Made by a program: the position numbers and the translations under genes. This document shows positions 1 through 64,000 of a stretch of DNA of 64,000 nt, piece by piece. Source of the DNA: Rhodoligotrophos appendicifer. Its GTDB lineage: Bacteria > Pseudomonadota > Alphaproteobacteria > Rhizobiales > Im1. The notes under the pieces were generated by a model that ran no database searches, had not been told where the DNA came from, and worked only from the letters and a program-made list of their open reading frames with translations. The stretch lies in assembly GCF_007474605.1 (NCBI RefSeq), contig NZ_VHKL01000017.1:1-64000 (forward strand), read 5' to 3'. Numbering within the stretch: position 1 is the stretch's first letter; every line of letters begins with the position of its first letter.

Positions 1-89
1 CCATCGCCATGGAAGAGAAGCTGCGCTTCGCCATCCGTGAAGGCGGCCGAACCGTCGGCGCCGGTGTCGTCGCCACCATCGTCGAGTAG
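1..89 (+). CDS. tuf: Elongation factor Tu, 3' end only (second tuf copy)
   Basis: Only the last 28 codons and the TAG stop (87-89) are in the window; the rest lies to the left. The translation ([15 protein letters not shown]...) is the C-terminal beta-barrel end of EF-Tu, the GTPase that delivers aminoacyl-tRNA to the ribosome. Bases 1-88 match 17356-17443 of the complete tuf copy exactly, and the two diverge at the third base of the stop codon. Two tuf copies kept identical are common in proteobacteria. The position just before tRNA-Trp and secE is the usual tufB place. Confidence 0.96.
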   Translation, partial: IAMEEKLRFAIREGGRTVGAGVVATIVE

Positions 90-210
90 GATCGCTTCGA
101 TGGTGCGTGTATAACATTGGACACGCATAGGGACTGGTAAGGCGGCGCGTCCGGTGCTAAGGAGGCGCCGCTGCCGGTTTTCGATTGTATCGAAGCCGGC
201 GGAAAGTTTT
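90..210 (+). other. tuf to tRNA-Trp spacer with two hairpins
   Basis: This 121-base spacer holds two possible hairpins and no gene. The first pairs TGCGTGT (104-110) with ACACGCA (121-127) around a 10-base loop. The second pairs GCCGG plus TTCGAT (173-185) with ATCGAA plus CCGGC (189-200), with a small bulge. Neither has a clear T-run, so they may be processing or weak termination structures between tuf and the tRNA. No convincing -35/-10 pair was found. Confidence 0.3.
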
Positions 211-286
<76 letters not shown>

Positions 287-390
287 AAAGGCAAGACCGG
301 GATATAAGAGGCGATGGTCGCCGTCCTGGGTTACGGTAATTCAAAGCCAGGCGGTGAAGTCTGGTTAAGGTCCGGAACAGGCAGAAGCGC

Positions 391-588
391 ATGGCGAAGA
401 CGAACCCATTCCAATTCGTGCAGCAGGTTCGCGCCGAAATGGCAAAGGTGACCTGGCCGTCACGGAAAGAGACCATGATTACGACCGTTATGGTGATGAT
501 TATGGTGGTCTTCGCTTCTATTTTCTTCCTGATTGTGGACGAAGCTTTAAGCTTTGCCGTGAGCTACATTTTGGGCATCAGAGCGTAA
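391..588 (+). CDS. secE: Preprotein translocase subunit SecE
   Basis: SecE clamps the SecY channel and is essential for Sec-dependent export through the inner membrane. The product has 65 residues, the short one-helix form found in most bacteria. The cytoplasmic amphipathic part carries the family signature AEMAKVTWPSRKE (about residues 15-27), and one membrane helix follows (about 29-50, rich in V, M, I and F). It lies 104 bases after tRNA-Trp and 18 bases before nusG, as in nearly all bacteria. The ATG sits behind a weak AG-rich stretch. Confidence 0.96.
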   Translation: MAKTNPFQFVQQVRAEMAKVTWPSRKETMITTVMVMIMVVFASIFFLIVDEALSFAVSYILGIRA

Positions 589-606
589 GCGGCGGAACGA
601 GAGACA

Positions 607-1137
607 ATGGCGAAGCGCTGGTACATCGTTCACACTTACTCGAATTTCGAGAAGAAAGTGGCTGAGTCGCTGAAGGAGCAGGCGGCACAGCAAGGACTGG
701 CTCATCTGATCGACGAGATCATGGTGCCGACCGAGGAGGTCGTCGAGGTCCGGCGCGGTCGAAAGGTAACGAGTGAACGACGTTTTTTCCCGGGCTACGT
801 CCTGGTTCGGATGGAAATGACTGATCAGGGCTACCATCTGATTAAGAATACGCCGAAGGTGACGGGGTTCCTGGGTTCAGACAACAAGCCGATCCCGATC
901 TCCAATGCCGAGGCCGAACGCATCCTTTATCAGGTAAAGGAGGGTGTGGAGCGTCCACGGCCGTCGATCACTTTCGAAATCGGCGAGCAGGTCAAGGTGG
1001 CCGATGGTCCTTTTGCCTCATTCAATGGCCTTGTCGAGGAAGTTGACGAGGAGCGCTCCCGGCTCAAGGTAGCCGTATCGATTTTCGGCCGACCGACGCC
1101 GGTCGAGCTGGAATTTGGGCAGGTGGAGAAGGTCTGA
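607..1137 (+). CDS. nusG: Transcription termination/antitermination factor NusG
   Basis: NusG binds the clamp helices of RNA polymerase, suppresses pausing, and links polymerase to Rho or to the ribosome through S10. The 176 residues match the usual length. The N-terminal NGN domain starts with RWYIVHTYSNFEKKVAESL and contains FFPGYVLVRMEM. The C-terminal KOW domain contains QVKVADGPFASFNGLVEEV (about residues 128-150). It is cotranscribed with secE (18-base gap) and followed by a 111-base leader before rplK. Confidence 0.97.
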   Translation: MAKRWYIVHTYSNFEKKVAESLKEQAAQQGLAHLIDEIMVPTEEVVEVRRGRKVTSERRFFPGYVLVRMEMTDQGYHLIKNTPKVTGFLGSDNKPIPISNAEAERILYQVKEGVERPRPSITFEIGEQVKVADGPFASFNGLVEEVDEERSRLKVAVSIFGRPTPVELEFGQVEKV

Positions 1138-1220
1138 CCTGTCCGAATAGCGGTGGGAGGCCGGTACATTTGTCAGCCTGCAAATGTCCATTAAAGCCGC
1201 ACCACCACCCTCAAACCAGA

Positions 1221-1236
1221 GCCGGCATGGGCCGGC
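1221..1236 (+). promoter_or_regulatory. Small hairpin in the rplK leader
   Basis: GCCGGC (1221-1226) and GCCGGC (1231-1236) form a 6-bp stem with loop ATGG, directly 5' of the rplK ribosome binding site (GAGGA, about 1240-1244). In enterobacteria L1 represses rplKA by binding a structured leader in this region. Whether this hairpin does the same is an inference; no match to the L1 target was established. Confidence 0.35.
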
Positions 1237-1248
1237 AACGAGGATAGA

Positions 1249-1677
1249 ATGGCAAAAAAGATTACTGGTTATATCAAGCTGCAGGTACCTGCAGCATCAG
1301 CGACGCCCTCGCCACCGATTGGACCGGCTCTTGGTCAGCGTGGTTTGAATATCATGGAGTTCTGCAAGGCATTTAATGCCGCCACGCAGGAGCTGGATAA
1401 GGGGGCGCCATGCCCGACCGTCATAACCGTGTTTCAGGACAAGTCCTTCACCTTTGAGATCAAGACGCCGCCGGCCAGCTATCTGCTGCGCCAAGCCGCA
1501 AAGATTTCCAAGGGATCAAAGGAGCCTGGCAAAGCAAGTGTCGGCTCGGTGACCATGGATCAGGTCCGTGACATCGCCAAGGCGAAGCTCAAAGATCTAA
1601 ATGCACGCGACATTGACCAAGCTTCGAAAATCATCGCCGGTTCTGCCCGGTCGATGGGCCTCTCGGTGACGGAGTAA
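1249..1677 (+). CDS. rplK: 50S ribosomal protein L11
   Basis: L11 binds 23S rRNA at the GTPase-associated centre, where EF-G and RelA act. The 142 residues are the normal length. The N-terminal domain shows the proline helix [20 protein letters not shown] (about residues 20-39), which is the thiostrepton-contact region. The C-terminal rRNA-binding domain ends in [14 protein letters not shown]. The ATG follows GAGGA. rplA starts four bases after the stop, so the two are coupled. Confidence 0.97.
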
Positions 1678-1681
1678 TCAT

Positions 1682-2383
1682 ATGGCCAAGATTGCAAAGC
1701 GCATCGCGAAGGTCAACGAGGGCATTAATCCTGAAAAGGCTTATGTCTTGGACGAAGCCCTCAAGATGTTGAAGGAACGGGCGAAGGCGAAGTTCGACGA
1801 GACGATCGAGATTTCACTCAATCTCGGTGTCGATCCACGTCATGCGGACCAGATGGTCCGTGGCGTCTGCCAACTCCCGAATGGTTCTGGCCGCACCGTG
1901 CGAGTGGCAGTGTTCGCTCGCGGCGACAAAGCTGAACAGGCCAAGGCTGCGGGGGCGGACGTCGTTGGCGCTGAAGATTTGGTTGAAAGCGTGCAGGCAG
2001 GAAACATCGACTTCGACCGTTGTATTGCAACCCCTGATATGATGCCCTTAGTGGGGCGCCTGGGCAAAGTCCTCGGCCCGCGTGGCATGATGCCGAACCC
2101 GAAGGTCGGCACCGTTACGCCTGACGTGGCGGGTGCCGTGAAGGCTGCAAAGGGTGGTGCTGTAGAATTCAAGGTCGAGAAGGCCGGGATCATTCACGGC
2201 GGTGTGGGAAAGGCGAGCTTCACCGAGGATGCTTTAGCCGGTAATATCCGTGCCTTCGTCGATGCCGTGGTGAAGGCGAAGCCCGCCGGCGCCAAAGGCA
2301 CTTACCTTAAAAAGGTGTCCTTGAGCTCAACAATGGGGCCTGGGTTGAAGGTAGACCTTGCGAGCGTGAGCAACCCGGCGTAA
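1682..2383 (+). CDS. rplA: 50S ribosomal protein L1
   Basis: L1 forms the mobile L1 stalk of the large subunit and handles E-site tRNA release. In enterobacteria it also represses its own operon. The 233 residues are typical. Family signatures are visible: [20 protein letters not shown] and [14 protein letters not shown], the RNA-binding core. It follows rplK by four bases. A strong hairpin terminator lies 25 bases after the stop, which separates rplKA from rplJL at the transcript level. Confidence 0.97.
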
Positions 2384-2408
2384 AAGGTCGTCATCGCATT
2401 ACGAGATT

Positions 2409-2449
2409 CGCATAAGCAGACCGGCAAAAGCAGCCGGTCTGCTTATGCG
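2409..2449 (+). terminator. Rho-independent-type terminator after rplA
   Basis: A perfect 16-bp stem pairs 2409-2424 with 2434-2449 around a 9-base loop (2425-2433). It is followed by a TTTGGTTTGG stretch, so the U-run is imperfect. It lies 25 bases after rplA. It probably ends or attenuates rplKA transcription, with rplJL read either by read-through or from its own promoter. Confidence 0.7.
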
Positions 2450-2805
2450 TTTGGTTTGGCCAGAGGGTATCGAAGGCGATCCACCCAGCCAAACCGGTCT
2501 AGAAGACCTGTCCGAGACTGCCGGCGCAAGCATGCGAATGTTTGCTTAATAGTCCAGCCGGCATGAGACGGGGAGTGGGTTGATTGATGGCGGATAGTCT
2601 CCCAAATAGAGGTTATCCTTAGCATCAGTTGGTTCGAACCTCGAGATCGCGTCCTTTGCTCCTCGGAGCATCTGGCTGCGGACAGGCAGTGAGCGCCATT
2701 GGAGATGGCACCTGCCTTCGTGCATGGTGGCCTTAGTGCCGATGGCTAGTGTGGAAGCGCAACGCCCTGAATCTCAGGGCAAAAGCGCACGCGAGGAGAG
2801 AGCAA
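2450..2805 (+). promoter_or_regulatory. Long structured rplJ (L10) leader
   Basis: No gene lies in these 356 bases. A composite stem-loop is visible: GCAAGCAT (2526-2533) pairs with ATGTTTGC (2538-2545) over a GCGA (GNRA) tetraloop. It is enclosed by TGCCGGC (2519-2525) pairing with GCCGGCA (2557-2563), leaving an 11-base bulge on the 3' side only. A second hairpin, GCCCTGA/TCAGGGC (2764-2770 with 2774-2780), stands just before the rplJ Shine-Dalgarno. In many bacteria the L10(L12)4 complex binds a kink-turn-containing leader here to repress rplJL. The asymmetric bulge fits that plan but was not matched to a model. No clear promoter was found. Confidence 0.45.
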
Positions 2806-3324
2806 GTGGAGAGAGCTGAAAAGCAAGAGCTCATCACAACGCTCAACCAGGTGTTCCTGACCACCGGCGTCGTTGTCGTGGTTGGCTATCAAGGCTTGAC
2901 GGTGCCGCAGATGAATACTCTGCGTCGCCAGATGGCTGCGGTGGGGGGGTCCTTGAAGGTCGCCAAGAATCGTCTGGTGAAGCTTGCTCTTGATGGTACC
3001 GACTCGGAAGGCATAAAGGATCTTTTTAAGGGTCCGACAGCCGTGGCTTATTCGCCTGATCCGATTTCGGCGCCGAAAGCGTTGATCGCCTATGCCAAGA
3101 CAAACGAAAAACTCGTTATTCTTGGCGGCGCCATGGGAGCGAGGGTTCTCGATCCCGATGGTGTGAAGGCGCTGGCTGAACTGCCGTCTCTCGACGAGTT
3201 GAGAGGCAGGCTGGTTGGCATGATTCAGACCCCCGCCACCCGCATTGCGGGCGTGGTCCAAGCGCCGGCTGCTCAGCTGGCACGGGTTCTCAACGCTTAT
3301 GCCACCAAGAGTGAGGCCGCTTGA
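2806..3324 (+). CDS. rplJ: 50S ribosomal protein L10
   Basis: L10 is the base of the ribosomal stalk and carries the L7/L12 dimers. The start chosen is GTG at 2806, which follows GAGGAGAGAGC and gives [17 protein letters not shown], the conserved N-terminus, and 172 residues. An ATG at 2749 would add 19 residues unlike the family and would place the coding start upstream of the leader hairpin. Typical features are the motif [12 protein letters not shown] and a C-terminal helix (about 130-172) rich in Ala and Leu that binds L7/L12. rplL follows after 52 bases. Confidence 0.95.
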
Positions 3325-3376
3325 CGGCCTCCATGCATGTGATCCGGTTCGAACTGATTGAGAGAAAGAGAAACCA

Positions 3377-3751
3377 ATGACTGATCTGTCGAAGATTGTT
3401 GAGGAGCTCTCGAGCCTGACGGTTCTTGAAGCTGCCGAGCTGTCGAAGATGCTCGAGGAGAAGTGGGGCGTTTCTGCCGCTGCTCCGGTGGCGGTTGCTG
3501 CTGCCGGTGGTGGTGCCGCTGCCGCTCCTGTTGAAGAGCAGACTGAGTTCAACGTTGTTCTTACCGCAGCTGGCGAAAAGAAGATCAACGTGATTAAGGT
3601 GGTTCGCGAAATCACCGCGCTCGGTCTGAAGGAGGCTAAGGACCTGGTCGAAGGCGCGCCTAAGAACGTCAAGGAAGGCGTTACGAAGGCCGAGGGCGAA
3701 GACCTTAAGAAGAAGCTGGAAGAGGCTGGCGCCACTGTCGAGCTTAAATAG
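3377..3751 (+). CDS. rplL: 50S ribosomal protein L7/L12
   Basis: L7/L12 is the multicopy stalk protein that recruits translational GTPases. The 124 residues include an N-terminal dimerisation segment ([20 protein letters not shown]), an Ala/Val/Gly-rich hinge (about residues 35-52), and a C-terminal factor-binding domain with [26 protein letters not shown]. It has a good ribosome binding site (GAGAAAGAG). Two hairpins separate it from rpoB, probably setting a high ratio of stalk protein to polymerase. Confidence 0.97.
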
Positions 3752-3760
3752 TGTCGAGCT

Positions 3761-3861
3761 GTCCGTCGGGGCTGAGGCTTCGCCTCATCCCGGCGGATGG
3801 TCAGAAATGGGTTGGATAACGGTTTTCCAGGCAGCCGCCGTTGTAGGCTGCCTGGAAAGCC
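3761..3861 (+). terminator. Tandem hairpins (attenuator) between rplL and rpoB
   Basis: The first hairpin (about 3762-3799) pairs TGAGGC/GCCTCA around TTC and extends outward through GGG/CCC and CCG/CGG with a bulge. The second pairs 3821-3836 with 3846-3861 (16 bp, one G-T) around a 9-base loop. Neither has a clean T-run; the second is followed by GTTTAAAG. In enterobacteria a partial terminator and an RNase III site sit at this position and lower rpoBC expression relative to rplL. The same role here is inferred from position and structure. Confidence 0.5.
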
Positions 3862-3901
3862 GTTTAAAGCGTTGACAGACGCTTCTCACGAAGGAGCAAA
3901 G

Positions 3902-6900
3902 ATGACTCAGACTTTTGCCGGTCGCAGGCGGGTCCGCAAGTTTTTCGGTCGTATGCACGAAGTCGCGGAGATGCCGAACCTCATCGAGGTTCAGAAAGAG
4001 TCTTACCGCCAGTTCCTACAGGTTGAAGAACCAAAGGGTGGTCGTGAGGATAACGGGCTGCAGACTGTTTTCAAGTCGGTTTTCCCGATCAGCGATTTCT
4101 CAGGCCAGGCGATGCTCGAATTCGTCCGTTACGAATTCGAGCTGCCGAAATATGACGTTGAGGAGTGCCAGCAGCGAGGAATGACCTTTGCGGCACCGCT
4201 GAAGGTTACCTTGCGTCTGATCGTATTTGAGCTGGATGACGAGACGGGCGCTAAATCCGTCAAAGACATCAAGGAACAGGATGTCTACATGGGCGACATG
4301 CCGCTCATGACCGATAACGGTACCTTCGTGGTCAACGGTACCGAACGTGTTATCGTTTCACAGATGCACCGGTCACCTGGCGTCTTTTTTGATCATGATC
4401 GTGGCAAGACGCATTCCAGCGGCAAGCTGCTGTTTGCGGGTCGCATCATCCCCTATCGTGGATCGTGGCTCGACTTCGAGTTCGACGCGAAGGACGTTGT
4501 CTTCGTCCGCATCGACAGGCGCCGCAAGCTCCCGGTGACGACGCTCTTCTATGCTCTTGGTCTCGATGGCGAAGAGATCCTGCACTATTTCTACAATACG
4601 GTGACCTACACACGGGCAAATGACGGCTGGCGGACGCCGTTCGATCCGGCTCGTTATCGGGGTGCAAAGCCCGAGCGGGATCTGATCAATGCGGCGACGG
4701 GCGAGGTTGCGGTGGAAGCTGGGCGCAAGGTGACGCCCAGGCTTGCAAGGAAGCTGGCGGAAGAAGGCCTCACTGAGCTGCTCGTTCGCGATGAGGATCT
4801 GTACGGGAACTATGTAGCTGACGAGCTTGTCAATCCTGAGACTGGTGAGATCTACGCCGAGGCAGGAGATGAGATCTCTGAGGCAATGCTGAAGAAGCTG
4901 GCCGAGGTGGGATATGATGCATTGCGCATCCTGGATATCGACCACATCACCACGGGTGCCTATATTCGCAATACCTTAAAGGCGGATAAGGTCGAATCCT
5001 ACGAGCAAGCTCTGCTGGAGATCTACCGGGTGATGCGCCCAGGCGAGCCGCCGACGCGTGAAACCGCGCAGGCGTTGTTCCACGGCCTGTTCTCAGATTC
5101 TGAGCGGTATGATCTTTCGGCCGTAGGGCGCGTGAAGCTGAACATGCGCCTTGACCTGAACAGCCCTGACACGCTGCGGACATTGACGAAGGATGACATC
5201 CTCGCAGTCGTTAAAATGTTAACGGATCTGCGTGATGGTAAGGGTGAAATCGATGATATCGATCACCTTGGCAATCGACGTGTCCGTTCGGTCGGTGAGC
5301 TGATGGAGAATCAGTTTCGTGTGGGTCTGGTGCGGATGGAGCGTGCCATCCGTGAACGCATGAGTTCGGTCGATATCGATACGGTGATGCCGCACGACCT
5401 GATTAATGCCAAGCCCGTCGCAGCAGCGGTTCGGGAATTTTTCGGGTCGTCACAGCTGTCTCAGTTCATGGACCAGACAAATCCTCTGTCAGAGGTGACG
5501 CACAAGCGTAGGCTTTCCGCTTTGGGACCGGGCGGACTTACGCGTGAGCGTGCGGGCTTCGAAGTTCGCGACGTGCATCCAACTCACTATGGGCGTATCT
5601 GTCCGATCGAAACGCCGGAAGGCCCCAATATCGGTCTGATCAACTCGCTGGCGACGTTCGCACGAGTGAACAAGTATGGCTTCATTGAAGCCCCCTATCG
5701 GAAGGTCGTTGATAGTCATGTGACCGACGAAGTGGTCTATCTTTCCGCCATCGAGGAGGGGAAATACCATATCGGTCAGGCCAATGTTGAGCTGTCGAGC
5801 GATGGTTTGTTGACGGAAGAGCTCATAACCGCCCGGGCGTCGGGTGATGTCACGATGGTGACGCCCGACCGTGTGGATTATGTCGACGTATCGCCAAAGC
5901 AGCTCGTGTCCGTTGCCGCCGCCTTAATTCCATTCCTCGAAAACGACGACGCTAATCGGGCCCTTATGGGCTCCAACATGCAGCGTCAGGCGGTTCCGTT
6001 GATAAAGACGGATGCGCCTTTGGTGGGCACTGGCATGGAAGAAGTCGTGGCGCGCGATTCAGGTGCGGCGATTTCTGCCCGCCGCAGCGGGATCGTGGAC
6101 CAAGTTGACTCGCGCCGTATCGTGATCCGCGCCACAGAGGAGACCGACGCCTCGCGTTCGGGCGTCGATATTTTCAACTTGTCGAAATTCCAGCGATCCA
6201 ACCAAAACACCTGCATCAATCAGCGTCCGCTGGTGCGGGTGGGAGATCGTGTAAAGGCAGGAGATATTATAGCCGATGGGCCGTCCACCGATCTTGGGGA
6301 CTTGGCTCTGGGTCGAAATGTGCTCGTCGCCTTTATGCCCTGGAACGGCTACAACTTCGAAGATTCGATCCTGATCTCTGAGCGGATGGTTCGAGACGAC
6401 ATCTTCACCTCCATCCATATCGAAGAGTTCGAGGTGATGGCCCGCGACACAAAGCTGGGTCCTGAGGAAATCACGCGCGATATACCCAATGTCGGCGAGG
6501 AAGCTCTCAAGAACCTTGATGAGGCAGGCATCGTCTACATCGGAGCTGAGGTCCGTCCTGGCGATATCCTGGTGGGTAAGATCACGCCAAAGGGTGAGAG
6601 CCCGATGACGCCCGAAGAGAAGTTGCTTCGGGCAATCTTCGGCGAGAAGGCTTCGGACGTCCGGGACACGTCTTTACGTGTGCCACCAGGAGTTCAGGGT
6701 ACGATTGTTGAGGTCCGGGTTTTCAACCGCCATGGCATCGACAAGGACGAACGCGCTCTGGCGATCGAGCGCGAGGAAATCGAGCGTCTCGCGAAGGATC
6801 GCGATGACGAAATGGCTATCCTTGATCGGAATACTTACGGCCGTCTCACCGACTTCCTGCTCGGCAAGGACGCCGCGGGTGGCCCTCGCGGTTTCAAGCT

Positions 6901-7987
6901 CGAGGGAAAAATTGAGAGTGGCAAGCTCGACGAGATGCCCCGCTCGAAATGGTGGGAAATAGCGCTGGCTGACGAAAAGTCACTCGGCGAGCTCGAAGCC
7001 ATGCGACAGCAGTATGAAGAGTCCAAGAAGCGTCTCGAACAGCGCTTCTTGGATAAAGTAGAGAAGTTGCAGCGGGGCGACGAGTTGCCGCCCGGTGTGA
7101 TGAAGATGGTGAAGGTCTTTGTCGCAGTGAAGCGTAAAATACAACCTGGCGACAAAATGGCTGGCCGTCACGGGAACAAGGGCGTGATTTCTCGCATTGT
7201 TCCAGTCGAAGACATGCCCTTTTCCGAGGACGGGACACATGTGGACATGGTGCTCAATCCGTTGGGCGTGCCGAGCCGGATGAATGTCGGTCAGATCCTC
7301 GAGACGCATCTGGGCTGGGCTTGCGCTGGACTCGGCAAACAGATTGCTGAGCTTGTTGACATCTATCGGGAGAGTCACGACGTAAAACCTCTGCAGCACA
7401 AATTGACCGCAATCTATGGCAAGTCAGATGGCATCGACGCGTTGAGCGAGCATGAGCTTGTAGACTTTGCCGACAGCATGCGCGGCGGTGTGCCAATGGC
7501 AACCCCAGTCTTCGATGGTGCGAAGGAGGAAGACATCGTTCGTATGCTGTCCGAAGCGGGAGTTGATACGTCGGGGCAGGTGACCCTCTACGATGGCCGA
7601 ACCGGAGAGGCCTTCGATCGTCGCGTGACGGTGGGGTACATTTATATTTTGAAGCTCCATCACTTGGTCGACGACAAGATTCATGCTCGATCGATCGGAC
7701 CTTACAGCCTAGTCACCCAACAGCCTCTGGGTGGCAAGGCCCAGTTCGGTGGGCAGCGCTTTGGCGAAATGGAGGTGTGGGCACTCGAAGCTTACGGTGC
7801 CGCCTATACGCTTCAAGAGATGCTCACCGTGAAGTCGGACGATGTTGCGGGCCGCACAAAGGTCTATGAGGCGATCGTCCGTGGTGACGATAACTTTGAG
7901 GCCGGTATTCCGGAGAGCTTCAACGTTCTGGTCAAGGAGATGCGCTCGCTGGGTCTCAACGTCGAACTTACAAACTCCGAGGAGTAG
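3902..7987 (+). CDS. rpoB: DNA-directed RNA polymerase beta subunit
   Basis: This is the beta subunit of the core RNA polymerase. The start chosen is ATG at 3902 behind AAGGAG, giving [16 protein letters not shown] and 1361 residues, normal for alphaproteobacteria. The reading frame is open back to 3797, but that part overlaps the hairpin leader and has no family similarity. The rifampicin region (about residues 514-545, [20 protein letters not shown] and on) has D524, H534 and S539, matching E. coli D516, H526 and S531, so it reads as sensitive. GRHGNKGV and the C-terminal part that contacts beta-prime are present. rpoC follows after 124 bases. Confidence 0.98.
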
Positions 7988-8111
7988 GGACTCTGCTCAC
8001 CATGGGCTCCGGGAAGATTGCAATTCGCACTCCCGGAGCGACCAAGTCCACATCTGTGGACTTCAGATTTTCATTTGCATGCGCGCCGCTCGCGCGAAGG
8101 AGCCTGGACCG

Positions 8112-11100
8112 ATGAATCAAGAGGTCATGAACCTTTTCAATACCGGAAGTCCCCCTCAGACTTTCGACTCGATCAAAATCTCGGTGGCGTCTCCCGAGAA
8201 GATCCTGTCCTGGTCCTATGGCGAGATCAAGAAGCCAGAAACGATCAACTACCGGACTTTCAAGCCGGAGCGCGACGGTCTGTTCTGCGCCCGCATTTTT
8301 GGCCCGATCAAAGACTACGAGTGTTTGTGCGGCAAGTACAAGCGCATGAAGTATAAGGGCGTTATCTGCGAGAAATGCGGTGTCGAAGTCACTTTGAGCC
8401 GTGTCCGGCGTGAGCGGATGGGCCATATCGAACTTGCGGCTCCCGTCGCCCATATCTGGTTTCTAAAGTCTTTGCCGAGCCGCATCTCGCTTTTGCTCGA
8501 CATGACGCTGAAAGAGATCGAGCGGGTCTTGTACTTCGAGAACTATATCGTGCTCGAGCCAGGTTTGACTCCGCTGAAGCCCCGGCAGTTGCTGACCGAA
8601 GACGAGTTCATTGCCTATCAGGATGAGTATGGTGAGGACAGCTTCACCGCGTCTATTGGCGCTGAAGCCATTCGAGAGCTCCTCCGCGAAATCGATCTTG
8701 ATAAGCTCTCAGACAGTCTGCGTCAGGAGATCGCCGAGTCGACTTCCGAGCTTAAGCCGAAGAAGCTTGCCAAGCGACTGAAGCTGGTCGAGGCCTTCAT
8801 GGAGTCCGGCAACAAGCCGGAATGGATGATCCTGACGGTAGTCCCCGTGATCCCGCCGGAGTTGCGTCCTCTGGTGCCTCTGGATGGCGGCCGGTTCGCG
8901 ACATCGGATCTGAATGATCTCTATCGTCGTGTCATCAATCGCAATAACCGGTTGAAACGGCTTATCGAACTCAAAGCACCTGACATCATCATCCGCAACG
9001 AGAAGCGCATGCTTCAAGAAGCGGTCGACGCGTTGTTCGATAACGGTCGACGCGGCCGGGTGCTGACCGGTGCGAACAAGCGGCCCCTGAAATCCCTTTC
9101 CGACATGCTCAAGGGTAAACAGGGCCGGTTCCGCCAGAACCTGCTGGGCAAACGCGTCGACTATTCTGGGCGCTCCGTGATCGTGGTTGGGCCTGAGCTC
9201 AAGCTGCATCAGTGTGGCTTGCCCAAAAAGATGGCGCTCGAACTGTTCAAGCCGTTCATCTATTCCCGTCTCGATGCAAAGGGCCTGGCGGCGACCGTCA
9301 AGCAGGCTAAGAAGCTTGTCGAGAAGGAGAAGCCCGAAGTCTGGGATATCCTGGACGAGGTCATCCGCGAACATCCGATCCTCTTGAACCGGGCGCCAAC
9401 TCTCCACCGCTTGGGCATTCAGGCGTTTGAGCCTGTACTTATCGAAGGCAAGGCGATCCAGTTGCACCCGCTTGTTTGCGCGGCTTTCAATGCCGACTTC
9501 GACGGCGATCAGATGGCGGTGCATATCCCGCTGTCGCTGGAGGCTCAGCTCGAGGCTCGAGTGCTGATGATGTCCACGAACAATGTTCTGCATCCGGCGA
9601 ATGGGCAACCGATCATCGTGCCATCGCAGGATATTGTGCTTGGCCTTTATTATCTGTCCCTAATGCGACAGAACGAGCCGGGCGAGGGGATGATCTTTGG
9701 GGGGATGTCGGAGATCGATCACGCCCTCGAAGCCAAGGTTGTGACCCTTCACTCGAAGATCAAGTGTCGCTACACAGGCGTCGATCTGGAAGGCAAGGAG
9801 TTCACGAAGATCTATGAGACCACCCCGGGCCGGATGAAGATCGGCCAGCTTCTGCCTAAGCGTATCGGTATTTCCTACGATCTTTGTAACAAGCTCCTCA
9901 CCAAGCGTGAGATCAGCCGAATGATTGACGCGGTCTACCGCCATTGTGGCCAGAAGGAATCTGTCATTTTCTGCGACCAGATTATGGGCCTCGGCTTCGT
10001 CAATGCCTTCAAAGCTGGAATTTCCTTCGGCAAGGACGACATGGTCATCCCTGAGGCCAAGGAAAAGCTCGTTGAGGAGACGCGGCAGCTGGTTAAGGAA
10101 TATGAGCAGCAATATGTCGATGGGCTGATTACGCAGGGTGAGAAGTACAACAAGGTGGTTGATGCCTGGGCAAAATGCACAGACAAAGTCGCCGATGAAA
10201 TGATGGCCAAGATCTCGGCCGTTGAATTTGAGCCCGGTTCGAACCGCGAGAAGCCGATCAATTCCATCTACATGATGGCCCATTCTGGGGCGCGGGGCTC
10301 TCCGGCGCAGATGAAACAGTTGTCAGGCATGCGCGGGCTTATGGCCAAGCCGTCGGGAGAGATCATCGAGACGCCGATCATCTCCAACTTCAAGGAAGGT
10401 CTCTCGGTTCTTGAATACTTCAACTCGACGCACGGTGCTCGTAAGGGCCTGGCGGATACGGCCCTCAAGACGGCCAATTCCGGTTACTTGACACGTCGTC
10501 TTGTCGATGTGGCGCAGGACTCGATCATCACTGAAGAGGATTGCGGAACGGATGAGAGCATAACAACGAGCCCGCTAATTGATGCGGGTGAAGTTGTTGT
10601 CTCTATCGGTACCCGGGTCTTGGGCCGGACGGCTTTTGAGGATGTGGTTGATCCCGCGACGGGCACGGTCATTGTTCCCAAAAATCAGGAGATCATGGAA
10701 GAGCATCTGGAGCCGATCGAGAAGGCCGGCATTCAGACCATCCGCATTCGTTCTGTGCTGACCTGCCATACGCGTTTCGGCGTCTGTGCGAAATGCTATG
10801 GGCGCGATCTCGCCCGTGGCACGCCGGTTAACATGGGCGAAGCAGTGGGTGTAATCGCGGCGCAATCCATTGGTGAGCCGGGCACCCAGCTTACTATGCG
10901 GACCTTCCATATCGGCGGAACCGCACAGGTTCTGGACGAGTCGTTCCTGGAATCAGCTCATGACGGTACGATTAAGCTGAAGAACCGCAACGTGGGCCGC
11001 GACAGTCAGGGCCGTCTCGTAGTCATGGGTCGTAACACGTCGATTGCCGTTCTGGACGACAACGGAAACGAACGTGCGACCCACAAGGTGATCTATGGAA

Positions 11101-12338
11101 CGCGTCTGCATGTCGACGACGGCGACAAGGTAAAGCGTGGCGTACGTATGGCCGAGTGGGATCCCTATACTCGTCCGATCCTGACCGAGGTCGACGGAAC
11201 CGTCGATTTCGAGGACGTGGTTGATGGCATATCGGTGAAGGAGGTCGCCGATGAGGCGACGGGCATCACCAGCCGCGTGGTTATGGATTGGCGGTCATCG
11301 CCTCGCGGTGCGGACTTGCGGCCCGCGATGGTGGTCAAGGACAAAGATGGCAAGGTGCATAAGCTCGCCCGCGGTGGCGAAGCGCGTTATCTGCTGTCTG
11401 TCGACGCGGTCCTGTCGGTTGATCCGGGAGCGACCGTCAAGGCTGGCGATGTTCTGGCCCGCATTTCCACGGAAAGTGCCAAGACTCGTGATATCACCGG
11501 CGGTTTGCCGAGGGTGGCCGAGCTCTTCGAGGCACGGCGGCCAAAGGATCATGCGATCATTGCCGAGATCTCCGGAACTGTTCAGTTCGGACGCGACTAC
11601 AAGAACAAACGTCGCATCCGGATCGAACCTGACGATTCAACCCTTGAGCCCATCGAATACTTGATCCCCAAAGGCAAGCATCTGCCTGTCCAGGAGGGCG
11701 ATCACATCGAAAAGGGCGAGTACTTGATGGACGGGAACCCAGCTCCCCACGACATCTTGGCGATCAAGGGGATCGAGGAGCTCGCGAGCTTCTTGATCAA
11801 CGAAATCCAGGAGGTGTACCGGTTGCAGGGCGTTATGATCAATGACAAGCACATCGAGGTCATTGTTCGCCAGATGCTGCAGAAAGTTGAGATCGAGAAC
11901 GGTGGTGACAGTTTGTTGCTTCCCGGTGAGCAGGTCGACAGGATTGAACTCGACGAGGAAAACGATCGTCTGATTGCCGATGGCAAGAAGCCGGCATCCG
12001 GCAAACCAGTGCTGCTCGGGATTACCAAAGCCTCGTTGCAGACCCGATCCTTTATCTCGGCTGCTTCCTTCCAGGAGACTACACGCGTACTGACCGACGC
12101 AGCCGTGAACGGCAAGGTCGATACGCTGGAGGGGCTCAAGGAGAATGTTATCGTGGGTCGGTTGATACCGGCTGGGACGGGACGGATGTTGTCTCGCTAT
12201 AAGCAAGTCGCCGATAAGCGCGATCAGCTCATTCTGGACGAGCGTCGGAAGGGGGGGGGAGAGACCCCAGCACTGTCTTCTTCCTCGACGCCTGCGGCAG
12301 AGGCTTTTGCTTCGTCTCCCCAGGAGCAACCTGTCTAA
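8112..12338 (+). CDS. rpoC: DNA-directed RNA polymerase beta' subunit
   Basis: This is the catalytic clamp subunit of RNA polymerase. The start is ATG at 8112 ([12 protein letters not shown]), preceded by GAAGGAGCC. The frame stays open further upstream into rpoB, but that extension is spurious. The 1408 residues are typical. The N-terminal zinc finger ([20 protein letters not shown]) is present. The catalytic NADFDGD motif lies at residues 460-466, with D462, D464 and D466 holding Mg. The second zinc site includes [13 protein letters not shown]. The C-terminal tail is Ser/Pro/Ala rich. A strong terminator follows. Confidence 0.98.
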
Positions 12339-12361
12339 CCATTTAGTTGCAAAACTGCGGA

Positions 12362-12399
12362 AAAGCGGCCGCCTCATGAGGCGGCCGCTTTCTTCTCTT
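12362..12399. terminator. Bidirectional terminator after rpoC
   Basis: Bases 12362-12391 form a near-perfect palindrome (AAAGCGGCCGCC, loop TCATGA, GGCGGCCGCTTT) followed by TCTTCTCTT. On the opposite strand the arm is preceded and followed by T/A-rich bases too, so it can also stop the convergent VOC gene, whose stop codon is at 12398-12400. It closes the rplJL-rpoBC transcription unit. Confidence 0.85.
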
Positions 12400-12790
12400 A
12401 AACAAGCACCGCATCACCATTGGGTTCAACGAACGCTACCAGCGCACCGCCGCCATCCTGGACGAGCGCGATCTCGCCGATATAGTCACTGTGGAATGGC
12501 CCGTGAACGATCGTCCCACCTAGAGCTTGAATATTCCTGATCGCCGCCTTCATGTCCTCTACTGCGATACAGGTCATCCAGAAATTAGGCGTGCCATCGA
12601 AGGCGGGCGACGAAAGCTGATAAATTCCGCAAACGGGCGACTCCCCCCGATAGGCGATCCAGTAGGTGGCTCCGTCTGGAAGAGTTAAGCCGCGATAGGA
12701 CCATCCCAACATAGCCTTGTAGAACGCCTTAGCGGTCTCCGCGTCCCAAGTTAGCAACTCGTTCCACCACACTTTTCCATGAACCGACAT
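12398..12790 (-). CDS. VOC (glyoxalase/bleomycin-resistance fold) family protein
   Basis: The 130-residue product has the vicinal-oxygen-chelate fold pattern. An N-terminal beta-alpha unit reads WWNELLTWDAETAKAFYKAMLGWSY, the mid part contains GIYQL and WMTCIAVEDMKAA, and the end reads VQDGGGALVAFVEPNG. Members are metal-dependent lyases, dioxygenases or antibiotic-binding proteins; the substrate cannot be told. It is the only minus-strand gene inside the ribosomal run and interrupts the usual rpoC-rpsL neighbourhood. Its stop overlaps the tail of the rpoC terminator. Confidence 0.85.
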   Translation of the reverse strand: MSVHGKVWWNELLTWDAETAKAFYKAMLGWSYRGLTLPDGATYWIAYRGESPVCGIYQLSSPAFDGTPNFWMTCIAVEDMKAAIRNIQALGGTIVHGPFHSDYIGEIALVQDGGGALVAFVEPNGDAVLV

Positions 12791-12938
12791 GATCCAGCCT
12801 CGCGATAAAAGGTGTTATTGGAGATATTCGAAACACAACCATGAAGGGTATCTCAACTCCGTTGCCATTAAGTTGACGCATTCGAGGCTCTCCAGCTGCT
12901 TCGTGAGAAAGTAAAGGAGAGAAAGCGTAGGGGTGGGG

Positions 12939-12967
12939 TTGACGCGCGGCAGGCAGATCAGTATGTT
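12939..12967 (+). promoter_or_regulatory. Sigma70-type promoter of the rpsL (str) operon
   Basis: TTGACG (12939-12944) and TATGTT (12962-12967) are separated by exactly 17 bases, a good housekeeping promoter. Transcription would start near 12974 and leave a leader of about 230 bases before rpsL. The stretch 12791-13204 contains no convincing gene; a 78-codon minus-strand frame across this promoter was rejected. Confidence 0.6.
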
Positions 12968-13204
12968 CCGCTCACTTTCAAACGACAGCTCGTAGGCGAT
13001 TCCTTCTCCTAAACACTGTCGTGAAGGTAAGCGGCGAAAAAGTCGGGACACGACCTCGGGAACTTAGGTTCTCGCGGTCCTCTGGTTTATGAGCGCTAGC
13101 GGTCGGATCATCCCTCCGTTTCAGCGCTTGTTTTCGTGTCTCGATGCGCATCATCCGATGCGGCGTCAGTCACTCTTGAACAGTTGGACGAACGAAGAGC
13201 GCGA

Positions 13205-13576
13205 ATGCCAACGATCAACCAGCTCATCCGCAAGCCCCGGGCGCCGCTCGGAAAGCGGAACAAAGTTCCGGCGATGGAAGCTTGCCCGCAGAAGCGAGGC
13301 GTCTGTACGCGTGTCTATACGACAACGCCAAAGAAGCCCAATTCTGCGTTACGTAAGGTCGCCAAGGTCAGACTCACCAATCAGTATGAAGTGGTGACCT
13401 ACATTCCCGGTGAGGGACATAACCTTCAGGAGCACTCGGTGGTCCTGATCCGTGGCGGCCGCGTGAAGGATCTTCCCGGCGTACGCTATCATATCATCCG
13501 CGGCGTGCTTGACACGCAGGGCGTCAACGCCCGTCGCCAGCGCCGTTCGAAGTACGGCGCGAAGCGGCCGAAATGA
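13205..13576 (+). CDS. rpsL: 30S ribosomal protein S12
   Basis: S12 lies at the decoding centre and affects accuracy and streptomycin response. The start is ATG at 13205 ([16 protein letters not shown]) behind GAAGAGCG, giving 123 residues. The frame is open 23 codons further upstream, but that part does not match the family. The streptomycin region [12 protein letters not shown] has both lysines (K43, K44), and the second region [12 protein letters not shown] also has its lysine, so the sequence reads as sensitive. It heads rpsL-rpsG-fusA-tufA. Confidence 0.97.
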
Positions 13577-13596
13577 TCTCAGGTTTGAGGAGCTAG

Positions 13597-14070
<474 letters not shown>

Positions 14071-14091
14071 CGGCCGAAAGAGAGTACCACA

Positions 14092-16167
<2,076 letters not shown>

Positions 16168-16250
16168 TCTGAACGGTCAGCGACAGAAGTGAACGGCCCG
16201 AAAGGGCATCGAGACAACGGCGTTTTCGCCAGTTCTCTTGGAGAGTTGAG

Positions 16251-17444
16251 ATGGGCAAGCAGAAGTTCGATCGGTCGAAGCCGCATTGCAACATAGGGAC
16301 GATTGGTCATGTTGATCATGGCAAGACGTCTTTGACGGCGGCGATTACGAAGGTTTTGGCCGAGACGGGCGGTGCGACGTTCACGGCCTATGATCAGATT
16401 GACAAGGCTCCTGAGGAGAAGGCGCGCGGGATCACGATTTCGACGAGCCATGTGGAGTATGAGACGGCGAACCGTCACTATGCGCATGTGGATTGTCCTG
16501 GGCATGCGGATTATGTGAAGAACATGATCACGGGTGCGGCGCAGATGGATGGGGCGATTTTGGTGGTTTCGGCGGCGGATGGCCCGATGCCCCAGACGCG
16601 CGAGCATATTCTTCTTGCGCGGCAGGTGGGTGTTCCGGCGCTGGTGGTCTATCTGAACAAGGTTGACCAGGTGGACGATCCTGAGCTTCTTGAGCTGGTT
16701 GAGATGGAGGTTCGGGAGCTTCTTTCGAAGTATGATTTCCCGGGCGACGACATTCCGATTGTGCAGGGTTCTGCACTGGCGGCGTTGGAGGATCGCGATC
16801 CCGGCGGCATGGGGCGTGATTCGATTTTGAAGCTGATGGCGGCGGTGGATGAATATATTCCGCAGCCTGAGCGTCCGAAGGACCAGCCGTTCCTGATGCC
16901 GATTGAAGATGTGTTCTCGATTTCGGGCCGCGGCACGGTTGTGACGGGTCGTATTGAGCGTGGCGTTGTGAAGGTTGGCGAGGAAGTTGAGATCGTCGGG
17001 ATCAAGGACACGCGCAAGACGACGGTGACGGGTGTCGAGATGTTCCGCAAGCTGCTGGATCAGGGCGAGGCGGGCGACAATGTTGGCGCTCTTCTGCGTG
17101 GCGTGGACCGTGAGATGGTGGAGCGGGGCCAGGTTCTGTGCAAGCCGGGCACGGTGAAGCCGCATAAGAAGTTCACGGCGGAAGCCTATATTTTGACGAA
17201 GGAGGAGGGGGGCCGTCATACGCCGTTCTTCACCAACTACCGGCCGCAATTCTATTTCCGCACGACGGACGTGACAGGCGTGGTGACGCTTCCCGAAGGT
17301 GTCGAAATGGTGATGCCCGGCGACAACGTGTCGATGAACGTGGAACTGATCACACCCATCGCCATGGAAGAGAAGCTGCGCTTCGCCATCCGTGAAGGCG
17401 GCCGAACCGTCGGCGCCGGTGTCGTCGCCACCATCGTCGAGTAA
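16251..17444 (+). CDS. tufA: Elongation factor Tu
   Basis: EF-Tu carries aminoacyl-tRNA to the A site. The 397 residues include G1 GHVDHGKT (residues 19-26), switch [11 protein letters not shown] and G4 NKVD. The Shine-Dalgarno is GGAGAG. The 3' 88 bases equal the tuf end at the left edge of the window. Codon choice is uneven: roughly the first 950 bases favour T- and G-ending codons (GAT, GGT, GCG, ACG), while the last 200 or so use many C-ending ones. This could reflect patchwork gene conversion between copies. Confidence 0.98.
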
Positions 17445-17510
17445 TTTTAATCCAGTCGGCGGCTTGGCGGGAAGTTCCGTCCAAGCCACCGAATTCGTGG
17501 GTCCAGGACT

Positions 17511-17819
17511 ATGCAAAGGCAGAATATCCGCATCCGGCTCAAAGCGTTTGACCATCGAATTCTCGATACGTCGACGCGTGAGATCGTGAACACAGCTAAG
17601 CGCACGGGCGCTCAGGTTCGTGGTCCGATCCCGCTGCCGACACAAATCGAGCGGTTCACGGTCAATCGCTCTCCGCATGTGGACAAGAAAAGCCGAGAGC
17701 AGTTTGAGATCCGCACCCATAAGCGGCTTCTGGACATCGTGGACCCGACCCCCCAGACCGTCGACGCTTTGATGAAGCTCGACCTGGCGGCCGGTGTTGA
17801 CGTCGAAATTAAGCTTTAA
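17511..17819 (+). CDS. rpsJ: 30S ribosomal protein S10 (NusE)
   Basis: S10 is part of the small-subunit head and, as NusE, joins antitermination complexes with NusB and NusG. The 102 residues are normal: [16 protein letters not shown] at the N-terminus and a mid loop [19 protein letters not shown]. It opens the S10 gene block 66 bases after tufA. The ATG follows AGGA. Confidence 0.97.
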
Positions 17820-17846
17820 GCGCTCTTTAGCGAAAGGACCAAAGCG

Positions 17847-18575
17847 ATGCGGTCAGGTGTCATCGCGCAGAAGCTGGGTATGACCCGCATCTATACCGAG
17901 GATGGCCGAAATATCCCGGTGACGGTTTTGAAGCTCGACAACTGTCAAGTTGTAGCGCACCGCACCGAGGAGAAGGACGGCTACACGGCGCTCCAGTTGG
18001 GTGTCGGCACTGCCAAGGTGAAGCGGGTAACGAAAGCTGAGCGTGGCTTTTTTGCGGCTGTTCAAGTCGAGCCGAAACGGAAGGTCGCCGAGTTCCGGGT
18101 GACTCCCGACAACCTCATCGAGGTGGGATCCGAGCTCACGGCAGATCACTTCGTTGCTGGCCAGTTCGTTGATGCGGCTGGGATCTCCATCGGCAAAGGC
18201 TTTGCAGGCGTGATGAAGCGCCACAATTTTGGCGGTCTCCGGGCCACCCACGGCGTCTCGGTTTCGCACCGCAGCCACGGGTCCACGGGAAACCGTCAAG
18301 ACCCGGGCAAGGTGTTCAAGAACAAAAAGATGGCCGGGCACATGGGTGCGGAAAAAGTTACCACGCAGAATTTGCAGGTGGTCAAGACCGATACCGACCG
18401 TGGTCTCATTATGGTCAAGGGCTCGATCCCCGGTTCAAAAGGGGGCTGGATCTATCTTTCGGATGCTGTGAAGCGGAAGCTTCCAGAGAATGTGCCTTTT
18501 CCGGGTGCTTTCCGGAAGAATGGTACCGAAGCTCCGGCGTCTGCTGCTGAAGCGGCGCCTGAGACACAAGGTTGA
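17847..18575 (+). CDS. rplC: 50S ribosomal protein L3
   Basis: L3 is an early assembly protein near the peptidyl transferase centre. The 242 residues are longer than the E. coli protein, because of a C-terminal Ala/Glu-rich tail (about residues 225-242) that is common in alphaproteobacteria. The start is [16 protein letters not shown]. The core has [21 protein letters not shown], the loop reaching the catalytic centre, whose Gln is normally methylated (here the [11 protein letters not shown] context). Confidence 0.97.
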
Positions 18576-18586
18576 AGGTGTTCGAG

Positions 18587-19207
18587 ATGAAGATTGATGT
18601 CAAAACTCTCGATGCCGAGGACGCAGGATCGGTAGAGCTTGCCGACCATATTTTCGGTCTTGAGCCGCGTGCAGATATTCTTCACCGCATGGTGAACTGG
18701 CAGCTCGCAAAGCGACGCGCGGGGACCCACAAGGCCAAGGACCGGGGGGAAGTGGCCTACTCGACGGCAAAGATCTACAAGCAGAAGGGCACAGGCCGCG
18801 CGCGGCATGGCAGCAAGAAGGTCGGTGTCTTTCGTGGGGGTGGTAAGGCTTTCGGACCAGTTTCACGCGATCATGCCCATGATCTGCCGAAGAAAGTACG
18901 AGCCTTGGCTCTGAAGTATGCGCTGTCATCCAAGGCACGGGCCGAGGAAGTAATTGTTATCGACCAGGCCGTCTCTGGCGAAGCCAAAACGAAGTCGATA
19001 TTGGCTTCGTTTGAGAAGCTTGGCCTTAAGCATGCGCTGATTATCGGTGGCACAGAGATTGATGTGAATTTTGGGCTTGCCGCACGGAACGTGCATGGGA
19101 TCGACGTGCTGCCTGTCCAAGGCATCAACGTTTATGACGTGCTCCGCTGCAAGCAGTTGGTTTTGACCAAGGCCGCGATCGAGGCTCTTGAGGAGCGGTT
19201 TAAATGA
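18587..19207 (+). CDS. rplD: 50S ribosomal protein L4
   Basis: L4 lines the exit tunnel and represses the S10 operon in enterobacteria. The start chosen is ATG at 18587 ([18 protein letters not shown]) after AAGGTG, giving 206 residues. A TTG at 18572 would overlap rplC but lacks a site of its own. The tunnel loop has [17 protein letters not shown]. The gene overlaps rplW by four bases (ATGA). Confidence 0.96.
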
Positions 19208-19497
19208 CCAACCCGAAGCTTTATGATGTGATTGTTAGCCCGGTGATCACCGAGAAGTCGACATTGGTCTCCGAGCACAATCAAGTGATGTTCAACGTGG
19301 CGCGGACGGCGTCGAAACCCGAGATTAAGCTCGCGGTTGAAACACTGTTTGGCGTCAAGGTGAAAGCCGTGAATACGCTGCTCCGCAAAGGTAAGGTGAA
19401 GCGGTTTCGGGGTATGCCCGGCCGGCAGAGCGACGTGAAGAAAGCGATCGTGACCCTCGAAGAGGGCCAATCCATTGACGTCACGACCGGCATCTGA
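19204..19497 (+). CDS. rplW: 50S ribosomal protein L23
   Basis: L23 sits at the tunnel exit and is the docking point for trigger factor and SRP. The 97 residues show [18 protein letters not shown] and the extended loop [17 protein letters not shown]. Its ATG overlaps the rplD stop (ATGA), indicating translational coupling. Confidence 0.97.
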
Positions 19498-19515
19498 GGA
19501 TAGAGGCTTAGCGCT

Positions 19516-20346
19516 ATGGCACTGAAAACCTATAAGCCGACGACACCGGGCCAGCGCGGTTTAGTGCTTGTCGACCGAAGCGGCCTCTGGAAGGGCAAGC
19601 CTGTCAAGGCGTTGACGGAGGGTCTGTCGAAATCCGGTGGTCGCAACAATCACGGTCGAATTACGGCTTGGCATCGTGGCGGCGGACATAAGCGCACCTA
19701 TCGCATCATCGATTTTAAGCGCCGGAAGTTTGATGTGTCCGCAACCGTCGAACGGATCGAGTATGATCCAAACCGGTCCGCGTTCATTGCACTCGTGACC
19801 TATGCTGACGGAGAGCAGTCCTATATCCTGGCGCCTCAGCGGCTCAAGGAAGGTGACACCGTCGTTTCGGGCGCGAAGGTCGATGTTAAGCCTGGCAATG
19901 CAATGCCGCTGGCCAGCATGCCTGTCGGAACGATCGTGCACAACGTCGAGATGAAGGAAGGCAAGGGCGGGCAGATTGCGCGGTCGGCGGGAGCATACGC
20001 CCAGCTGGTAGGTCGCGATCAGGGCTATGCTCAGCTTCGCCTGCGCTCGGGTGAAACCCGCATTGTTCGCAGCGAATGCTTCGCCACTGTGGGTGCCGTG
20101 TCAAATCCTGACCACGCCAATACCTCGATTGGTAAGGCGGGTCGGAGCCGTTGGCTGGGCTGGCGCCCGGTGACACGCGGCGTCGCCATGAATCCAGTGG
20201 ATCATCCTCATGGCGGTGGCGAAGGTCGCACCTCCGGAGGTCGTCATCCTGTGACCCCCTGGGGAAAGCCGACCAAAGGCAAGCGGACCCGTATGAACAA
20301 GGCATCGCAGAAGTTTATCCTGCGCAGCCGTCATCTTAAGAAGTAG
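19516..20346 (+). CDS. rplB: 50S ribosomal protein L2
   Basis: L2 is essential for subunit joining and peptidyl transferase assembly. The 276 residues are normal. The conserved C-terminal segment [20 protein letters not shown] contains the functionally important His of the DHPHGGGEG loop. The start [15 protein letters not shown] is canonical. It lies 18 bases after rplW and 8 before rpsS. Confidence 0.98.
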
Positions 20347-20354
20347 AGGTAGCC

Positions 20355-20633
20355 GTGGCACGCTCGGTTTGGAAAGGTCCGTTTATCGACGGCTCCGTCT
20401 TGAAGAAGGCCGAGGAGGCTCGGTCTTCGGGTCGTAATCAGGCGATCAAGATTTGGAGTCGACGCTCAACCATCGTGCCCCAGTTTGTGGGCCAGACATT
20501 CGCAGTCCATAACGGCCAGAAGCACGTACCGGTCAACGTCTCCGAAGAGATGGTTGGTCACAAATTCGGTGAGTTTGCGCCGACCCGCACGTTCTACGGC
20601 CATGCGGCGGATCGCAAGGCAAAGAGGAAGTAA
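20355..20633 (+). CDS. rpsS: 30S ribosomal protein S19
   Basis: S19 is in the head of the small subunit and contacts the A-site finger bridge. The 92 residues start with a GTG codon (20355) behind AGAGGT, giving [20 protein letters not shown]. The signature [16 protein letters not shown] is intact. It ends two bases before rplV. Confidence 0.96.
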
Positions 20634-20635
20634 CC

Positions 20636-21016
20636 ATGGGCAAGCGTTCGAGAGAGCGGGTGCTGAAGGACACCGAAGCGAAGGCGGTTCTCCGCTCTTT
20701 GCGGGTGTCGCCGCAGAAGCTCAATGATGTTGCCTCCATGATCCGGGGCAAGAAGGTCGATCGCGCTTTGGCCGAACTGACCTTTTCGCGTAAGCGAATC
20801 TCGGACGATGTCAGGAAGACGCTGCAATCGGCGATCGCGAATGCCGAAAACAACCATTCGCTTGACGTCGACAGTTTGGTGGTGGCGGAGGCCTTCGTGG
20901 GCAAGGGGCTGGTGATGAAGCGGTTCAGTCCCCGCGCACGCGGTCGTGCTGGCCGGATAACGAAACCGTTCAGCCAGCTCACAATCGTTGTGCGTCAGGT
21001 CGAGGAGGCCGCATAA
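20636..21016 (+). CDS. rplV: 50S ribosomal protein L22
   Basis: L22 lines the exit tunnel next to L4. The 126 residues include [22 protein letters not shown] and the tunnel hairpin [19 protein letters not shown] (about residues 90-108). Its stop overlaps the rpsC start by one base (TAATG), so the two are coupled. Confidence 0.97.
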
Positions 21017-21768
21017 TGGGTCAGAAGATCAATCCGACGGGCTTTCGGTTGGGTATCAATCGCACCTGGGACTCACGCTGGTATGCCGACCGCGGAGAAT
21101 ACGCTCGGCTGCTGCATGAAGATCTGAAGATCAAGGACTTTCTGAAGACCTCCCTCAAGCAGGCAGGGGTTTCCAAAGTTGTGATCGAGCGCCCTCATAA
21201 GAAGTGCCGCGTGACTATTCACACCGCCCGCCCAGGTGTTGTCATTGGCAAAAAGGGTGCTGACATCGAGAAGCTGCGCAAGAAGATCGGCGAATACACA
21301 ACGTCCGATGTTCATCTGAACATCGTCGAGGTGCGCAAGCCGGAGATGGACAGTCAGCTTCTCGCGGAAAATATCGCTCAACAGCTGGAGCGCCGTGTGG
21401 CGTTCCGCCGGGCGATGAAGCGAGCAGTTCAATCGGCAATGCGTTTAGGTGCTCAGGGTATCCGCATAACTTGCGGTGGGCGTCTGGGCGGCGCCGAGAT
21501 CGCACGCACTGAGTGGTATCGTGAGGGACGGGTCCCACTTCACACTCTCCGTGCCGATATCGATTTCGGCGTTGCGACTGCGCACACGGCCTACGGCACT
21601 ATTGGGATCAAGGTTTGGATCTTTAAGGGCGAGATCCTTGAGCATGACCCTTTTGCTTCGGAGCGACGTGTTCTGGAGTTCCAGGAAAGCGGCAACCGCA
21701 GTGGCGGAGACCGTGATCGTGACCGTGATCGTCCTCGGCGGGAGCCGCGACGCGAGCCGGCGAGCTGA
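21016..21768 (+). CDS. rpsC: 30S ribosomal protein S3 with an Arg/Asp-rich tail
   Basis: S3 forms part of the mRNA entry helicase site. The KH domain is seen at about residues 40-110 ([16 protein letters not shown]) and the C-terminal S3 domain ends near residue 215. Beyond it the 250-residue product has a basic/acidic tail ([19 protein letters not shown]) encoded by two tandem copies of a 12-base unit (21709-21720, 21721-21732). Alphaproteobacterial S3 proteins often carry such variable tails. It overlaps rplV by one base. Confidence 0.97.
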
Positions 21769-21794
21769 TACGATTGAGTTGAGGATCTAGGATT

Positions 21795-22211
21795 ATGCTG
21801 CAGCCAAAACGCACAAAATTCCGCAAGCAGCACAAAGGGCGGATTCACGGTAAGGCCAAGGGCGGCACCGAACTGAATTTCGGCGCCTTTGGCTTGAAGG
21901 CGACCGAACCGGAGCGCATTACCGCGCGCCAGATCGAGGCCGCCCGTCGTGCGATTACACGCCACATGAAGCGGGCGGGACGCGTATGGATCCGGATTTT
22001 CCCGGACGTGCCGGTCTCAAAGAAGCCGACTGAGGTGCGTATGGGTAAGGGCAAGGGTGCACCTGAGTTCTGGGCGGCAAGAGTGAAGCCGGGGCGCATC
22101 ATGTTTGAAATCGATGGTGTCGACCGAGAGACTGCTGAAGAAGCACTGCGACTCGCGGCGGCCAAATTGCCGATCAATACTCGCTTCGTTGCGCGCTTCG
22201 GCGAGCAGTAA
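21795..22211 (+). CDS. rplP: 50S ribosomal protein L16
   Basis: L16 helps organise the A-site region of the large subunit. The 138 residues start [16 protein letters not shown] and contain [19 protein letters not shown] and the [12 protein letters not shown] loop, the site of Arg hydroxylation in E. coli. It is 26 bases after rpsC and 28 before rpmC. Confidence 0.97.
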
Positions 22212-22239
22212 GCAGACTGACCTATAGGAACGACTTGCC

Positions 22240-22440
22240 ATGAAGGCCTCTGACGTAAAGCTCCTGAGCGATGATCAGCTCAAGGACGAATTGCTGAAGC
22301 TGAAGAAGGAGCAGTTCAACCTGCGCTTCCAGAGGGCTGTAGGCCAGGTTGAGAACACGGCACGCATCCGCGATGTCCGGCGCACGGTGGCTCGGATCAT
22401 GACGATCCAGCGCCAGCGCGTCACGGCAGCGGCAAGCTGA
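22240..22440 (+). CDS. rpmC: 50S ribosomal protein L29
   Basis: L29 sits beside L23 at the tunnel exit. The 66-residue, two-helix protein has [20 protein letters not shown], the conserved first helix, followed by [17 protein letters not shown]. It is 16 bases before rpsQ. Confidence 0.96.
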
Positions 22441-22456
22441 GGGACGGGAGAACACG

Positions 22457-22723
22457 ATGCCAAAACGCATCCTGCAGGGCGTGGTCGTCAGTGACAAAAA
22501 CGAACAGACCATTGTGGTCCAGGTCGAGCGTCGCTTTACGCACCCCCTGTTCAAGAAGACCGTTCGGCGGTCAAAGAAGTTTCATGCCCATGATGAGAAC
22601 CGTGCCGCAAAGGTCGGAGACGTCGTGCGCATTCAGGAATGCAAGCCAGTCTCGAAGTTGAAGACTTGGACGCTGATCGAAAATATTTCCCAGGGCCAGT
22701 CGGGGTCTACGGGACAAGAATGA
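22457..22723 (+). CDS. rpsQ: 30S ribosomal protein S17
   Basis: S17 is an early 16S rRNA binder with an OB fold. The 88 residues begin [20 protein letters not shown] and contain [20 protein letters not shown] and the [13 protein letters not shown] signature. A short Ser/Gly/Gln tail follows. The ATG follows GGGAGAA. Confidence 0.96.
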
Positions 22724-22770
22724 TGCTTGTCGTCGTATGACGAACGGCTGACAGGAATGAAGGTGGTGCC

Positions 22771-23139
22771 ATGATACAGATGCAAACCAGTCTGGACGTA
22801 GCCGACAATTCCGGCGCGCGCCGGGTGCAGTGCATCAAGGTACTCGGCGGATCGCATCGCAAGTACGCTCATGTGGGTGATGTGATCGTTGTTTCCGTAA
22901 AGGAAGCAATCCCGCGCGGCCGGGTGAAGAAGGGCAATGTCATGAAGGCGGTCGTCGTACGTACCGCAAAGGACATTCATCGCTCGGACGGTTCGGTGAT
23001 CCGGTTCGACGGCAATGCAGCCGTTTTGATCAACAATCAGGGCGAGCCGATCGGCACACGTATTTTTGGTCCGGTGCCGCGTGAGCTGAGGGCTAAGAAT
23101 CACATGAAGATCATTTCGCTCGCGCCGGAGGTGCTTTGA
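22771..23139 (+). CDS. rplN: 50S ribosomal protein L14
   Basis: L14 forms an inter-subunit bridge and is the docking site of the silencing factor RsfS. The 122 residues show [20 protein letters not shown] and the end [23 protein letters not shown], both canonical. Its TGA overlaps the rplX ATG (TGATG). Confidence 0.97.
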
Positions 23140-23456
23140 TGGCCGCGAAAATCAAAAAGGGCGACAACGTCGTTGTGCTTGCCGGGAAAGATAAGGGTAA
23201 GCGCGGCGAGGTGTTGAAGATGCTACCGGTGGAAAATCGCGCTCTGGTGCGCGGCGTTAACCGCGTTCAGCGTCACCAGAAGCAGACTGGTACTCAGGAG
23301 GGTGGCATCATCTCGAAGGAGTTGCCAATCCACGTTTCGAACCTGGCGCTCGAGGACCCGAAGGACGGCAAGGCAACTCGGGTTGGATTTAAGATCCTCA
23401 ATGATGGCAGCAAAGTGCGGGTCGCACGGCGGTCGGGGGAAACAATCGATGGTTGA
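23139..23456 (+). CDS. rplX: 50S ribosomal protein L24
   Basis: L24 starts large-subunit assembly. The start is ATG at 23139, overlapping the rplN stop by one base, giving [19 protein letters not shown], a KOW motif, and 105 residues. A TTG one codon earlier is less likely. The gene overlaps the rplE start by eight bases. Confidence 0.95.
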
Positions 23457-24027
23457 TAACTACATTCCTCGGCTTCAGCAGCATTATCGGGACGAGGTGC
23501 GCGCGAAGCTGACTGAAAAATTTTCTTACAGCAACGTCCATCAGGTTCCTGAGCTCGACAAGATCGTGCTCAACATGGGCATCGGTGAGGCGGTGGCCGA
23601 TACGAAGCTCGTGCGTTCCGCGGTTGCGGATTTGGCTTTGATCGCTGGCCAGAAGGCTGTGGTGACGAAGGCGCGAAAGTCGATCGCGACTTTCAAGGTG
23701 CGCGACGGCATGCCCATTGGAGGCAAGGTTACGCTACGTCGGGCCCGAATGTATGAGTTTTTCGATCGTCTTTTAACGATCGCTCTCCCTCGGGTCCGGG
23801 ACTTTCGTGGCTTGCCAACTTCGAGTTTTGACGGCAACGGCAATTATGCCTTGGGCATTAAGGAACACATAATTTTCCCAGAGATTAACTATGATAAGGT
23901 TGATCGAGTTTGGGGTCTTGATGTGATCATCTGTACGACTGCTCGCACCGATGACGAAGCTCGCGCTCTGCTCGAGGCTTTTGACTTTCCCTTTCGCCAG
24001 GCGCCCGCTCGGCGTCAGGCCGCGTAA
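23449..24027 (+). CDS. rplE: 50S ribosomal protein L5
   Basis: L5 binds 5S rRNA and P-site tRNA in the central protuberance. The start ATG at 23449 ([17 protein letters not shown]) lies inside the end of rplX, and the product has 192 residues. An open frame back to 23302 runs through rplX out of register and is not real. Signatures are [16 protein letters not shown] and [16 protein letters not shown]. Confidence 0.96.
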
Positions 24028-24051
24028 CGACGCCAAGATCTAGAGGACCAA

Positions 24052-24357
24052 ATGGCCAAGAAGAGCGCTATCGAGACCAACAAGCGGCGCAGGAAGCTTG
24101 CCCAGAAGTTTTCAGCTCGGCGTCAGCGGCTGAAAGCTTTGGTGCAGGATAAGTCCACGCCGATCGAGGAACGGTTTGCTGCACAGCTTAAGCTGGCGGC
24201 GTTGCCGCGTAACTCGGCTCCGACACGCATTCGGAACCGATGTGAGATTACGGGGCGTCCTCGGGCGTTCTACCGCAAACTGAAGATGTCGCGGATCGCG
24301 CTGCGGGATTATGCCTCTAAGGGCGCGATTCCCGGCATGGTCAAGTCGAGCTGGTAA
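24052..24357 (+). CDS. rpsN: 30S ribosomal protein S14 (zinc-free type)
   Basis: S14 is in the head of the small subunit. The 101-residue long form has no CxxC pairs, only one Cys in [20 protein letters not shown], so it is the zinc-independent C-minus type typical of proteobacteria. It is 24 bases after rplE and 24 before rpsH. Confidence 0.96.
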
Positions 24358-24381
24358 GCGGGAAGTCTGGAGAAACTTGAA

Positions 24382-24780
24382 ATGAGTGTGAATGATCCGC
24401 TCGGCGATATGTTGACCCGCATCCGCAATGCTCAGCTGCGCGGCAAGACGAAGGTTACAACGCCGGCTTCTAAGTTGCGGAAGCGCGTCTTGGACGTGCT
24501 GGAGCAAGAAGGCTTCATCCGTGGATATGCGGAGGTTGAATTCGAAACGGGTAAGGCTGAGTTCGAAATCGAGCTGAAATACTTCGATGGCGAGCCGGTT
24601 ATCCATGAGATCAGGCGCGTATCGACCCCGGGCCGCCGCGTTTATGCGTCAGTGACGACAATGCCGACCGTCTATAACGGTTTGGGTATCTCGATCCTTT
24701 CGACTTCGCAGGGTGTCATGTCCGATTCTGACGCACGCGATCGCAATGTCGGGGGTGAAGTGCTCTGCACCGTCTTCTGA
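24382..24780 (+). CDS. rpsH: 30S ribosomal protein S8
   Basis: S8 binds the central domain of 16S rRNA and represses the spc operon in enterobacteria. The 132 residues start [18 protein letters not shown] and end with [19 protein letters not shown] and a Gly-Gly-Glu-Val-Leu segment, both diagnostic. A 92-base gap precedes rplF. Confidence 0.97.
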
Positions 24781-24872
24781 GCCGGTTCAGCGTATCATCG
24801 AACAGTTTTGATCAGCCTCAGCTTCCGGAGATCCCGGATAACGGAAGGCCGAAGTGAAGCAGGAAAAGAGCC

Positions 24873-25409
24873 ATGTCCAGGACCGGTAAAAAGCCCGTCC
24901 CCGTACCGAAGGGCGTATCACTCACTATTGATGGCCGGTCCTTGTCCGCGAAAGGTCCAAGGGGTGAGCTTTCAATGGTGCTCGTGGAAGAGGTCCTTGC
25001 GAAGATGGGCGAGGATGGCGCGGTCACCGTCGATCCCCGTGACGACTCCAAGCGAGCCCGGGCGATGTGGGGTATGAGCCGCACGTTGATTGCGAATATG
25101 GTGGAAGGCGTTTCTGAAGGATTCAAGAAGACGCTTGAGATCAGCGGCGTTGGCTATCGCGCTGCACTTCAGGGCAATGTCCTGCAATTGCAGCTTGGCT
25201 ATAGCCACGATGTAAAATATCCGGTGCCGGAGGGGATTAAGATCGAGACGCCGCGTCCGGTGGAGATCATCATCAGCGGCATTGATAAGCAGCGTGTCGG
25301 TCAGGTTGCCGCGGAGATCCGCGAATATAGGCCGCCGGAGCCCTATAAGGGTAAAGGCATTAAATACGCTGGCGAAACCGTCTTCCGCAAGGAAGGTAAG
25401 AAGAAGTAA
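24873..25409 (+). CDS. rplF: 50S ribosomal protein L6
   Basis: L6 lies next to the factor-binding site beside L11 and the sarcin-ricin loop. The 178 residues start [15 protein letters not shown] and carry the family signature GVDKQ-like [17 protein letters not shown] and [13 protein letters not shown]. It is 14 bases before rplR. Confidence 0.97.
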
Positions 25410-25423
25410 CGGGAGTTTGGTAA

Positions 25424-25786
25424 ATGGTTGGCAAATTGTCCCAACAGGAGCGCCGCTCGGCGCGGGTGCGCAAGGCGCTGAAGGCGCGTGCGTATGGCCG
25501 CCCGCGCCTGAGCGTCTTCCGCTCCCACAAAAATATCTATGCCCAGATCATCGATGATGAGAAGGGTGTTACGCTCGCCGCTGCCTCGAGCCTGGATCCC
25601 GACTTGAAGGGTCAACTAAGGACTGGCGGTGGTATTGATGCCGCGAGCGCTATTGGCAAGTTGATTGCTGAGCGTGCGAAAGGTGCAGGGGTCTCTGACG
25701 TGGTTTTCGACCGCGGAGGGTATCTCTATCATGGCCGTGTGAAGGCGTTGGCTGATGCCGCGCGCGAAGGCGGCCTGAACTTCTAA
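25424..25786 (+). CDS. rplR: 50S ribosomal protein L18
   Basis: L18 binds 5S rRNA with L5. The 120 residues show [20 protein letters not shown] at the N-terminus and [20 protein letters not shown] at the C-terminus. It follows rplF by 14 bases. Confidence 0.96.
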
Positions 25787-25815
25787 TCCGAGATCATCGA
25801 AGGCAGACGAACGTT

Positions 25816-26379
25816 ATGGCGCCGAGAGACAATCAGCGGGAAGACCGCAAGGATCGAGACGATCGCGACAGCGAGTTCGTCGACAAGCTGGTGCACATCA
25901 ACCGTGTGGCTAAAGTCGTGAAGGGCGGACGTCGGTTCGGCTTCGCTGCTCTCGTCGTGGTTGGAGATCAGAAGGGGCGCGTCGGCTTCGGCCATGGCAA
26001 AGCGCGAGAAGTTCCGGAGGCTATTCGTAAGGCAACGGAGACAGCGAAGAAGACGATGCTGCGCGTTCCGTTGCGGGAAGGCCGGACTCTTCATCACGAC
26101 GTTTTGGGTCATCACGGAGCGGGCCGCGTAGTGCTCCGCGCAGCCCCTCCTGGTACCGGTATCATTGCTGGCGGTCCGATGCGTGCCGTGTTTGAAACCC
26201 TGGGTGTGCAGGACGTTGTCGCCAAATCTGTTGGGACCTCCAATCCTTACAACATGGTTCGCGCGACATTCGATGCGCTCAAGAATGAAATGAGCCCGCG
26301 TCAGGTCGCCTCGCGCCGCGGTAAGAAGGTGAGTGACATTGTCGCTCGACGCCGCGATGCATCAGCGATGGTGGAATAG
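25816..26379 (+). CDS. rpsE: 30S ribosomal protein S5
   Basis: S5 works with S4 and S12 in decoding fidelity. The 187 residues have a charged N-terminal tail (residues 1-20, Arg/Asp rich), the double-stranded RNA-binding part [20 protein letters not shown], and the core [20 protein letters not shown]. rpmD starts four bases after the stop. Confidence 0.97.
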
Positions 26380-26383
26380 GAAT

Positions 26384-26587
26384 ATGGCGAAGGCTAAAGA
26401 CAATACCGGTAAGGCGACGGTGACAGTCGAGCAGATCGGTAGCGCCGCCCGTCGGCCAAAAGACCAGCATGACACTTTGCTGGGGTTGGGTCTCAAAAGA
26501 ATGCACCGGCAGTCGACTCTGATCGACACGCCTGAAGTACGCGGAATGATCAAGAAGGTGAGCCACTTGGTCCGCGTGGTTGAATAA
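26384..26587 (+). CDS. rpmD: 50S ribosomal protein L30
   Basis: L30 is a small large-subunit protein. The start is ATG at 26384 ([20 protein letters not shown]), four bases after rpsE, giving 67 residues. An upstream ATG at 26333 lies inside rpsE in another frame and is unlikely. The core is [20 protein letters not shown]. Confidence 0.94.
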
Positions 26588-26615
26588 GCGGCGCTGAGCC
26601 AAAAGGTCTGGAACG

Positions 26616-27107
26616 ATGAAACTGAACGAACTGAGGGACAATCCTGGCGCGCGCCATTCCGCGAAGCGTCGCGGCCGCGGCATGGGCTCCGGGCTCGGCA
26701 AGACCTCGGGCCACGGTGTCAAAGGTCAGAAGGCCAGATCTGGCGTCGCCGTGAACGGTTTCGAAGGCGGCCAGATGCCGATCTATCGCCGTCTGCCGAA
26801 GCGGGGCTTCAATAACATACACGCCAAGGCGTACAATGAGATTAATCTCGGCCGGCTCCAGGAAGCGATTGACGCCAAGGCAATTGATCCGGCCGCACTT
26901 ATTACACTTCAGAGCCTGTTTGACGCCGGCATCCTCTCGCGCAAGCTGCATGGTTTACGTCTGCTTGGCGGCGGAGAGTTGAAGTCGAATATTTCGATTG
27001 AAGTGGCCCATGCCACCAAGTCTGCGCTTGAGGCTGTTGAAAAGGCCGGGGGCAGTGTGACGGTAATTGCTCAGAAGGCCCAGAAGGCGACCGAAGAAAT
27101 CGCCTGA
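26616..27107 (+). CDS. rplO: 50S ribosomal protein L15
   Basis: L15 is a late-assembly protein with a long Gly/Arg/Lys-rich N-terminal arm reaching the subunit core (GRGMGSGLGKTSGHGVKGQK, about residues 20-39). The 163 residues end with an L18e/L15-type domain. secY follows after 65 bases. Confidence 0.97.
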   Translation: MKLNELRDNPGARHSAKRRGRGMGSGLGKTSGHGVKGQKARSGVAVNGFEGGQMPIYRRLPKRGFNNIHAKAYNEINLGRLQEAIDAKAIDPAALITLQSLFDAGILSRKLHGLRLLGGGELKSNISIEVAHATKSALEAVEKAGGSVTVIAQKAQKATEEIA

Positions 27108-27172
27108 CGATTGCCGGGTCGTCGGTCATGATTTGTATCTGATCGACACTCAGGATCCGCTCGAGGAACAGA

Positions 27173-28504
27173 ATGGCATCAGCAGCAGAGCAGCTTGCGG
27201 CAAATATCAACCTTGCAGCCTTTGGCAAGGCGACCGAGCTCAAGAAGCGGATATGGTTCACCCTTGGCGCGTTGATTGTTTACCGCCTCGGAACCTACAT
27301 TCCTGTTCCGGGTGTGGATCCCATTGAACTCGGACGTTTGGTTCAACAGAACTCCAGTGGCATTTTGGGCTGGATCAACGGCATGGCCGGTGGCGCTCTC
27401 GGGCGGATGGCGATTTTCGCCCTCAATATTATGCCGTATATCTCCGCCTCTATCATCGTTCAGCTGATGACGTCGGTTTCACCTCATCTTGAGGCGCTGA
27501 AGAAGGAAGGCGAGCAGGGCCGCAAAACGCTGAATCAGTACACTCGCTACGGCACGGTGGTCTTGGCTACCTTTCAAGCCTACGCAATAGCCGTGGGGCT
27601 GGAGGGTTCTGGCAATGTCGTCCTAGATCCCGGATGGTTCTTCCGGGTATCGACGGTGATCACGCTCGTGGGCGGGACTGTTTTCCTGATGTGGCTTGGC
27701 GAGCAGATTACCGCGCGGGGAATCGGAAACGGAATTTCACTGATCATCTTTGCAGGCATTGTCGCGGAGCTGCCAAGGGCGATTGCCGGCACTCTGGAGC
27801 TTGGGCGCCAAGGTGTTTTATCGACCTACCTCATTATCGGCATCGTCATCATGGCGGTCGCCGTTGTGATGTTCATCGTGTTTATGGAGCGAGCGCAGCG
27901 GCGTATTCTCGTTCAATATCCTAAGCGACAGGTCGGCAACAAGGTTTTCCAGGGGGATAGCTCCCATTTGCCTCTTAAGCTGAATACAGCGGGAGTTATT
28001 CCTCCTATCTTTGCGTCCTCGCTGCTTCTGTTGCCCATTACAGCGGCTAATTTTTCGGCAGGGCAGGGGCCGGGGTGGTTGACGACCATAACGGCGCTTC
28101 TGGGGCCCGGCCAACCGTTGTTCATGGTGCTTTACGTGGCCATGATCATCTTCTTCGCATTCTTCTATACGGCAATTGTCTTCAATCCCAAGGATACTGC
28201 GGACAATCTGAAAAAGTATGGAGGTTTTATACCTGGCATCCGTCCCGGTGAACGGACCGCCGAATACATTGATTATGTGCTGACACGCATCACCTTGATT
28301 GGCGCTCTCTATCTGTCCCTCGTCTGTATGATGCCCGAGATCCTACGTTCCTACTGGGCTTTGCCCTTTTATTTCGGAGGTACGTCGTTGCTGATCGTTG
28401 TCAGCGTGACGATGGACACCGTCTCTCAGGTCCAGAGCCATCTCCTTGCTCATCAGTATGAGGGCCTTGTTAAAAAGGCGAAGCTCAGGGGGACGCGTCG
28501 ATGA
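27173..28504 (+). CDS. secY: Preprotein translocase channel SecY
   Basis: SecY is the ten-helix channel of the Sec translocon in the inner membrane, partner of SecE from the left end of this window. The 443 residues start with a soluble segment (1-25) and show helix 1, the plug area and the later signature helices with [19 protein letters not shown]. The C-terminal cytosolic loop contains [12 protein letters not shown]. Its TGA overlaps the adk ATG (ATGA), coupling the two. Confidence 0.98.
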
Positions 28505-29079
28505 ATCTGATCCTTCTGGGTCCGCCCGGGGCGGGTAAGGGCACTCAGGCCAAGCTTTTGGAAGAGCGGAGGGGTCTGAAGCAATTGTCCACTGGTGACA
28601 TGCTCCGGGCAGCCATTGCTGAGGCAAGCGCGCTTGGTCGCGAGGTCGAGGCGATCATGGCTCGGGGAGATCTGGTCCCCGACGAGATCGTAGTGGGCAT
28701 CATTGGCGAGCGAATCCAGGCACCAGATTGTGCGCGTGGATTCATACTTGATGGATTTCCCCGTAATGTTGCTCAGGCACAAGCCCTCGATGAGATGCTT
28801 GATGAGCACGGTCTTGGGCTGGACGCAGTGATCGAGCTTGGGGTCGACGATCAGATCTTGATCAGCAGGATTGAGAAGCGAGCGAGCGAAACGGTTGGCG
28901 GACCGCGGGCCGATGACAATGTCGAGGCGCTGCGCAAGCGGTTATCCGTTTACACCGAACAGACCGCGCCGGTGGCAGAGTATTACCGGGACAGCGGTAA
29001 ATTGAAGACGGTTGATGGCATGGCGCCCGTGGATGAGGTCAGCCGGCAGATTGACTTGGTATTGAATAAGGCGGCTTGA
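28501..29079 (+). CDS. adk: Adenylate kinase
   Basis: Adenylate kinase converts ATP plus AMP to two ADP in the cytosol. The P-loop is GPPGAGKGT (residues 7-15) and the AMP site includes [10 protein letters not shown] and GFPRNVAQA. The LID is short (about residues 125-140, without the Cys4 zinc site), as usual in alphaproteobacteria, for 192 residues in all. Placement directly after secY is normal for this class. The ATG overlaps the secY stop. Confidence 0.97.
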
Positions 29080-29102
29080 GGTTTTCCACTGACAGTCGCG
29101 TG

Positions 29103-29131
29103 TTGACGTAGACGAAGACTCGTCTTACATA
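29103..29131 (+). promoter_or_regulatory. Sigma70-type promoter of the alpha operon
   Basis: TTGACG (29103-29108) and TACATA (29126-29131) are 17 bases apart in the 203-base gap between adk and rpsM. Transcription would begin around 29138, leaving a leader of about 145 bases. This would allow rpsM-rpsK-rpoA-rplQ to be transcribed apart from the upstream S10/spc genes. Confidence 0.6.
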
Positions 29132-29282
29132 ACGCGCACTTTTTAGTGTTGGATCAGGCTGGCCTCTGGAAGTTCCCGATGGGGATTTGCTGAGGGCTCA
29201 GCCTCGTTCTGTTATCGCTGGCCGATTCGGCGGCGTGGTTAGGCCCGTTACTTTATTTCGGGCGATTGTAGGAGAAGGCGAC

Positions 29283-29651
29283 GTGGCCCGTATTGCTGGC
29301 GTCAATATTCCGACGAACAAGCGCGTCGAAATCGCGCTGACCTATATTCACGGCATTGGTCACAGGAAGGCTCGTGAGATCTGTGAAAAGGTGAGCATTC
29401 CGCTGGAGCGGCGGGTCAACGAACTGTCGGACGCCGATGTTCTTCAGATCCGCGAAACCATTGACCGGGATTATTTGGTCGAAGGCGACCTGCGCCGCGA
29501 AGTGGCTATGAATATCAAACGGCTGATGGATCTGGGCTGCTATCGCGGGCTGCGTCATCGGCGCGGTTTGCCGGTCCGTGGTCAGCGGACGCATACGAAT
29601 GCCCGTACCCGCAAAGGTCCGGCCAAGGCGATCGCCGGTAAGAAGAAGTAA
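29283..29651 (+). CDS. rpsM: 30S ribosomal protein S13
   Basis: S13 contacts P-site tRNA from the head of the small subunit. The start is GTG at 29283 behind AGGAGAAGG, giving [18 protein letters not shown] and 122 residues. A start further upstream at 29187 would add 32 residues unlike S13. Signatures include [14 protein letters not shown] and the basic tail [20 protein letters not shown]. Confidence 0.96.
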
Positions 29652-29668
29652 GGATTAGGGCAAGACCC

Positions 29669-30058
29669 ATGGCCAAAGATACCACTCGCGTCAAGCGCAA
29701 GGAACGCAAGAACATCACATCGGGCGTCGCCCACGTGAATGCGACCTTCAACAACACCATGATCACGATCACCGATGTGCAGGGAAATACGATTTCCTGG
29801 GCTTCGGCAGGCAAGATGGGGTTTAAGGGTTCGCGCAAGTCGACACCCTTCGCAGCCCAGATGGCAGCCGAAGAAGCTGCACGCCGTGCAATGGATCATG
29901 GCATGAAGACGCTAGAAGTTGAAGTCAAAGGTCCAGGCTCGGGACGTGAATCGGCATTGCGGGCATTGCAGTCAGTCGGTTTGCAAATCACCACCATCCG
30001 TGATGTGACCCCGATTGCTCATAACGGCTGCCGCCCGCCCAAGCGCCGGCGCGTCTAA
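29669..30058 (+). CDS. rpsK: 30S ribosomal protein S11
   Basis: S11 lines the platform near the Shine-Dalgarno helix. The 129 residues include [20 protein letters not shown] and the end [18 protein letters not shown] followed by PPKRRRV, all canonical. It lies 17 bases after rpsM. Confidence 0.97.
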
Positions 30059-30178
30059 TCGGTTTCAAGTCGATGCAGCGTGGCGCCTACGGCGTCTTGC
30101 GGCGCGTCGGTTTTAAAAAATCGCGTGAGGGTCGAAAGCATTGACCTGCGCGAGCAACGTTACGAACGAGGGTTCGAA

Positions 30179-31198
30179 GTGATCCAGAAAAACTGGCAAG
30201 ATCTAATCAAGCCGAACAAGCTCGAGGTCACGCCGGGGCGTAATCCCAAGCGTGTCGCCACGCTGGTTGCCGAGCCTCTCGAACGTGGTTTTGGGCTGAC
30301 GCTGGGAAACGCGCTTCGCCGTGTTCTATTGTCGTCCCTGCAGGGGGCCGCAATCACATCGGTGCATATCGATGGCGTCCTGCATGAGTTTTCTTCCATC
30401 ACTGGTGTTCGCGAGGATGTGACGGACATGGTCCTGAACATCAAAGAAATCGCGTTGAAGATGCATGTCGAGGGCCCTAAACGTCTGATGCTGAAGAAGC
30501 AGGGACCAGGTGTCGTCAGGGCTGGTGACATTGAGGAGACGGCTGATATCCAGGTGTTGAATCCTGAGCATGTGATCTGCACTCTTGATGAGGGCGCAGA
30601 AATTCGCATGGAGTTCACAGTCAATATCGGCAAGGGGTATGTCGCGGCTGATCGCAACCGGCCCGAGGATGCACCGATCGGCCTTATTCCTGTCGATAGT
30701 CTCTATAGCCCGGTGAAGAAAGTCTCTTATCGGGTCGAGAACACGCGTGAGGGTCAGATCCTCGACTATGACAAACTGACGATGACCATTGAGACTGACG
30801 GGTCGATCACCCCCGAGGATACAGTGGCCTATGGCGCGCGGATTCTTCAGGATCAACTCCAGATATTTATTAATTTCGAGGAGCCCAGCCGAGTAGAGGA
30901 AGAGGATCGCCAGGCTTCGGAATTACCGTTCAACGCGGCCCTTCTGAAGAAAGTGGATGAACTCGAACTTTCCGTGCGTTCGGCGAACTGTCTGAAGAAC
31001 GATAACATCGTCTATATCGGTGATCTGATCCAGAAGACGGAAGCGGAGATGCTTCGTACGCCTAACTTCGGCCGGAAATCCTTGAATGAAATCAAGGAAG
31101 TTCTCGCGCAAATGGGTCTCCATTTGGGTATGGAGGTAACCAATTGGCCGCCTGAGAACATCGAAGAATTGGCAAAGAAATACGAAAACCAGTATTGA
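30179..31198 (+). CDS. rpoA: DNA-directed RNA polymerase alpha subunit
   Basis: Alpha dimerises to nucleate RNA polymerase assembly, and its C-terminal domain reads UP elements and activators. The start is GTG at 30179, giving the conserved [16 protein letters not shown] and 339 residues. The frame is open to 30080, but that part is unlike the family. The N-terminal domain has [20 protein letters not shown]. The C-terminal domain (about 260-330) has [20 protein letters not shown] and [10 protein letters not shown]. The Shine-Dalgarno (GAGG) is weak. Confidence 0.96.
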
Positions 31199-31252
31199 GT
31201 TGGCCCGCCTTAGTGGCGAGAGCATCTAGTGATGGATTGAGGAGAGGCTGCA

Positions 31253-31675
31253 ATGCGGCACGGTAAAAGCGGGCGCAAGCTCAACAGGACTGCAAGCCAT
31301 CGCAAGGCCATGTTTGCGAATATGGCAGCGTCTCTTATCAAACATGAGCAGATCGTCACGACCTTGCCCAAGGCGAAGGAACTTCGGCCTATCGTCGAGA
31401 AGCTGATTACGTTGGCCAAGAAGGGCGGGCTGCATCGTCGGCGCCAGGCGATCTCGCAAATTCGTGATATCACCCAGGTCGGAAAGCTTTTTGATACTTT
31501 AGGTGCACGTTATGAAGGCCGTCAGGGCGGATACACGCGCGTTTTGAAGGCTGGCTTCCGCTATGGCGATAACGCCCCCCTTGCCGTGATCGAGTTTGTG
31601 GACCGTGATCCGGAAGCGAAGGGAAAAGACTCGGGGCCCGTAGGTGATGAGACGGAGTCTGCTGCCGCGGCTTGA
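31253..31675 (+). CDS. rplQ: 50S ribosomal protein L17
   Basis: L17 lies close to the tunnel exit. The 140 residues start [20 protein letters not shown] and carry [19 protein letters not shown]; a short acidic Ala/Glu tail follows. It ends the alpha operon, and a terminator lies 26 bases after the stop. Confidence 0.97.
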
Positions 31676-31700
31676 TTGAGCGTTCACAAGTAAAGAAGGA

Positions 31701-31733
31701 GAAGCGCGGCAGTGTCGCGCTTTCTTATTTTTT
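31701..31733. terminator. Bidirectional terminator between rplQ and fadJ
   Basis: GAAGCGCG (31701-31708) pairs with CGCGCTTT (31716-31723, the outer pair G-T) around a 7-base loop, followed by CTTATTTTTT. On the other strand the same stem is followed by CTCCTTCTTT. It serves both convergent operons; the fadJ stop (TAG) is at 31737-31739. Confidence 0.85.
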
Positions 31734-31736
31734 GCC

Positions 31737-33869
31737 CTATCGGTGCAAATCTTGCCAGCCCGGATCCGGCGCGAACCGGGGACCATACTGCTCTGTGAGT
31801 TCTTCAAGGGTATAAAAAATCCGATCAAGCCCTCGACTCCGGGCATAATGAAGTGGGCCACCCCGAAACGGTGCGAAACCCGTCCCGAAGATCACGCCAG
31901 CATCGGCTGCGTCTTCATTGTCGATGACCCGTTCCCTAAGACAGGCGACGGTTGCATTGATCATCGGCAAGATCAATCGGTCCTGCAAATGCGCATCAGG
32001 TTTCGTCTCGAGCTTTGCTTTCTGCGCCTTGCCCTCGGTCCACGTGTAGATCCCCTGGCCCGTTTTGCGCCCCAGCTTTCCGTCTTCCACGAGTTTGATG
32101 AACCACTCCGGAATTTCGCTCGATTGTCCAGGGAGCTGTGTCTGAAGTTCCCTCGCCACGTGCAAGGCAACATCTAGCCCCACTGTGTCTGCAAGTTCAA
32201 TCGGGCCCATCGGCATGCCGAAAGCCTCCGCAGCCGCGTCAATCAATTCGGGTTTGATTCCCTCGCCATAAGCGAGGAAGGCCTCCATCATGTAAGGGGT
32301 GAGTGTTCTATTCACGAGAAAACCTGGAGCGGACTTCACCGGCAGCGGTAGTTTGTCGATGGCGACAGTAAATGCTTGGACCTTGGCTTGCACAAGCGGA
32401 TCAAGTAGGTCGTGGGTGACGATTTCGACCAGCGGCATCTTGGCGACGGGGTTAAAGAAGTGGAGGCCCAAGAAATGCGATGGGGTCTGCATGCCGGCGC
32501 GAAGGTCCTCCAGCAATATGCTGGAAGTATTGCTTGCCAGGATCGCGCCGGGCTTCATCTTTGCCTGAACCTCGGCATAAACAGCATGTTTGATGTCAAG
32601 GCGCTCTGGGACAGCTTCAATGATGAGATCGGCTCGCGCGAGCCCAAATCCATTCGGATCGGGCATCAGTCGATCAAGACGGTCTTTGATGTCGCTACCC
32701 CGGTGCTGCCCTTCAAATAGCTTTGCAGCGCGCTGGATTGCAGGGCCGATTAGTTTGACATTGCGGTCTTGCAAGGTGACTCGAAACCCTTGCTTGGCAC
32801 ACCAGGCGGCGATATCGCCACCCATCACCCCAGCGCCGATCACATGGACATGGACGATCCCGTGTTCCAAACCCTTGCCGTTGGCTTTTAGGGCTTCACG
32901 GAGAAAAAACACGCGCGTGAGATTCTGTGCAGTCTGGCCCGTAATGAGCCGGGCAAAGCTTTCCGTCTCGGCGAGCCGCATCTCCACAGGGCTCCCCCCA
33001 TGCTCGCGCCAGAGATCGATGAGGGCATAGGGTGCGGGATAATGCTCGCGGCGGACGCGCTTGCGAGTCTCGTTCTCCATCTTGGAGCTGATGATCGCAC
33101 GCGCGGGCGCTGTCGTCATCGCTCTCGACCTAAGGCTCTTGGTTCTCTCCAGGGTGAGCTTTCCCTCCGCCGCCCAACTAACCGCGGCGGCCGCATGGCG
33201 TTCCGGCACGACGACATCAATGAGGTTCAATCGCTTGGCCCGGCGGGCGTCGAGAGTTCTGCCGGTGAGCATGAATGTCATCGCCGCGACGGGATCGGTC
33301 GCGACATCCAATGTGCGCCAGGTGCCGGCAAGTCCGGGATGCAGGCCGAGCATCACCTCTGGGAACCCGATCTTCAGATCATCACGGCCAATGCGGATAC
33401 GGCACGCTAGCGCGAGCTCAAGCCCACCGCCCAGACAAAGTCCGTGCAGAACGGCAATTGTGGGTGCGGGAAATTTCGACAACCGGTCGAACACCTCAAG
33501 CCCTTGCCGGATGGTTGCCGTCACCTCCGCGATTTCGATCATACTTCTGAACTCGCTGATGTCGGCTCCGGCAGCAAAGCCATTGGCTTTCATCGATCGG
33601 ATCACCATTGCACGAGGTCTAAAGGCTTCAACCTCGGTGAGAAGGCTGTCGAACTCCGCCAGCACTTCTGCCGACAAGGTGTTAGTGCTCGCATTCTCTT
33701 TATCGAAGAGAACCCAGGCTATGCCGGAGACGTCGGTATGCCAACGCCAGTGATTGTATGAGGATCGTCCGGGCTGTTCAGCGGCGGGCAATCCCGTGGT
33801 CAGGGTCTCATTGGCGAGAGCGATAAGGCTGGCATGCTGTTTGGGATCGATCATCCGCATCGCATTCAC
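31737..33869 (-). CDS. fadJ: Fatty-acid oxidation multifunctional protein (enoyl-CoA hydratase / 3-hydroxyacyl-CoA dehydrogenase)
   Basis: The protein would hydrate enoyl-CoA and oxidise the 3-hydroxyacyl-CoA, steps two and three of beta-oxidation. The 710 residues have an N-terminal crotonase domain (about 40-230, with the oxyanion-hole segment MKANGFAAGADISEFRSM and GLCLGGGLELALACRIRIG) and a central NAD-binding domain with VIGAGVMGGDIAAW (about 345-358). Two 3HCDH C-terminal domains follow, including HFFNPVAKMPLVEIV. The GTG start overlaps the thiolase stop by four bases (GTGA). It is the last gene of fadE-thiolase-fadJ. Confidence 0.94.
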   Translation of the reverse strand: MNAMRMIDPKQHASLIALANETLTTGLPAAEQPGRSSYNHWRWHTDVSGIAWVLFDKENASTNTLSAEVLAEFDSLLTEVEAFRPRAMVIRSMKANGFAAGADISEFRSMIEIAEVTATIRQGLEVFDRLSKFPAPTIAVLHGLCLGGGLELALACRIRIGRDDLKIGFPEVMLGLHPGLAGTWRTLDVATDPVAAMTFMLTGRTLDARRAKRLNLIDVVVPERHAAAAVSWAAEGKLTLERTKSLRSRAMTTAPARAIISSKMENETRKRVRREHYPAPYALIDLWREHGGSPVEMRLAETESFARLITGQTAQNLTRVFFLREALKANGKGLEHGIVHVHVIGAGVMGGDIAAWCAKQGFRVTLQDRNVKLIGPAIQRAAKLFEGQHRGSDIKDRLDRLMPDPNGFGLARADLIIEAVPERLDIKHAVYAEVQAKMKPGAILASNTSSILLEDLRAGMQTPSHFLGLHFFNPVAKMPLVEIVTHDLLDPLVQAKVQAFTVAIDKLPLPVKSAPGFLVNRTLTPYMMEAFLAYGEGIKPELIDAAAEAFGMPMGPIELADTVGLDVALHVARELQTQLPGQSSEIPEWFIKLVEDGKLGRKTGQGIYTWTEGKAQKAKLETKPDAHLQDRLILPMINATVACLRERVIDNEDAADAGVIFGTGFAPFRGGPLHYARSRGLDRIFYTLEELTEQYGPRFAPDPGWQDLHR

Positions 33870-35248
33870 TCCACGAGTTCAAGCAGCATGGCACCGCCCA
33901 TGCCGCCGCCGATGCATTCGGTAGCGATGCCGCGTCGCGCACCCAGTCTCTGCATGACATGAATCAAATGTAGGGTAAGACGATTGCCACTGGTCCCAAC
34001 GGGATGGCCGAGGCTGATCGCCCCGCCATCAACATTCAGGATCTCGCGATCAACCGTGCCGAATGGCTCATCCAATCCTAGGACGTTGCGGCAAAATTCG
34101 GGGCTCTCCCATGCAGACAGGCAGGCAAGCACTTGCGCAGCAAAGGCTTCGTTCAGCTCCCAGGCCCCGATATCGTCGCGCGTGAGCCCCTGCCTATGGC
34201 AGAGTGCGGTGGCGCAAAGCACAGGCCCCAACCCCATGACGGAAGGATCGAGGGCCGACCATTCTGAGTCCACGATCTTCGCCATGGGTTTCAGACCATA
34301 GCGTGTGACGGCAGTCTCCGAAGCCAGAATGGTCCACGAACCTCCGTCGGTGATTTGTGACGAATTGCCGGCCGTCACCTTGCCGAAGGGGCGTTCGAAA
34401 GCCGGTTTAAGCTTGGCAAGTTGTTCCAGTGAATTGTCGGCCCGGACCCCGTCGTCGTGATCATAGATCTGCCCGCTGCGGCCGATCATGGGATGAAGCT
34501 CCTTGAGCCATCCTTCTTTATGCGCTTTCGCCAGGCGGAGGTGACTTTGGAGGGCATACGCATCGGCTTGCTCACGGCTGATGCCGAACTGATGAGCCAG
34601 CCGCTCGGCGGTCTGGCCCATGTTGAGCTTCACAACCGGATCTGTGAGACCGCGGATGATTCCAATAGACGGATAAAGCATTTGCGGCCGGAACTTAATA
34701 ATCTTTCGGAATTTGTCGCCGGGAGTTTTCGCGGCGTTTAATTCCCCGAACCAGTGCACCGCGTCGTCTCGGTAGAGCAGCGGCGCGTGGCTCAACGCTT
34801 CCGTCCCACCGGCTAGGATAAGGTCGCCGTCGCCCGCAGCAATGTATCTGTAAGCGACGTCGATCGACTGCATGCCGGAGGCGCAGTTGCGTTGCACGGT
34901 CCATCCGGGCACCCCGATACCGCAGCCCAGGCGTAAAGCGGCGACGCGACCCGGATTGACTTCGTCGGGATGGACATTGACGCAACCCAGAATGACCTCG
35001 TCGAATTGGTCGGGCTCGAAGCTCTGACGGGCAAGTAACGGCCGGCCCGCCTCCACCGCGAGATCGACGGGCGTAAACGGCCCCGGGCCAGTTCGTGCCT
35101 TGAGGAACGGCGTCCTGCCGCCGTCGATAATATAGACAGGCCGTCGACCCGACGAAGATGCTGATACGGCTTTGCGCCGAGCTGGACGTCTGGAAGCGGA
35201 TTCTGAGGCGCCGGAGGCTGCGGCCCGGCGCGGTTGAGCGGTTGCGAT
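33866..35248 (-). CDS. fadI: Acetyl-CoA acyltransferase (thiolase), non-ATG start
   Basis: The thiolase cleaves 3-ketoacyl-CoA to acetyl-CoA and a shortened acyl-CoA. The nucleophile is in NCASGMQSIDVAYR (C122 with this start), and the C-terminal GHPVGTSGNR and ECIGGGMGGAM motifs are present. The first GTG in frame (35056) would cut off the conserved N-terminal strand VYIIDGGRTPFLKA. That strand is encoded in the same open frame further upstream, which contains no ATG, GTG or TTG. The best initiator is ATC at 35248, seven bases after AGGAG at the fadE stop; ATT at 35254 is too close to it and CTG at 35266 lacks a site. The ATC start gives 460 residues with an Ala/Arg/Ser-rich lead of about 36. 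FadI-type by operon; substrate range inferred. Confidence 0.85.
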   Translation of the reverse strand: MATAQPRRAAASGASESASRRPARRKAVSASSSGRRPVYIIDGGRTPFLKARTGPGPFTPVDLAVEAGRPLLARQSFEPDQFDEVILGCVNVHPDEVNPGRVAALRLGCGIGVPGWTVQRNCASGMQSIDVAYRYIAAGDGDLILAGGTEALSHAPLLYRDDAVHWFGELNAAKTPGDKFRKIIKFRPQMLYPSIGIIRGLTDPVVKLNMGQTAERLAHQFGISREQADAYALQSHLRLAKAHKEGWLKELHPMIGRSGQIYDHDDGVRADNSLEQLAKLKPAFERPFGKVTAGNSSQITDGGSWTILASETAVTRYGLKPMAKIVDSEWSALDPSVMGLGPVLCATALCHRQGLTRDDIGAWELNEAFAAQVLACLSAWESPEFCRNVLGLDEPFGTVDREILNVDGGAISLGHPVGTSGNRLTLHLIHVMQRLGARRGIATECIGGGMGGAMLLELVE

Positions 35249-35258
35249 GGGAATTCTC

Positions 35259-37520
35259 CTATGCAGCGTCCGAACCGGATGGGGTGATGCTGACGCCTGT
35301 GGTTACACTTTTGATGTCCTCCAGATTGAAGTGATCTACGTCCGATACGGAGTGAACGAGTGCTGCAGTATCGCGAAGCTCCACAACCTCATCAGCCGTG
35401 AGGACACCGGCAGTCAATGCATCCTCGGCGTTACGAATTCGGGCGGCGCGCATCTTGGCGCGCAGTGGCTCCGCGGCGATGACCCGACGCAACGCTTCCT
35501 CCAATCGGCCAAGCTCCGTTTCCTGTCCGCCAGTATAGATGCCTGCGCATAGCCGGTCCCGTGTCGCGCCGGGTCGTGTCACCAGTTCTGCGACCTCTTG
35601 CACAAGCCTGTCTGATGGAGCGGCGTGGATCGCGCCGAATGGCCGAGTTGCGAAGCGCAGCTTCCAGGCTACGATGCGATTGGGGAAGTTATCGAACACC
35701 TCCTTCAGTCTCTGTTCCGCGACATGCAGGCAGGACTGGGCTGCATAGTGAACAAGCGGCAGATCCTCGGGCGGTCGCCCGTCGTCGCGCCACCGCTTGA
35801 CGATGGCTGAGGCGAAATAAAGTTCCGACAACACGTCGCCAAGACGCGCTGAGATCATCTCCTTGCGCTTCAGGGCACCACCCATGGTGATCATTGCGGC
35901 GTCTGCGGTGAGAGCCAAGGCTGCTGAGAGCTGAGCGATCCCGCGAAAATAAGGTGAGGTCGCATCCTGCACCGGGCTGGGGCCCCATCGCGCGAAACTC
36001 CAGCTTCGGCAAAGCGTTCGGGCCATTGTTCTCATCAGATAGGCGAAATGAGCAAACAGGATCTCATCGAAGTCGCGGAGGCCGGTCTCTCGATCGGGAT
36101 TCTGTGCTGCCTGCATCTCCTTGAGGATGAACGGATGGCACCTTATGGATCCTTGACCAAAGATGATGAGCGAGCGTGTGAGAATATTGGCCCCTTCAAC
36201 CGTGATACCGATGGGAACGGCCCGATAGAGATTGCCGAGATAGTTATTGGGCCCGTCGCAGATCCCCTTGCCGCCATGGACATCCATGGCATCGTCGACC
36301 ACGCGGCGCAGCGCTTCCGTCGCGTGATACTTCAGAATGCCGGAAATGACCGAAGGCTTTTGTCCGACATCCAGAGCCGCAAGAGTGAGCCGTCGTCCGG
36401 AATCGATCTTGTAGGTTGCGCCGGCGATCCGGGCGATGGCCTCCTGAACCCCCTCGAAGCGGGCGACGGGCAGATTGAATTGCTCGCGAATGCGGGCGTA
36501 GGCACCGGTCGCTTGCGTACACAGTTTCATGCCGCTGATAGAAAGGGAGGGCAGGGATATCCCACGACCGGCCGCCAATGCCGCGGTCAGCATGCGCCAG
36601 CCTTGCCCTGCTCGGGAGGGCCCGCCAATGATGGCATCAAGAGGGAGGAAGACGTCCCGACCCCAATTTGGTCCGTTGGGGAAAGCCTGCATCGCGGGAT
36701 AGTGACGCCTGCCGATTTCCACACCCGGTGTATCGGTCGGAACCAGTGCCAAGGTAATCCCCAGGTCCACTTGATCCCCAAGCAGATGCTCTGGGTCCCT
36801 GAGCTTAAACGCGAGCCCCAGAACCGTGCAGATCGGTCCTAGCGAAATGTATCGCTTGCTCCAGTTGAGACGCATGCCAAGCACACGTTCGCCCTTGTAG
36901 TCGCCATAGCCCACGACACCGGTGTCGGTCATCGACGCGGCATCGGAGCCGGCCTCGACGCTGGTCAGTCCGAAGGCGGGGATCTCTCGCCCATCCGCAA
37001 GGCGAGGGAGATAATGGTCCTTCTGGGCATCCGTGCCGTAATGCGCGAGAAGTTCTCCCGGCCCCAGCGAGTTAGGCACAATCACCGCGACAGCCGCAGA
37101 TGCCGAACGTGAGGCGAGTTTGACCACCACCGCCGAGTGGGCGGTAGCGGAAAAGCCCAGGCCCCCATAGGCCTTGGGGATGATCATGCCGAGAAACCTG
37201 TGCGCCTTGACGAATTCCCAGATCGGCTCCGGAATGTCGCGTTCGACGAAACAGATTTGCCAATCGTCGATCAGACGGCACAGCTCTTCGACCGGTCCGT
37301 CGAGAAAGGCCTGCTCCTCTGCAGTAAGCGGGTGTTCCGCGGTGTCCAGAAGTCTGTTGAAATCTGGATTCCCGCGCAGGAGATCCGCATCCCACCAGAC
37401 GGTCCCGGCCTCCAGGGCCTCCCGCTCGGTTGCCGACATCGCCGGCAAGATCTCCCGCACCCAGTTCAACATCGGGCGCGAGATGTGCCGCTGGCGGAAG
37501 GTGAGGGCGTCGTCGGCCAT
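35259..37520 (-). CDS. fadE: Acyl-CoA dehydrogenase, FadE type
   Basis: The product would introduce the first double bond into acyl-CoA with FAD as cofactor. The 753 residues match the long FadE family rather than the usual 380-residue enzymes. A leader domain is followed by the flavin domain (FGLTSVEAGSDAASMTDTG, about residues 170-190) and the C-terminal helical part with AMDVHGGKGICDG (near residue 400) and EGANILTRSLIIFGQG. A DUF1974-like C-terminal extension ends the protein. Its stop (35259-35261) is part of the thiolase Shine-Dalgarno. It is first in the operon; no clear promoter or FadR-type site was found in the 214 bases upstream. Confidence 0.93.
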   Translation of the reverse strand: MADDALTFRQRHISRPMLNWVREILPAMSATEREALEAGTVWWDADLLRGNPDFNRLLDTAEHPLTAEEQAFLDGPVEELCRLIDDWQICFVERDIPEPIWEFVKAHRFLGMIIPKAYGGLGFSATAHSAVVVKLASRSASAAVAVIVPNSLGPGELLAHYGTDAQKDHYLPRLADGREIPAFGLTSVEAGSDAASMTDTGVVGYGDYKGERVLGMRLNWSKRYISLGPICTVLGLAFKLRDPEHLLGDQVDLGITLALVPTDTPGVEIGRRHYPAMQAFPNGPNWGRDVFLPLDAIIGGPSRAGQGWRMLTAALAAGRGISLPSLSISGMKLCTQATGAYARIREQFNLPVARFEGVQEAIARIAGATYKIDSGRRLTLAALDVGQKPSVISGILKYHATEALRRVVDDAMDVHGGKGICDGPNNYLGNLYRAVPIGITVEGANILTRSLIIFGQGSIRCHPFILKEMQAAQNPDRETGLRDFDEILFAHFAYLMRTMARTLCRSWSFARWGPSPVQDATSPYFRGIAQLSAALALTADAAMITMGGALKRKEMISARLGDVLSELYFASAIVKRWRDDGRPPEDLPLVHYAAQSCLHVAEQRLKEVFDNFPNRIVAWKLRFATRPFGAIHAAPSDRLVQEVAELVTRPGATRDRLCAGIYTGGQETELGRLEEALRRVIAAEPLRAKMRAARIRNAEDALTAGVLTADEVVELRDTAALVHSVSDVDHFNLEDIKSVTTGVSITPSGSDAA

Positions 37521-37734
37521 TAAGTGTGAAACCTCGGTGCTGAAATTGAGACTGGTTGCAGGCTTTGCCTATCTCCTCACAACTTATGCCAACTACCGAG
37601 AACAATCACTCTCCGAAAGTTCCGTGCGATTCACAATGTCGGGTGTCCGTACGACTCTGCCCGAAAAGTTCGCCCGGTACGTTGCGCTACCGGCAGAACA
37701 GAATGATTTTGGCGCCGGTCTCGAGCATTCATTC

Positions 37735-38223
37735 TCAATCGACGTGTATCGCGTCGGAGATGGACTGCGGGTGAGCTGACTGCGCAGCATTCAACGGCCG
37801 CTGAGCGTCAATAGCGGTTACCATTTGCTTTACGAAACCGGTTGTTCCTTGACTTTCGGCAGCCGGAATAGGTGAGGCAACCCCGGGTGAGGGAGGCAGC
37901 GAAGTTTGCGCTTCGCCTCGGTAAAGCTCAGCGAAGAGTCCGGGAGGCTTAGGCGGGATCGGCGGCCCAAACACCATGTTCGAAGGCGCATCTGTCATAT
38001 TAGATATAAATGGTGGAAGTTTACCGTTCGGCCCAGGCAGGGTAGCAAGGAACTCATAAGCTGCTGCAGGGCTAGTCTGACTTTCGTACATCCTAATAAA
38101 GCTGTCCCGCACTTCGACCGGCATTTTATGCCAGTTCTGCTGCACTGCGGAGATTTCTGCATGGGATAAGAGGGTCGGAGGAGCTGACGTTGCCCCAAAA
38201 ATTTTGTTGAACCATTTGAGCAT
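37735..38223 (-). CDS. Hypothetical Pro-rich protein
   Basis: I do not recognise this 162-residue product. The start taken is ATG at 38223 (MLKWFNKIFGATS), eight bases after AGGA; an alternative start at 38262 would add 13 residues. The first half looks structured (EISAVQQNWHKMPVEVRDSF, IRMYESQTSPAAAYEFLATL). The second half is rich in Pro, Ala, Ser and Gln (about residues 90-162), probably disordered. It has no signal peptide or membrane helix. It lies alone between the beta-oxidation and carnitine operons on the same strand. Confidence 0.6.
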   Translation of the reverse strand: MLKWFNKIFGATSAPPTLLSHAEISAVQQNWHKMPVEVRDSFIRMYESQTSPAAAYEFLATLPGPNGKLPPFISNMTDAPSNMVFGPPIPPKPPGLFAELYRGEAQTSLPPSPGVASPIPAAESQGTTGFVKQMVTAIDAQRPLNAAQSAHPQSISDAIHVD

Positions 38224-38335
38224 CAATATGTTCCTAGATAAAATTGGGAAATATGATCGCAATCATAGGTTGCATTAAATCCGCAGTCAAGCTTGGCGCC
38301 CGTTGCCCTCCGTTAGATGCGATCGGAGTCCCGCA

Positions 38336-40411
38336 TCAGTTCGACTCATGCATCTGGAGGAGAGCATCGACAGCGATGACGCCTTCGCTCGATGCGCGGA
38401 TGATCAAGGGATTGACGTCCAACTCGATCAGTGTCGCCGCATGGGCGGTCGAGAAAGCCGCGATCTGGATAATTGCGTCGACCAACCTGCCTCGGTCGCC
38501 TGATGTTCCCCGAAACCCGTCGATCAGCTTAGCGACCCTCAATGTCGACAAGGCCTCCTCGACCTCTTCACGGGTCGTTGGCAGCAGCAGCGTTGCCGTA
38601 TCGCGCAGCAGTTCGGTCAGGACGCCGCCCGCGCCGATGACCAGGATTTGGCCGAATTGTGGATCCGATGTGGCGCCCACGATGATTTCCGCCACGCCGC
38701 GCCTCACCATCTCCTCGACGAGAATCTCGTTGGACAGCGTGGAGAGGCGCACCGCCGCAGCCTCGACAGAGGGCCTGTCGCGCAGATCGAGGATCACGCC
38801 GCCCATGTCGGATTTGTGCAGGAGTTCGGCACCTGAGGCTTTCAGCACCACGGGATAGCCAATGCGATCGGCGGCCGCGCCCGCTTCGTCGGGGCTGCAG
38901 ATTTCTCCCCGAGGAACGGGAATGCCATACTGGCTGAGAAGATCCTTCGCTTCACGCTCAGTGAAGTTGACGACCGGTCGCAGGGAGACCGTTGGTGCTG
39001 CTGGCAGGAGAGGTGGCAGAGGACGCGCCCAGGCGCAGCCGATAAAGGCGGCCGCTTCGAAGGCAACCAGGGCTTCCTCGAGCCCGGCCATGGGGGCGAT
39101 ACCGCGCGCGCTCATCCGCTCCCGCATAGGCTCCGGAAGGCATTCCTGCAGATTGGCCACGATGGCCCCTTTGACGCCGTTGCGATCGGCTGCCAGGGCC
39201 AGAGCGTCGGCGGCCGTGTACCAGTCGGCAGAAGGCAAGCCCGCGGTGGGCGTGTCGAGGATCAGGAAACCGAGATCGAAGGGTCCTGAGAGAACGGCCG
39301 AGAAGGTAGCCTCCAATTGCTCCCTCCTCCCCCAGATGAAGGTGTGATAATCCAGCGGGTTCTCGATGGCGACATAGGCATTCAAGGTCTCGCGGACGGC
39401 GGGAGCCGTCTCGCCGAAGGCAGGGAACTCGATTGCTAACCCCTCGGCCATATCGGCGACGAGGGCTGCTTCGCCGCCAGAGCAGGACATGGACACAAGC
39501 CGATTGCCGGGCAGGGGGCCGACGATGCATAGGAACTTCAAAGTCTCCACGAAAGTGGTAAGGCTCGTGGCTCGGGCAATACCGTAGCGCTTGAACAATG
39601 CCGAATAAAGCGAATCGGCCCCGGCAAGCGAACCGGTATGGCTCTTTGCCACTCGCGCTCCGGCCTCCGACCGACCCGTTTTAAGAGCGACGATCGGCTT
39701 GCGGGCGGCAAGCGCCCGACGAGCTGCTGCAGCAAATCCCGGCACATCCGAAAGGCCTTCGATATGCAACCCAATGGCGGTCACCCTGTCATCGGCGACC
39801 AATGCATCGACCATGGTGCCGATATTGATGTCAGCCTGATTTCCCAGAGTGAAGATCCCCGCGACGGCCAGTCCACGCTGCAGGAACGTCAGGTTGCAGG
39901 CCAGATTGCCACTCTGGGTGACGATGGCAACGCCCTTTGTGCAAGGGGAAAGTGCGTGAATGTCGGGCCATAACGCACAACGTCCAGGGACATTGATGAA
40001 ACCATAGCAATTGGGGCCCATGAGCGGCATGCCCGCCGCCGCGCTCAGCAACTCGGCCTGAAGCCCCTCACCCTCGCTACCGGTCTCGGTAAAGCCAGAA
40101 GCGTAGACGACGGCTCCCCCGCAGCCCTTGGAGCGCAAAGCCGTGACAATCTCGATAGTGGGCCCGCGAGGCACGCCGACAAAGGCAGCATCGACGTCCT
40201 GCGGAAGGTGGTCGACCGTGCGGACGCATGCGATGCCGGCCAACATTTCGCGTTTCGGATTGACGGCGTAAACCTGGCCGGGAAAACCGAGCTCCAGCGT
40301 TCGCTTCAACGCAGTTTCGGCCTCAGAGCCACCGATAAAGGCGATGGAACGAGGGTTGAGAAGCCGATGCAAGCGGTCCGGAATGGCGGTGGTGTGAGAG
40401 TTCAGGGTCAT
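38336..40411 (-). CDS. Acyl-CoA synthetase (ADP-forming type, CoA-binding plus ATP-grasp)
   Basis: The family forms an acyl-CoA from a carboxylic acid, CoA and ATP, giving ADP through a phosphohistidine. The 691 residues have an N-terminal CoA-binding domain (about 15-140, FIGGSEAETALKRTL), succinyl-CoA synthetase-like ligase domains with the phospho-His context KSHTGSLAG (H258), and a C-terminal ATP-grasp domain (about 475-691, GYPVVLKASGAELLHKSDMG). It is the last gene of the carnitine operon, seven bases after the acyl-CoA dehydrogenase. The likely substrate is gamma-butyrobetaine or a carnitine-type acid; this is inference from context. Confidence 0.88.
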   Translation of the reverse strand: MTLNSHTTAIPDRLHRLLNPRSIAFIGGSEAETALKRTLELGFPGQVYAVNPKREMLAGIACVRTVDHLPQDVDAAFVGVPRGPTIEIVTALRSKGCGGAVVYASGFTETGSEGEGLQAELLSAAAGMPLMGPNCYGFINVPGRCALWPDIHALSPCTKGVAIVTQSGNLACNLTFLQRGLAVAGIFTLGNQADINIGTMVDALVADDRVTAIGLHIEGLSDVPGFAAAARRALAARKPIVALKTGRSEAGARVAKSHTGSLAGADSLYSALFKRYGIARATSLTTFVETLKFLCIVGPLPGNRLVSMSCSGGEAALVADMAEGLAIEFPAFGETAPAVRETLNAYVAIENPLDYHTFIWGRREQLEATFSAVLSGPFDLGFLILDTPTAGLPSADWYTAADALALAADRNGVKGAIVANLQECLPEPMRERMSARGIAPMAGLEEALVAFEAAAFIGCAWARPLPPLLPAAPTVSLRPVVNFTEREAKDLLSQYGIPVPRGEICSPDEAGAAADRIGYPVVLKASGAELLHKSDMGGVILDLRDRPSVEAAAVRLSTLSNEILVEEMVRRGVAEIIVGATSDPQFGQILVIGAGGVLTELLRDTATLLLPTTREEVEEALSTLRVAKLIDGFRGTSGDRGRLVDAIIQIAAFSTAHAATLIELDVNPLIIRASSEGVIAVDALLQMHESN

Positions 40412-40418
40412 GAAAGGC

Positions 40419-41582
40419 TCAGGCGCCGAGCGGGCGGAGGAGGGCGCGGGAAATGATATGCCGTTGGATCTCGGACGTGCCTTCCCATATGCGCTCGATC
40501 CGCGCGTCTCTCCAGAGCCGCTCCAGCGGCAGTTCCGACATCAGGCCCATACCACCATGGATCTGCAGAGCTTCATCGGTCACCATGGCTAACATTTCTG
40601 TTGCGAACAGCTTGGCCATGGCAGCGTCCTCGTCCGTCATGCTCCCCTGGTCATATTTCCAGGCAGCGTTGAGGATCAACAGCTCGGCCGCTTTGAGCTG
40701 CATCGCCATGTCGGCGAGCTTGAAAGACACGCCCTGAAACTTTCCGATCTGCTGCCCAAATTGTTTCCGTGAGCTCGCCCATTGCAATGCGAGCTCCAGG
40801 GCTCGCTCGGCCCTGCCAAGACATGTCGCTGCCACCTGCAGGCGTGTGGCGCCCAGCCAGGTATTTGCGACGTCAAAACCCTTGTGCACCTCACCGAGAA
40901 TCTGGCTCGACGGTAGACGGCAATTGTCGAAGGTCAGGATGGAATTCTTGTAGCCGCGATGAGAGACATTTTCGTAGCCATCGAGAATCTGAAAGCCTGC
41001 TGTCCCGCGGTCCACGAGAAAACCGGTGATCAGCTTCTTGGGCCCTCGTGCGGTCTCCTCTACGCCTGAGGCGGCGAAGAGGATCACGAAATCGGCGATG
41101 TCCGCATGGCTTATGAAATGCTTGGTGCCGTTGATGACCCAGTCCCCACCATCCTGCACGGCCGAGCACTTCATTGAGCGGACGTCGGAGCCTGCATCCG
41201 GCTCAGTCATGGCAAGGCAATCGATCTTTTCGCCGCGGACGACGGGGAAGAGATACTTTTCACGCTGTTCGGGTGTACAAGCCATGAGGATGTTTGATGG
41301 ACGAGCGACGCAGGTCCAGTGGAGCGCATAGTTTGCGCGCCCGAGTTCTTTCTCATAGAGAACCCAGGAGACCGTATCGAGGCCCGCACCACCGGCTTCC
41401 TCCGGCATGTTTGCGGCATAGAGGCCTGCCTCGATGGCTTTGGCGGTGATCTGCTCGGCAAGGTCGGGGCGGAGAATCCCGGTTCGCTCGACTTCCGCCT
41501 CGTGGGGGTAGAGTTCTTGCTCGACGAATGCCCTGGTTGTCCGGATGAGCATGTTCTGCTCGTCGCTTAGAGCGAAGTCCAT
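40419..41582 (-). CDS. Acyl-CoA dehydrogenase (possible gamma-butyrobetainyl-CoA dehydrogenase)
   Basis: This is an FAD-dependent acyl-CoA dehydrogenase of normal size (387 residues). The N-terminal helical domain opens MDFALSDEQNMLIRTTRAFV. The flavin segment CLAMTEPDAGSDVRSMKCSA lies at about 125-145. The C-terminal domain has QIHGGMGLMSELPLERLWRD and the end IERIWEGTSEIQRHI, whose Glu in EGT is the usual catalytic base. In the carnitine operon it would turn gamma-butyrobetainyl-CoA into crotonobetainyl-CoA. The family call is firm; the substrate is inferred. Confidence 0.9.
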   Translation of the reverse strand: MDFALSDEQNMLIRTTRAFVEQELYPHEAEVERTGILRPDLAEQITAKAIEAGLYAANMPEEAGGAGLDTVSWVLYEKELGRANYALHWTCVARPSNILMACTPEQREKYLFPVVRGEKIDCLAMTEPDAGSDVRSMKCSAVQDGGDWVINGTKHFISHADIADFVILFAASGVEETARGPKKLITGFLVDRGTAGFQILDGYENVSHRGYKNSILTFDNCRLPSSQILGEVHKGFDVANTWLGATRLQVAATCLGRAERALELALQWASSRKQFGQQIGKFQGVSFKLADMAMQLKAAELLILNAAWKYDQGSMTDEDAAMAKLFATEMLAMVTDEALQIHGGMGLMSELPLERLWRDARIERIWEGTSEIQRHIISRALLRPLGA

Positions 41583-41664
41583 AAGCCTCTCCTCATAATC
41601 TGTTGCCAGCGACGACCGGAGTGCTCGAAGGAAATGGCAGCGCCGAATCCTCTTAGCGTGGTGG

Positions 41665-42438
41665 CTAGCGGAACGTCTCTGTATGTCCGTCGACGGTGAG
41701 CGCCTGACCCGAAATCATTGAGGCCTGAGGCGAAGCCAGGAACAGGACCGTGTCTGCGATCTCCTGCGGGTCGACAAATCTGCGAAGGGAAGACTGACTC
41801 GCATAATCAGCGCGAACGGCTTCTGGGCTCATGCCTGTGGCCTTTGCCTGGGACGCGATGACCTGGTCCATTCGCTCTCCGTCAACAGAGCCGGGACAAA
41901 TGGCGTTGACCCGGATGCCCTGGGGCCCAAGTTCGATGGCAACTGACTTGGTGAGACCGATCACTGCCCATTTTGCGGCGGCATAGGGAGTGCGATGCCC
42001 ATAGCCGTAAAGGCCCGCGGTTGATGAAAAGTTGATGATGGAGCCGGATCCCTGAAACTTCATGATCGGCGCCACCTCGCGGATGAAGAGGAACTGGCTG
42101 TCGATGTTGACGGAGAGACAACGTCGCCAGTCATCATAGCGGACATCCTCGATTAATGCCGTCGGTCCCGCGATTCCGGCATTATTGACGAGAACATCGA
42201 TTCCGCCCATGTCCGCGACTGCAGCAGCGACGAAGCGCTGGACCTCGGATTCTTCTATGACATCGCATCGCTTAGCCTTGGCGGCCGGATAGGTGCTTCC
42301 GAATTCCAGAACGGCGGGTTCATCGGCATCGCAAATCCATACGCGCGCACCGAGATCCAAAAAAGCGGCGGCGGTTACGCGACCGATGCCACGTGCAGCC
42401 GCGGTGACGATGACACGTAACGGGGAGCTATTGCTCAT
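41665..42438 (-). CDS. Short-chain dehydrogenase/reductase
   Basis: The 257-residue SDR has the nucleotide motif TAAARGIG (residues 12-19; the usual first Gly is Ala), NNAG near residue 86, and the catalytic Tyr/Lys in YAAAKWA (about 152-156). The C-terminal segment SGQALTVDGH is typical of classical SDRs. Its ATG overlaps the stop of the fused carnitine dehydrogenase by four bases (ATGA), so they are coupled. It may oxidise a 3-hydroxy compound, for example D-carnitine or a hydroxyacyl intermediate; this is unproven. Confidence 0.88.
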   Translation of the reverse strand: MSNSSPLRVIVTAAARGIGRVTAAAFLDLGARVWICDADEPAVLEFGSTYPAAKAKRCDVIEESEVQRFVAAAVADMGGIDVLVNNAGIAGPTALIEDVRYDDWRRCLSVNIDSQFLFIREVAPIMKFQGSGSIINFSSTAGLYGYGHRTPYAAAKWAVIGLTKSVAIELGPQGIRVNAICPGSVDGERMDQVIASQAKATGMSPEAVRADYASQSSLRRFVDPQEIADTVLFLASPQASMISGQALTVDGHTETFR

Positions 42439-43934
42439 TCCACCGGTTCCGGCACGTTCATTTGACGGCCCACATTGTTTGGTTTCGGCAGGTCCTTATG
42501 AACTGCCCAGATAGCGTTCAGCGTATCGAAGATCTCCTGTCGCATAGGGGCAGCTTTCTGAGCATGTGTATCGACATGCAACAGCATTTGCTCTGTAGTG
42601 CAGAGAAGGTCTCCCGTCCGTGCATGAAACATCTGATGGAAGAAATGGAGCCGCTTTCTGTCAAATCCGAGAAGTTGCGTAGTGAAGGTAAGAGGCTCGC
42701 CGCCGGCAACTTCCTTGACGTAATTGATGTGGGTTTCAACCGTATAGAAAGACAATCCAGATGCGCGATAGTCCTCGTCATCACCAATGAAGCGGAACAA
42801 TGCATCCGTCGCGTCACCGAATGCGGTGAGGTAATAGGCTTCGCTCATATGATTGTTATAATCCACCCACTGCGGCGATACGGTTGTTTCGTACAGCTTC
42901 AGCGGGGCATCGATGGAATCGCCCTTGGTCCAGGGCTTCTGCCCCCGGGCCCTATATGTCGTCGCCTCCTCGTGCGCTAGAATCGATCCGGCACCGATTT
43001 TGTGCTGCTGAAGCACGCGCATAAGGTCCACGAGAACGTCATTACGAATGGCTTCGAGTTCCCGAACGGAACGCCCCGCCGCTTGCTCTTCGCACCCTTC
43101 AATCAGCCGGCTGTTTAGAGTGTCGTTCCAGACGGGATATTTGAGATCCGTCCAGGGAAGGTCCATGGTCGGATCGAATTGCGCCATGAAATGGCGCATT
43201 CCTCCCGGACCGCCTGCCAGATGATAGGTCAGGAAGGACCCCATGAAGGCCCAGCGCAAGCCGGCCGAATAGATGATCGAATCATCGATCTGGGCCGTAG
43301 TCGCAACTCCCTTGTTGAGGATATGCAACGCCTCCCGCCACAACGCTTCCTGGAGACGGTCGCAAATATATCCTTCGATCTCTTTCTGCAGCCTCAGCAC
43401 ATGCATGCCGATGCGTTCGTAATAGGCTTGCGCGCGATTCATGGCGGCAACGGTTGTCTTGTCGCCGGGAACGAGTTCCACCAGCGGCAGGAGGTAGACT
43501 GGATTAAAGGGATGGCCGATGACCACGCGTTCCGGATGCCGCTTGCATTCCGATTGGAGGCGCGAAGGGAGAAATCCTGACGAGGACGAGGCGATGATGA
43601 CATCAGGGTCTGCAATGGCGTCGACTTTTGAGAACAAGCCGATCTTGAGGTCCTCGCGCTCAGGTGCAGCCTCTTGGATGAACCCGGTATTAGCGGCAAC
43701 CTCCTCCAGCGAGCGCGTGAAACTCAGCGTCCCGGGTTTCGAGGGTGCGGCGGGAAGAAGTTTCGACATGGCCGGCCACGCGGTTTCGATCATGCCTCGC
43801 ATGCGATCTTCCGCACCCTCGGCAGGGTCGGTGGCGATGACATCTATGCCTCGGACGAGAAGCCGTGCTGCCCATCCTGCACCGATGACGCCAGATCCAA
43901 TAATGCCTACTGCCTTAATGTGTGGGTCAGTCAT
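42435..43934 (-). CDS. cdhA: Fused L-carnitine dehydrogenase / betainyl-CoA thioesterase
   Basis: The 499 residues join two enzymes. Residues 6-300 are an L-carnitine dehydrogenase of the 3-hydroxyacyl-CoA dehydrogenase type: NAD motif GSGVIGAGWAA (13-23), active-site region IGHPFNPVYLLPLVE (H141), and the C-terminal dimer domain. Residues 345-485 form a hotdog thioesterase with WVDYNNHMSEAYYL (D358, N361). Such fusions are known in rhizobia, where they oxidise L-carnitine to 3-dehydrocarnitine and hydrolyse betainyl-CoA to glycine betaine. With the BKACE gene 121 bases upstream the pathway is complete. Confidence is high for the fold, good for the substrate. Confidence 0.92.
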   Translation of the reverse strand: MTDPHIKAVGIIGSGVIGAGWAARLLVRGIDVIATDPAEGAEDRMRGMIETAWPAMSKLLPAAPSKPGTLSFTRSLEEVAANTGFIQEAAPEREDLKIGLFSKVDAIADPDVIIASSSSGFLPSRLQSECKRHPERVVIGHPFNPVYLLPLVELVPGDKTTVAAMNRAQAYYERIGMHVLRLQKEIEGYICDRLQEALWREALHILNKGVATTAQIDDSIIYSAGLRWAFMGSFLTYHLAGGPGGMRHFMAQFDPTMDLPWTDLKYPVWNDTLNSRLIEGCEEQAAGRSVRELEAIRNDVLVDLMRVLQQHKIGAGSILAHEEATTYRARGQKPWTKGDSIDAPLKLYETTVSPQWVDYNNHMSEAYYLTAFGDATDALFRFIGDDEDYRASGLSFYTVETHINYVKEVAGGEPLTFTTQLLGFDRKRLHFFHQMFHARTGDLLCTTEQMLLHVDTHAQKAAPMRQEIFDTLNAIWAVHKDLPKPNNVGRQMNVPEPVE

Positions 43935-44055
43935 GAAAATAACGCCTTCATCCAGACTTTTGTCGTCGGAGAACTGCTAAAAACAGAGGCCAGGCCTCCA
44001 GAGATGCTTCATTGGGGCCGTGTCACCCAGCGTCACGGTCATGTGCCCAGCAGGC

Positions 44056-44949
44056 TCAAAGAGGCTGCTTCAAACCCAGGATTTCTCGTGCCTCGCTGGG
44101 ACTTGCCACCTTTGTTCCCAACAACTCGATGATCTTGACCGCTCGTTCGACGAGGCTTCCATTGGAGGCATAGACTCCCTTGTCCAGATAGAGATTATCT
44201 TCCAGTCCAACCCGGACATGCCCTCCAAGAAGCACCATCTGCGCCACCATCGGCATTTGCCAACGACCGATGCCGAAGCCTGCGAACACCGCGTCCTTTG
44301 GCATGAGCCCGACCTGATAAGTGGCAGTTTCCGGACCAACCGGTGCTCCCCAAGGAATGCCAAGGCACAACTGGAACATCGGCTTGCCCTCGATCAGTCC
44401 TTCTTCGACGAGTTGCTTGGCAAACCACAAATTGCCGGAGTCGAAAATCTCCATTTCTGGTTTTACGCCGTAGGATTTGATCAGCCGGGCTTGCTCGCGA
44501 AGCTGCGTTGGGGTCTGCACGACAATGCCTTGCCCATCCCCGAAGTTGAGGGAGCCGCAATCCAGGGTGCAGATCTCGGGTCGCAGCGCCTTGACATGGA
44601 GCAGGCGCTCCTCCGGTCCCACCAGGTCGGTGCCGCCGCCAAACGTCATAGGGTGTATCCCATCTCCGATGACGAGATCGCCGCCCATGCCGGCAGTAAG
44701 ATTGATGATCACGTCGGTCTTGGCGGCTTTGATGCGCTCCACCACCTCCGCATAATAATCGACGTTACGGGTGCCCTTGCCGGTCTTTGGTTCCCTCACG
44801 TGACAGTGGACAATTGCTGCACCAGCACGGTGCGCTTCGAGAGCGGAATTCGCGATCTGCTCTGGTGTGACCGGAATGGCGGGGTGCTTGCCGACCGTGT
44901 CGCCGGCGCCGGTGATGGCACAGGTGATGATGACCTTTGGCGTCAACAT
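44056..44949 (-). CDS. Dehydrocarnitine cleavage enzyme, BKACE (DUF849) family
   Basis: The 297-residue protein belongs to the beta-keto acid cleavage enzyme family, zinc-dependent TIM barrels that react a beta-keto acid with acetyl-CoA. Visible signs are [11 protein letters not shown] at the N-terminus, the metal ligands H48 and H50 in VHCHVRE, and the C-terminal barrel strands with [17 protein letters not shown]. Next to L-carnitine dehydrogenase the expected reaction is 3-dehydrocarnitine plus acetyl-CoA to betainyl-CoA plus acetoacetate (CdhC role). It heads the operon and is divergent from the regulator. Confidence 0.92.
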
Positions 44950-45030
44950 AGGCGTCTTTTTCTCCCCTCAATAGTCGTCGTTTTGGGTTTGAGACCGGCG
45001 CGGAGCATAACGCAACAACTCTGACCGACT

Positions 45031-45045
45031 TGACGTTTTTCGTCA
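45031..45045. promoter_or_regulatory. TGACG-N5-CGTCA palindrome in the divergent regulator region
   Basis: A perfect inverted repeat, TGACG TTTTT CGTCA, lies in the 161 bases between the BKACE gene (starts at 44949, minus) and the regulator (GTG 45111, plus). Its position suits an operator for the adjacent AraC-type activator or for another regulator. AraC proteins usually read direct repeats, so the assignment is tentative. No convincing -10 box could be fixed for either gene. Confidence 0.4.
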
Positions 45046-45110
45046 TTGACTTGATCCTTTACGACAAGACCGTTCTTTGGCGACGATCGAGATCAAGGAA
45101 GCCAGTTCAA

Positions 45111-46055
45111 GTGAAGCGTGACATTGCCTTTGTGCTGTTTCCGAGATTTTCGATGATCGCCTTGTTTGGGGCACTGGAGCCCCTGCGCGTCGCGAACCGA
45201 TTTGCAGGCCCGGTATTCTCCTGGCGTTTCGTTTCCTCGGACGGCGCGCCCGTCGCTGCTTCGAACGAAATTCCTGTCACTGCCGAGGCCAAGCTGACGG
45301 ACATCGGCAGACCAGATCTGGCCCTGTTCTGTGCAAGCTATCACCCAGAGCGCAATTATACGCGCTCCGTCGTGTCTCATGTGCGGCGTCTGGCGAGGCT
45401 GGGTATCGATTTGGGAGGGGTGGACACGGGACCATTTCTACTCGGGGAGGCGGGTGTGCTGGACGGCCATCGGGCAACTTGTCATTGGGAAAGTTTGCCC
45501 GGTTTCCGGGAGAGCTATCCCGAGGTGGATGCCACTCAAACACTGTATGAGATTGATCGAGGCCGGCTCACCTGTTCAGGGGGCGCGGCGACGATCGATA
45601 TGATGCTGGATTATATCGGGCGCATCCATGGGGGTGAGCTCGCCGTGAGGGTTGCCGACCAACTGGTTCACTCTCGCTTGCCTTCGGCCCCTGCAGCCGG
45701 ACGGCTGCCGGCTCATGTGCGTTATCAGGTTGGTGATCAGCGACTTATTTTGATCCTTGAGGCGATGGAGCGCCATACGGAAGAGCCTATTTCTCTAGAT
45801 CGGCTTGCCGCTATGGGGGGCGTCTCCCTTCGCCAGATGGAACGCCTCTTTCAGGTTCGGCTGGGAGCCCCGCCGAACCGGATTTATCGTCGCTTACGCC
45901 TGGAACATGGGGAGCATTTGCTCTCGTATTCCCGCTTAAGTGTCACCGATGTCGCCATGGCTTGTGGATTCCAGGGCCTGTCGCAATTTTCCAGGGCCTT
46001 TAGTCGACATTTTGGGTTTCCGCCATCGTCTCACCGGACAGAGGGAGATCATTGA
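45111..46055 (+). CDS. GlxA/CdhR-like AraC-family transcriptional regulator
   Basis: The protein has an N-terminal DJ-1/PfpI-like ligand domain (about residues 1-185, opening KRDIAFVLFPRFSMIALFGA) and a C-terminal AraC HTH pair (about 215-310: LDRLAAMGGVSLRQMERLFQ and VTDVAMACGFQGLSQFSRAF). This architecture is that of CdhR, the carnitine-responsive activator in Pseudomonas. The start chosen is GTG at 45111 (314 residues), since it begins at the conserved domain; a TTG at 45030 would span the palindrome. It is divergent from the carnitine operon and 63 bases before coxG on the same strand. Confidence 0.87.
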   Translation: MKRDIAFVLFPRFSMIALFGALEPLRVANRFAGPVFSWRFVSSDGAPVAASNEIPVTAEAKLTDIGRPDLALFCASYHPERNYTRSVVSHVRRLARLGIDLGGVDTGPFLLGEAGVLDGHRATCHWESLPGFRESYPEVDATQTLYEIDRGRLTCSGGAATIDMMLDYIGRIHGGELAVRVADQLVHSRLPSAPAAGRLPAHVRYQVGDQRLILILEAMERHTEEPISLDRLAAMGGVSLRQMERLFQVRLGAPPNRIYRRLRLEHGEHLLSYSRLSVTDVAMACGFQGLSQFSRAFSRHFGFPPSSHRTEGDH

Positions 46056-46084
46056 CGATACCCTTTCTGAGACTCTGCTATAAG
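46052..46084 (+). promoter_or_regulatory. Weak candidate promoter before coxG
   Basis: TTGACG (46052-46057) overlaps the stop codon of the regulator. Downstream, TGCTAT (46076-46081, spacer 18) and TATAAG (46079-46084, spacer 21) are possible -10 boxes. Neither combination is strong, so coxG may also be read from the regulator's transcript. Confidence 0.25.
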
Positions 46085-46118
46085 TTTCCGTCCAGTTTGG
46101 CCGCAGGGAGAGAATGCA

Positions 46119-46793
46119 ATGAAGATGACAGGTGAATACGCTCTCGCGGCGCCCCGTCAGGATGTATGGGCTGCGTTGAATGATCCGGCTGTTTTGAAGG
46201 AGTGTATCCCCGGCTGCGAAACCATTGAAAAGATCAGCGACACGGAGATGGAGGCGACCGCAAAAATGAAGGTGGGGCCGGTCAGTGCACGCTTTAAAGG
46301 CCGGGTTACGCTGAGTGACCTCGATCCCCCGAACGGCTACACGATCTCGGGTGAGGGATCTGGGGGGGCTGCAGGTTTCGCCAAGGGAGGCGCCAAAGTC
46401 AGGTTATCTGATGGCGCAGCTGGCGGAACGTTGCTGAGTTATGATGTGGATGCCACCGTAGGCGGCAAGTTGGCGCAGATCGGCCAGCGGCTTGTCGACC
46501 AGACCGCAAAGAAGATGGCAGATGAGTTCTTTTTGAAGTTCGCTGAGAAGGTGGGGCGCGCGCCGGCCTCCCCTATAGACGTCGCCGTCCCGTCGGCTGC
46601 CCGGCTTGACGCGGATTCGGTTTCCGCTCCCCCGGCGATGGCCTCACCCGTAGCCCCCATTGCGCCGACGACTCCGCCGGTGGCCCCCAGCGGCTCCGTG
46701 GGCACCCGCTGGGCTGCCATACTGCTTCTCGTACTCGTCGCTGTCGCCATGATCTACTATTTTCGGATGGGCGGGTCTGCGTCAGCCCCTTGA
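46119..46793 (+). CDS. coxG: CoxG-like SRPBCC protein with membrane anchor
   Basis: CoxG proteins tether the molybdenum CO dehydrogenase to the membrane and assist electron transfer to quinone. The 224 residues comprise an SRPBCC domain (about 1-145, [20 protein letters not shown] and [11 protein letters not shown]), a Pro/Ala/Ser linker (about 150-190), and one C-terminal membrane helix (about 196-213, [18 protein letters not shown]). The ATG follows GGGAGAG. It is the first of the cox genes. Confidence 0.88.
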
Positions 46794-46900
46794 CCGGCTC
46801 CAAGAACTGGCGCCACACTGGAATGGGTCTAGAAAACGGGTCCGTCTTGATCGGGCCTGTGGGTCATTCATTTGACTCGAGGCAGGGGAGTCGCTCAGAA

Positions 46901-47383
46901 ATGTCAGAAGTAACGATGAAGGTGAACGGCAAGGCGGTCTCTGGACAGGTCGAAGGTCGCACGCTGCTTGTTGATTTCCTCCGGGTGAACCTGGGCCTCA
47001 CCGGAACCCACGTGGGTTGCGATACGAGCCAGTGCGGCGCCTGCGTTGTCCATGTCGATGGGAAATCGATAAAGTCGTGCACTATTCTGGCGTTGCAATG
47101 TCAAGACGCTGAGGTGAAGACGATCGAGGGTTTGGCTCAGAACGGCGTACTGCACCCGATGCAGGAGGCATTTCGCGAGCATCACGGGCTGCAGTGTGGC
47201 TTCTGTACCCCCGGCATGATCATGGCGGCGGTCGATATCGTCAATCGACATCCGGATGGGCTGGACGAGAAGACCATTCGCCACGAGCTTGAGGGCAACA
47301 TCTGTCGCTGCACAGGCTACCATAACATTGTGAAAGCCATCAGTTCAGTCGCAAATAAAAAGTCTGCACAAGCAGCTGCTTAA
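46901..47383 (+). CDS. coxS: Molybdenum hydroxylase small subunit, 2[2Fe-2S] (CoxS type)
   Basis: This is the iron-sulfur subunit that passes electrons from the Mo site to FAD. The start is ATG at 46901 ([15 protein letters not shown]) after AGGGGAG, giving 160 residues; the frame is open to 46790 but without similarity. The plant-type cluster uses [13 protein letters not shown] plus a later Cys. The second cluster uses QCGFCTPGM and [11 protein letters not shown]. The order S-L-M is that of form II operons. Confidence 0.94.
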
Positions 47384-47404
47384 ACAATCTGGGGGAGACG
47401 TCCA

Positions 47405-49774
47405 ATGAATGAGAGCGGCATCGGCAAACGTGTCCTTCGCAAGGAGGATCATCGTTTCATCACTGGAAAGGGAAGATATACTGACGATATCAATCTTCCG
47501 CATCAGACATATGCCTCCTTTGTTCGCTCACCGCATGCACATGCAAACATTCTGAGCATTGATGCTTCCGCGGCTAGGGCAGCACCTGGCGTTGTTGGAG
47601 TCTTGACAGGGGACGATCTTGCTGCGGACAAGATTGGTGGCCTGATCTGCGGTTGGATGATCCATTCTAAGGACGGAACGCCCATGAAGGCGGGTCCACA
47701 TCCCGCTTTGGCGCAAGGCAAAGTGCGCTATGTCGGCGACAGTGTCGCTGTGGTCATTGCAGAGACCCCAGAGCTTGCGCAGGCGGGCGCCGAACTGCTC
47801 GAAATCGCTTATGAGCCGCTCGCAGCCACAATTTCGACGGCCGGCGCGCGGACTTCATCTGCCCCGCCCGTGCATGAAGTAGCTCCCGACAATATTGTTT
47901 ACGAATGGTCGCTTGGTGATTCTGAGGCCGTCGCGCAGGCTTTTTCTCGCGCAGACCATGTCACGAAGATCGATTTGGTCAATAATCGGCTGATCCCGAA
48001 CGCGATGGAGGTTCGTGCGGCCATTGGCGATTATGACTCTGGGTCTGATAGCTTTACGCTTTATACGACGAGCCAAAATCCGCATGTGGCCCGTCTCGTC
48101 TTGGCGGCCTTCGTCGGCATTGCTCCGGAGCACAAGCTTCGGGTCATCGCCCCTGACGTTGGCGGCGGTTTTGGCAGCAAGATATTCATCTATCCGGAAG
48201 AGACGGTATGCGTCTGGGCCGCAAAGAAAGTGGGTCGTCCAGTCAAGTGGGCGGGTGACAGGTCCGAGGCGTTCGTGGCTGATGCTCATGGGCGAGATCA
48301 CGTAACGCATGCCGAACTGGCGCTAGCCAAAGACGGAAAGTTTCTCGCTCTCAAAGTCCATACGACCGCCAATCTCGGTGCCTATCTGTCGACCTTCGCC
48401 TCCTGCGTTCCGACTTATCTATACGCCACGCTGCTCTCCGGTCAGTATGACCTACCGGCGATTTATGCAGAAGTGGACGCCGTTTACACCAATACGGCGC
48501 CGGTGGATGCCTATCGCGGTGCAGGTAGGCCTGAAGCCACTTACGTCATCGAACGCATCGTTGAGACGGCGGCGCGCGAGTTGAACATCGATCCGGCGGA
48601 ACTCAGACGGCGGAACTTTATCACCACCTTTCCCCATCAGACTCCTGTCATCATGATGTATGATGCTGGCGATTATCACGCATCTCTCGAGAAGGCATGC
48701 GAGATCATCGACTATAAAGGCTTTGCAAGACGCCGGGCGGAAAGTGAAAGCTGCGGCAAGCTTCGGGGCATCGGGTTCTCAACCTACATCGAGGCTTGCG
48801 GTATCGCGCCTTCGGCAGCAGTCGGATCGTTGGGTGCGGGGGTCGGGCTTTGGGAATCGGCGGAAGTGCGCGTGAATCCCACCGGAAGTGTTGAGGTTCT
48901 GACTGGCTCCCACGCCCATGGCCAGGGGCATGAGACGACTTTCGCGCAGTTGGTATCCGACCGTTTAGGAATTCCAATCGACCAGGTCTCGATCGTTCAT
49001 GGTGACACGGACAAGGTGCAGTTCGGGATGGGAACTTATGGCTCCCGCTCCGGTGCAGTCGGCATGTCGGCAATCTTCAAAGCGCTGGAGAAGGTAGAAG
49101 CCAAGGCGCGGAAGGTGGCGGCTCATGTCATGGAGGCGTCCGAAGGGGATATCGAGTTCAAGGACGGATCGTTCACTGTCAAGGGAACGGACAAGAAGAT
49201 GGCATTCGGGGAGGTCGCCCTGGCCGCCTATGTCGCTCATAAATTTCCCACCAGCGAGATCGAACCGGGCCTTAAGGAAGGCGCGTTTTACGACCCTTCA
49301 AACTTCACCTTCCCAGCAGGATGCCATATTTGCGAACTTGAGATCGATCCTGAGAGTGGGATCACCAAAATCGTGAACTGGGTCGCTGTCGATGATTTCG
49401 GCGAGCTGATAAATCCAATGATAGTGGAGGGTCAGGTTCATGGCGGAATCGCGCAGGGCGTAGGTCAGGCCCTGACTGAAGGGTGTCGCTATGATCTTGA
49501 AACAGGCCAGCTCCTGACTGGATCATACATGGACTACTGCATGCCCAGAGCCGATGATTTGCCAAACTTCGTGCTTGATTACACCATCACGCGGGCACCA
49601 TCTAACCCGCTTGGGATAAAGGGTTGTGGCGAAGCTGGAGCGATTGCGTCTCCCGCCGCGGTGATCAATGCCATAACCGATGCCTTGCAAATTCGCGATA
49701 TTCCAATGCCGGCCACCCCTGAGACGGTGTGGCGGGCGGCGCGCGACCGTGCGCAGCGTCTGGCCGCCGAATAG
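47405..49774 (+). CDS. coxL: Molybdenum hydroxylase large subunit (form II CoxL-like)
   Basis: This is the molybdopterin cytosine dinucleotide subunit of a CO dehydrogenase-like enzyme, 789 residues. The active-site loop is AYRGAGR (residues 369-375), the form II signature; true CO oxidisers have AYxCSFR with the Cys that binds Cu. The catalytic Glu is E743 in [11 protein letters not shown]. The family start [20 protein letters not shown] and Mo-cofactor segments such as [10 protein letters not shown] are present. CO oxidation is therefore not assured; an aldehyde, N-heterocycle or other small substrate is possible. Confidence 0.94.
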
Positions 49775-49786
49775 GAGAGGGGACAC

Positions 49787-50581
49787 ATGTACGAATTTGA
49801 TTATCATCGTCCATCGACTGCGGAGGAGGCAGTGCGGTTGATGGCGGCGGCTTCCGACGGCAAGTATGTCTCTGGCGGCATGACTCTGATCCCGACACTG
49901 AAGCAGCGTTTGGCCCAGCCGTCGGACCTGATTGACCTCGGAGGTTTGAAAAACAGCGGCATTGAGGTGACATCAGGCTCCGTCATTATTAAGGCAGGAA
50001 CCATTCATGAATCCGTGGCCACATCGACTGACGTTAAGCAAGCAATACCGGCACTCGCCGAACTTGCTAGCTTGATTGGCGATCCCCATGTTCGCCATCG
50101 CGGGACAATCGGCGGCTCTGTCGCAAATAATGACCCCGCGGCCGATTACCCGGCCGCTTGTTTGGCATTGGGAGGCACGATCCACACGAACTCGCGCCAG
50201 ATCGCAGCCGCGGAGTTCTTCACAGGCATGTTCGAGACGGCTCTCGATGAAGGCGAGATCATTACAGCAGTCTCGTTTCCCATTCCCGAAAAGGCAGGGT
50301 ACGTAAAATTCCGCAATCCCGCTTCACGCTACGCCATGGTTGGCGTCTTTGTCGCTAAGACGCCGGGAGCGGTTCGCGTGGCGGTGACCGGTGCGGGAGC
50401 CTCTGTATTTCGGGTTGTCGAGATGGAAAATGCCTTGAGCAGCAACTTTTCACCCATGGCCTTACAAGCCGTATCCGTATCCGCCGACGGATTGAATTCT
50501 GATATTCATGCGAGTGCCGAATACCGGGCGCATTTGGTGGGTGTTATGGCGCGGCGAGCTGTCGAACGCGCAACCGGTTAA
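49787..50581 (+). CDS. coxM: Molybdenum hydroxylase FAD subunit (CoxM type)
   Basis: This medium subunit receives electrons from the Fe-S protein and passes them on through FAD. The 264 residues start MYEFDYHRPSTAEEAVRLMA. The flavin-binding segments are YVSGGMTLIPTLKQR (about 27-41) and HRGTIGGSVANNDPAADYPA (about 104-123). It follows coxL by 12 bases with a clear AGGAGAGG site. A hairpin and a 192-base gap precede coxD. Confidence 0.94.
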   Translation: MYEFDYHRPSTAEEAVRLMAAASDGKYVSGGMTLIPTLKQRLAQPSDLIDLGGLKNSGIEVTSGSVIIKAGTIHESVATSTDVKQAIPALAELASLIGDPHVRHRGTIGGSVANNDPAADYPAACLALGGTIHTNSRQIAAAEFFTGMFETALDEGEIITAVSFPIPEKAGYVKFRNPASRYAMVGVFVAKTPGAVRVAVTGAGASVFRVVEMENALSSNFSPMALQAVSVSADGLNSDIHASAEYRAHLVGVMARRAVERATG

Positions 50582-50604
50582 CGCGCGCTCCCCATGGGTT
50601 GCAT

Positions 50605-50636
50605 ACACTGCTTGGTATATTCCCTCCAAGCAGTGT
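50605..50636 (+). terminator. Hairpin after coxM
   Basis: ACACTGCTTGG (50605-50615) pairs perfectly with CCAAGCAGTGT (50626-50636) around a 10-base loop. Only GCTTCAACTT follows, so it is a weak terminator at best. It may protect or process the mRNA so that structural genes coxSLM outnumber the maturation genes. The rest of 50582-50773 shows no gene. Confidence 0.5.
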
Positions 50637-50773
50637 GCTTCAACTTGAGATCGGCGAAGTCCCATTTTCGTGTTGGAGGCAGTCTCCACATCCTGGGAAA
50701 ACGGCTATCCGGGATAGAAGGCAGGGATTTTCAAAACTATCGTCGGCTGCGAAGAGATTGACGAAGAGCCCTG

Positions 50774-51694
50774 ATGATTCCAACTCCCTCATCCGTTGAC
50801 GAGACCCTCACCTTACTTCAGCAAAACGGTTACATCGCTGATCGTGCTCTGGCGACGGTCCTCTTTCTGTCTCTCAAGATGGGGCGCCCTTTGTTTCTTG
50901 AGGGCGAAGCAGGCGTCGGCAAGACGGAGATTGCCAAGGTCCTGGCTGCGAGCCTGAACCGCAGGTTGATCCGTTTGCAATGCTATGAGGGGCTCGATAT
51001 CGCCTCGGCGGTCTATGAATGGAACTATCCTGCGCAGATGATCGAGATCCGCTTGGCTGAGGCCTCGGGCACCCTCGATCGCGAGCGTTTGGGCGCCGAC
51101 ATCTTTGCTGAACGTTTCCTTATCCGCCGGCCCCTTTTGCAGGCGCTGGAGCTGGCTGCCGGAGCACCTCCAGTGCTGCTCGTCGACGAACTCGACCGCA
51201 CCGATGAGGCCTTTGAAGCCTTTCTTCTCGAAATCCTGTCGGACTATCAGATCAGCATTCCGGAGCTTGGTACGATCAGAGCGGAACACCCTCCGATCGT
51301 CATCATCACCTCAAACCGAACGCGTGAGGTTCACGATGCGCTCAAGCGGCGCTGCCTCTACCATTGGGTCGGCTATCCCAGCGCCGAGCGCGAGTTGGAG
51401 ATTGTACGGGCTCGCGCGTCAGGAGCGTCGGCAGCCTTGTCTGCCGAAGTTGTAGCCTTCGTTCAGGCCCTCAGGTCCGAGGACCTCTTCAAGCGGCCGG
51501 GAATTGCTGAGACGATCGATTGGATCTCCGCTCTCGACGCGCTCGATCGGATTTCTTTGGATCCCACCACGATCAATGAGACCCTGGGCGTTCTGCTGAA
51601 ATATCAGGACGACATCGCCCGCATGGAGGGCTCAGAAGCGCACCGCCTACTGGCGGAAGTGCAGGCGGAAATTGCTGCAAGGGCTCGTCTGTGA
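50774..51694 (+). CDS. coxD: MoxR-type AAA ATPase (CoxD-like)
   Basis: CoxD is the AAA ATPase that with CoxE matures the Mo/Cu active site of CO dehydrogenase; the same pair accompanies other molybdenum hydroxylases. The 306 residues have Walker A GEAGVGKT (44-51), Walker B VLLVDELD (about 135-142) and sensor TSNRTREVHDALKRRC. The stop overlaps the GTG start of coxE by four bases. Confidence 0.91.
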   Translation: MIPTPSSVDETLTLLQQNGYIADRALATVLFLSLKMGRPLFLEGEAGVGKTEIAKVLAASLNRRLIRLQCYEGLDIASAVYEWNYPAQMIEIRLAEASGTLDRERLGADIFAERFLIRRPLLQALELAAGAPPVLLVDELDRTDEAFEAFLLEILSDYQISIPELGTIRAEHPPIVIITSNRTREVHDALKRRCLYHWVGYPSAERELEIVRARASGASAALSAEVVAFVQALRSEDLFKRPGIAETIDWISALDALDRISLDPTTINETLGVLLKYQDDIARMEGSEAHRLLAEVQAEIAARARL

Positions 51695-52914
51695 TCGATC
51701 CCGATCCACTTGGTTCATCCGGTCGACTGGCGGAGAACATCGTACATTTCGGTCGCCTTCTGCGACGGGCGGGTCTGCCTGTCGGGACAGGACGAGTGCT
51801 GGATGCATTGGAGGCTGTCGAAGCGGGATGCCTTCGAAATCGCGAGGACTTCTATTGGGCCCTGAACGCGGTCTTGATCAGCCGGCGCGATCAGCACGAG
51901 GTCTTCGATCAAGCATTCCAAGCCTTTTGGCGAGCACCCAAGATGCAGGAGCAACTTATGGCTTTGCTGCTGCAGCAAATCGCCCGGAAGGCATCCCCGG
52001 AAAAAAGGCAGGCTGCGGCCCGACGGCTTGCGGATGCTATGTTTGATGAAGACCACACGTATGCCGCCAGGCAGGATGGCCGCGAGTTGGAACTGGATGC
52101 AAGTTTCTCGGCCTCCATTCAGGAAACTCTCCGTCGTAAGGATTTCGAACAAATGTCAGCCGCGGAGCAAGATCAGGCCCGGGCTGCGATTGCAGTGATG
52201 CGACTGAATCGGGTATCCCGACCAACCCGCCGTTTTTCCAAAAGTCACGGGGGAGCCAAGCTGGATCCTCGCAAGACGATGCGCAACACCATGCGTTCGG
52301 GCGGTCAGGTTGTGCAACTGGCCTGGCGGGATCGTGTCACACGACTGCCTCCTCTGGTGGTCCTCTGCGATATCTCCGGCTCGATGTCGGGATACAGCCG
52401 CATAGTATTGCATTTCCTGCATGCCCTCATGTCTGACCGCAACAGGGTTCATGTCTTCCTTTTCGGCACAAGGCTCACCAATATTACCAAAGAGTTGCAA
52501 CGACGTGATGTGGATGAAGCCCTGGATCGAGTTTCCGGGGCAGTTGCTGACTGGTCTGGTGGTACGCGGATCGGTGCTGCGCTGCACGAGTTCAATTTTC
52601 ATTGGGCTCGACGCGTGTTGGGGCAGAGCGCCCATATATTGATCATCACTGACGGACTCGAGCGTGAGGACGCGAGTTTGATGGAAACGGAGATGTCGCG
52701 TCTGAGACGACAGGCAAAACGCATCATCTGGCTCAATCCGCTGCTGCGCTTCGACCGCTTCGAAGCCCGAGCCAGCGGAATTCGGGCTATGTTGCCTTAC
52801 GTCGATGAGTTCCGACCGGCGCACAACCTGCTAAGTCTGGAGCAGTTGGCCGAGGCGCTTTTCACCGGGACGGGAGCAGAGCATGATCCGCGGCGCTGGC
52901 TTAGAGGCACATGA
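51691..52914 (+). CDS. coxE: VWA-domain protein (CoxE-like)
   Basis: This is the von Willebrand A partner of the CoxD ATPase. The 407 residues start with GTG overlapping coxD. An N-terminal helical domain (about 1-190) is followed by the VWA domain with MIDAS motif DISGSMS (227-233) and DWSGGTRIGAALHEF. Such MoxR/VWA pairs act as metallochaperones or remodelling factors. Its stop overlaps the next gene by four bases. Confidence 0.91.
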   Translation: MIDPDPLGSSGRLAENIVHFGRLLRRAGLPVGTGRVLDALEAVEAGCLRNREDFYWALNAVLISRRDQHEVFDQAFQAFWRAPKMQEQLMALLLQQIARKASPEKRQAAARRLADAMFDEDHTYAARQDGRELELDASFSASIQETLRRKDFEQMSAAEQDQARAAIAVMRLNRVSRPTRRFSKSHGGAKLDPRKTMRNTMRSGGQVVQLAWRDRVTRLPPLVVLCDISGSMSGYSRIVLHFLHALMSDRNRVHVFLFGTRLTNITKELQRRDVDEALDRVSGAVADWSGGTRIGAALHEFNFHWARRVLGQSAHILIITDGLEREDASLMETEMSRLRRQAKRIIWLNPLLRFDRFEARASGIRAMLPYVDEFRPAHNLLSLEQLAEALFTGTGAEHDPRRWLRGT

Positions 52915-53246
52915 GGACAACAATGCCGGGATCTCAAATCTTGAACGATGCCGTCCGTTGGGCAGGCGAGGGGCGGAGAATTGCTATGGCCACCGTCATT
53001 GAGACATGGGGTTCAGCCCCACAACCTGTCGGCAGCCAATTGATTGTCGATGCCGAGGGAAACTTTCTTGGCTCGGTCTCTGGAGGTTGCGTCGAGGGTG
53101 CGGTCATTACCGAGGCGCTAGAGGTCATCGAAGATGGATCCTTCAAAATCCTCGAATTCGGCGTGACCGATGACACCGCTTGGAAAGTTGGGTTGGCATG
53201 CGGGGGACGAATCCGGATCTCGATTGAAGCTCTCAAGGACACCTGA
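52911..53246 (+). CDS. XdhC/CoxF family, N-terminal half protein
   Basis: XdhC proteins bind and sulfurate or hand over the molybdenum cofactor to hydroxylases. This 111-residue product is only the N-terminal domain (RRIAMATVIETWGSAPQPVGSQLIV and GSVSGGCVEGAVITEA). The Rossmann half is encoded by the next gene, which overlaps by one base (TGATG). Full-length family members carry both halves; split forms occur in cox clusters. A second ATG at 52923 is an alternative start. Confidence 0.87.
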   Translation: MRTTMPGSQILNDAVRWAGEGRRIAMATVIETWGSAPQPVGSQLIVDAEGNFLGSVSGGCVEGAVITEALEVIEDGSFKILEFGVTDDTAWKVGLACGGRIRISIEALKDT

Positions 53247-53935
53247 TGGAAAGGTCCACGCTGACGGGCATACTTGACGCTGTCTCCCAAAGGCGAGCCG
53301 TCGCTCTGATCACCTATCTGTCTTCCGGGTGCCAGGAGCTGATCGGCCGTAGTGAGATTGAAACCCATCCATTGGGTGGCGAGCTCGATTATGCCTTCCG
53401 TTACGACAAGTCGAGCGTGGTTGCGGGTGCTAAGACCGAGATTTTTATCAATGTCTACAATCCACCCCTAAGGCTCATCATCATCGGTGCTGTGCATATT
53501 TCGCAAAGCGTGATTCCGATGGCCCAGGCCCTGGGTTACGACGTCACGGTCATCGATCCTCGGGGTGCTTTCGCGACCGAGATGCGCTTTCCCGATGTCG
53601 ATCTACGGCCTGAATGGCCTGACGAGGTGCTGCCGCAGATTGGTTTTGATCCTCGTACTGCTTTGATTGCGCTGACGCACGATCCGAAGATTGACGATCC
53701 AGCACTGATCGCCGGCCTAAGAAGTGATTGTTTTTACGTTGGGGCTTTGGGTTCAAAAAGAACCCACGCAGGGCGTCTCGATCGTTTGAGGTCAGCCGAC
53801 TTCTCCGATCATCAGTTGGATCTCATTCACGCCCCGATTGGCCTTGACATTGGAGCCCGCGGTGCACCGGAAATCGCAGTCTCGATCATGGCGGAGATTA
53901 CGAAGGCGCTTCGTTTGGGACGCCAACAGACATGA
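53246..53935 (+). CDS. XdhC/CoxF family, Rossmann half protein
   Basis: The 229-residue product has the C-terminal XdhC Rossmann domain: LRLIIIGAVHISQSVIPMAQ (about 72-91), VTVIDPRGAFATEMRF, and YVGALGSKRTHAGRLDRLR. The N-terminal 70 residues form a small lead domain. With the preceding gene it probably reconstitutes one XdhC/CoxF maturation factor. It overlaps the following gene by four bases (ATGA). Confidence 0.88.
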   Translation: MERSTLTGILDAVSQRRAVALITYLSSGCQELIGRSEIETHPLGGELDYAFRYDKSSVVAGAKTEIFINVYNPPLRLIIIGAVHISQSVIPMAQALGYDVTVIDPRGAFATEMRFPDVDLRPEWPDEVLPQIGFDPRTALIALTHDPKIDDPALIAGLRSDCFYVGALGSKRTHAGRLDRLRSADFSDHQLDLIHAPIGLDIGARGAPEIAVSIMAEITKALRLGRQQT

Positions 53936-55560
53936 TATTTGGCGAGATCTCCATTGATCAGGCCGAGGGTGCAGTTCTCGCGCATTCCGTACGGCATGCG
54001 GAGGGGGTTTTTAAGAAGGGACGGGTGCTGACGTCACTTGATATCGCCGTGCTGAAAACGAGCGGTGTGATGCAGGTATTTGCGGCGCTCTTACAAGAGA
54101 ATGATGTTCCAGAGGACGAGGCGGCGGCAATTTTGTCGTGTGCTCTGCCTGGAAGTGCTGTTGCAGTTGCAAGACCCTTTACCGGCCGGGCAAATCTATA
54201 TGCTGAGACATCGGGACTCGTTTTGATTGACGAGGGCCGGCTCCGTCGCATCAACCGATTACATGAGAGTCTGACGGTTGCCACGCTCAAAGGATACGAG
54301 CTGGTCGAAAATCGTCAAATGATTGCAACAGTTAAGATTATTCCCTTTGCAACCCCGCGCCACATCCTCGACCGAGCAATTGCCATTGCGAAGGAAGGCG
54401 GCCCGGTCGTTCGGATCGCACCTTTAATGGAGCACCCGGTCGGACTTGTGGTCACGATACTGCCAGCGGGAAAGAAGTCCCTGGTGGCTAAGAGCGTGAA
54501 GTCAATTGAGGATCGCCTGTCCGCTCTAGGGTCCACGCTTAAGGCAACCCGTCTAGTAGAGCATGGCATCATACCAACAGCTACTGCCATAAAGGAGCTT
54601 CGCGACGAAGGCTGTGGACCCATCCTGATCTTCGGTGCTTCCGCCATCGTCGACCGCGGCGATATCGTCCCTGGTGCAGTGGTGGCGGCGGGGGGCACTG
54701 TCCTTCATCTCGGCATGCCGGTGGACCCGGGCAATCTCTTGATGCTCGGCCAGATTGACGGCACACCAGTTATCGGTGTTCCGACTTGTGCAAGGTCGCC
54801 TAAGCTGAATGGTTTTGACTGGGTTTTGCAACGACTCCTGGCGGAGGTGCCGGTAGGCGCCGAGGAAATCATGGACATGGGATCCGGTGGACTGCTTGCG
54901 GAGATTTCCTCCCGGCCTACCCCACGCGAGGGCGAAAGCCGCAAGGTCGCAAAGGCTCCTGTCGTGGCCAGTATTGTTCTTGCCGCTGGGCGGTCAACCC
55001 GGATGGAAGGTGCCAACAAGCTTCTTGAGCCGGTCGACGGTAAGGTGATGGTCCGGCGAGTGGTGGAAGCGGCCCTTGCGAGCAGGGCCGCACCAGTTCT
55101 AGTCATTCTCGGGCATCAATCGGAGAGGGTTCGAGCCGCATTGGCGGAACTTGATGTAATGTTCGTTGAGAACTCGGCCTTTTCTGAGGGGCTTTCATCT
55201 TCACTCAAGTCAGGCATCGCGGCTTTGCCGACCGGTGTTGATGCCGCGCTGGTCTGCTTGGGTGACATGCCCTTCGTTACAGCCTCTCATCTTGACCGAC
55301 TGATAGCAGGCTTCAGCCCCTCGGACGGTCGATCGATTTGTGTCAGCGTTTCGCAAGGCAAGCGGGGGAACCCGGTTCTATGGGGCGCAGATTATTTTTC
55401 GGACATTCAGGAGCTTCGCGGAGATATTGGGGCTAAGCACCTCATGAGCCGCTATGCGAGCGAAGTTTGCGAAATTGAGATGGATGATGCGGTTCTAATC
55501 GATCTGGATACGCCGGAGGCCCTTGCCGCTTCCGCAAGCCGAGCTGTTGGAAAAACCTAG
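53932..55560 (+). CDS. Molybdopterin-binding domain fused to MobA-like cytidylyltransferase (MocA type)
   Basis: The product attaches CMP to molybdopterin to make the MCD cofactor that CoxL-type enzymes need. Of 542 residues, about 1-335 form a MoeA/CinA-like molybdopterin-binding part ([20 protein letters not shown]), and 345-542 a MobA-like NTP transferase with [16 protein letters not shown] (about 350-365), CLGDMPFV, and KRGNPVLWG. Fusion of both steps with the cox cluster makes dedicated cofactor supply likely. It overlaps the previous gene by four bases and the convergent radC stop by four. Confidence 0.9.
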
Positions 55561-56258
55561 GCCAGAAGTCCGAGCGCCTTGAAACTGGCATGCCCCTCAC
55601 GCCCCACAATGATGTGATCATGGACGACGAGGCCCAGCTTCTGACCCGCCTCGACGATGAATCTTGTCATCTCGATATCCGCCCGTGACGGCGTCGGATC
55701 CCCCGAGGGATGGTTGTGGACCAGGATCAATCCACTCGCTCCCAGCTGGAGCGCACGCTTGACCACCTCCCGAGGATAAACCGGTGTGTGATCAACGGTA
55801 CCGCGCTGTTGGACTTCATCCGAAATCAGGCGGTTTTTTTTATCAAGAAACAGGATGCGGAACTGCTCGTCCACCTCGAACGCCATCGCGGCCCGGCAAT
55901 GCTTGAGAACCGCAGACCAGGCAGACAATATTGGTCGTTGAACAGCTGCGCCAATGGAGAAGCGTAGGGCCACTGCTTGCAGCACCTTAAGGTCGGTGGC
56001 AATACTCTCCCCAACCCCCTTGACTTCCATTAAGCGCTCCGGCTGGGCCCCCAGCACCTCGGCGAAAGTCCCGAATTTTTCGATTAACGCCTTTGCCACA
56101 GGTTTGGTGTCGCGTCTCGGCATGAATCGGAAGAGCACGAGCTCCAACAGTTCATAATCGGCGAGACTATCTGCGCCCTTGTCTCTGAACCGATCCCGCA
56201 AACGTTCGCGATGACCCACATAGTGTGGTGCCTGCGCGTCCTCCAGCCCCCCGGCCAT
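55557..56258 (-). CDS. radC: RadC family JAB/MPN domain protein
   Basis: The 233-residue product has a UPF0758 N-terminal helical part ([20 protein letters not shown] and [20 protein letters not shown], HhH-like) and a C-terminal JAMM metal site [18 protein letters not shown] (about 180-197). RadC proteins have no settled role in DNA repair despite the name. It is the last of sfsA-map-radC, 30 bases after map. Confidence 0.93.
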
Positions 56259-56288
56259 GCTGTGCGCTCCGAATGAGTTTCCGGAAAT

Positions 56289-57119
56289 CTATCCGACTTT
56301 ATAGGGAGGACAATGCAGGCCTTTAGGGGAAAGTGTAAAGATCTCACAGCCTGTCTCGGTGACGCCCACGGAATGCTCGAACTGGGCTGAGAGCGATCGA
56401 TCTCTGGTTACAGCGGTCCACCCGTCGGCCAGAATCTTCACGTGTGGTCTTCCGAGATTGATCATGGGTTCAATCGTGAAGAACATTCCAGGTCTGAGAA
56501 TGATTCCCTCTCCCGGGCGCCCATAGTGCAGAATATTAGGCATGTCGTGAAACACGCGGCCGAGTCCATGGCCGCAAAAATCCCGTACGACGCTGCAGCG
56601 CTCGGCTTCCGCAAAACTCTGGATGGCGTGACCGATATCCCCGGTACGGGCGCCGGGCTTTACCGCAGCAATGCCGCGCATCAGGGAATCATAGGTGACT
56701 TCTATCAACCGCTCCGCTTTGCGCGAGACCTCACCTACGCCATACATGCGGCTTGTGTCCCCGTGCCAGCCGTCGACCACCAAAGTCACATCGATATTGA
56801 CGATATCCCCCTCCTTGAGAGGCCGGTCCCCCGGGATGCCGTGGCATACCACGTGATTAACCGACGTACAGATAGACTTGGTGAAGCCGCGATACTGCAG
56901 CGATGCCGAGATAGCGTTATGGTCGCGGGCGAACTCGAGGGCCATTTGATCGAGAACAGCTGTGGGGGTGCCGGGGGTCACATATTCTGTCAACATATCG
57001 AGCGTCTCGGCAGCTATGCGTCCAGCTCTGTGCATGCCGCTAAAGGCTTCCGATCCATGTATTTTGATTTGGCCGGTATTCAGGGCCGGGGCTGTTGCGG
57101 CATCGACATAACTGATCAT
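56289..57119 (-). CDS. map: Methionine aminopeptidase, type I
   Basis: The enzyme removes the N-terminal Met from new proteins. The 276 residues hold the pita-bread fold with metal ligands in NIDVTLVVDGWHGDTSRMY (two Asp), CGHGLGRVFHDMP (His), TIEPMINLG (Glu) and the late QFEHSVGVTETG (Glu). Its ATG follows the sfsA stop directly (TAGATG), so both are coupled. Confidence 0.95.
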   Translation of the reverse strand: MISYVDAATAPALNTGQIKIHGSEAFSGMHRAGRIAAETLDMLTEYVTPGTPTAVLDQMALEFARDHNAISASLQYRGFTKSICTSVNHVVCHGIPGDRPLKEGDIVNIDVTLVVDGWHGDTSRMYGVGEVSRKAERLIEVTYDSLMRGIAAVKPGARTGDIGHAIQSFAEAERCSVVRDFCGHGLGRVFHDMPNILHYGRPGEGIILRPGMFFTIEPMINLGRPHVKILADGWTAVTRDRSLSAQFEHSVGVTETGCEIFTLSPKGLHCPPYKVG

Positions 57120-57872
57120 CTAACTTTCCCTAAGCACCCGCTCTGTCTTCAAAATGTGATTTCCGGTTCGCAATGGCAACGGGCGGTCAATCACTATCTC
57201 GTCCAGATTGATTCTACATGAATAAACTAGGCACTCAACGCCTGCCATACATGCCGAGGTGAATGCTCTGGAATAAGCAGGATCGAGGTCGGAAGCGATG
57301 GCCATCGTCTGGCAGTCGTCCCGCTGGATCAGGTAAAAGAGAACTGCCCGTGCGCCTTCTTGAGTAGCGGCAGCAAGCTCGTTGAGGTGCTTTGCTCCGC
57401 GCGCCGTTACGCTGTCCGGAAATTCCGCAAGACCGGGAACTCGCGATAAATGAACGTTTTTGATTTCGACGTAGCAAGGAGGTCGGTGGCTGCTGGTCAG
57501 CAACAGGTCGATCCGGCTGTTGAGGCCATATCGGACTTCGCGCAAAAGGCCGTCATATCCCGAGAGTTCAGGGATCTGTTGCGCGCGGATGGCTTCCTCC
57601 ACAATGCGGTTGGGGTTAGTGGTACTTACTCCCACCATCACCGGCCTTTCCCCAGCAAGCTCAAGCAGCTGCCAAGAATAGGGCAGCTTTCGTTTGGCGT
57701 CTTCGGATCGGGAGACCCAAACCGTCGCACCTACAGGCATCAGACCCAGCATCGAGCCTGGATTGGCACAATGAGCAGTGATGAGTTCGCCCGTTTGAAG
57801 CTGGATATCGGCCAGGAAGCGCTTGTAGCGGCGGACGAGCCTGCCACGATGCAAAGGGGCGGGGAGTTTCAT
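57120..57872 (-). CDS. sfsA: Sugar fermentation stimulation protein SfsA
   Basis: SfsA is a conserved nuclease-fold, nucleic-acid-binding protein of uncertain role. The 250 residues show RRYKRFLADIQLQTGELITA, HCANPGSMLGLM and YVEIKNVHLSR, which form the family pattern. It heads sfsA-map-radC and is divergent from the CinA-like gene, with 93 bases between the two starts. Confidence 0.94.
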   Translation of the reverse strand: MKLPAPLHRGRLVRRYKRFLADIQLQTGELITAHCANPGSMLGLMPVGATVWVSRSEDAKRKLPYSWQLLELAGERPVMVGVSTTNPNRIVEEAIRAQQIPELSGYDGLLREVRYGLNSRIDLLLTSSHRPPCYVEIKNVHLSRVPGLAEFPDSVTARGAKHLNELAAATQEGARAVLFYLIQRDDCQTMAIASDLDPAYSRAFTSACMAGVECLVYSCRINLDEIVIDRPLPLRTGNHILKTERVLRES

Positions 57873-57965
57873 GACGAGGGACCGTAAAGTTGGCTAAGCA
57901 AACCTTCAAGCGCTTGATCCATCATGCGCAATCTGTTCCATGGGGGTGAAAGTGGGAGCGCAAGC

Positions 57966-58751
57966 ATGAAGATGCCTTTGATAACAGCGGCCGTATTGGT
58001 CATTGGCGACGAGATTCTATCCGGCCGAACCAAGGACAAGAATCTTGGATACATAGCGGAATATCTTACCCGCATCGGCATCGATGTCGGTGAGGCGCGA
58101 GTGGTAGCAGACGTCGAGGAAGATATTGTCGCGGCGGTGAATGCTCTCCGAAATCGCTACACTTACGTGTTCACCACCGGCGGGATCGGTCCCACTCACG
58201 ACGATATCACGGCGGATGCCATTGCGCGCGCGTTCGACGTTGAGATCTCCATCAACCAGGCCGCGGTAGATATGCTTCTGGAGCGAATGCGGCGTGAAGA
58301 TCTGAACGAGGCTCGATTGCGTATGGCTCGCATTCCGCACGGCGCCACTCTGATTGCCAATCCTGTAAGCAAGGCTCCGGGCTTCCGGATCGGCAATGTT
58401 TTCGTCATGGCTGGGGTCCCCTCGGTTATGCAGGCCATGCTCGACCAAGTTGCTCCAACTTTGGAGACTGGGACGCCGCTGCTTTCGGCTACCGTTGAGG
58501 TGCGTGAGAAGGAGGGCGATGTGGCGGCGCCCCTGCGCCAGATACAGGAAGAACACGGAGAAGTTCAGATTGGCTCCTACCCTTTCTACGAGGGGGAGGT
58601 GTATGGCACACGGATCGTAGTCCGCGGACGCGATCAGCTGCAAGTCGATGGCGCCACTGAGGCGGTGTATCTCATGTCTGCAGAGTTGGCCGCAAGGCGC
58701 AGCAGCCTCACCCTTGCCGAGGACAGCGAAGCAGCCCATAAGACCCGATGA
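57966..58751 (+). CDS. CinA-type molybdopterin-fold protein (short form)
   Basis: The 261-residue product matches the N-terminal domain of CinA/competence-damage proteins: AAVLVIGDEILSGRTKDKN at the start and FTTGGIGPTHDDITADAIA (about 70-90). The C-terminal amidase domain of full CinA is missing. The role is unsettled; the fold is that of molybdopterin-binding MoeA/MogA. The start is ATG at 57966 after GGGAG; an earlier ATG at 57924 is less likely. Its TGA is followed by tRNA-Leu with no spacer. Confidence 0.9.
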   Translation: MKMPLITAAVLVIGDEILSGRTKDKNLGYIAEYLTRIGIDVGEARVVADVEEDIVAAVNALRNRYTYVFTTGGIGPTHDDITADAIARAFDVEISINQAAVDMLLERMRREDLNEARLRMARIPHGATLIANPVSKAPGFRIGNVFVMAGVPSVMQAMLDQVAPTLETGTPLLSATVEVREKEGDVAAPLRQIQEEHGEVQIGSYPFYEGEVYGTRIVVRGRDQLQVDGATEAVYLMSAELAARRSSLTLAEDSEAAHKTR

Positions 58752-58838
58752 GCGGACGTGGCGAAACCGGTAGACGCACCGGACTTAAAATCCGTTCCCC
58801 GCAAGGGGGTGGGGGTTCGAGTCCCCCCGTCCGCACCA
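58752..58838 (+). tRNA. trnL: tRNA-Leu (anticodon UAA)
   Basis: The acceptor stem GCGGACG (58752-58758) pairs with CGTCCGC (58828-58834). The anticodon loop CTTAAAA gives UAA. A variable arm CCCC-GCAA-GGGG and a T arm GGGGG-TTCGAGT-CCCCC are present; A58835 is the discriminator and CCA (58836-58838) is encoded. The outermost pair of the anticodon stem is a C-T mismatch, the only irregularity. It starts at the base after the stop of the CinA-like gene and may depend on the same transcript. Confidence 0.95.
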
Positions 58839-59480
58839 AGTCTAAATACGATAACTTTTTCAGTCAGTTAGGGGATCGTCGGACGAAAAAGTGTTACTGA
58901 GGAACGGGAGGGATTGTGAGCATCTGTTCTAGGGTTGATCTGATGCAAATTGATCACATTCGCGTGATGAGGAAATGAAGCTCGATGGACAGAGTCCTAG
59001 TGCACTGCTGACCGACAGTGTGTCTTTGGATATAGGGGTATGCCGCTGCGTCATACCGACCTAGTCGCGATACAAATTTAATCGAGCGGCTGCCGCTCGC
59101 GTCTCTTACCTCAGAGCCCTTCCCCCTGCATGGAAACAGTGAGTAGGCAAGCATTGGAAAATTTCATGGTTTCCGAAGCGTCATAACGCGTCTTGCCCAA
59201 GTCGAAACGACCATAACAGACCTCGTATGCGCGTTCGGACAAGAGCTGATCCACCTTATTGAGAGGACTGCGAGGGTGGAGACAAACTCCGCGCAAAACT
59301 AGCAAAAACGGACCAGCGTCAACGCAAAATCAGGGACTGTAAACGCTTTCGCCGCGACGCCAACTCCACTTCTTTTGTAAACCGATGAACATGCTCAGAA
59401 GTTAAGGTGTCTTATATAAATATATATTTGCAAAATAATTAATATTAGGAGAAAATATTGCTCTTTTAATTGGGTGCCCG
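58839..59480. other. Gene-poor stretch with an AT-rich patch
   Basis: I see no recognisable gene in these 642 bases. Minus-strand frames of 66 and 64 codons (58954-59154, 59111-59305) match no family I know. The last 75 bases are strongly AT-rich (TTATATAAATATATATTTG and on) and end with AGGAGA, likely the promoter and leader of the gene at 59481. Confidence 0.5.
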
Positions 59481-60074
59481 ATGGCTCGAAAATATGTTCG
59501 CCTTTCCTTAATCCAATGGGCGCAGGTGCGCGCCAGATGGGAAGCTGGAGAAAACACTCTCGAAGAGCTCTCGGCCGAATTCTCGGTCAGTCGGAGGGCC
59601 GTTCAGGCGCATTTATCGAAGCACGGCGTCGTTAAGGGCGCTGCAGCAGCAGAGATCGCGGCATCCGTCAGAGAGGAAGTTTTCTCGGAGTGCCTGGACA
59701 ATCACGATCTAACATTGAGCCGAGCGAGATCCACTCGGGAAGCTGCCTACGCGCACGCACTTACAATTGAAAATTTAATAATGACGCAGCTCAAGCTCGC
59801 TTCAGATCCATCTCAAGTTGCGAGGGCGAGCGCTGGTGTTCGGATGCTTGTTTCCGCTGCGGCTGGCTTGGAAAGGCTGCACGAACTCAAGTACCGGGCG
59901 TTGGGGTTGGAAAAAGCCGATCATCTCCAAGACCAGCTTCCGGAAATCATTATACGAGATCTGTCACAAGAAGAAATCACCGAGTTGCAAGCAGCCGAGG
60001 AGGGGGATGACGATCTTGAATCAGGTCTCGTTGAACCTTTATGTTCGGAGGATGACGTCATCGTCGAACTGTAA
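59481..60074 (+). CDS. HTH protein resembling a phage terminase small subunit
   Basis: The 197-residue product has an N-terminal helix-turn-helix (TLEELSAEFSVSRRAVQAHL, about 27-46), a helical middle, and an acidic C-terminus (IRDLSQEEITELQAAEEGDD). This pattern recalls phage terminase small subunits, but no large subunit or other phage gene is present, so it may be a prophage remnant or an unrelated DNA-binding protein. The ATG at 59481 has a poor site. An in-frame ATT at 59457 lies behind AGGAGA and would add eight residues. Confidence 0.6.
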   Translation: MARKYVRLSLIQWAQVRARWEAGENTLEELSAEFSVSRRAVQAHLSKHGVVKGAAAAEIAASVREEVFSECLDNHDLTLSRARSTREAAYAHALTIENLIMTQLKLASDPSQVARASAGVRMLVSAAAGLERLHELKYRALGLEKADHLQDQLPEIIIRDLSQEEITELQAAEEGDDDLESGLVEPLCSEDDVIVEL

Positions 60075-60320
60075 GATTGCGCATACAATGCACCCATCGC
60101 CGGGGTTAAGCGCAATTGGGGTCGACACTTACCAAAGAGGAGAAGTCTTAGAAATTGTGCATCAGGTTGACCCCCCGGCGCTCTCTGTCGGCAACCAAAA
60201 TTTGAAGGCGCATTTCAGCTATCTCATTTTTTGTTGCCGCTTTGCGCCACATTTCCGCCGTTCCAGCTAGCGTTGATGTTGACCGAAAGCGGACGTTGAA
60301 GTTGGACGCTTCTAAAGCTG

Positions 60321-60345
60321 CAGCCCGACGCCAGCGGTCGGGCTG
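60321..60345. terminator. Hairpin after hsdM
   Basis: CAGCCCGAC (60321-60329) pairs perfectly with GTCGGGCTG (60337-60345) around a 7-base loop, 11 bases after the hsdM stop on the minus strand. It has no good T-run on either strand. The rest of 60075-60355 holds no convincing gene; an 80-codon minus-strand frame (60148-60390) runs into hsdM and is not supported. Confidence 0.45.
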
Positions 60346-60355
60346 AAGGCCCAAA

Positions 60356-61999
60356 TCATCCTTCTGAGAGCGGCAAAGGTGGAAGACCAAGCTCCTGCAA
60401 GAATGTGTTGTGCTGCGCTGTCGCTTCGCGAACCTGCTTCTCGATGTCGACCAAGTATTTATGGGCAGCGACCAGATCGATTTCGAGTTCCTCCTCGGCC
60501 GTGCTGATGTAACGTGAGATGTTGAGGTTGTAGCCCTCTGCAGCGATACGTTCCATACTCACGCGCGTGGAATAACGGTCCTCTTCCGTGCGGAACTGGT
60601 AGGTCGAGACGATCTTACCTATATGATCCGGCGTCCCATTCTTGCCATCTCCCAATTTGTTTTGGCGCTTGTCCTTTAGGAAAAGCTCTGCCGCGTTGAT
60701 GAGGAGTACGTCGTCCGGCTTCTTGCACTTCTTCAGAACAAGGATGCAGACCGGGATGCCGGTCGAGTAGAACAGGTTCGCAGGCAGGCCGATCACCGTG
60801 TCGATGTGACCATCCTTCAGCAACTTGGTTCGGATACGCTCCTCTGCCCCTCCTCGGAACAGCACGCCGTGAGGGAGGATGATGGCCATCACACCTTCAT
60901 CCTTCAGATAGTGAAAGCCGTGCAGCAGAAAGGCAAAGTCCGCGGCCGATTTGGGCGCCAGCCCGTAGTTCTTGAACCGCACATCGTCGCCCATCGCCTC
61001 AGTCGGTTCCCAGCGGAGGCTGAAGGGCGGGTTGGCCACGATGGCATCGAAGGAGGGCTTCTTGGCGGGGTTCAACTCGCGCAGAATGTCCCAGTCATTG
61101 TTCAGCGTGTCGCCGTGGTAGATTTCGAACTCCGTGTCCTTCACGCCGTGCAACAGCATGTTCATGCGGGCGAGGTTGTAAGTGGTGATGTTCTTTTCTT
61201 GCCCGTAGATTCTGCCGATGCCGTGTGGACCCATGCGCTTGCGCACGTTCAGCAGCAACGAGCCTGAACCGCATGCGAAGTCGAGCACACTGGCGAGCCG
61301 CTCCTTCTTCCCGGTTGCGGGCTCCTGGCTGTCGAGCGTCACAATCGCGGATAGGATGTCTGACACCTGCTGCGGGGTATAGAACTCGCCCGCCTTCTTG
61401 CCCGAACCGGCGGCGAATTGGCCGATCAGATATTCGTAGGCGTCGCCCAGCGCATCCACATCCGAGGAGAAGTCGGCAAGCCCTTTGGCGATCTCGGTGA
61501 TGATGGCGCAGAGTTTGGCGTTGCGATCAGCGTACGTCCGGCCGATCTTCTCAGAGCTGAGATTGATTTCCGAGAACAGCCCACCAAACGTGCTCTGGAA
61601 CGACTCGTTTTCGATGTATTTGAAGCCCGCCTGCAGGGTGTTCAACAGTTCGTCGTTCTGGATGCGCGCCATGTGGGCGATGCTGGTCCAGAGGTGTTCC
61701 GGCTTGATAACGTAGTGCGCCTTAAGACGCATCTGCTTTTCAAAGGCCACCACATCATCGGGGTTCTCCGCGTACCAGACAGATAAGGGCGAGCGCCCGC
61801 CATTGCCGATCGCGTTGGGATCTGGGTAGTCGCGCCCGAGCTCCTTCTTCGCGGCCATCTCATAGTTGTCAGAGAGGTAGCGCAGGAACAGGAAAGACAG
61901 CATGTAATCGCGGAAATCGTCGGCGTTCATCGCGCCGCGCAGCTGGTCGGCGATGTTCCAGAGCGTTTTGCCCAGTTGTTTTTGGTTATGATCGTTCAT
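60356..61999 (-). CDS. hsdM: Type I restriction-modification DNA methyltransferase subunit HsdM
   Basis: HsdM methylates adenine in the target set by HsdS, using S-adenosylmethionine. The 547 residues have the HsdM N-terminal helical domain (QLGKTLWNIADQLRGAMNAD), SAM motif DFACGSGSLL (D240-G246), and catalytic NPPF (323-326). A C-terminal coiled segment contains IDLVAAHKYLVDIEKQVREA. Its ATG overlaps the stop of the nuclease gene by four bases. The restriction subunit hsdR is not in the window. Confidence 0.95.
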   Translation of the reverse strand: MNDHNQKQLGKTLWNIADQLRGAMNADDFRDYMLSFLFLRYLSDNYEMAAKKELGRDYPDPNAIGNGGRSPLSVWYAENPDDVVAFEKQMRLKAHYVIKPEHLWTSIAHMARIQNDELLNTLQAGFKYIENESFQSTFGGLFSEINLSSEKIGRTYADRNAKLCAIITEIAKGLADFSSDVDALGDAYEYLIGQFAAGSGKKAGEFYTPQQVSDILSAIVTLDSQEPATGKKERLASVLDFACGSGSLLLNVRKRMGPHGIGRIYGQEKNITTYNLARMNMLLHGVKDTEFEIYHGDTLNNDWDILRELNPAKKPSFDAIVANPPFSLRWEPTEAMGDDVRFKNYGLAPKSAADFAFLLHGFHYLKDEGVMAIILPHGVLFRGGAEERIRTKLLKDGHIDTVIGLPANLFYSTGIPVCILVLKKCKKPDDVLLINAAELFLKDKRQNKLGDGKNGTPDHIGKIVSTYQFRTEEDRYSTRVSMERIAAEGYNLNISRYISTAEEELEIDLVAAHKYLVDIEKQVREATAQHNTFLQELGLPPLPLSEG

Positions 62000-63225
62000 T
62001 GTGCAGGTGCTTCCTCGGGGGCGGGCGCAGGCGCCAGGGCTGCGGACTGGGTGGCGACAACGCCTGGCAAGGCGAACTCAAACCGCGTGATGAACTCGCG
62101 CAGGATGCGGCGGAAAAGTTCCTTGTTGTCCTCGCCCATTTCAGTGGGTTCATGGATGGCATAGGCGCCGTGGCTCAGCAGGTGGAGAGCACGGCTGAAC
62201 AGCGCCCGATCTTCTTCGTTGTCGAGCGCCTTCAGGCAGAAGGCCATGCTTGGGTGACCGAAGAAAGAGGCTGTTTTCTCCATGACGCTGCGCAAAGCGT
62301 TGAAGTGGAAGGTGTAAAGCTTCCCCTTCTCGGGATCGGCGGCACGCTGCAACTCGGCTAAAGTGGCGACGTGGTGAAAGAAGGGCGTATCCTCCGTTGC
62401 CTGAAGCGTATAGGCGCCGTCGCCGTTAGGGCGATGCAAGAAATAGCGCTTGTGGGTGACCTTAGGCTCGCCGTCGGTCCGCCTGCCCACTTCGTTGCAC
62501 ATGACGTTGAAGAACAGCGCGTGGTGGGACGAGAAGATCACCCTGATCGGCGCGGGTGCACCGTCGACATTCTTTCGCGTTGCTGCGCGGCGGAGGAGCT
62601 TGGCCAGGTCGCAGGCCACGGAAATCGCGTTGTTGTCATCCAGCGACGAGATCGGGTCGTCGATGTAGAGATATTTCTTCCCTTGATAGGATTCATGCCC
62701 ATCCAGCATCCGTTCGCAGATGGCCATGAAGATGCACCAGATGAAGATGTTCTGCTCGCCGCGCGACACCTTGATGTTAGGAACGCCGTCCTTTTCGAAG
62801 CTAACGAAATCGGGTTTGGCGACGGTCTCGTTGCCCTGCTGAACCTCTTTGTATGTGAAGTCGAAATCGAAGTCGGCGTATCGGGAAAGATACTGAGCAA
62901 TCGTTTCGTCCAACGCGAGTTCGGTCATTGCGTTGAAGAAGGACGACTTCTCGTTCAACTGCAGGCGGCGCATGCTGTCGCCTTCGAGGTCGTTTTCCCA
63001 GACGAACAGATCCTCGGTAAAAGCGTTGAAATAAAGCGTGTCGGGCGTCCCGGTCAGGTTCTTCTTCGTCTTGCGCTTGCCTGCGTCCTTGAACTCCATC
63101 GACAGGCGCGTCTTGCCGGTGCGGTTATAGGCGTAAATCAAGAGCAGTGAGATGGGCTTCGTGGGGTTGTTAAGGTCGTCACGAAGCCGCGCTACCAGCG
63201 ACTTTAGGGTCTTGTACTTGCTCAC
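61996..63225 (-). CDS. prrC: PrrC-family anticodon nuclease (ABC-type ATPase with RNase domain)
   Basis: The 409-residue protein resembles E. coli PrrC, which is held inactive by a type I restriction complex and cuts tRNA-Lys in the anticodon loop when a phage inhibits restriction. ATPase part: Walker A NRTGKTRLS (34-42; the usual NGTGKT has Arg at 35), NAFTEDLFVWENDL (67-80), signature SRGE (154-157), Walker B YLYIDDP (185-191), D-loop SSLDD, H-loop SSHH (232-235). C-terminal part: R312, E316 and H348, with spacings 4 and 36 equal to those recalled for the PrrC triad R320-E324-H356. It overlaps hsdS and hsdM by four bases each. Activity and tRNA target are inferred; an Ala/Pro-rich tail (391-409) is unlike PrrC. 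Confidence 0.85.
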   Translation of the reverse strand: MSKYKTLKSLVARLRDDLNNPTKPISLLLIYAYNRTGKTRLSMEFKDAGKRKTKKNLTGTPDTLYFNAFTEDLFVWENDLEGDSMRRLQLNEKSSFFNAMTELALDETIAQYLSRYADFDFDFTYKEVQQGNETVAKPDFVSFEKDGVPNIKVSRGEQNIFIWCIFMAICERMLDGHESYQGKKYLYIDDPISSLDDNNAISVACDLAKLLRRAATRKNVDGAPAPIRVIFSSHHALFFNVMCNEVGRRTDGEPKVTHKRYFLHRPNGDGAYTLQATEDTPFFHHVATLAELQRAADPEKGKLYTFHFNALRSVMEKTASFFGHPSMAFCLKALDNEEDRALFSRALHLLSHGAYAIHEPTEMGEDNKELFRRILREFITRFEFALPGVVATQSAALAPAPAPEEAPAQ

Positions 63226-64000
63226 GCGTCATCCTCCCCGACGGACGGGAAAAGCTGCTGCATCAGCCCCTTTTTGTGGGTCTTGAGGGTGTCAAGCTTT
63301 TCGGTCTCGGCGGCGATGAGGTTGTCGAGGGAGGTCAGACAGTCGGCGATGCGCTTTTGCTCGGGTTCTTTAGGGAGCGGAATCGGGATGCTGTCGAGCT
63401 TAGCTTTGTTCAGCTTGGGCTGGGCCATTCCCGTGATGAAATCATCTAGCTTGATCGAGTTGAGATAGACTTCAACGAATTTCTGAGTGAAACCATTCTT
63501 GAATCGCAGGGCATGCGCATGGTTGTTTACCCAAGTCTTTCCGGAGATGGCGAAAGCAATTGGGTAGGTTCGAGCGAGAAGATTTGCGCCGTCTTCCGAA
63601 ACACACAGCAGATCTTCGTCAAAGATATAGCCGTAAACATAATCAACAATGCCAGAGGCACCGTAGTACGGCACGCTACCAGCAACGCGGTCGCCAGAAG
63701 TTATCGGAACCCGCTTACTGTCGAGATTCTCGGCTACTTTCCCGAGAGGCTTCACCCCCCACTCCCCGGTTCCCTCAAACTCGGGGAAGCGGAGGCGGGG
63801 TTGGGTTTCGCCTTCCTGCGGGAATAGCTGCTGGATCAGGCCCTTCTTGTGAGCCCTCAAGGCCTCCACCTTACGCGCCTGCGCCTCAATCAGCGCGTCC
63901 GCAGAGTCCAGACATTCGGCGATCTTTTGCTGCTCGGACAGGCTTGGCGTGGGAATTTCGACGCCGAAGAACGTCTCTTTGCTGATGTTTAGCAAACCGT
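63222..64000 (-). CDS. hsdS: Type I restriction-modification specificity subunit HsdS, partial
   Basis: Only the C-terminal 259 or so residues are in the window; the gene continues beyond 64000. A Met at 63995 is not the real start, since the text begins at the end of the first target-recognition domain. Seen are a central conserved helix (PTPSLSEQQKIAECLDSADA and LRAHKKGLIQQLFP), the second recognition domain (about 90-205), and the matching C-terminal helix with LKTHKKGLMQQLFPSVG. The paired repeats are the spacer helices that set the gap in the bipartite target. It overlaps the nuclease gene by four bases (ATGA). Confidence 0.93.
   Translation of the reverse strand, partial: GLLNISKETFFGVEIPTPSLSEQQKIAECLDSADALIEAQARKVEALRAHKKGLIQQLFPQEGETQPRLRFPEFEGTGEWGVKPLGKVAENLDSKRVPITSGDRVAGSVPYYGASGIVDYVYGYIFDEDLLCVSEDGANLLARTYPIAFAISGKTWVNNHAHALRFKNGFTQKFVEVYLNSIKLDDFITGMAQPKLNKAKLDSIPIPLPKEPEQKRIADCLTSLDNLIAAETEKLDTLKTHKKGLMQQLFPSVGEDDA

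Follow-up and report, generated by a model that had tools for sequence, protein, structure and literature searches.

A 64,000-nucleotide stretch of Rhodoligotrophos appendicifer DNA (contig NZ_VHKL01000017.1, positions 1 to 64,000; hereafter the window) carries an open reading frame for a PrrC-like protein among type I restriction genes. This raises the question of whether the protein is a genuine anticodon nuclease and whether it can still respond to a failure of restriction in this strain. PrrC proteins form a second line of defence coupled to type I restriction, as established for EcoprrI (PMC2610378, PMC3014915, PMC12707154). The features of the locus are listed below.

60356..61999, minus strand: hsdM, a 547-aa type I DNA methyltransferase subunit, apparently intact (TIGR00497, E 4e-111)
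61996..63225, minus strand: prrC, GTG start, 409 aa, with an ABC-ATPase domain (residues ~1-280) and a C-terminal HEPN-like domain (~282-388)
Within 61996..63225, minus strand: putative triad R312-E316-H352 and wobble-contact residue D279 of prrC, from alignment with E. coli PrrC
62062..62382, minus strand: codons 282-388 of prrC, C-terminal HEPN-like nuclease domain predicted from the structure model
63222..64000, minus strand: 3' part of hsdS; the frame continues beyond the window up to about 64262, the point of interruption by an IS21-family element

Identification of the PrrC protein

The PADLOC PrrC profile PDLC02360 covered residues 4-386 of the window protein (E 9.6e-127, 421 bits), a result comparable to that of the same profile with E. 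coli PrrC (7.7e-148). The runner-up profile was PDC-S06 with 34 bits. AAA_13 was the sole Pfam family reported, its match being weak like that to PDC-S06, and the NCBIfam search revealed no matching model. Alignment with E. coli PrrC (396 aa) yielded 31% identity over 348 aligned positions. The full-length profile match and this identity bear out the original prediction that 61996-63225 encodes a PrrC-like protein. All of the PrrC-style ATPase motifs that it listed are also present: NRTGKTRLS (residues 34-42), NAFTEDLF (67-74), SRGE (154-157), and YIDDP (187-191). Its sequence marks the product as a genuine PrrC, one of the HEPN anticodon nucleases, from a clade with the gene order hsdR-hsdS-prrC-hsdM.

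Among 397 genomes of the same order, 36 were matched by the PrrC profile, mostly as weak ATPase matches; strong matches (E < 1e-120) were found in only seven, the window's genome included. No phage-borne copies were detected when a phage collection was searched for PrrC homologues.

Conserved residues and predicted structure

Residue columns were read from a family alignment of 85 homologous sequences, including the window protein. For the E. coli reference, a PrrC query sequence retrieved an E. coli plasmid record annotated as 'anticodon nuclease' (99.7% identical to the query, with R320, E324, and H356 at those numbers), and the record's own sequence was used afterwards. The window protein has kept the ABC-ATPase residues K38, T39, S154, G156, E157, D189, D190, D196, and H234, so that Walker A, signature, Walker B, and linchpin-His positions are all conserved. 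The Walker A residues K38 and T39 were each conserved in 83 of the 85 sequences, the Walker B residue D190 and the linchpin H234 in all of them.

Substituting R320, E324, or H356 inactivates E. coli PrrC, in which D287 makes the contact to the modified wobble base (PMC3014915). R312 and E316 of the window protein fell on the columns of R320 and E324 (85/85 each), as predicted originally. The third member of the proposed triad, H348, did not fall on its column: it was aligned to N352 of E. coli PrrC, a position occupied by Asn in 81 sequences, Gln in three, and His in the window protein alone, and it was rejected as the catalytic histidine. H356 corresponds instead to H352 (His in 84/85). The separately run pairwise alignment gave the same mapping of the triad and of H348. 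By alignment, the catalytic triad is thus R312-E316-H352, and the assignment to PrrC survives the loss of H348 because H352 occupies the catalytic His column. The equal spacing (4 and 36 residues) that had been taken as a likeness to E. coli PrrC was a coincidence, seen because the wrong histidine had been picked; the distance from R to H is 40 in 63 of the 85 sequences, the window protein included, versus 36 in E. coli PrrC. D279 corresponds to D287 and is invariant in the family alignment (85/85), while the plain pairwise alignment, gapped in this stretch, was off by two residues. One homologue (L031, 1052-1372) was the only one of the 85 with Arg in the H352 column (LLSRGKYAI) and is possibly an inactive nuclease.

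The full-length model had a pLDDT of 80.7 and a pTM of 0.69. In the whole-model structure search, the listed matches were mainly Rad50/SMC-type ATPase heads, this one domain filling the list; the ATPase domain matched Rad50 and SMC heads best (Z up to 12.7), and PtuA was also a structural match. Modelled alone, the C-terminal domain (282-388) formed a helical bundle (pLDDT 87.2), with R312 and E316 in helix 306-321, R345 in helix 337-351, and H352 in the loop just after it. H352 is thereby placed where HEPN proteins carry their motif: R345-x6-H352, at the end of helix 3, fits the Rx4-6H motif described for PrrC and RloC (PMC3710099). A Foldseek search restricted to the nuclease domain found nothing at E <= 0.001. 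A second-look search yielded HEPN toxins, AbiV, or HEPN-MNT as the nine best matches, at Z values of 5.4-6.3, which are weak for a helical bundle. Solved PrrC structures were sought by phmmer and by profile, and none was found; at E < 1, only chance matches to enolase/RuBisCO-like proteins appeared. On the basis of the models, a HEPN-like fold is predicted for the C-terminal domain.

Operon organization in the window and in relatives

As originally proposed, prrC lies between hsdS and hsdM, although hsdS is represented by a fragment. ATGA overlaps had been claimed at both junctions. The prrC/hsdM junction is indeed a shared ATGA, the hsdM ATG lying over the prrC stop codon, but the hsdS/prrC junction is a shared GTGA. 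The scan for promoters and terminators gave nothing beyond the level of shuffled sequences. A tRNA-Leu(taa) gene at 58752-58838, some 1.5 kb away on the hsdM side, is a possible island integration site, and between it and hsdM a 197-aa protein is encoded (59481-60074) that matches the phage family phrog_867, a DNA-binding domain (E 4e-25).

We surveyed the operon order in 80 related loci from bacterial genomes. The order hsdR-hsdS-prrC-hsdM was found in 66 of them, with hsdR directly upstream of hsdS, and in two more with an extra gene. The remaining 12, most of them near a contig end, had hsdS-prrC-hsdM (seven loci), prrC-hsdM (four), or hsdS-prrC-hsdR (one); only L032 and L065 were devoid of hsdR despite ~9 kb available upstream. 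Linkage of prrC to hsdM, hsdS, and hsdR is therefore complete in most relatives. The order hsdM-hsdS-prrC-hsdR was seen for E. coli PrrC and for two relatives with 32-35% identity to the window protein. In the enterobacterial plasmid relatives L084 and L086, hsdR and hsdS of the prrC operon are separated by two extra genes; the annotations of the L086 pair are TrlF-family ATPase and RNA-binding-domain protein.

Interruption of hsdS and absence of hsdR from the assembly

The contig ends at 64347, and its last 86 bases (64262-64347) correspond to the left end of an IS21-family element. This end occurs in 11 copies in the genome, mostly at contig ends; contig 7 has a complete copy with genes for IstB (PF01695, E 1.6e-71) and for an IstA-like transposase. 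The element interrupts hsdS at about 64262; homologues extend ~65-85 residues farther upstream, and about 70 N-terminal residues have been lost. hsdR was sought throughout the 5.6-Mb assembly, rated 100% complete, with the HsdR of Tistrella, TIGR00348, and PF04313, and was not found. Since PF04313 (HSDR_N) scores Tistrella HsdR at 120 bits, it is able to detect the HsdR of this clade. The type I restriction locus in which prrC had been thought to be embedded is thus probably not intact in this strain.

Three other insertions in the genome have flanks that pair as target-site duplications. The 6-bp sequence CCCTGC, expected as the duplication here, does not stand at the start of any of the element's 11 right-end flanks. 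Several copies in the genome have flanks that do not pair in this way, which suggests IS-mediated rearrangement. Our inference is that hsdR was lost through recombination between copies of the IS. An assembly gap, with hsdR located in unassembled sequence, is possible, and the interruption, read as it is at a contig end, could also reflect misassembly or a variant carried by only some of the cells.

Taken further, such considerations would mean that the cell carries an intact operon, both the IS21 interruption and the missing hsdR being assembly artefacts, and that PrrC works as in E. coli. The contig does end at the IS21 junction, repeats such as IS21 break assemblies, and relatives have hsdR directly upstream of hsdS. 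However, the end of the element is joined directly to hsdS with 86 of its bases assembled, and hsdR escaped both the protein search and the searches with two families in an assembly rated complete. A simple insertion, moreover, predicts another contig bearing hsdR and the 5' portion of hsdS, a prediction at odds with the right-end flanks. We consider this explanation unlikely.

Alternatively, prrC could have become a stand-alone toxin with HsdM, or HsdM and truncated HsdS, as its sole silencer. Both prrC and hsdM are intact and overlap by four bases. The istA and istB genes are read towards hsdS-prrC-hsdM, so read-through expression of prrC is possible. Such a toxin appears quite improbable, and there is only a slim chance that prrC and hsdM, read from the IS21 element, form a stand-alone toxin/silencer module lacking a DNA-cutting subunit. 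If this were true, prrC would survive here without a working restriction enzyme.

The reading that best joins the data, to which we assign a probability of about 85%, is that the protein is a PrrC that is latent and triggered in intact relatives, and that here the trigger has probably been lost, with prrC and hsdM left as remnants. The operon has probably decayed in this strain. The restriction-linked trigger was probably lost with it, and prrC and hsdM would persist with silent or low expression.

Proposed function

As an anticodon nuclease, the window protein is likely competent, although the trigger that ties it to restriction has probably disappeared in this strain. In intact relatives, by analogy with E. 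coli PrrC and PrrC170, PrrC is most likely held latent by the adjoining type I restriction-modification complex. A phage inhibitor that neutralises this complex would release PrrC, and the freed protein would cut tRNA-Lys(UUU) in the anticodon loop by means of R312, E316, and H352, leading to a shutdown of translation. In this genome, with the IS21-family element in hsdS and hsdR missing, such triggering is probably no longer available. Cleavage of tRNA-Lys, latency, and triggering are all carried over from the two characterized proteins. The host genome encodes a tRNA-Lys(UUU) whose anticodon loop, CTTTTAA, matches that of the E. coli query gene, and tRNA-Lys is a likely target for the window protein, as for E. 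coli PrrC; at 31% identity, the tRNA cut may nevertheless differ from the E. coli target. A second-line defence acting when restriction is disabled, as originally suggested, is a known role of the family and likely for the intact relatives, but it is doubtful in this strain, given the interrupted hsdS and the failure to find hsdR.

Comparison with known systems

The window protein shares with E. coli PrrC of EcoprrI the domain layout, the ATPase motifs, and the conserved residues D287/R320/E324/H356, and differs from it in the low identity, the gene order (hsdM-hsdS-prrC-hsdR in E. coli), and the R-to-H spacing. The PrrC170 system of Klebsiella quasipneumoniae has the order of the window's clade, hsdR-hsdS-prrC-hsdM, and likewise combines type I restriction-modification partners with an ABC-domain PrrC (PMC11555353). 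PrrC170 blocks phages T1 and T7 and causes growth arrest and tRNA-Lys depletion (PMC11555353). It lies in an intact operon and is experimentally active, whereas the locus described here has an interrupted hsdS and lacks hsdR in the assembly. The homologue on a K. quasipneumoniae plasmid (L086), which we do not equate with PrrC170, is 51% identical to the window protein; L086 and PrrC170 are each about 35% identical to E. coli PrrC. In the locus on Tistrella mobilis pTM1 (NC_017957.2), PrrC is about 91% identical and has the same hsdS-prrC-hsdM neighbours, but hsdR and a full-length hsdS have been kept.

RloC has an ABC-ATPase and the same logic of the R/E/H triad (PMC2610378); it differs in a coiled-coil/zinc-hook insert and in excising the wobble nucleotide, and no such insert was found in the window protein when its 409 residues were aligned along E. 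coli PrrC. That the protein is RloC, PtuA, a PDC-S06-like protein, or another ABC-HEPN or ABC-effector rather than PrrC is extremely improbable and was rejected: the weak PDC-S06 and AAA_13 profile matches and the resemblance of the ATPase domain to PtuA and Rad50/SMC heads are outweighed by the full-length PrrC match (421 versus 34 bits for the next profile), the 31% identity over 348 positions, the compact length free of long coiled coils, and the conservation of NAFTEDLF and D279 with PrrC.

The locus contributes a well-conserved PrrC to an established family of defence proteins, and the corrected catalytic histidine, H352, is the residue that a mutagenesis study would target. Its broken operon offers a natural test case of whether the silence of PrrC needs a complete restriction complex.
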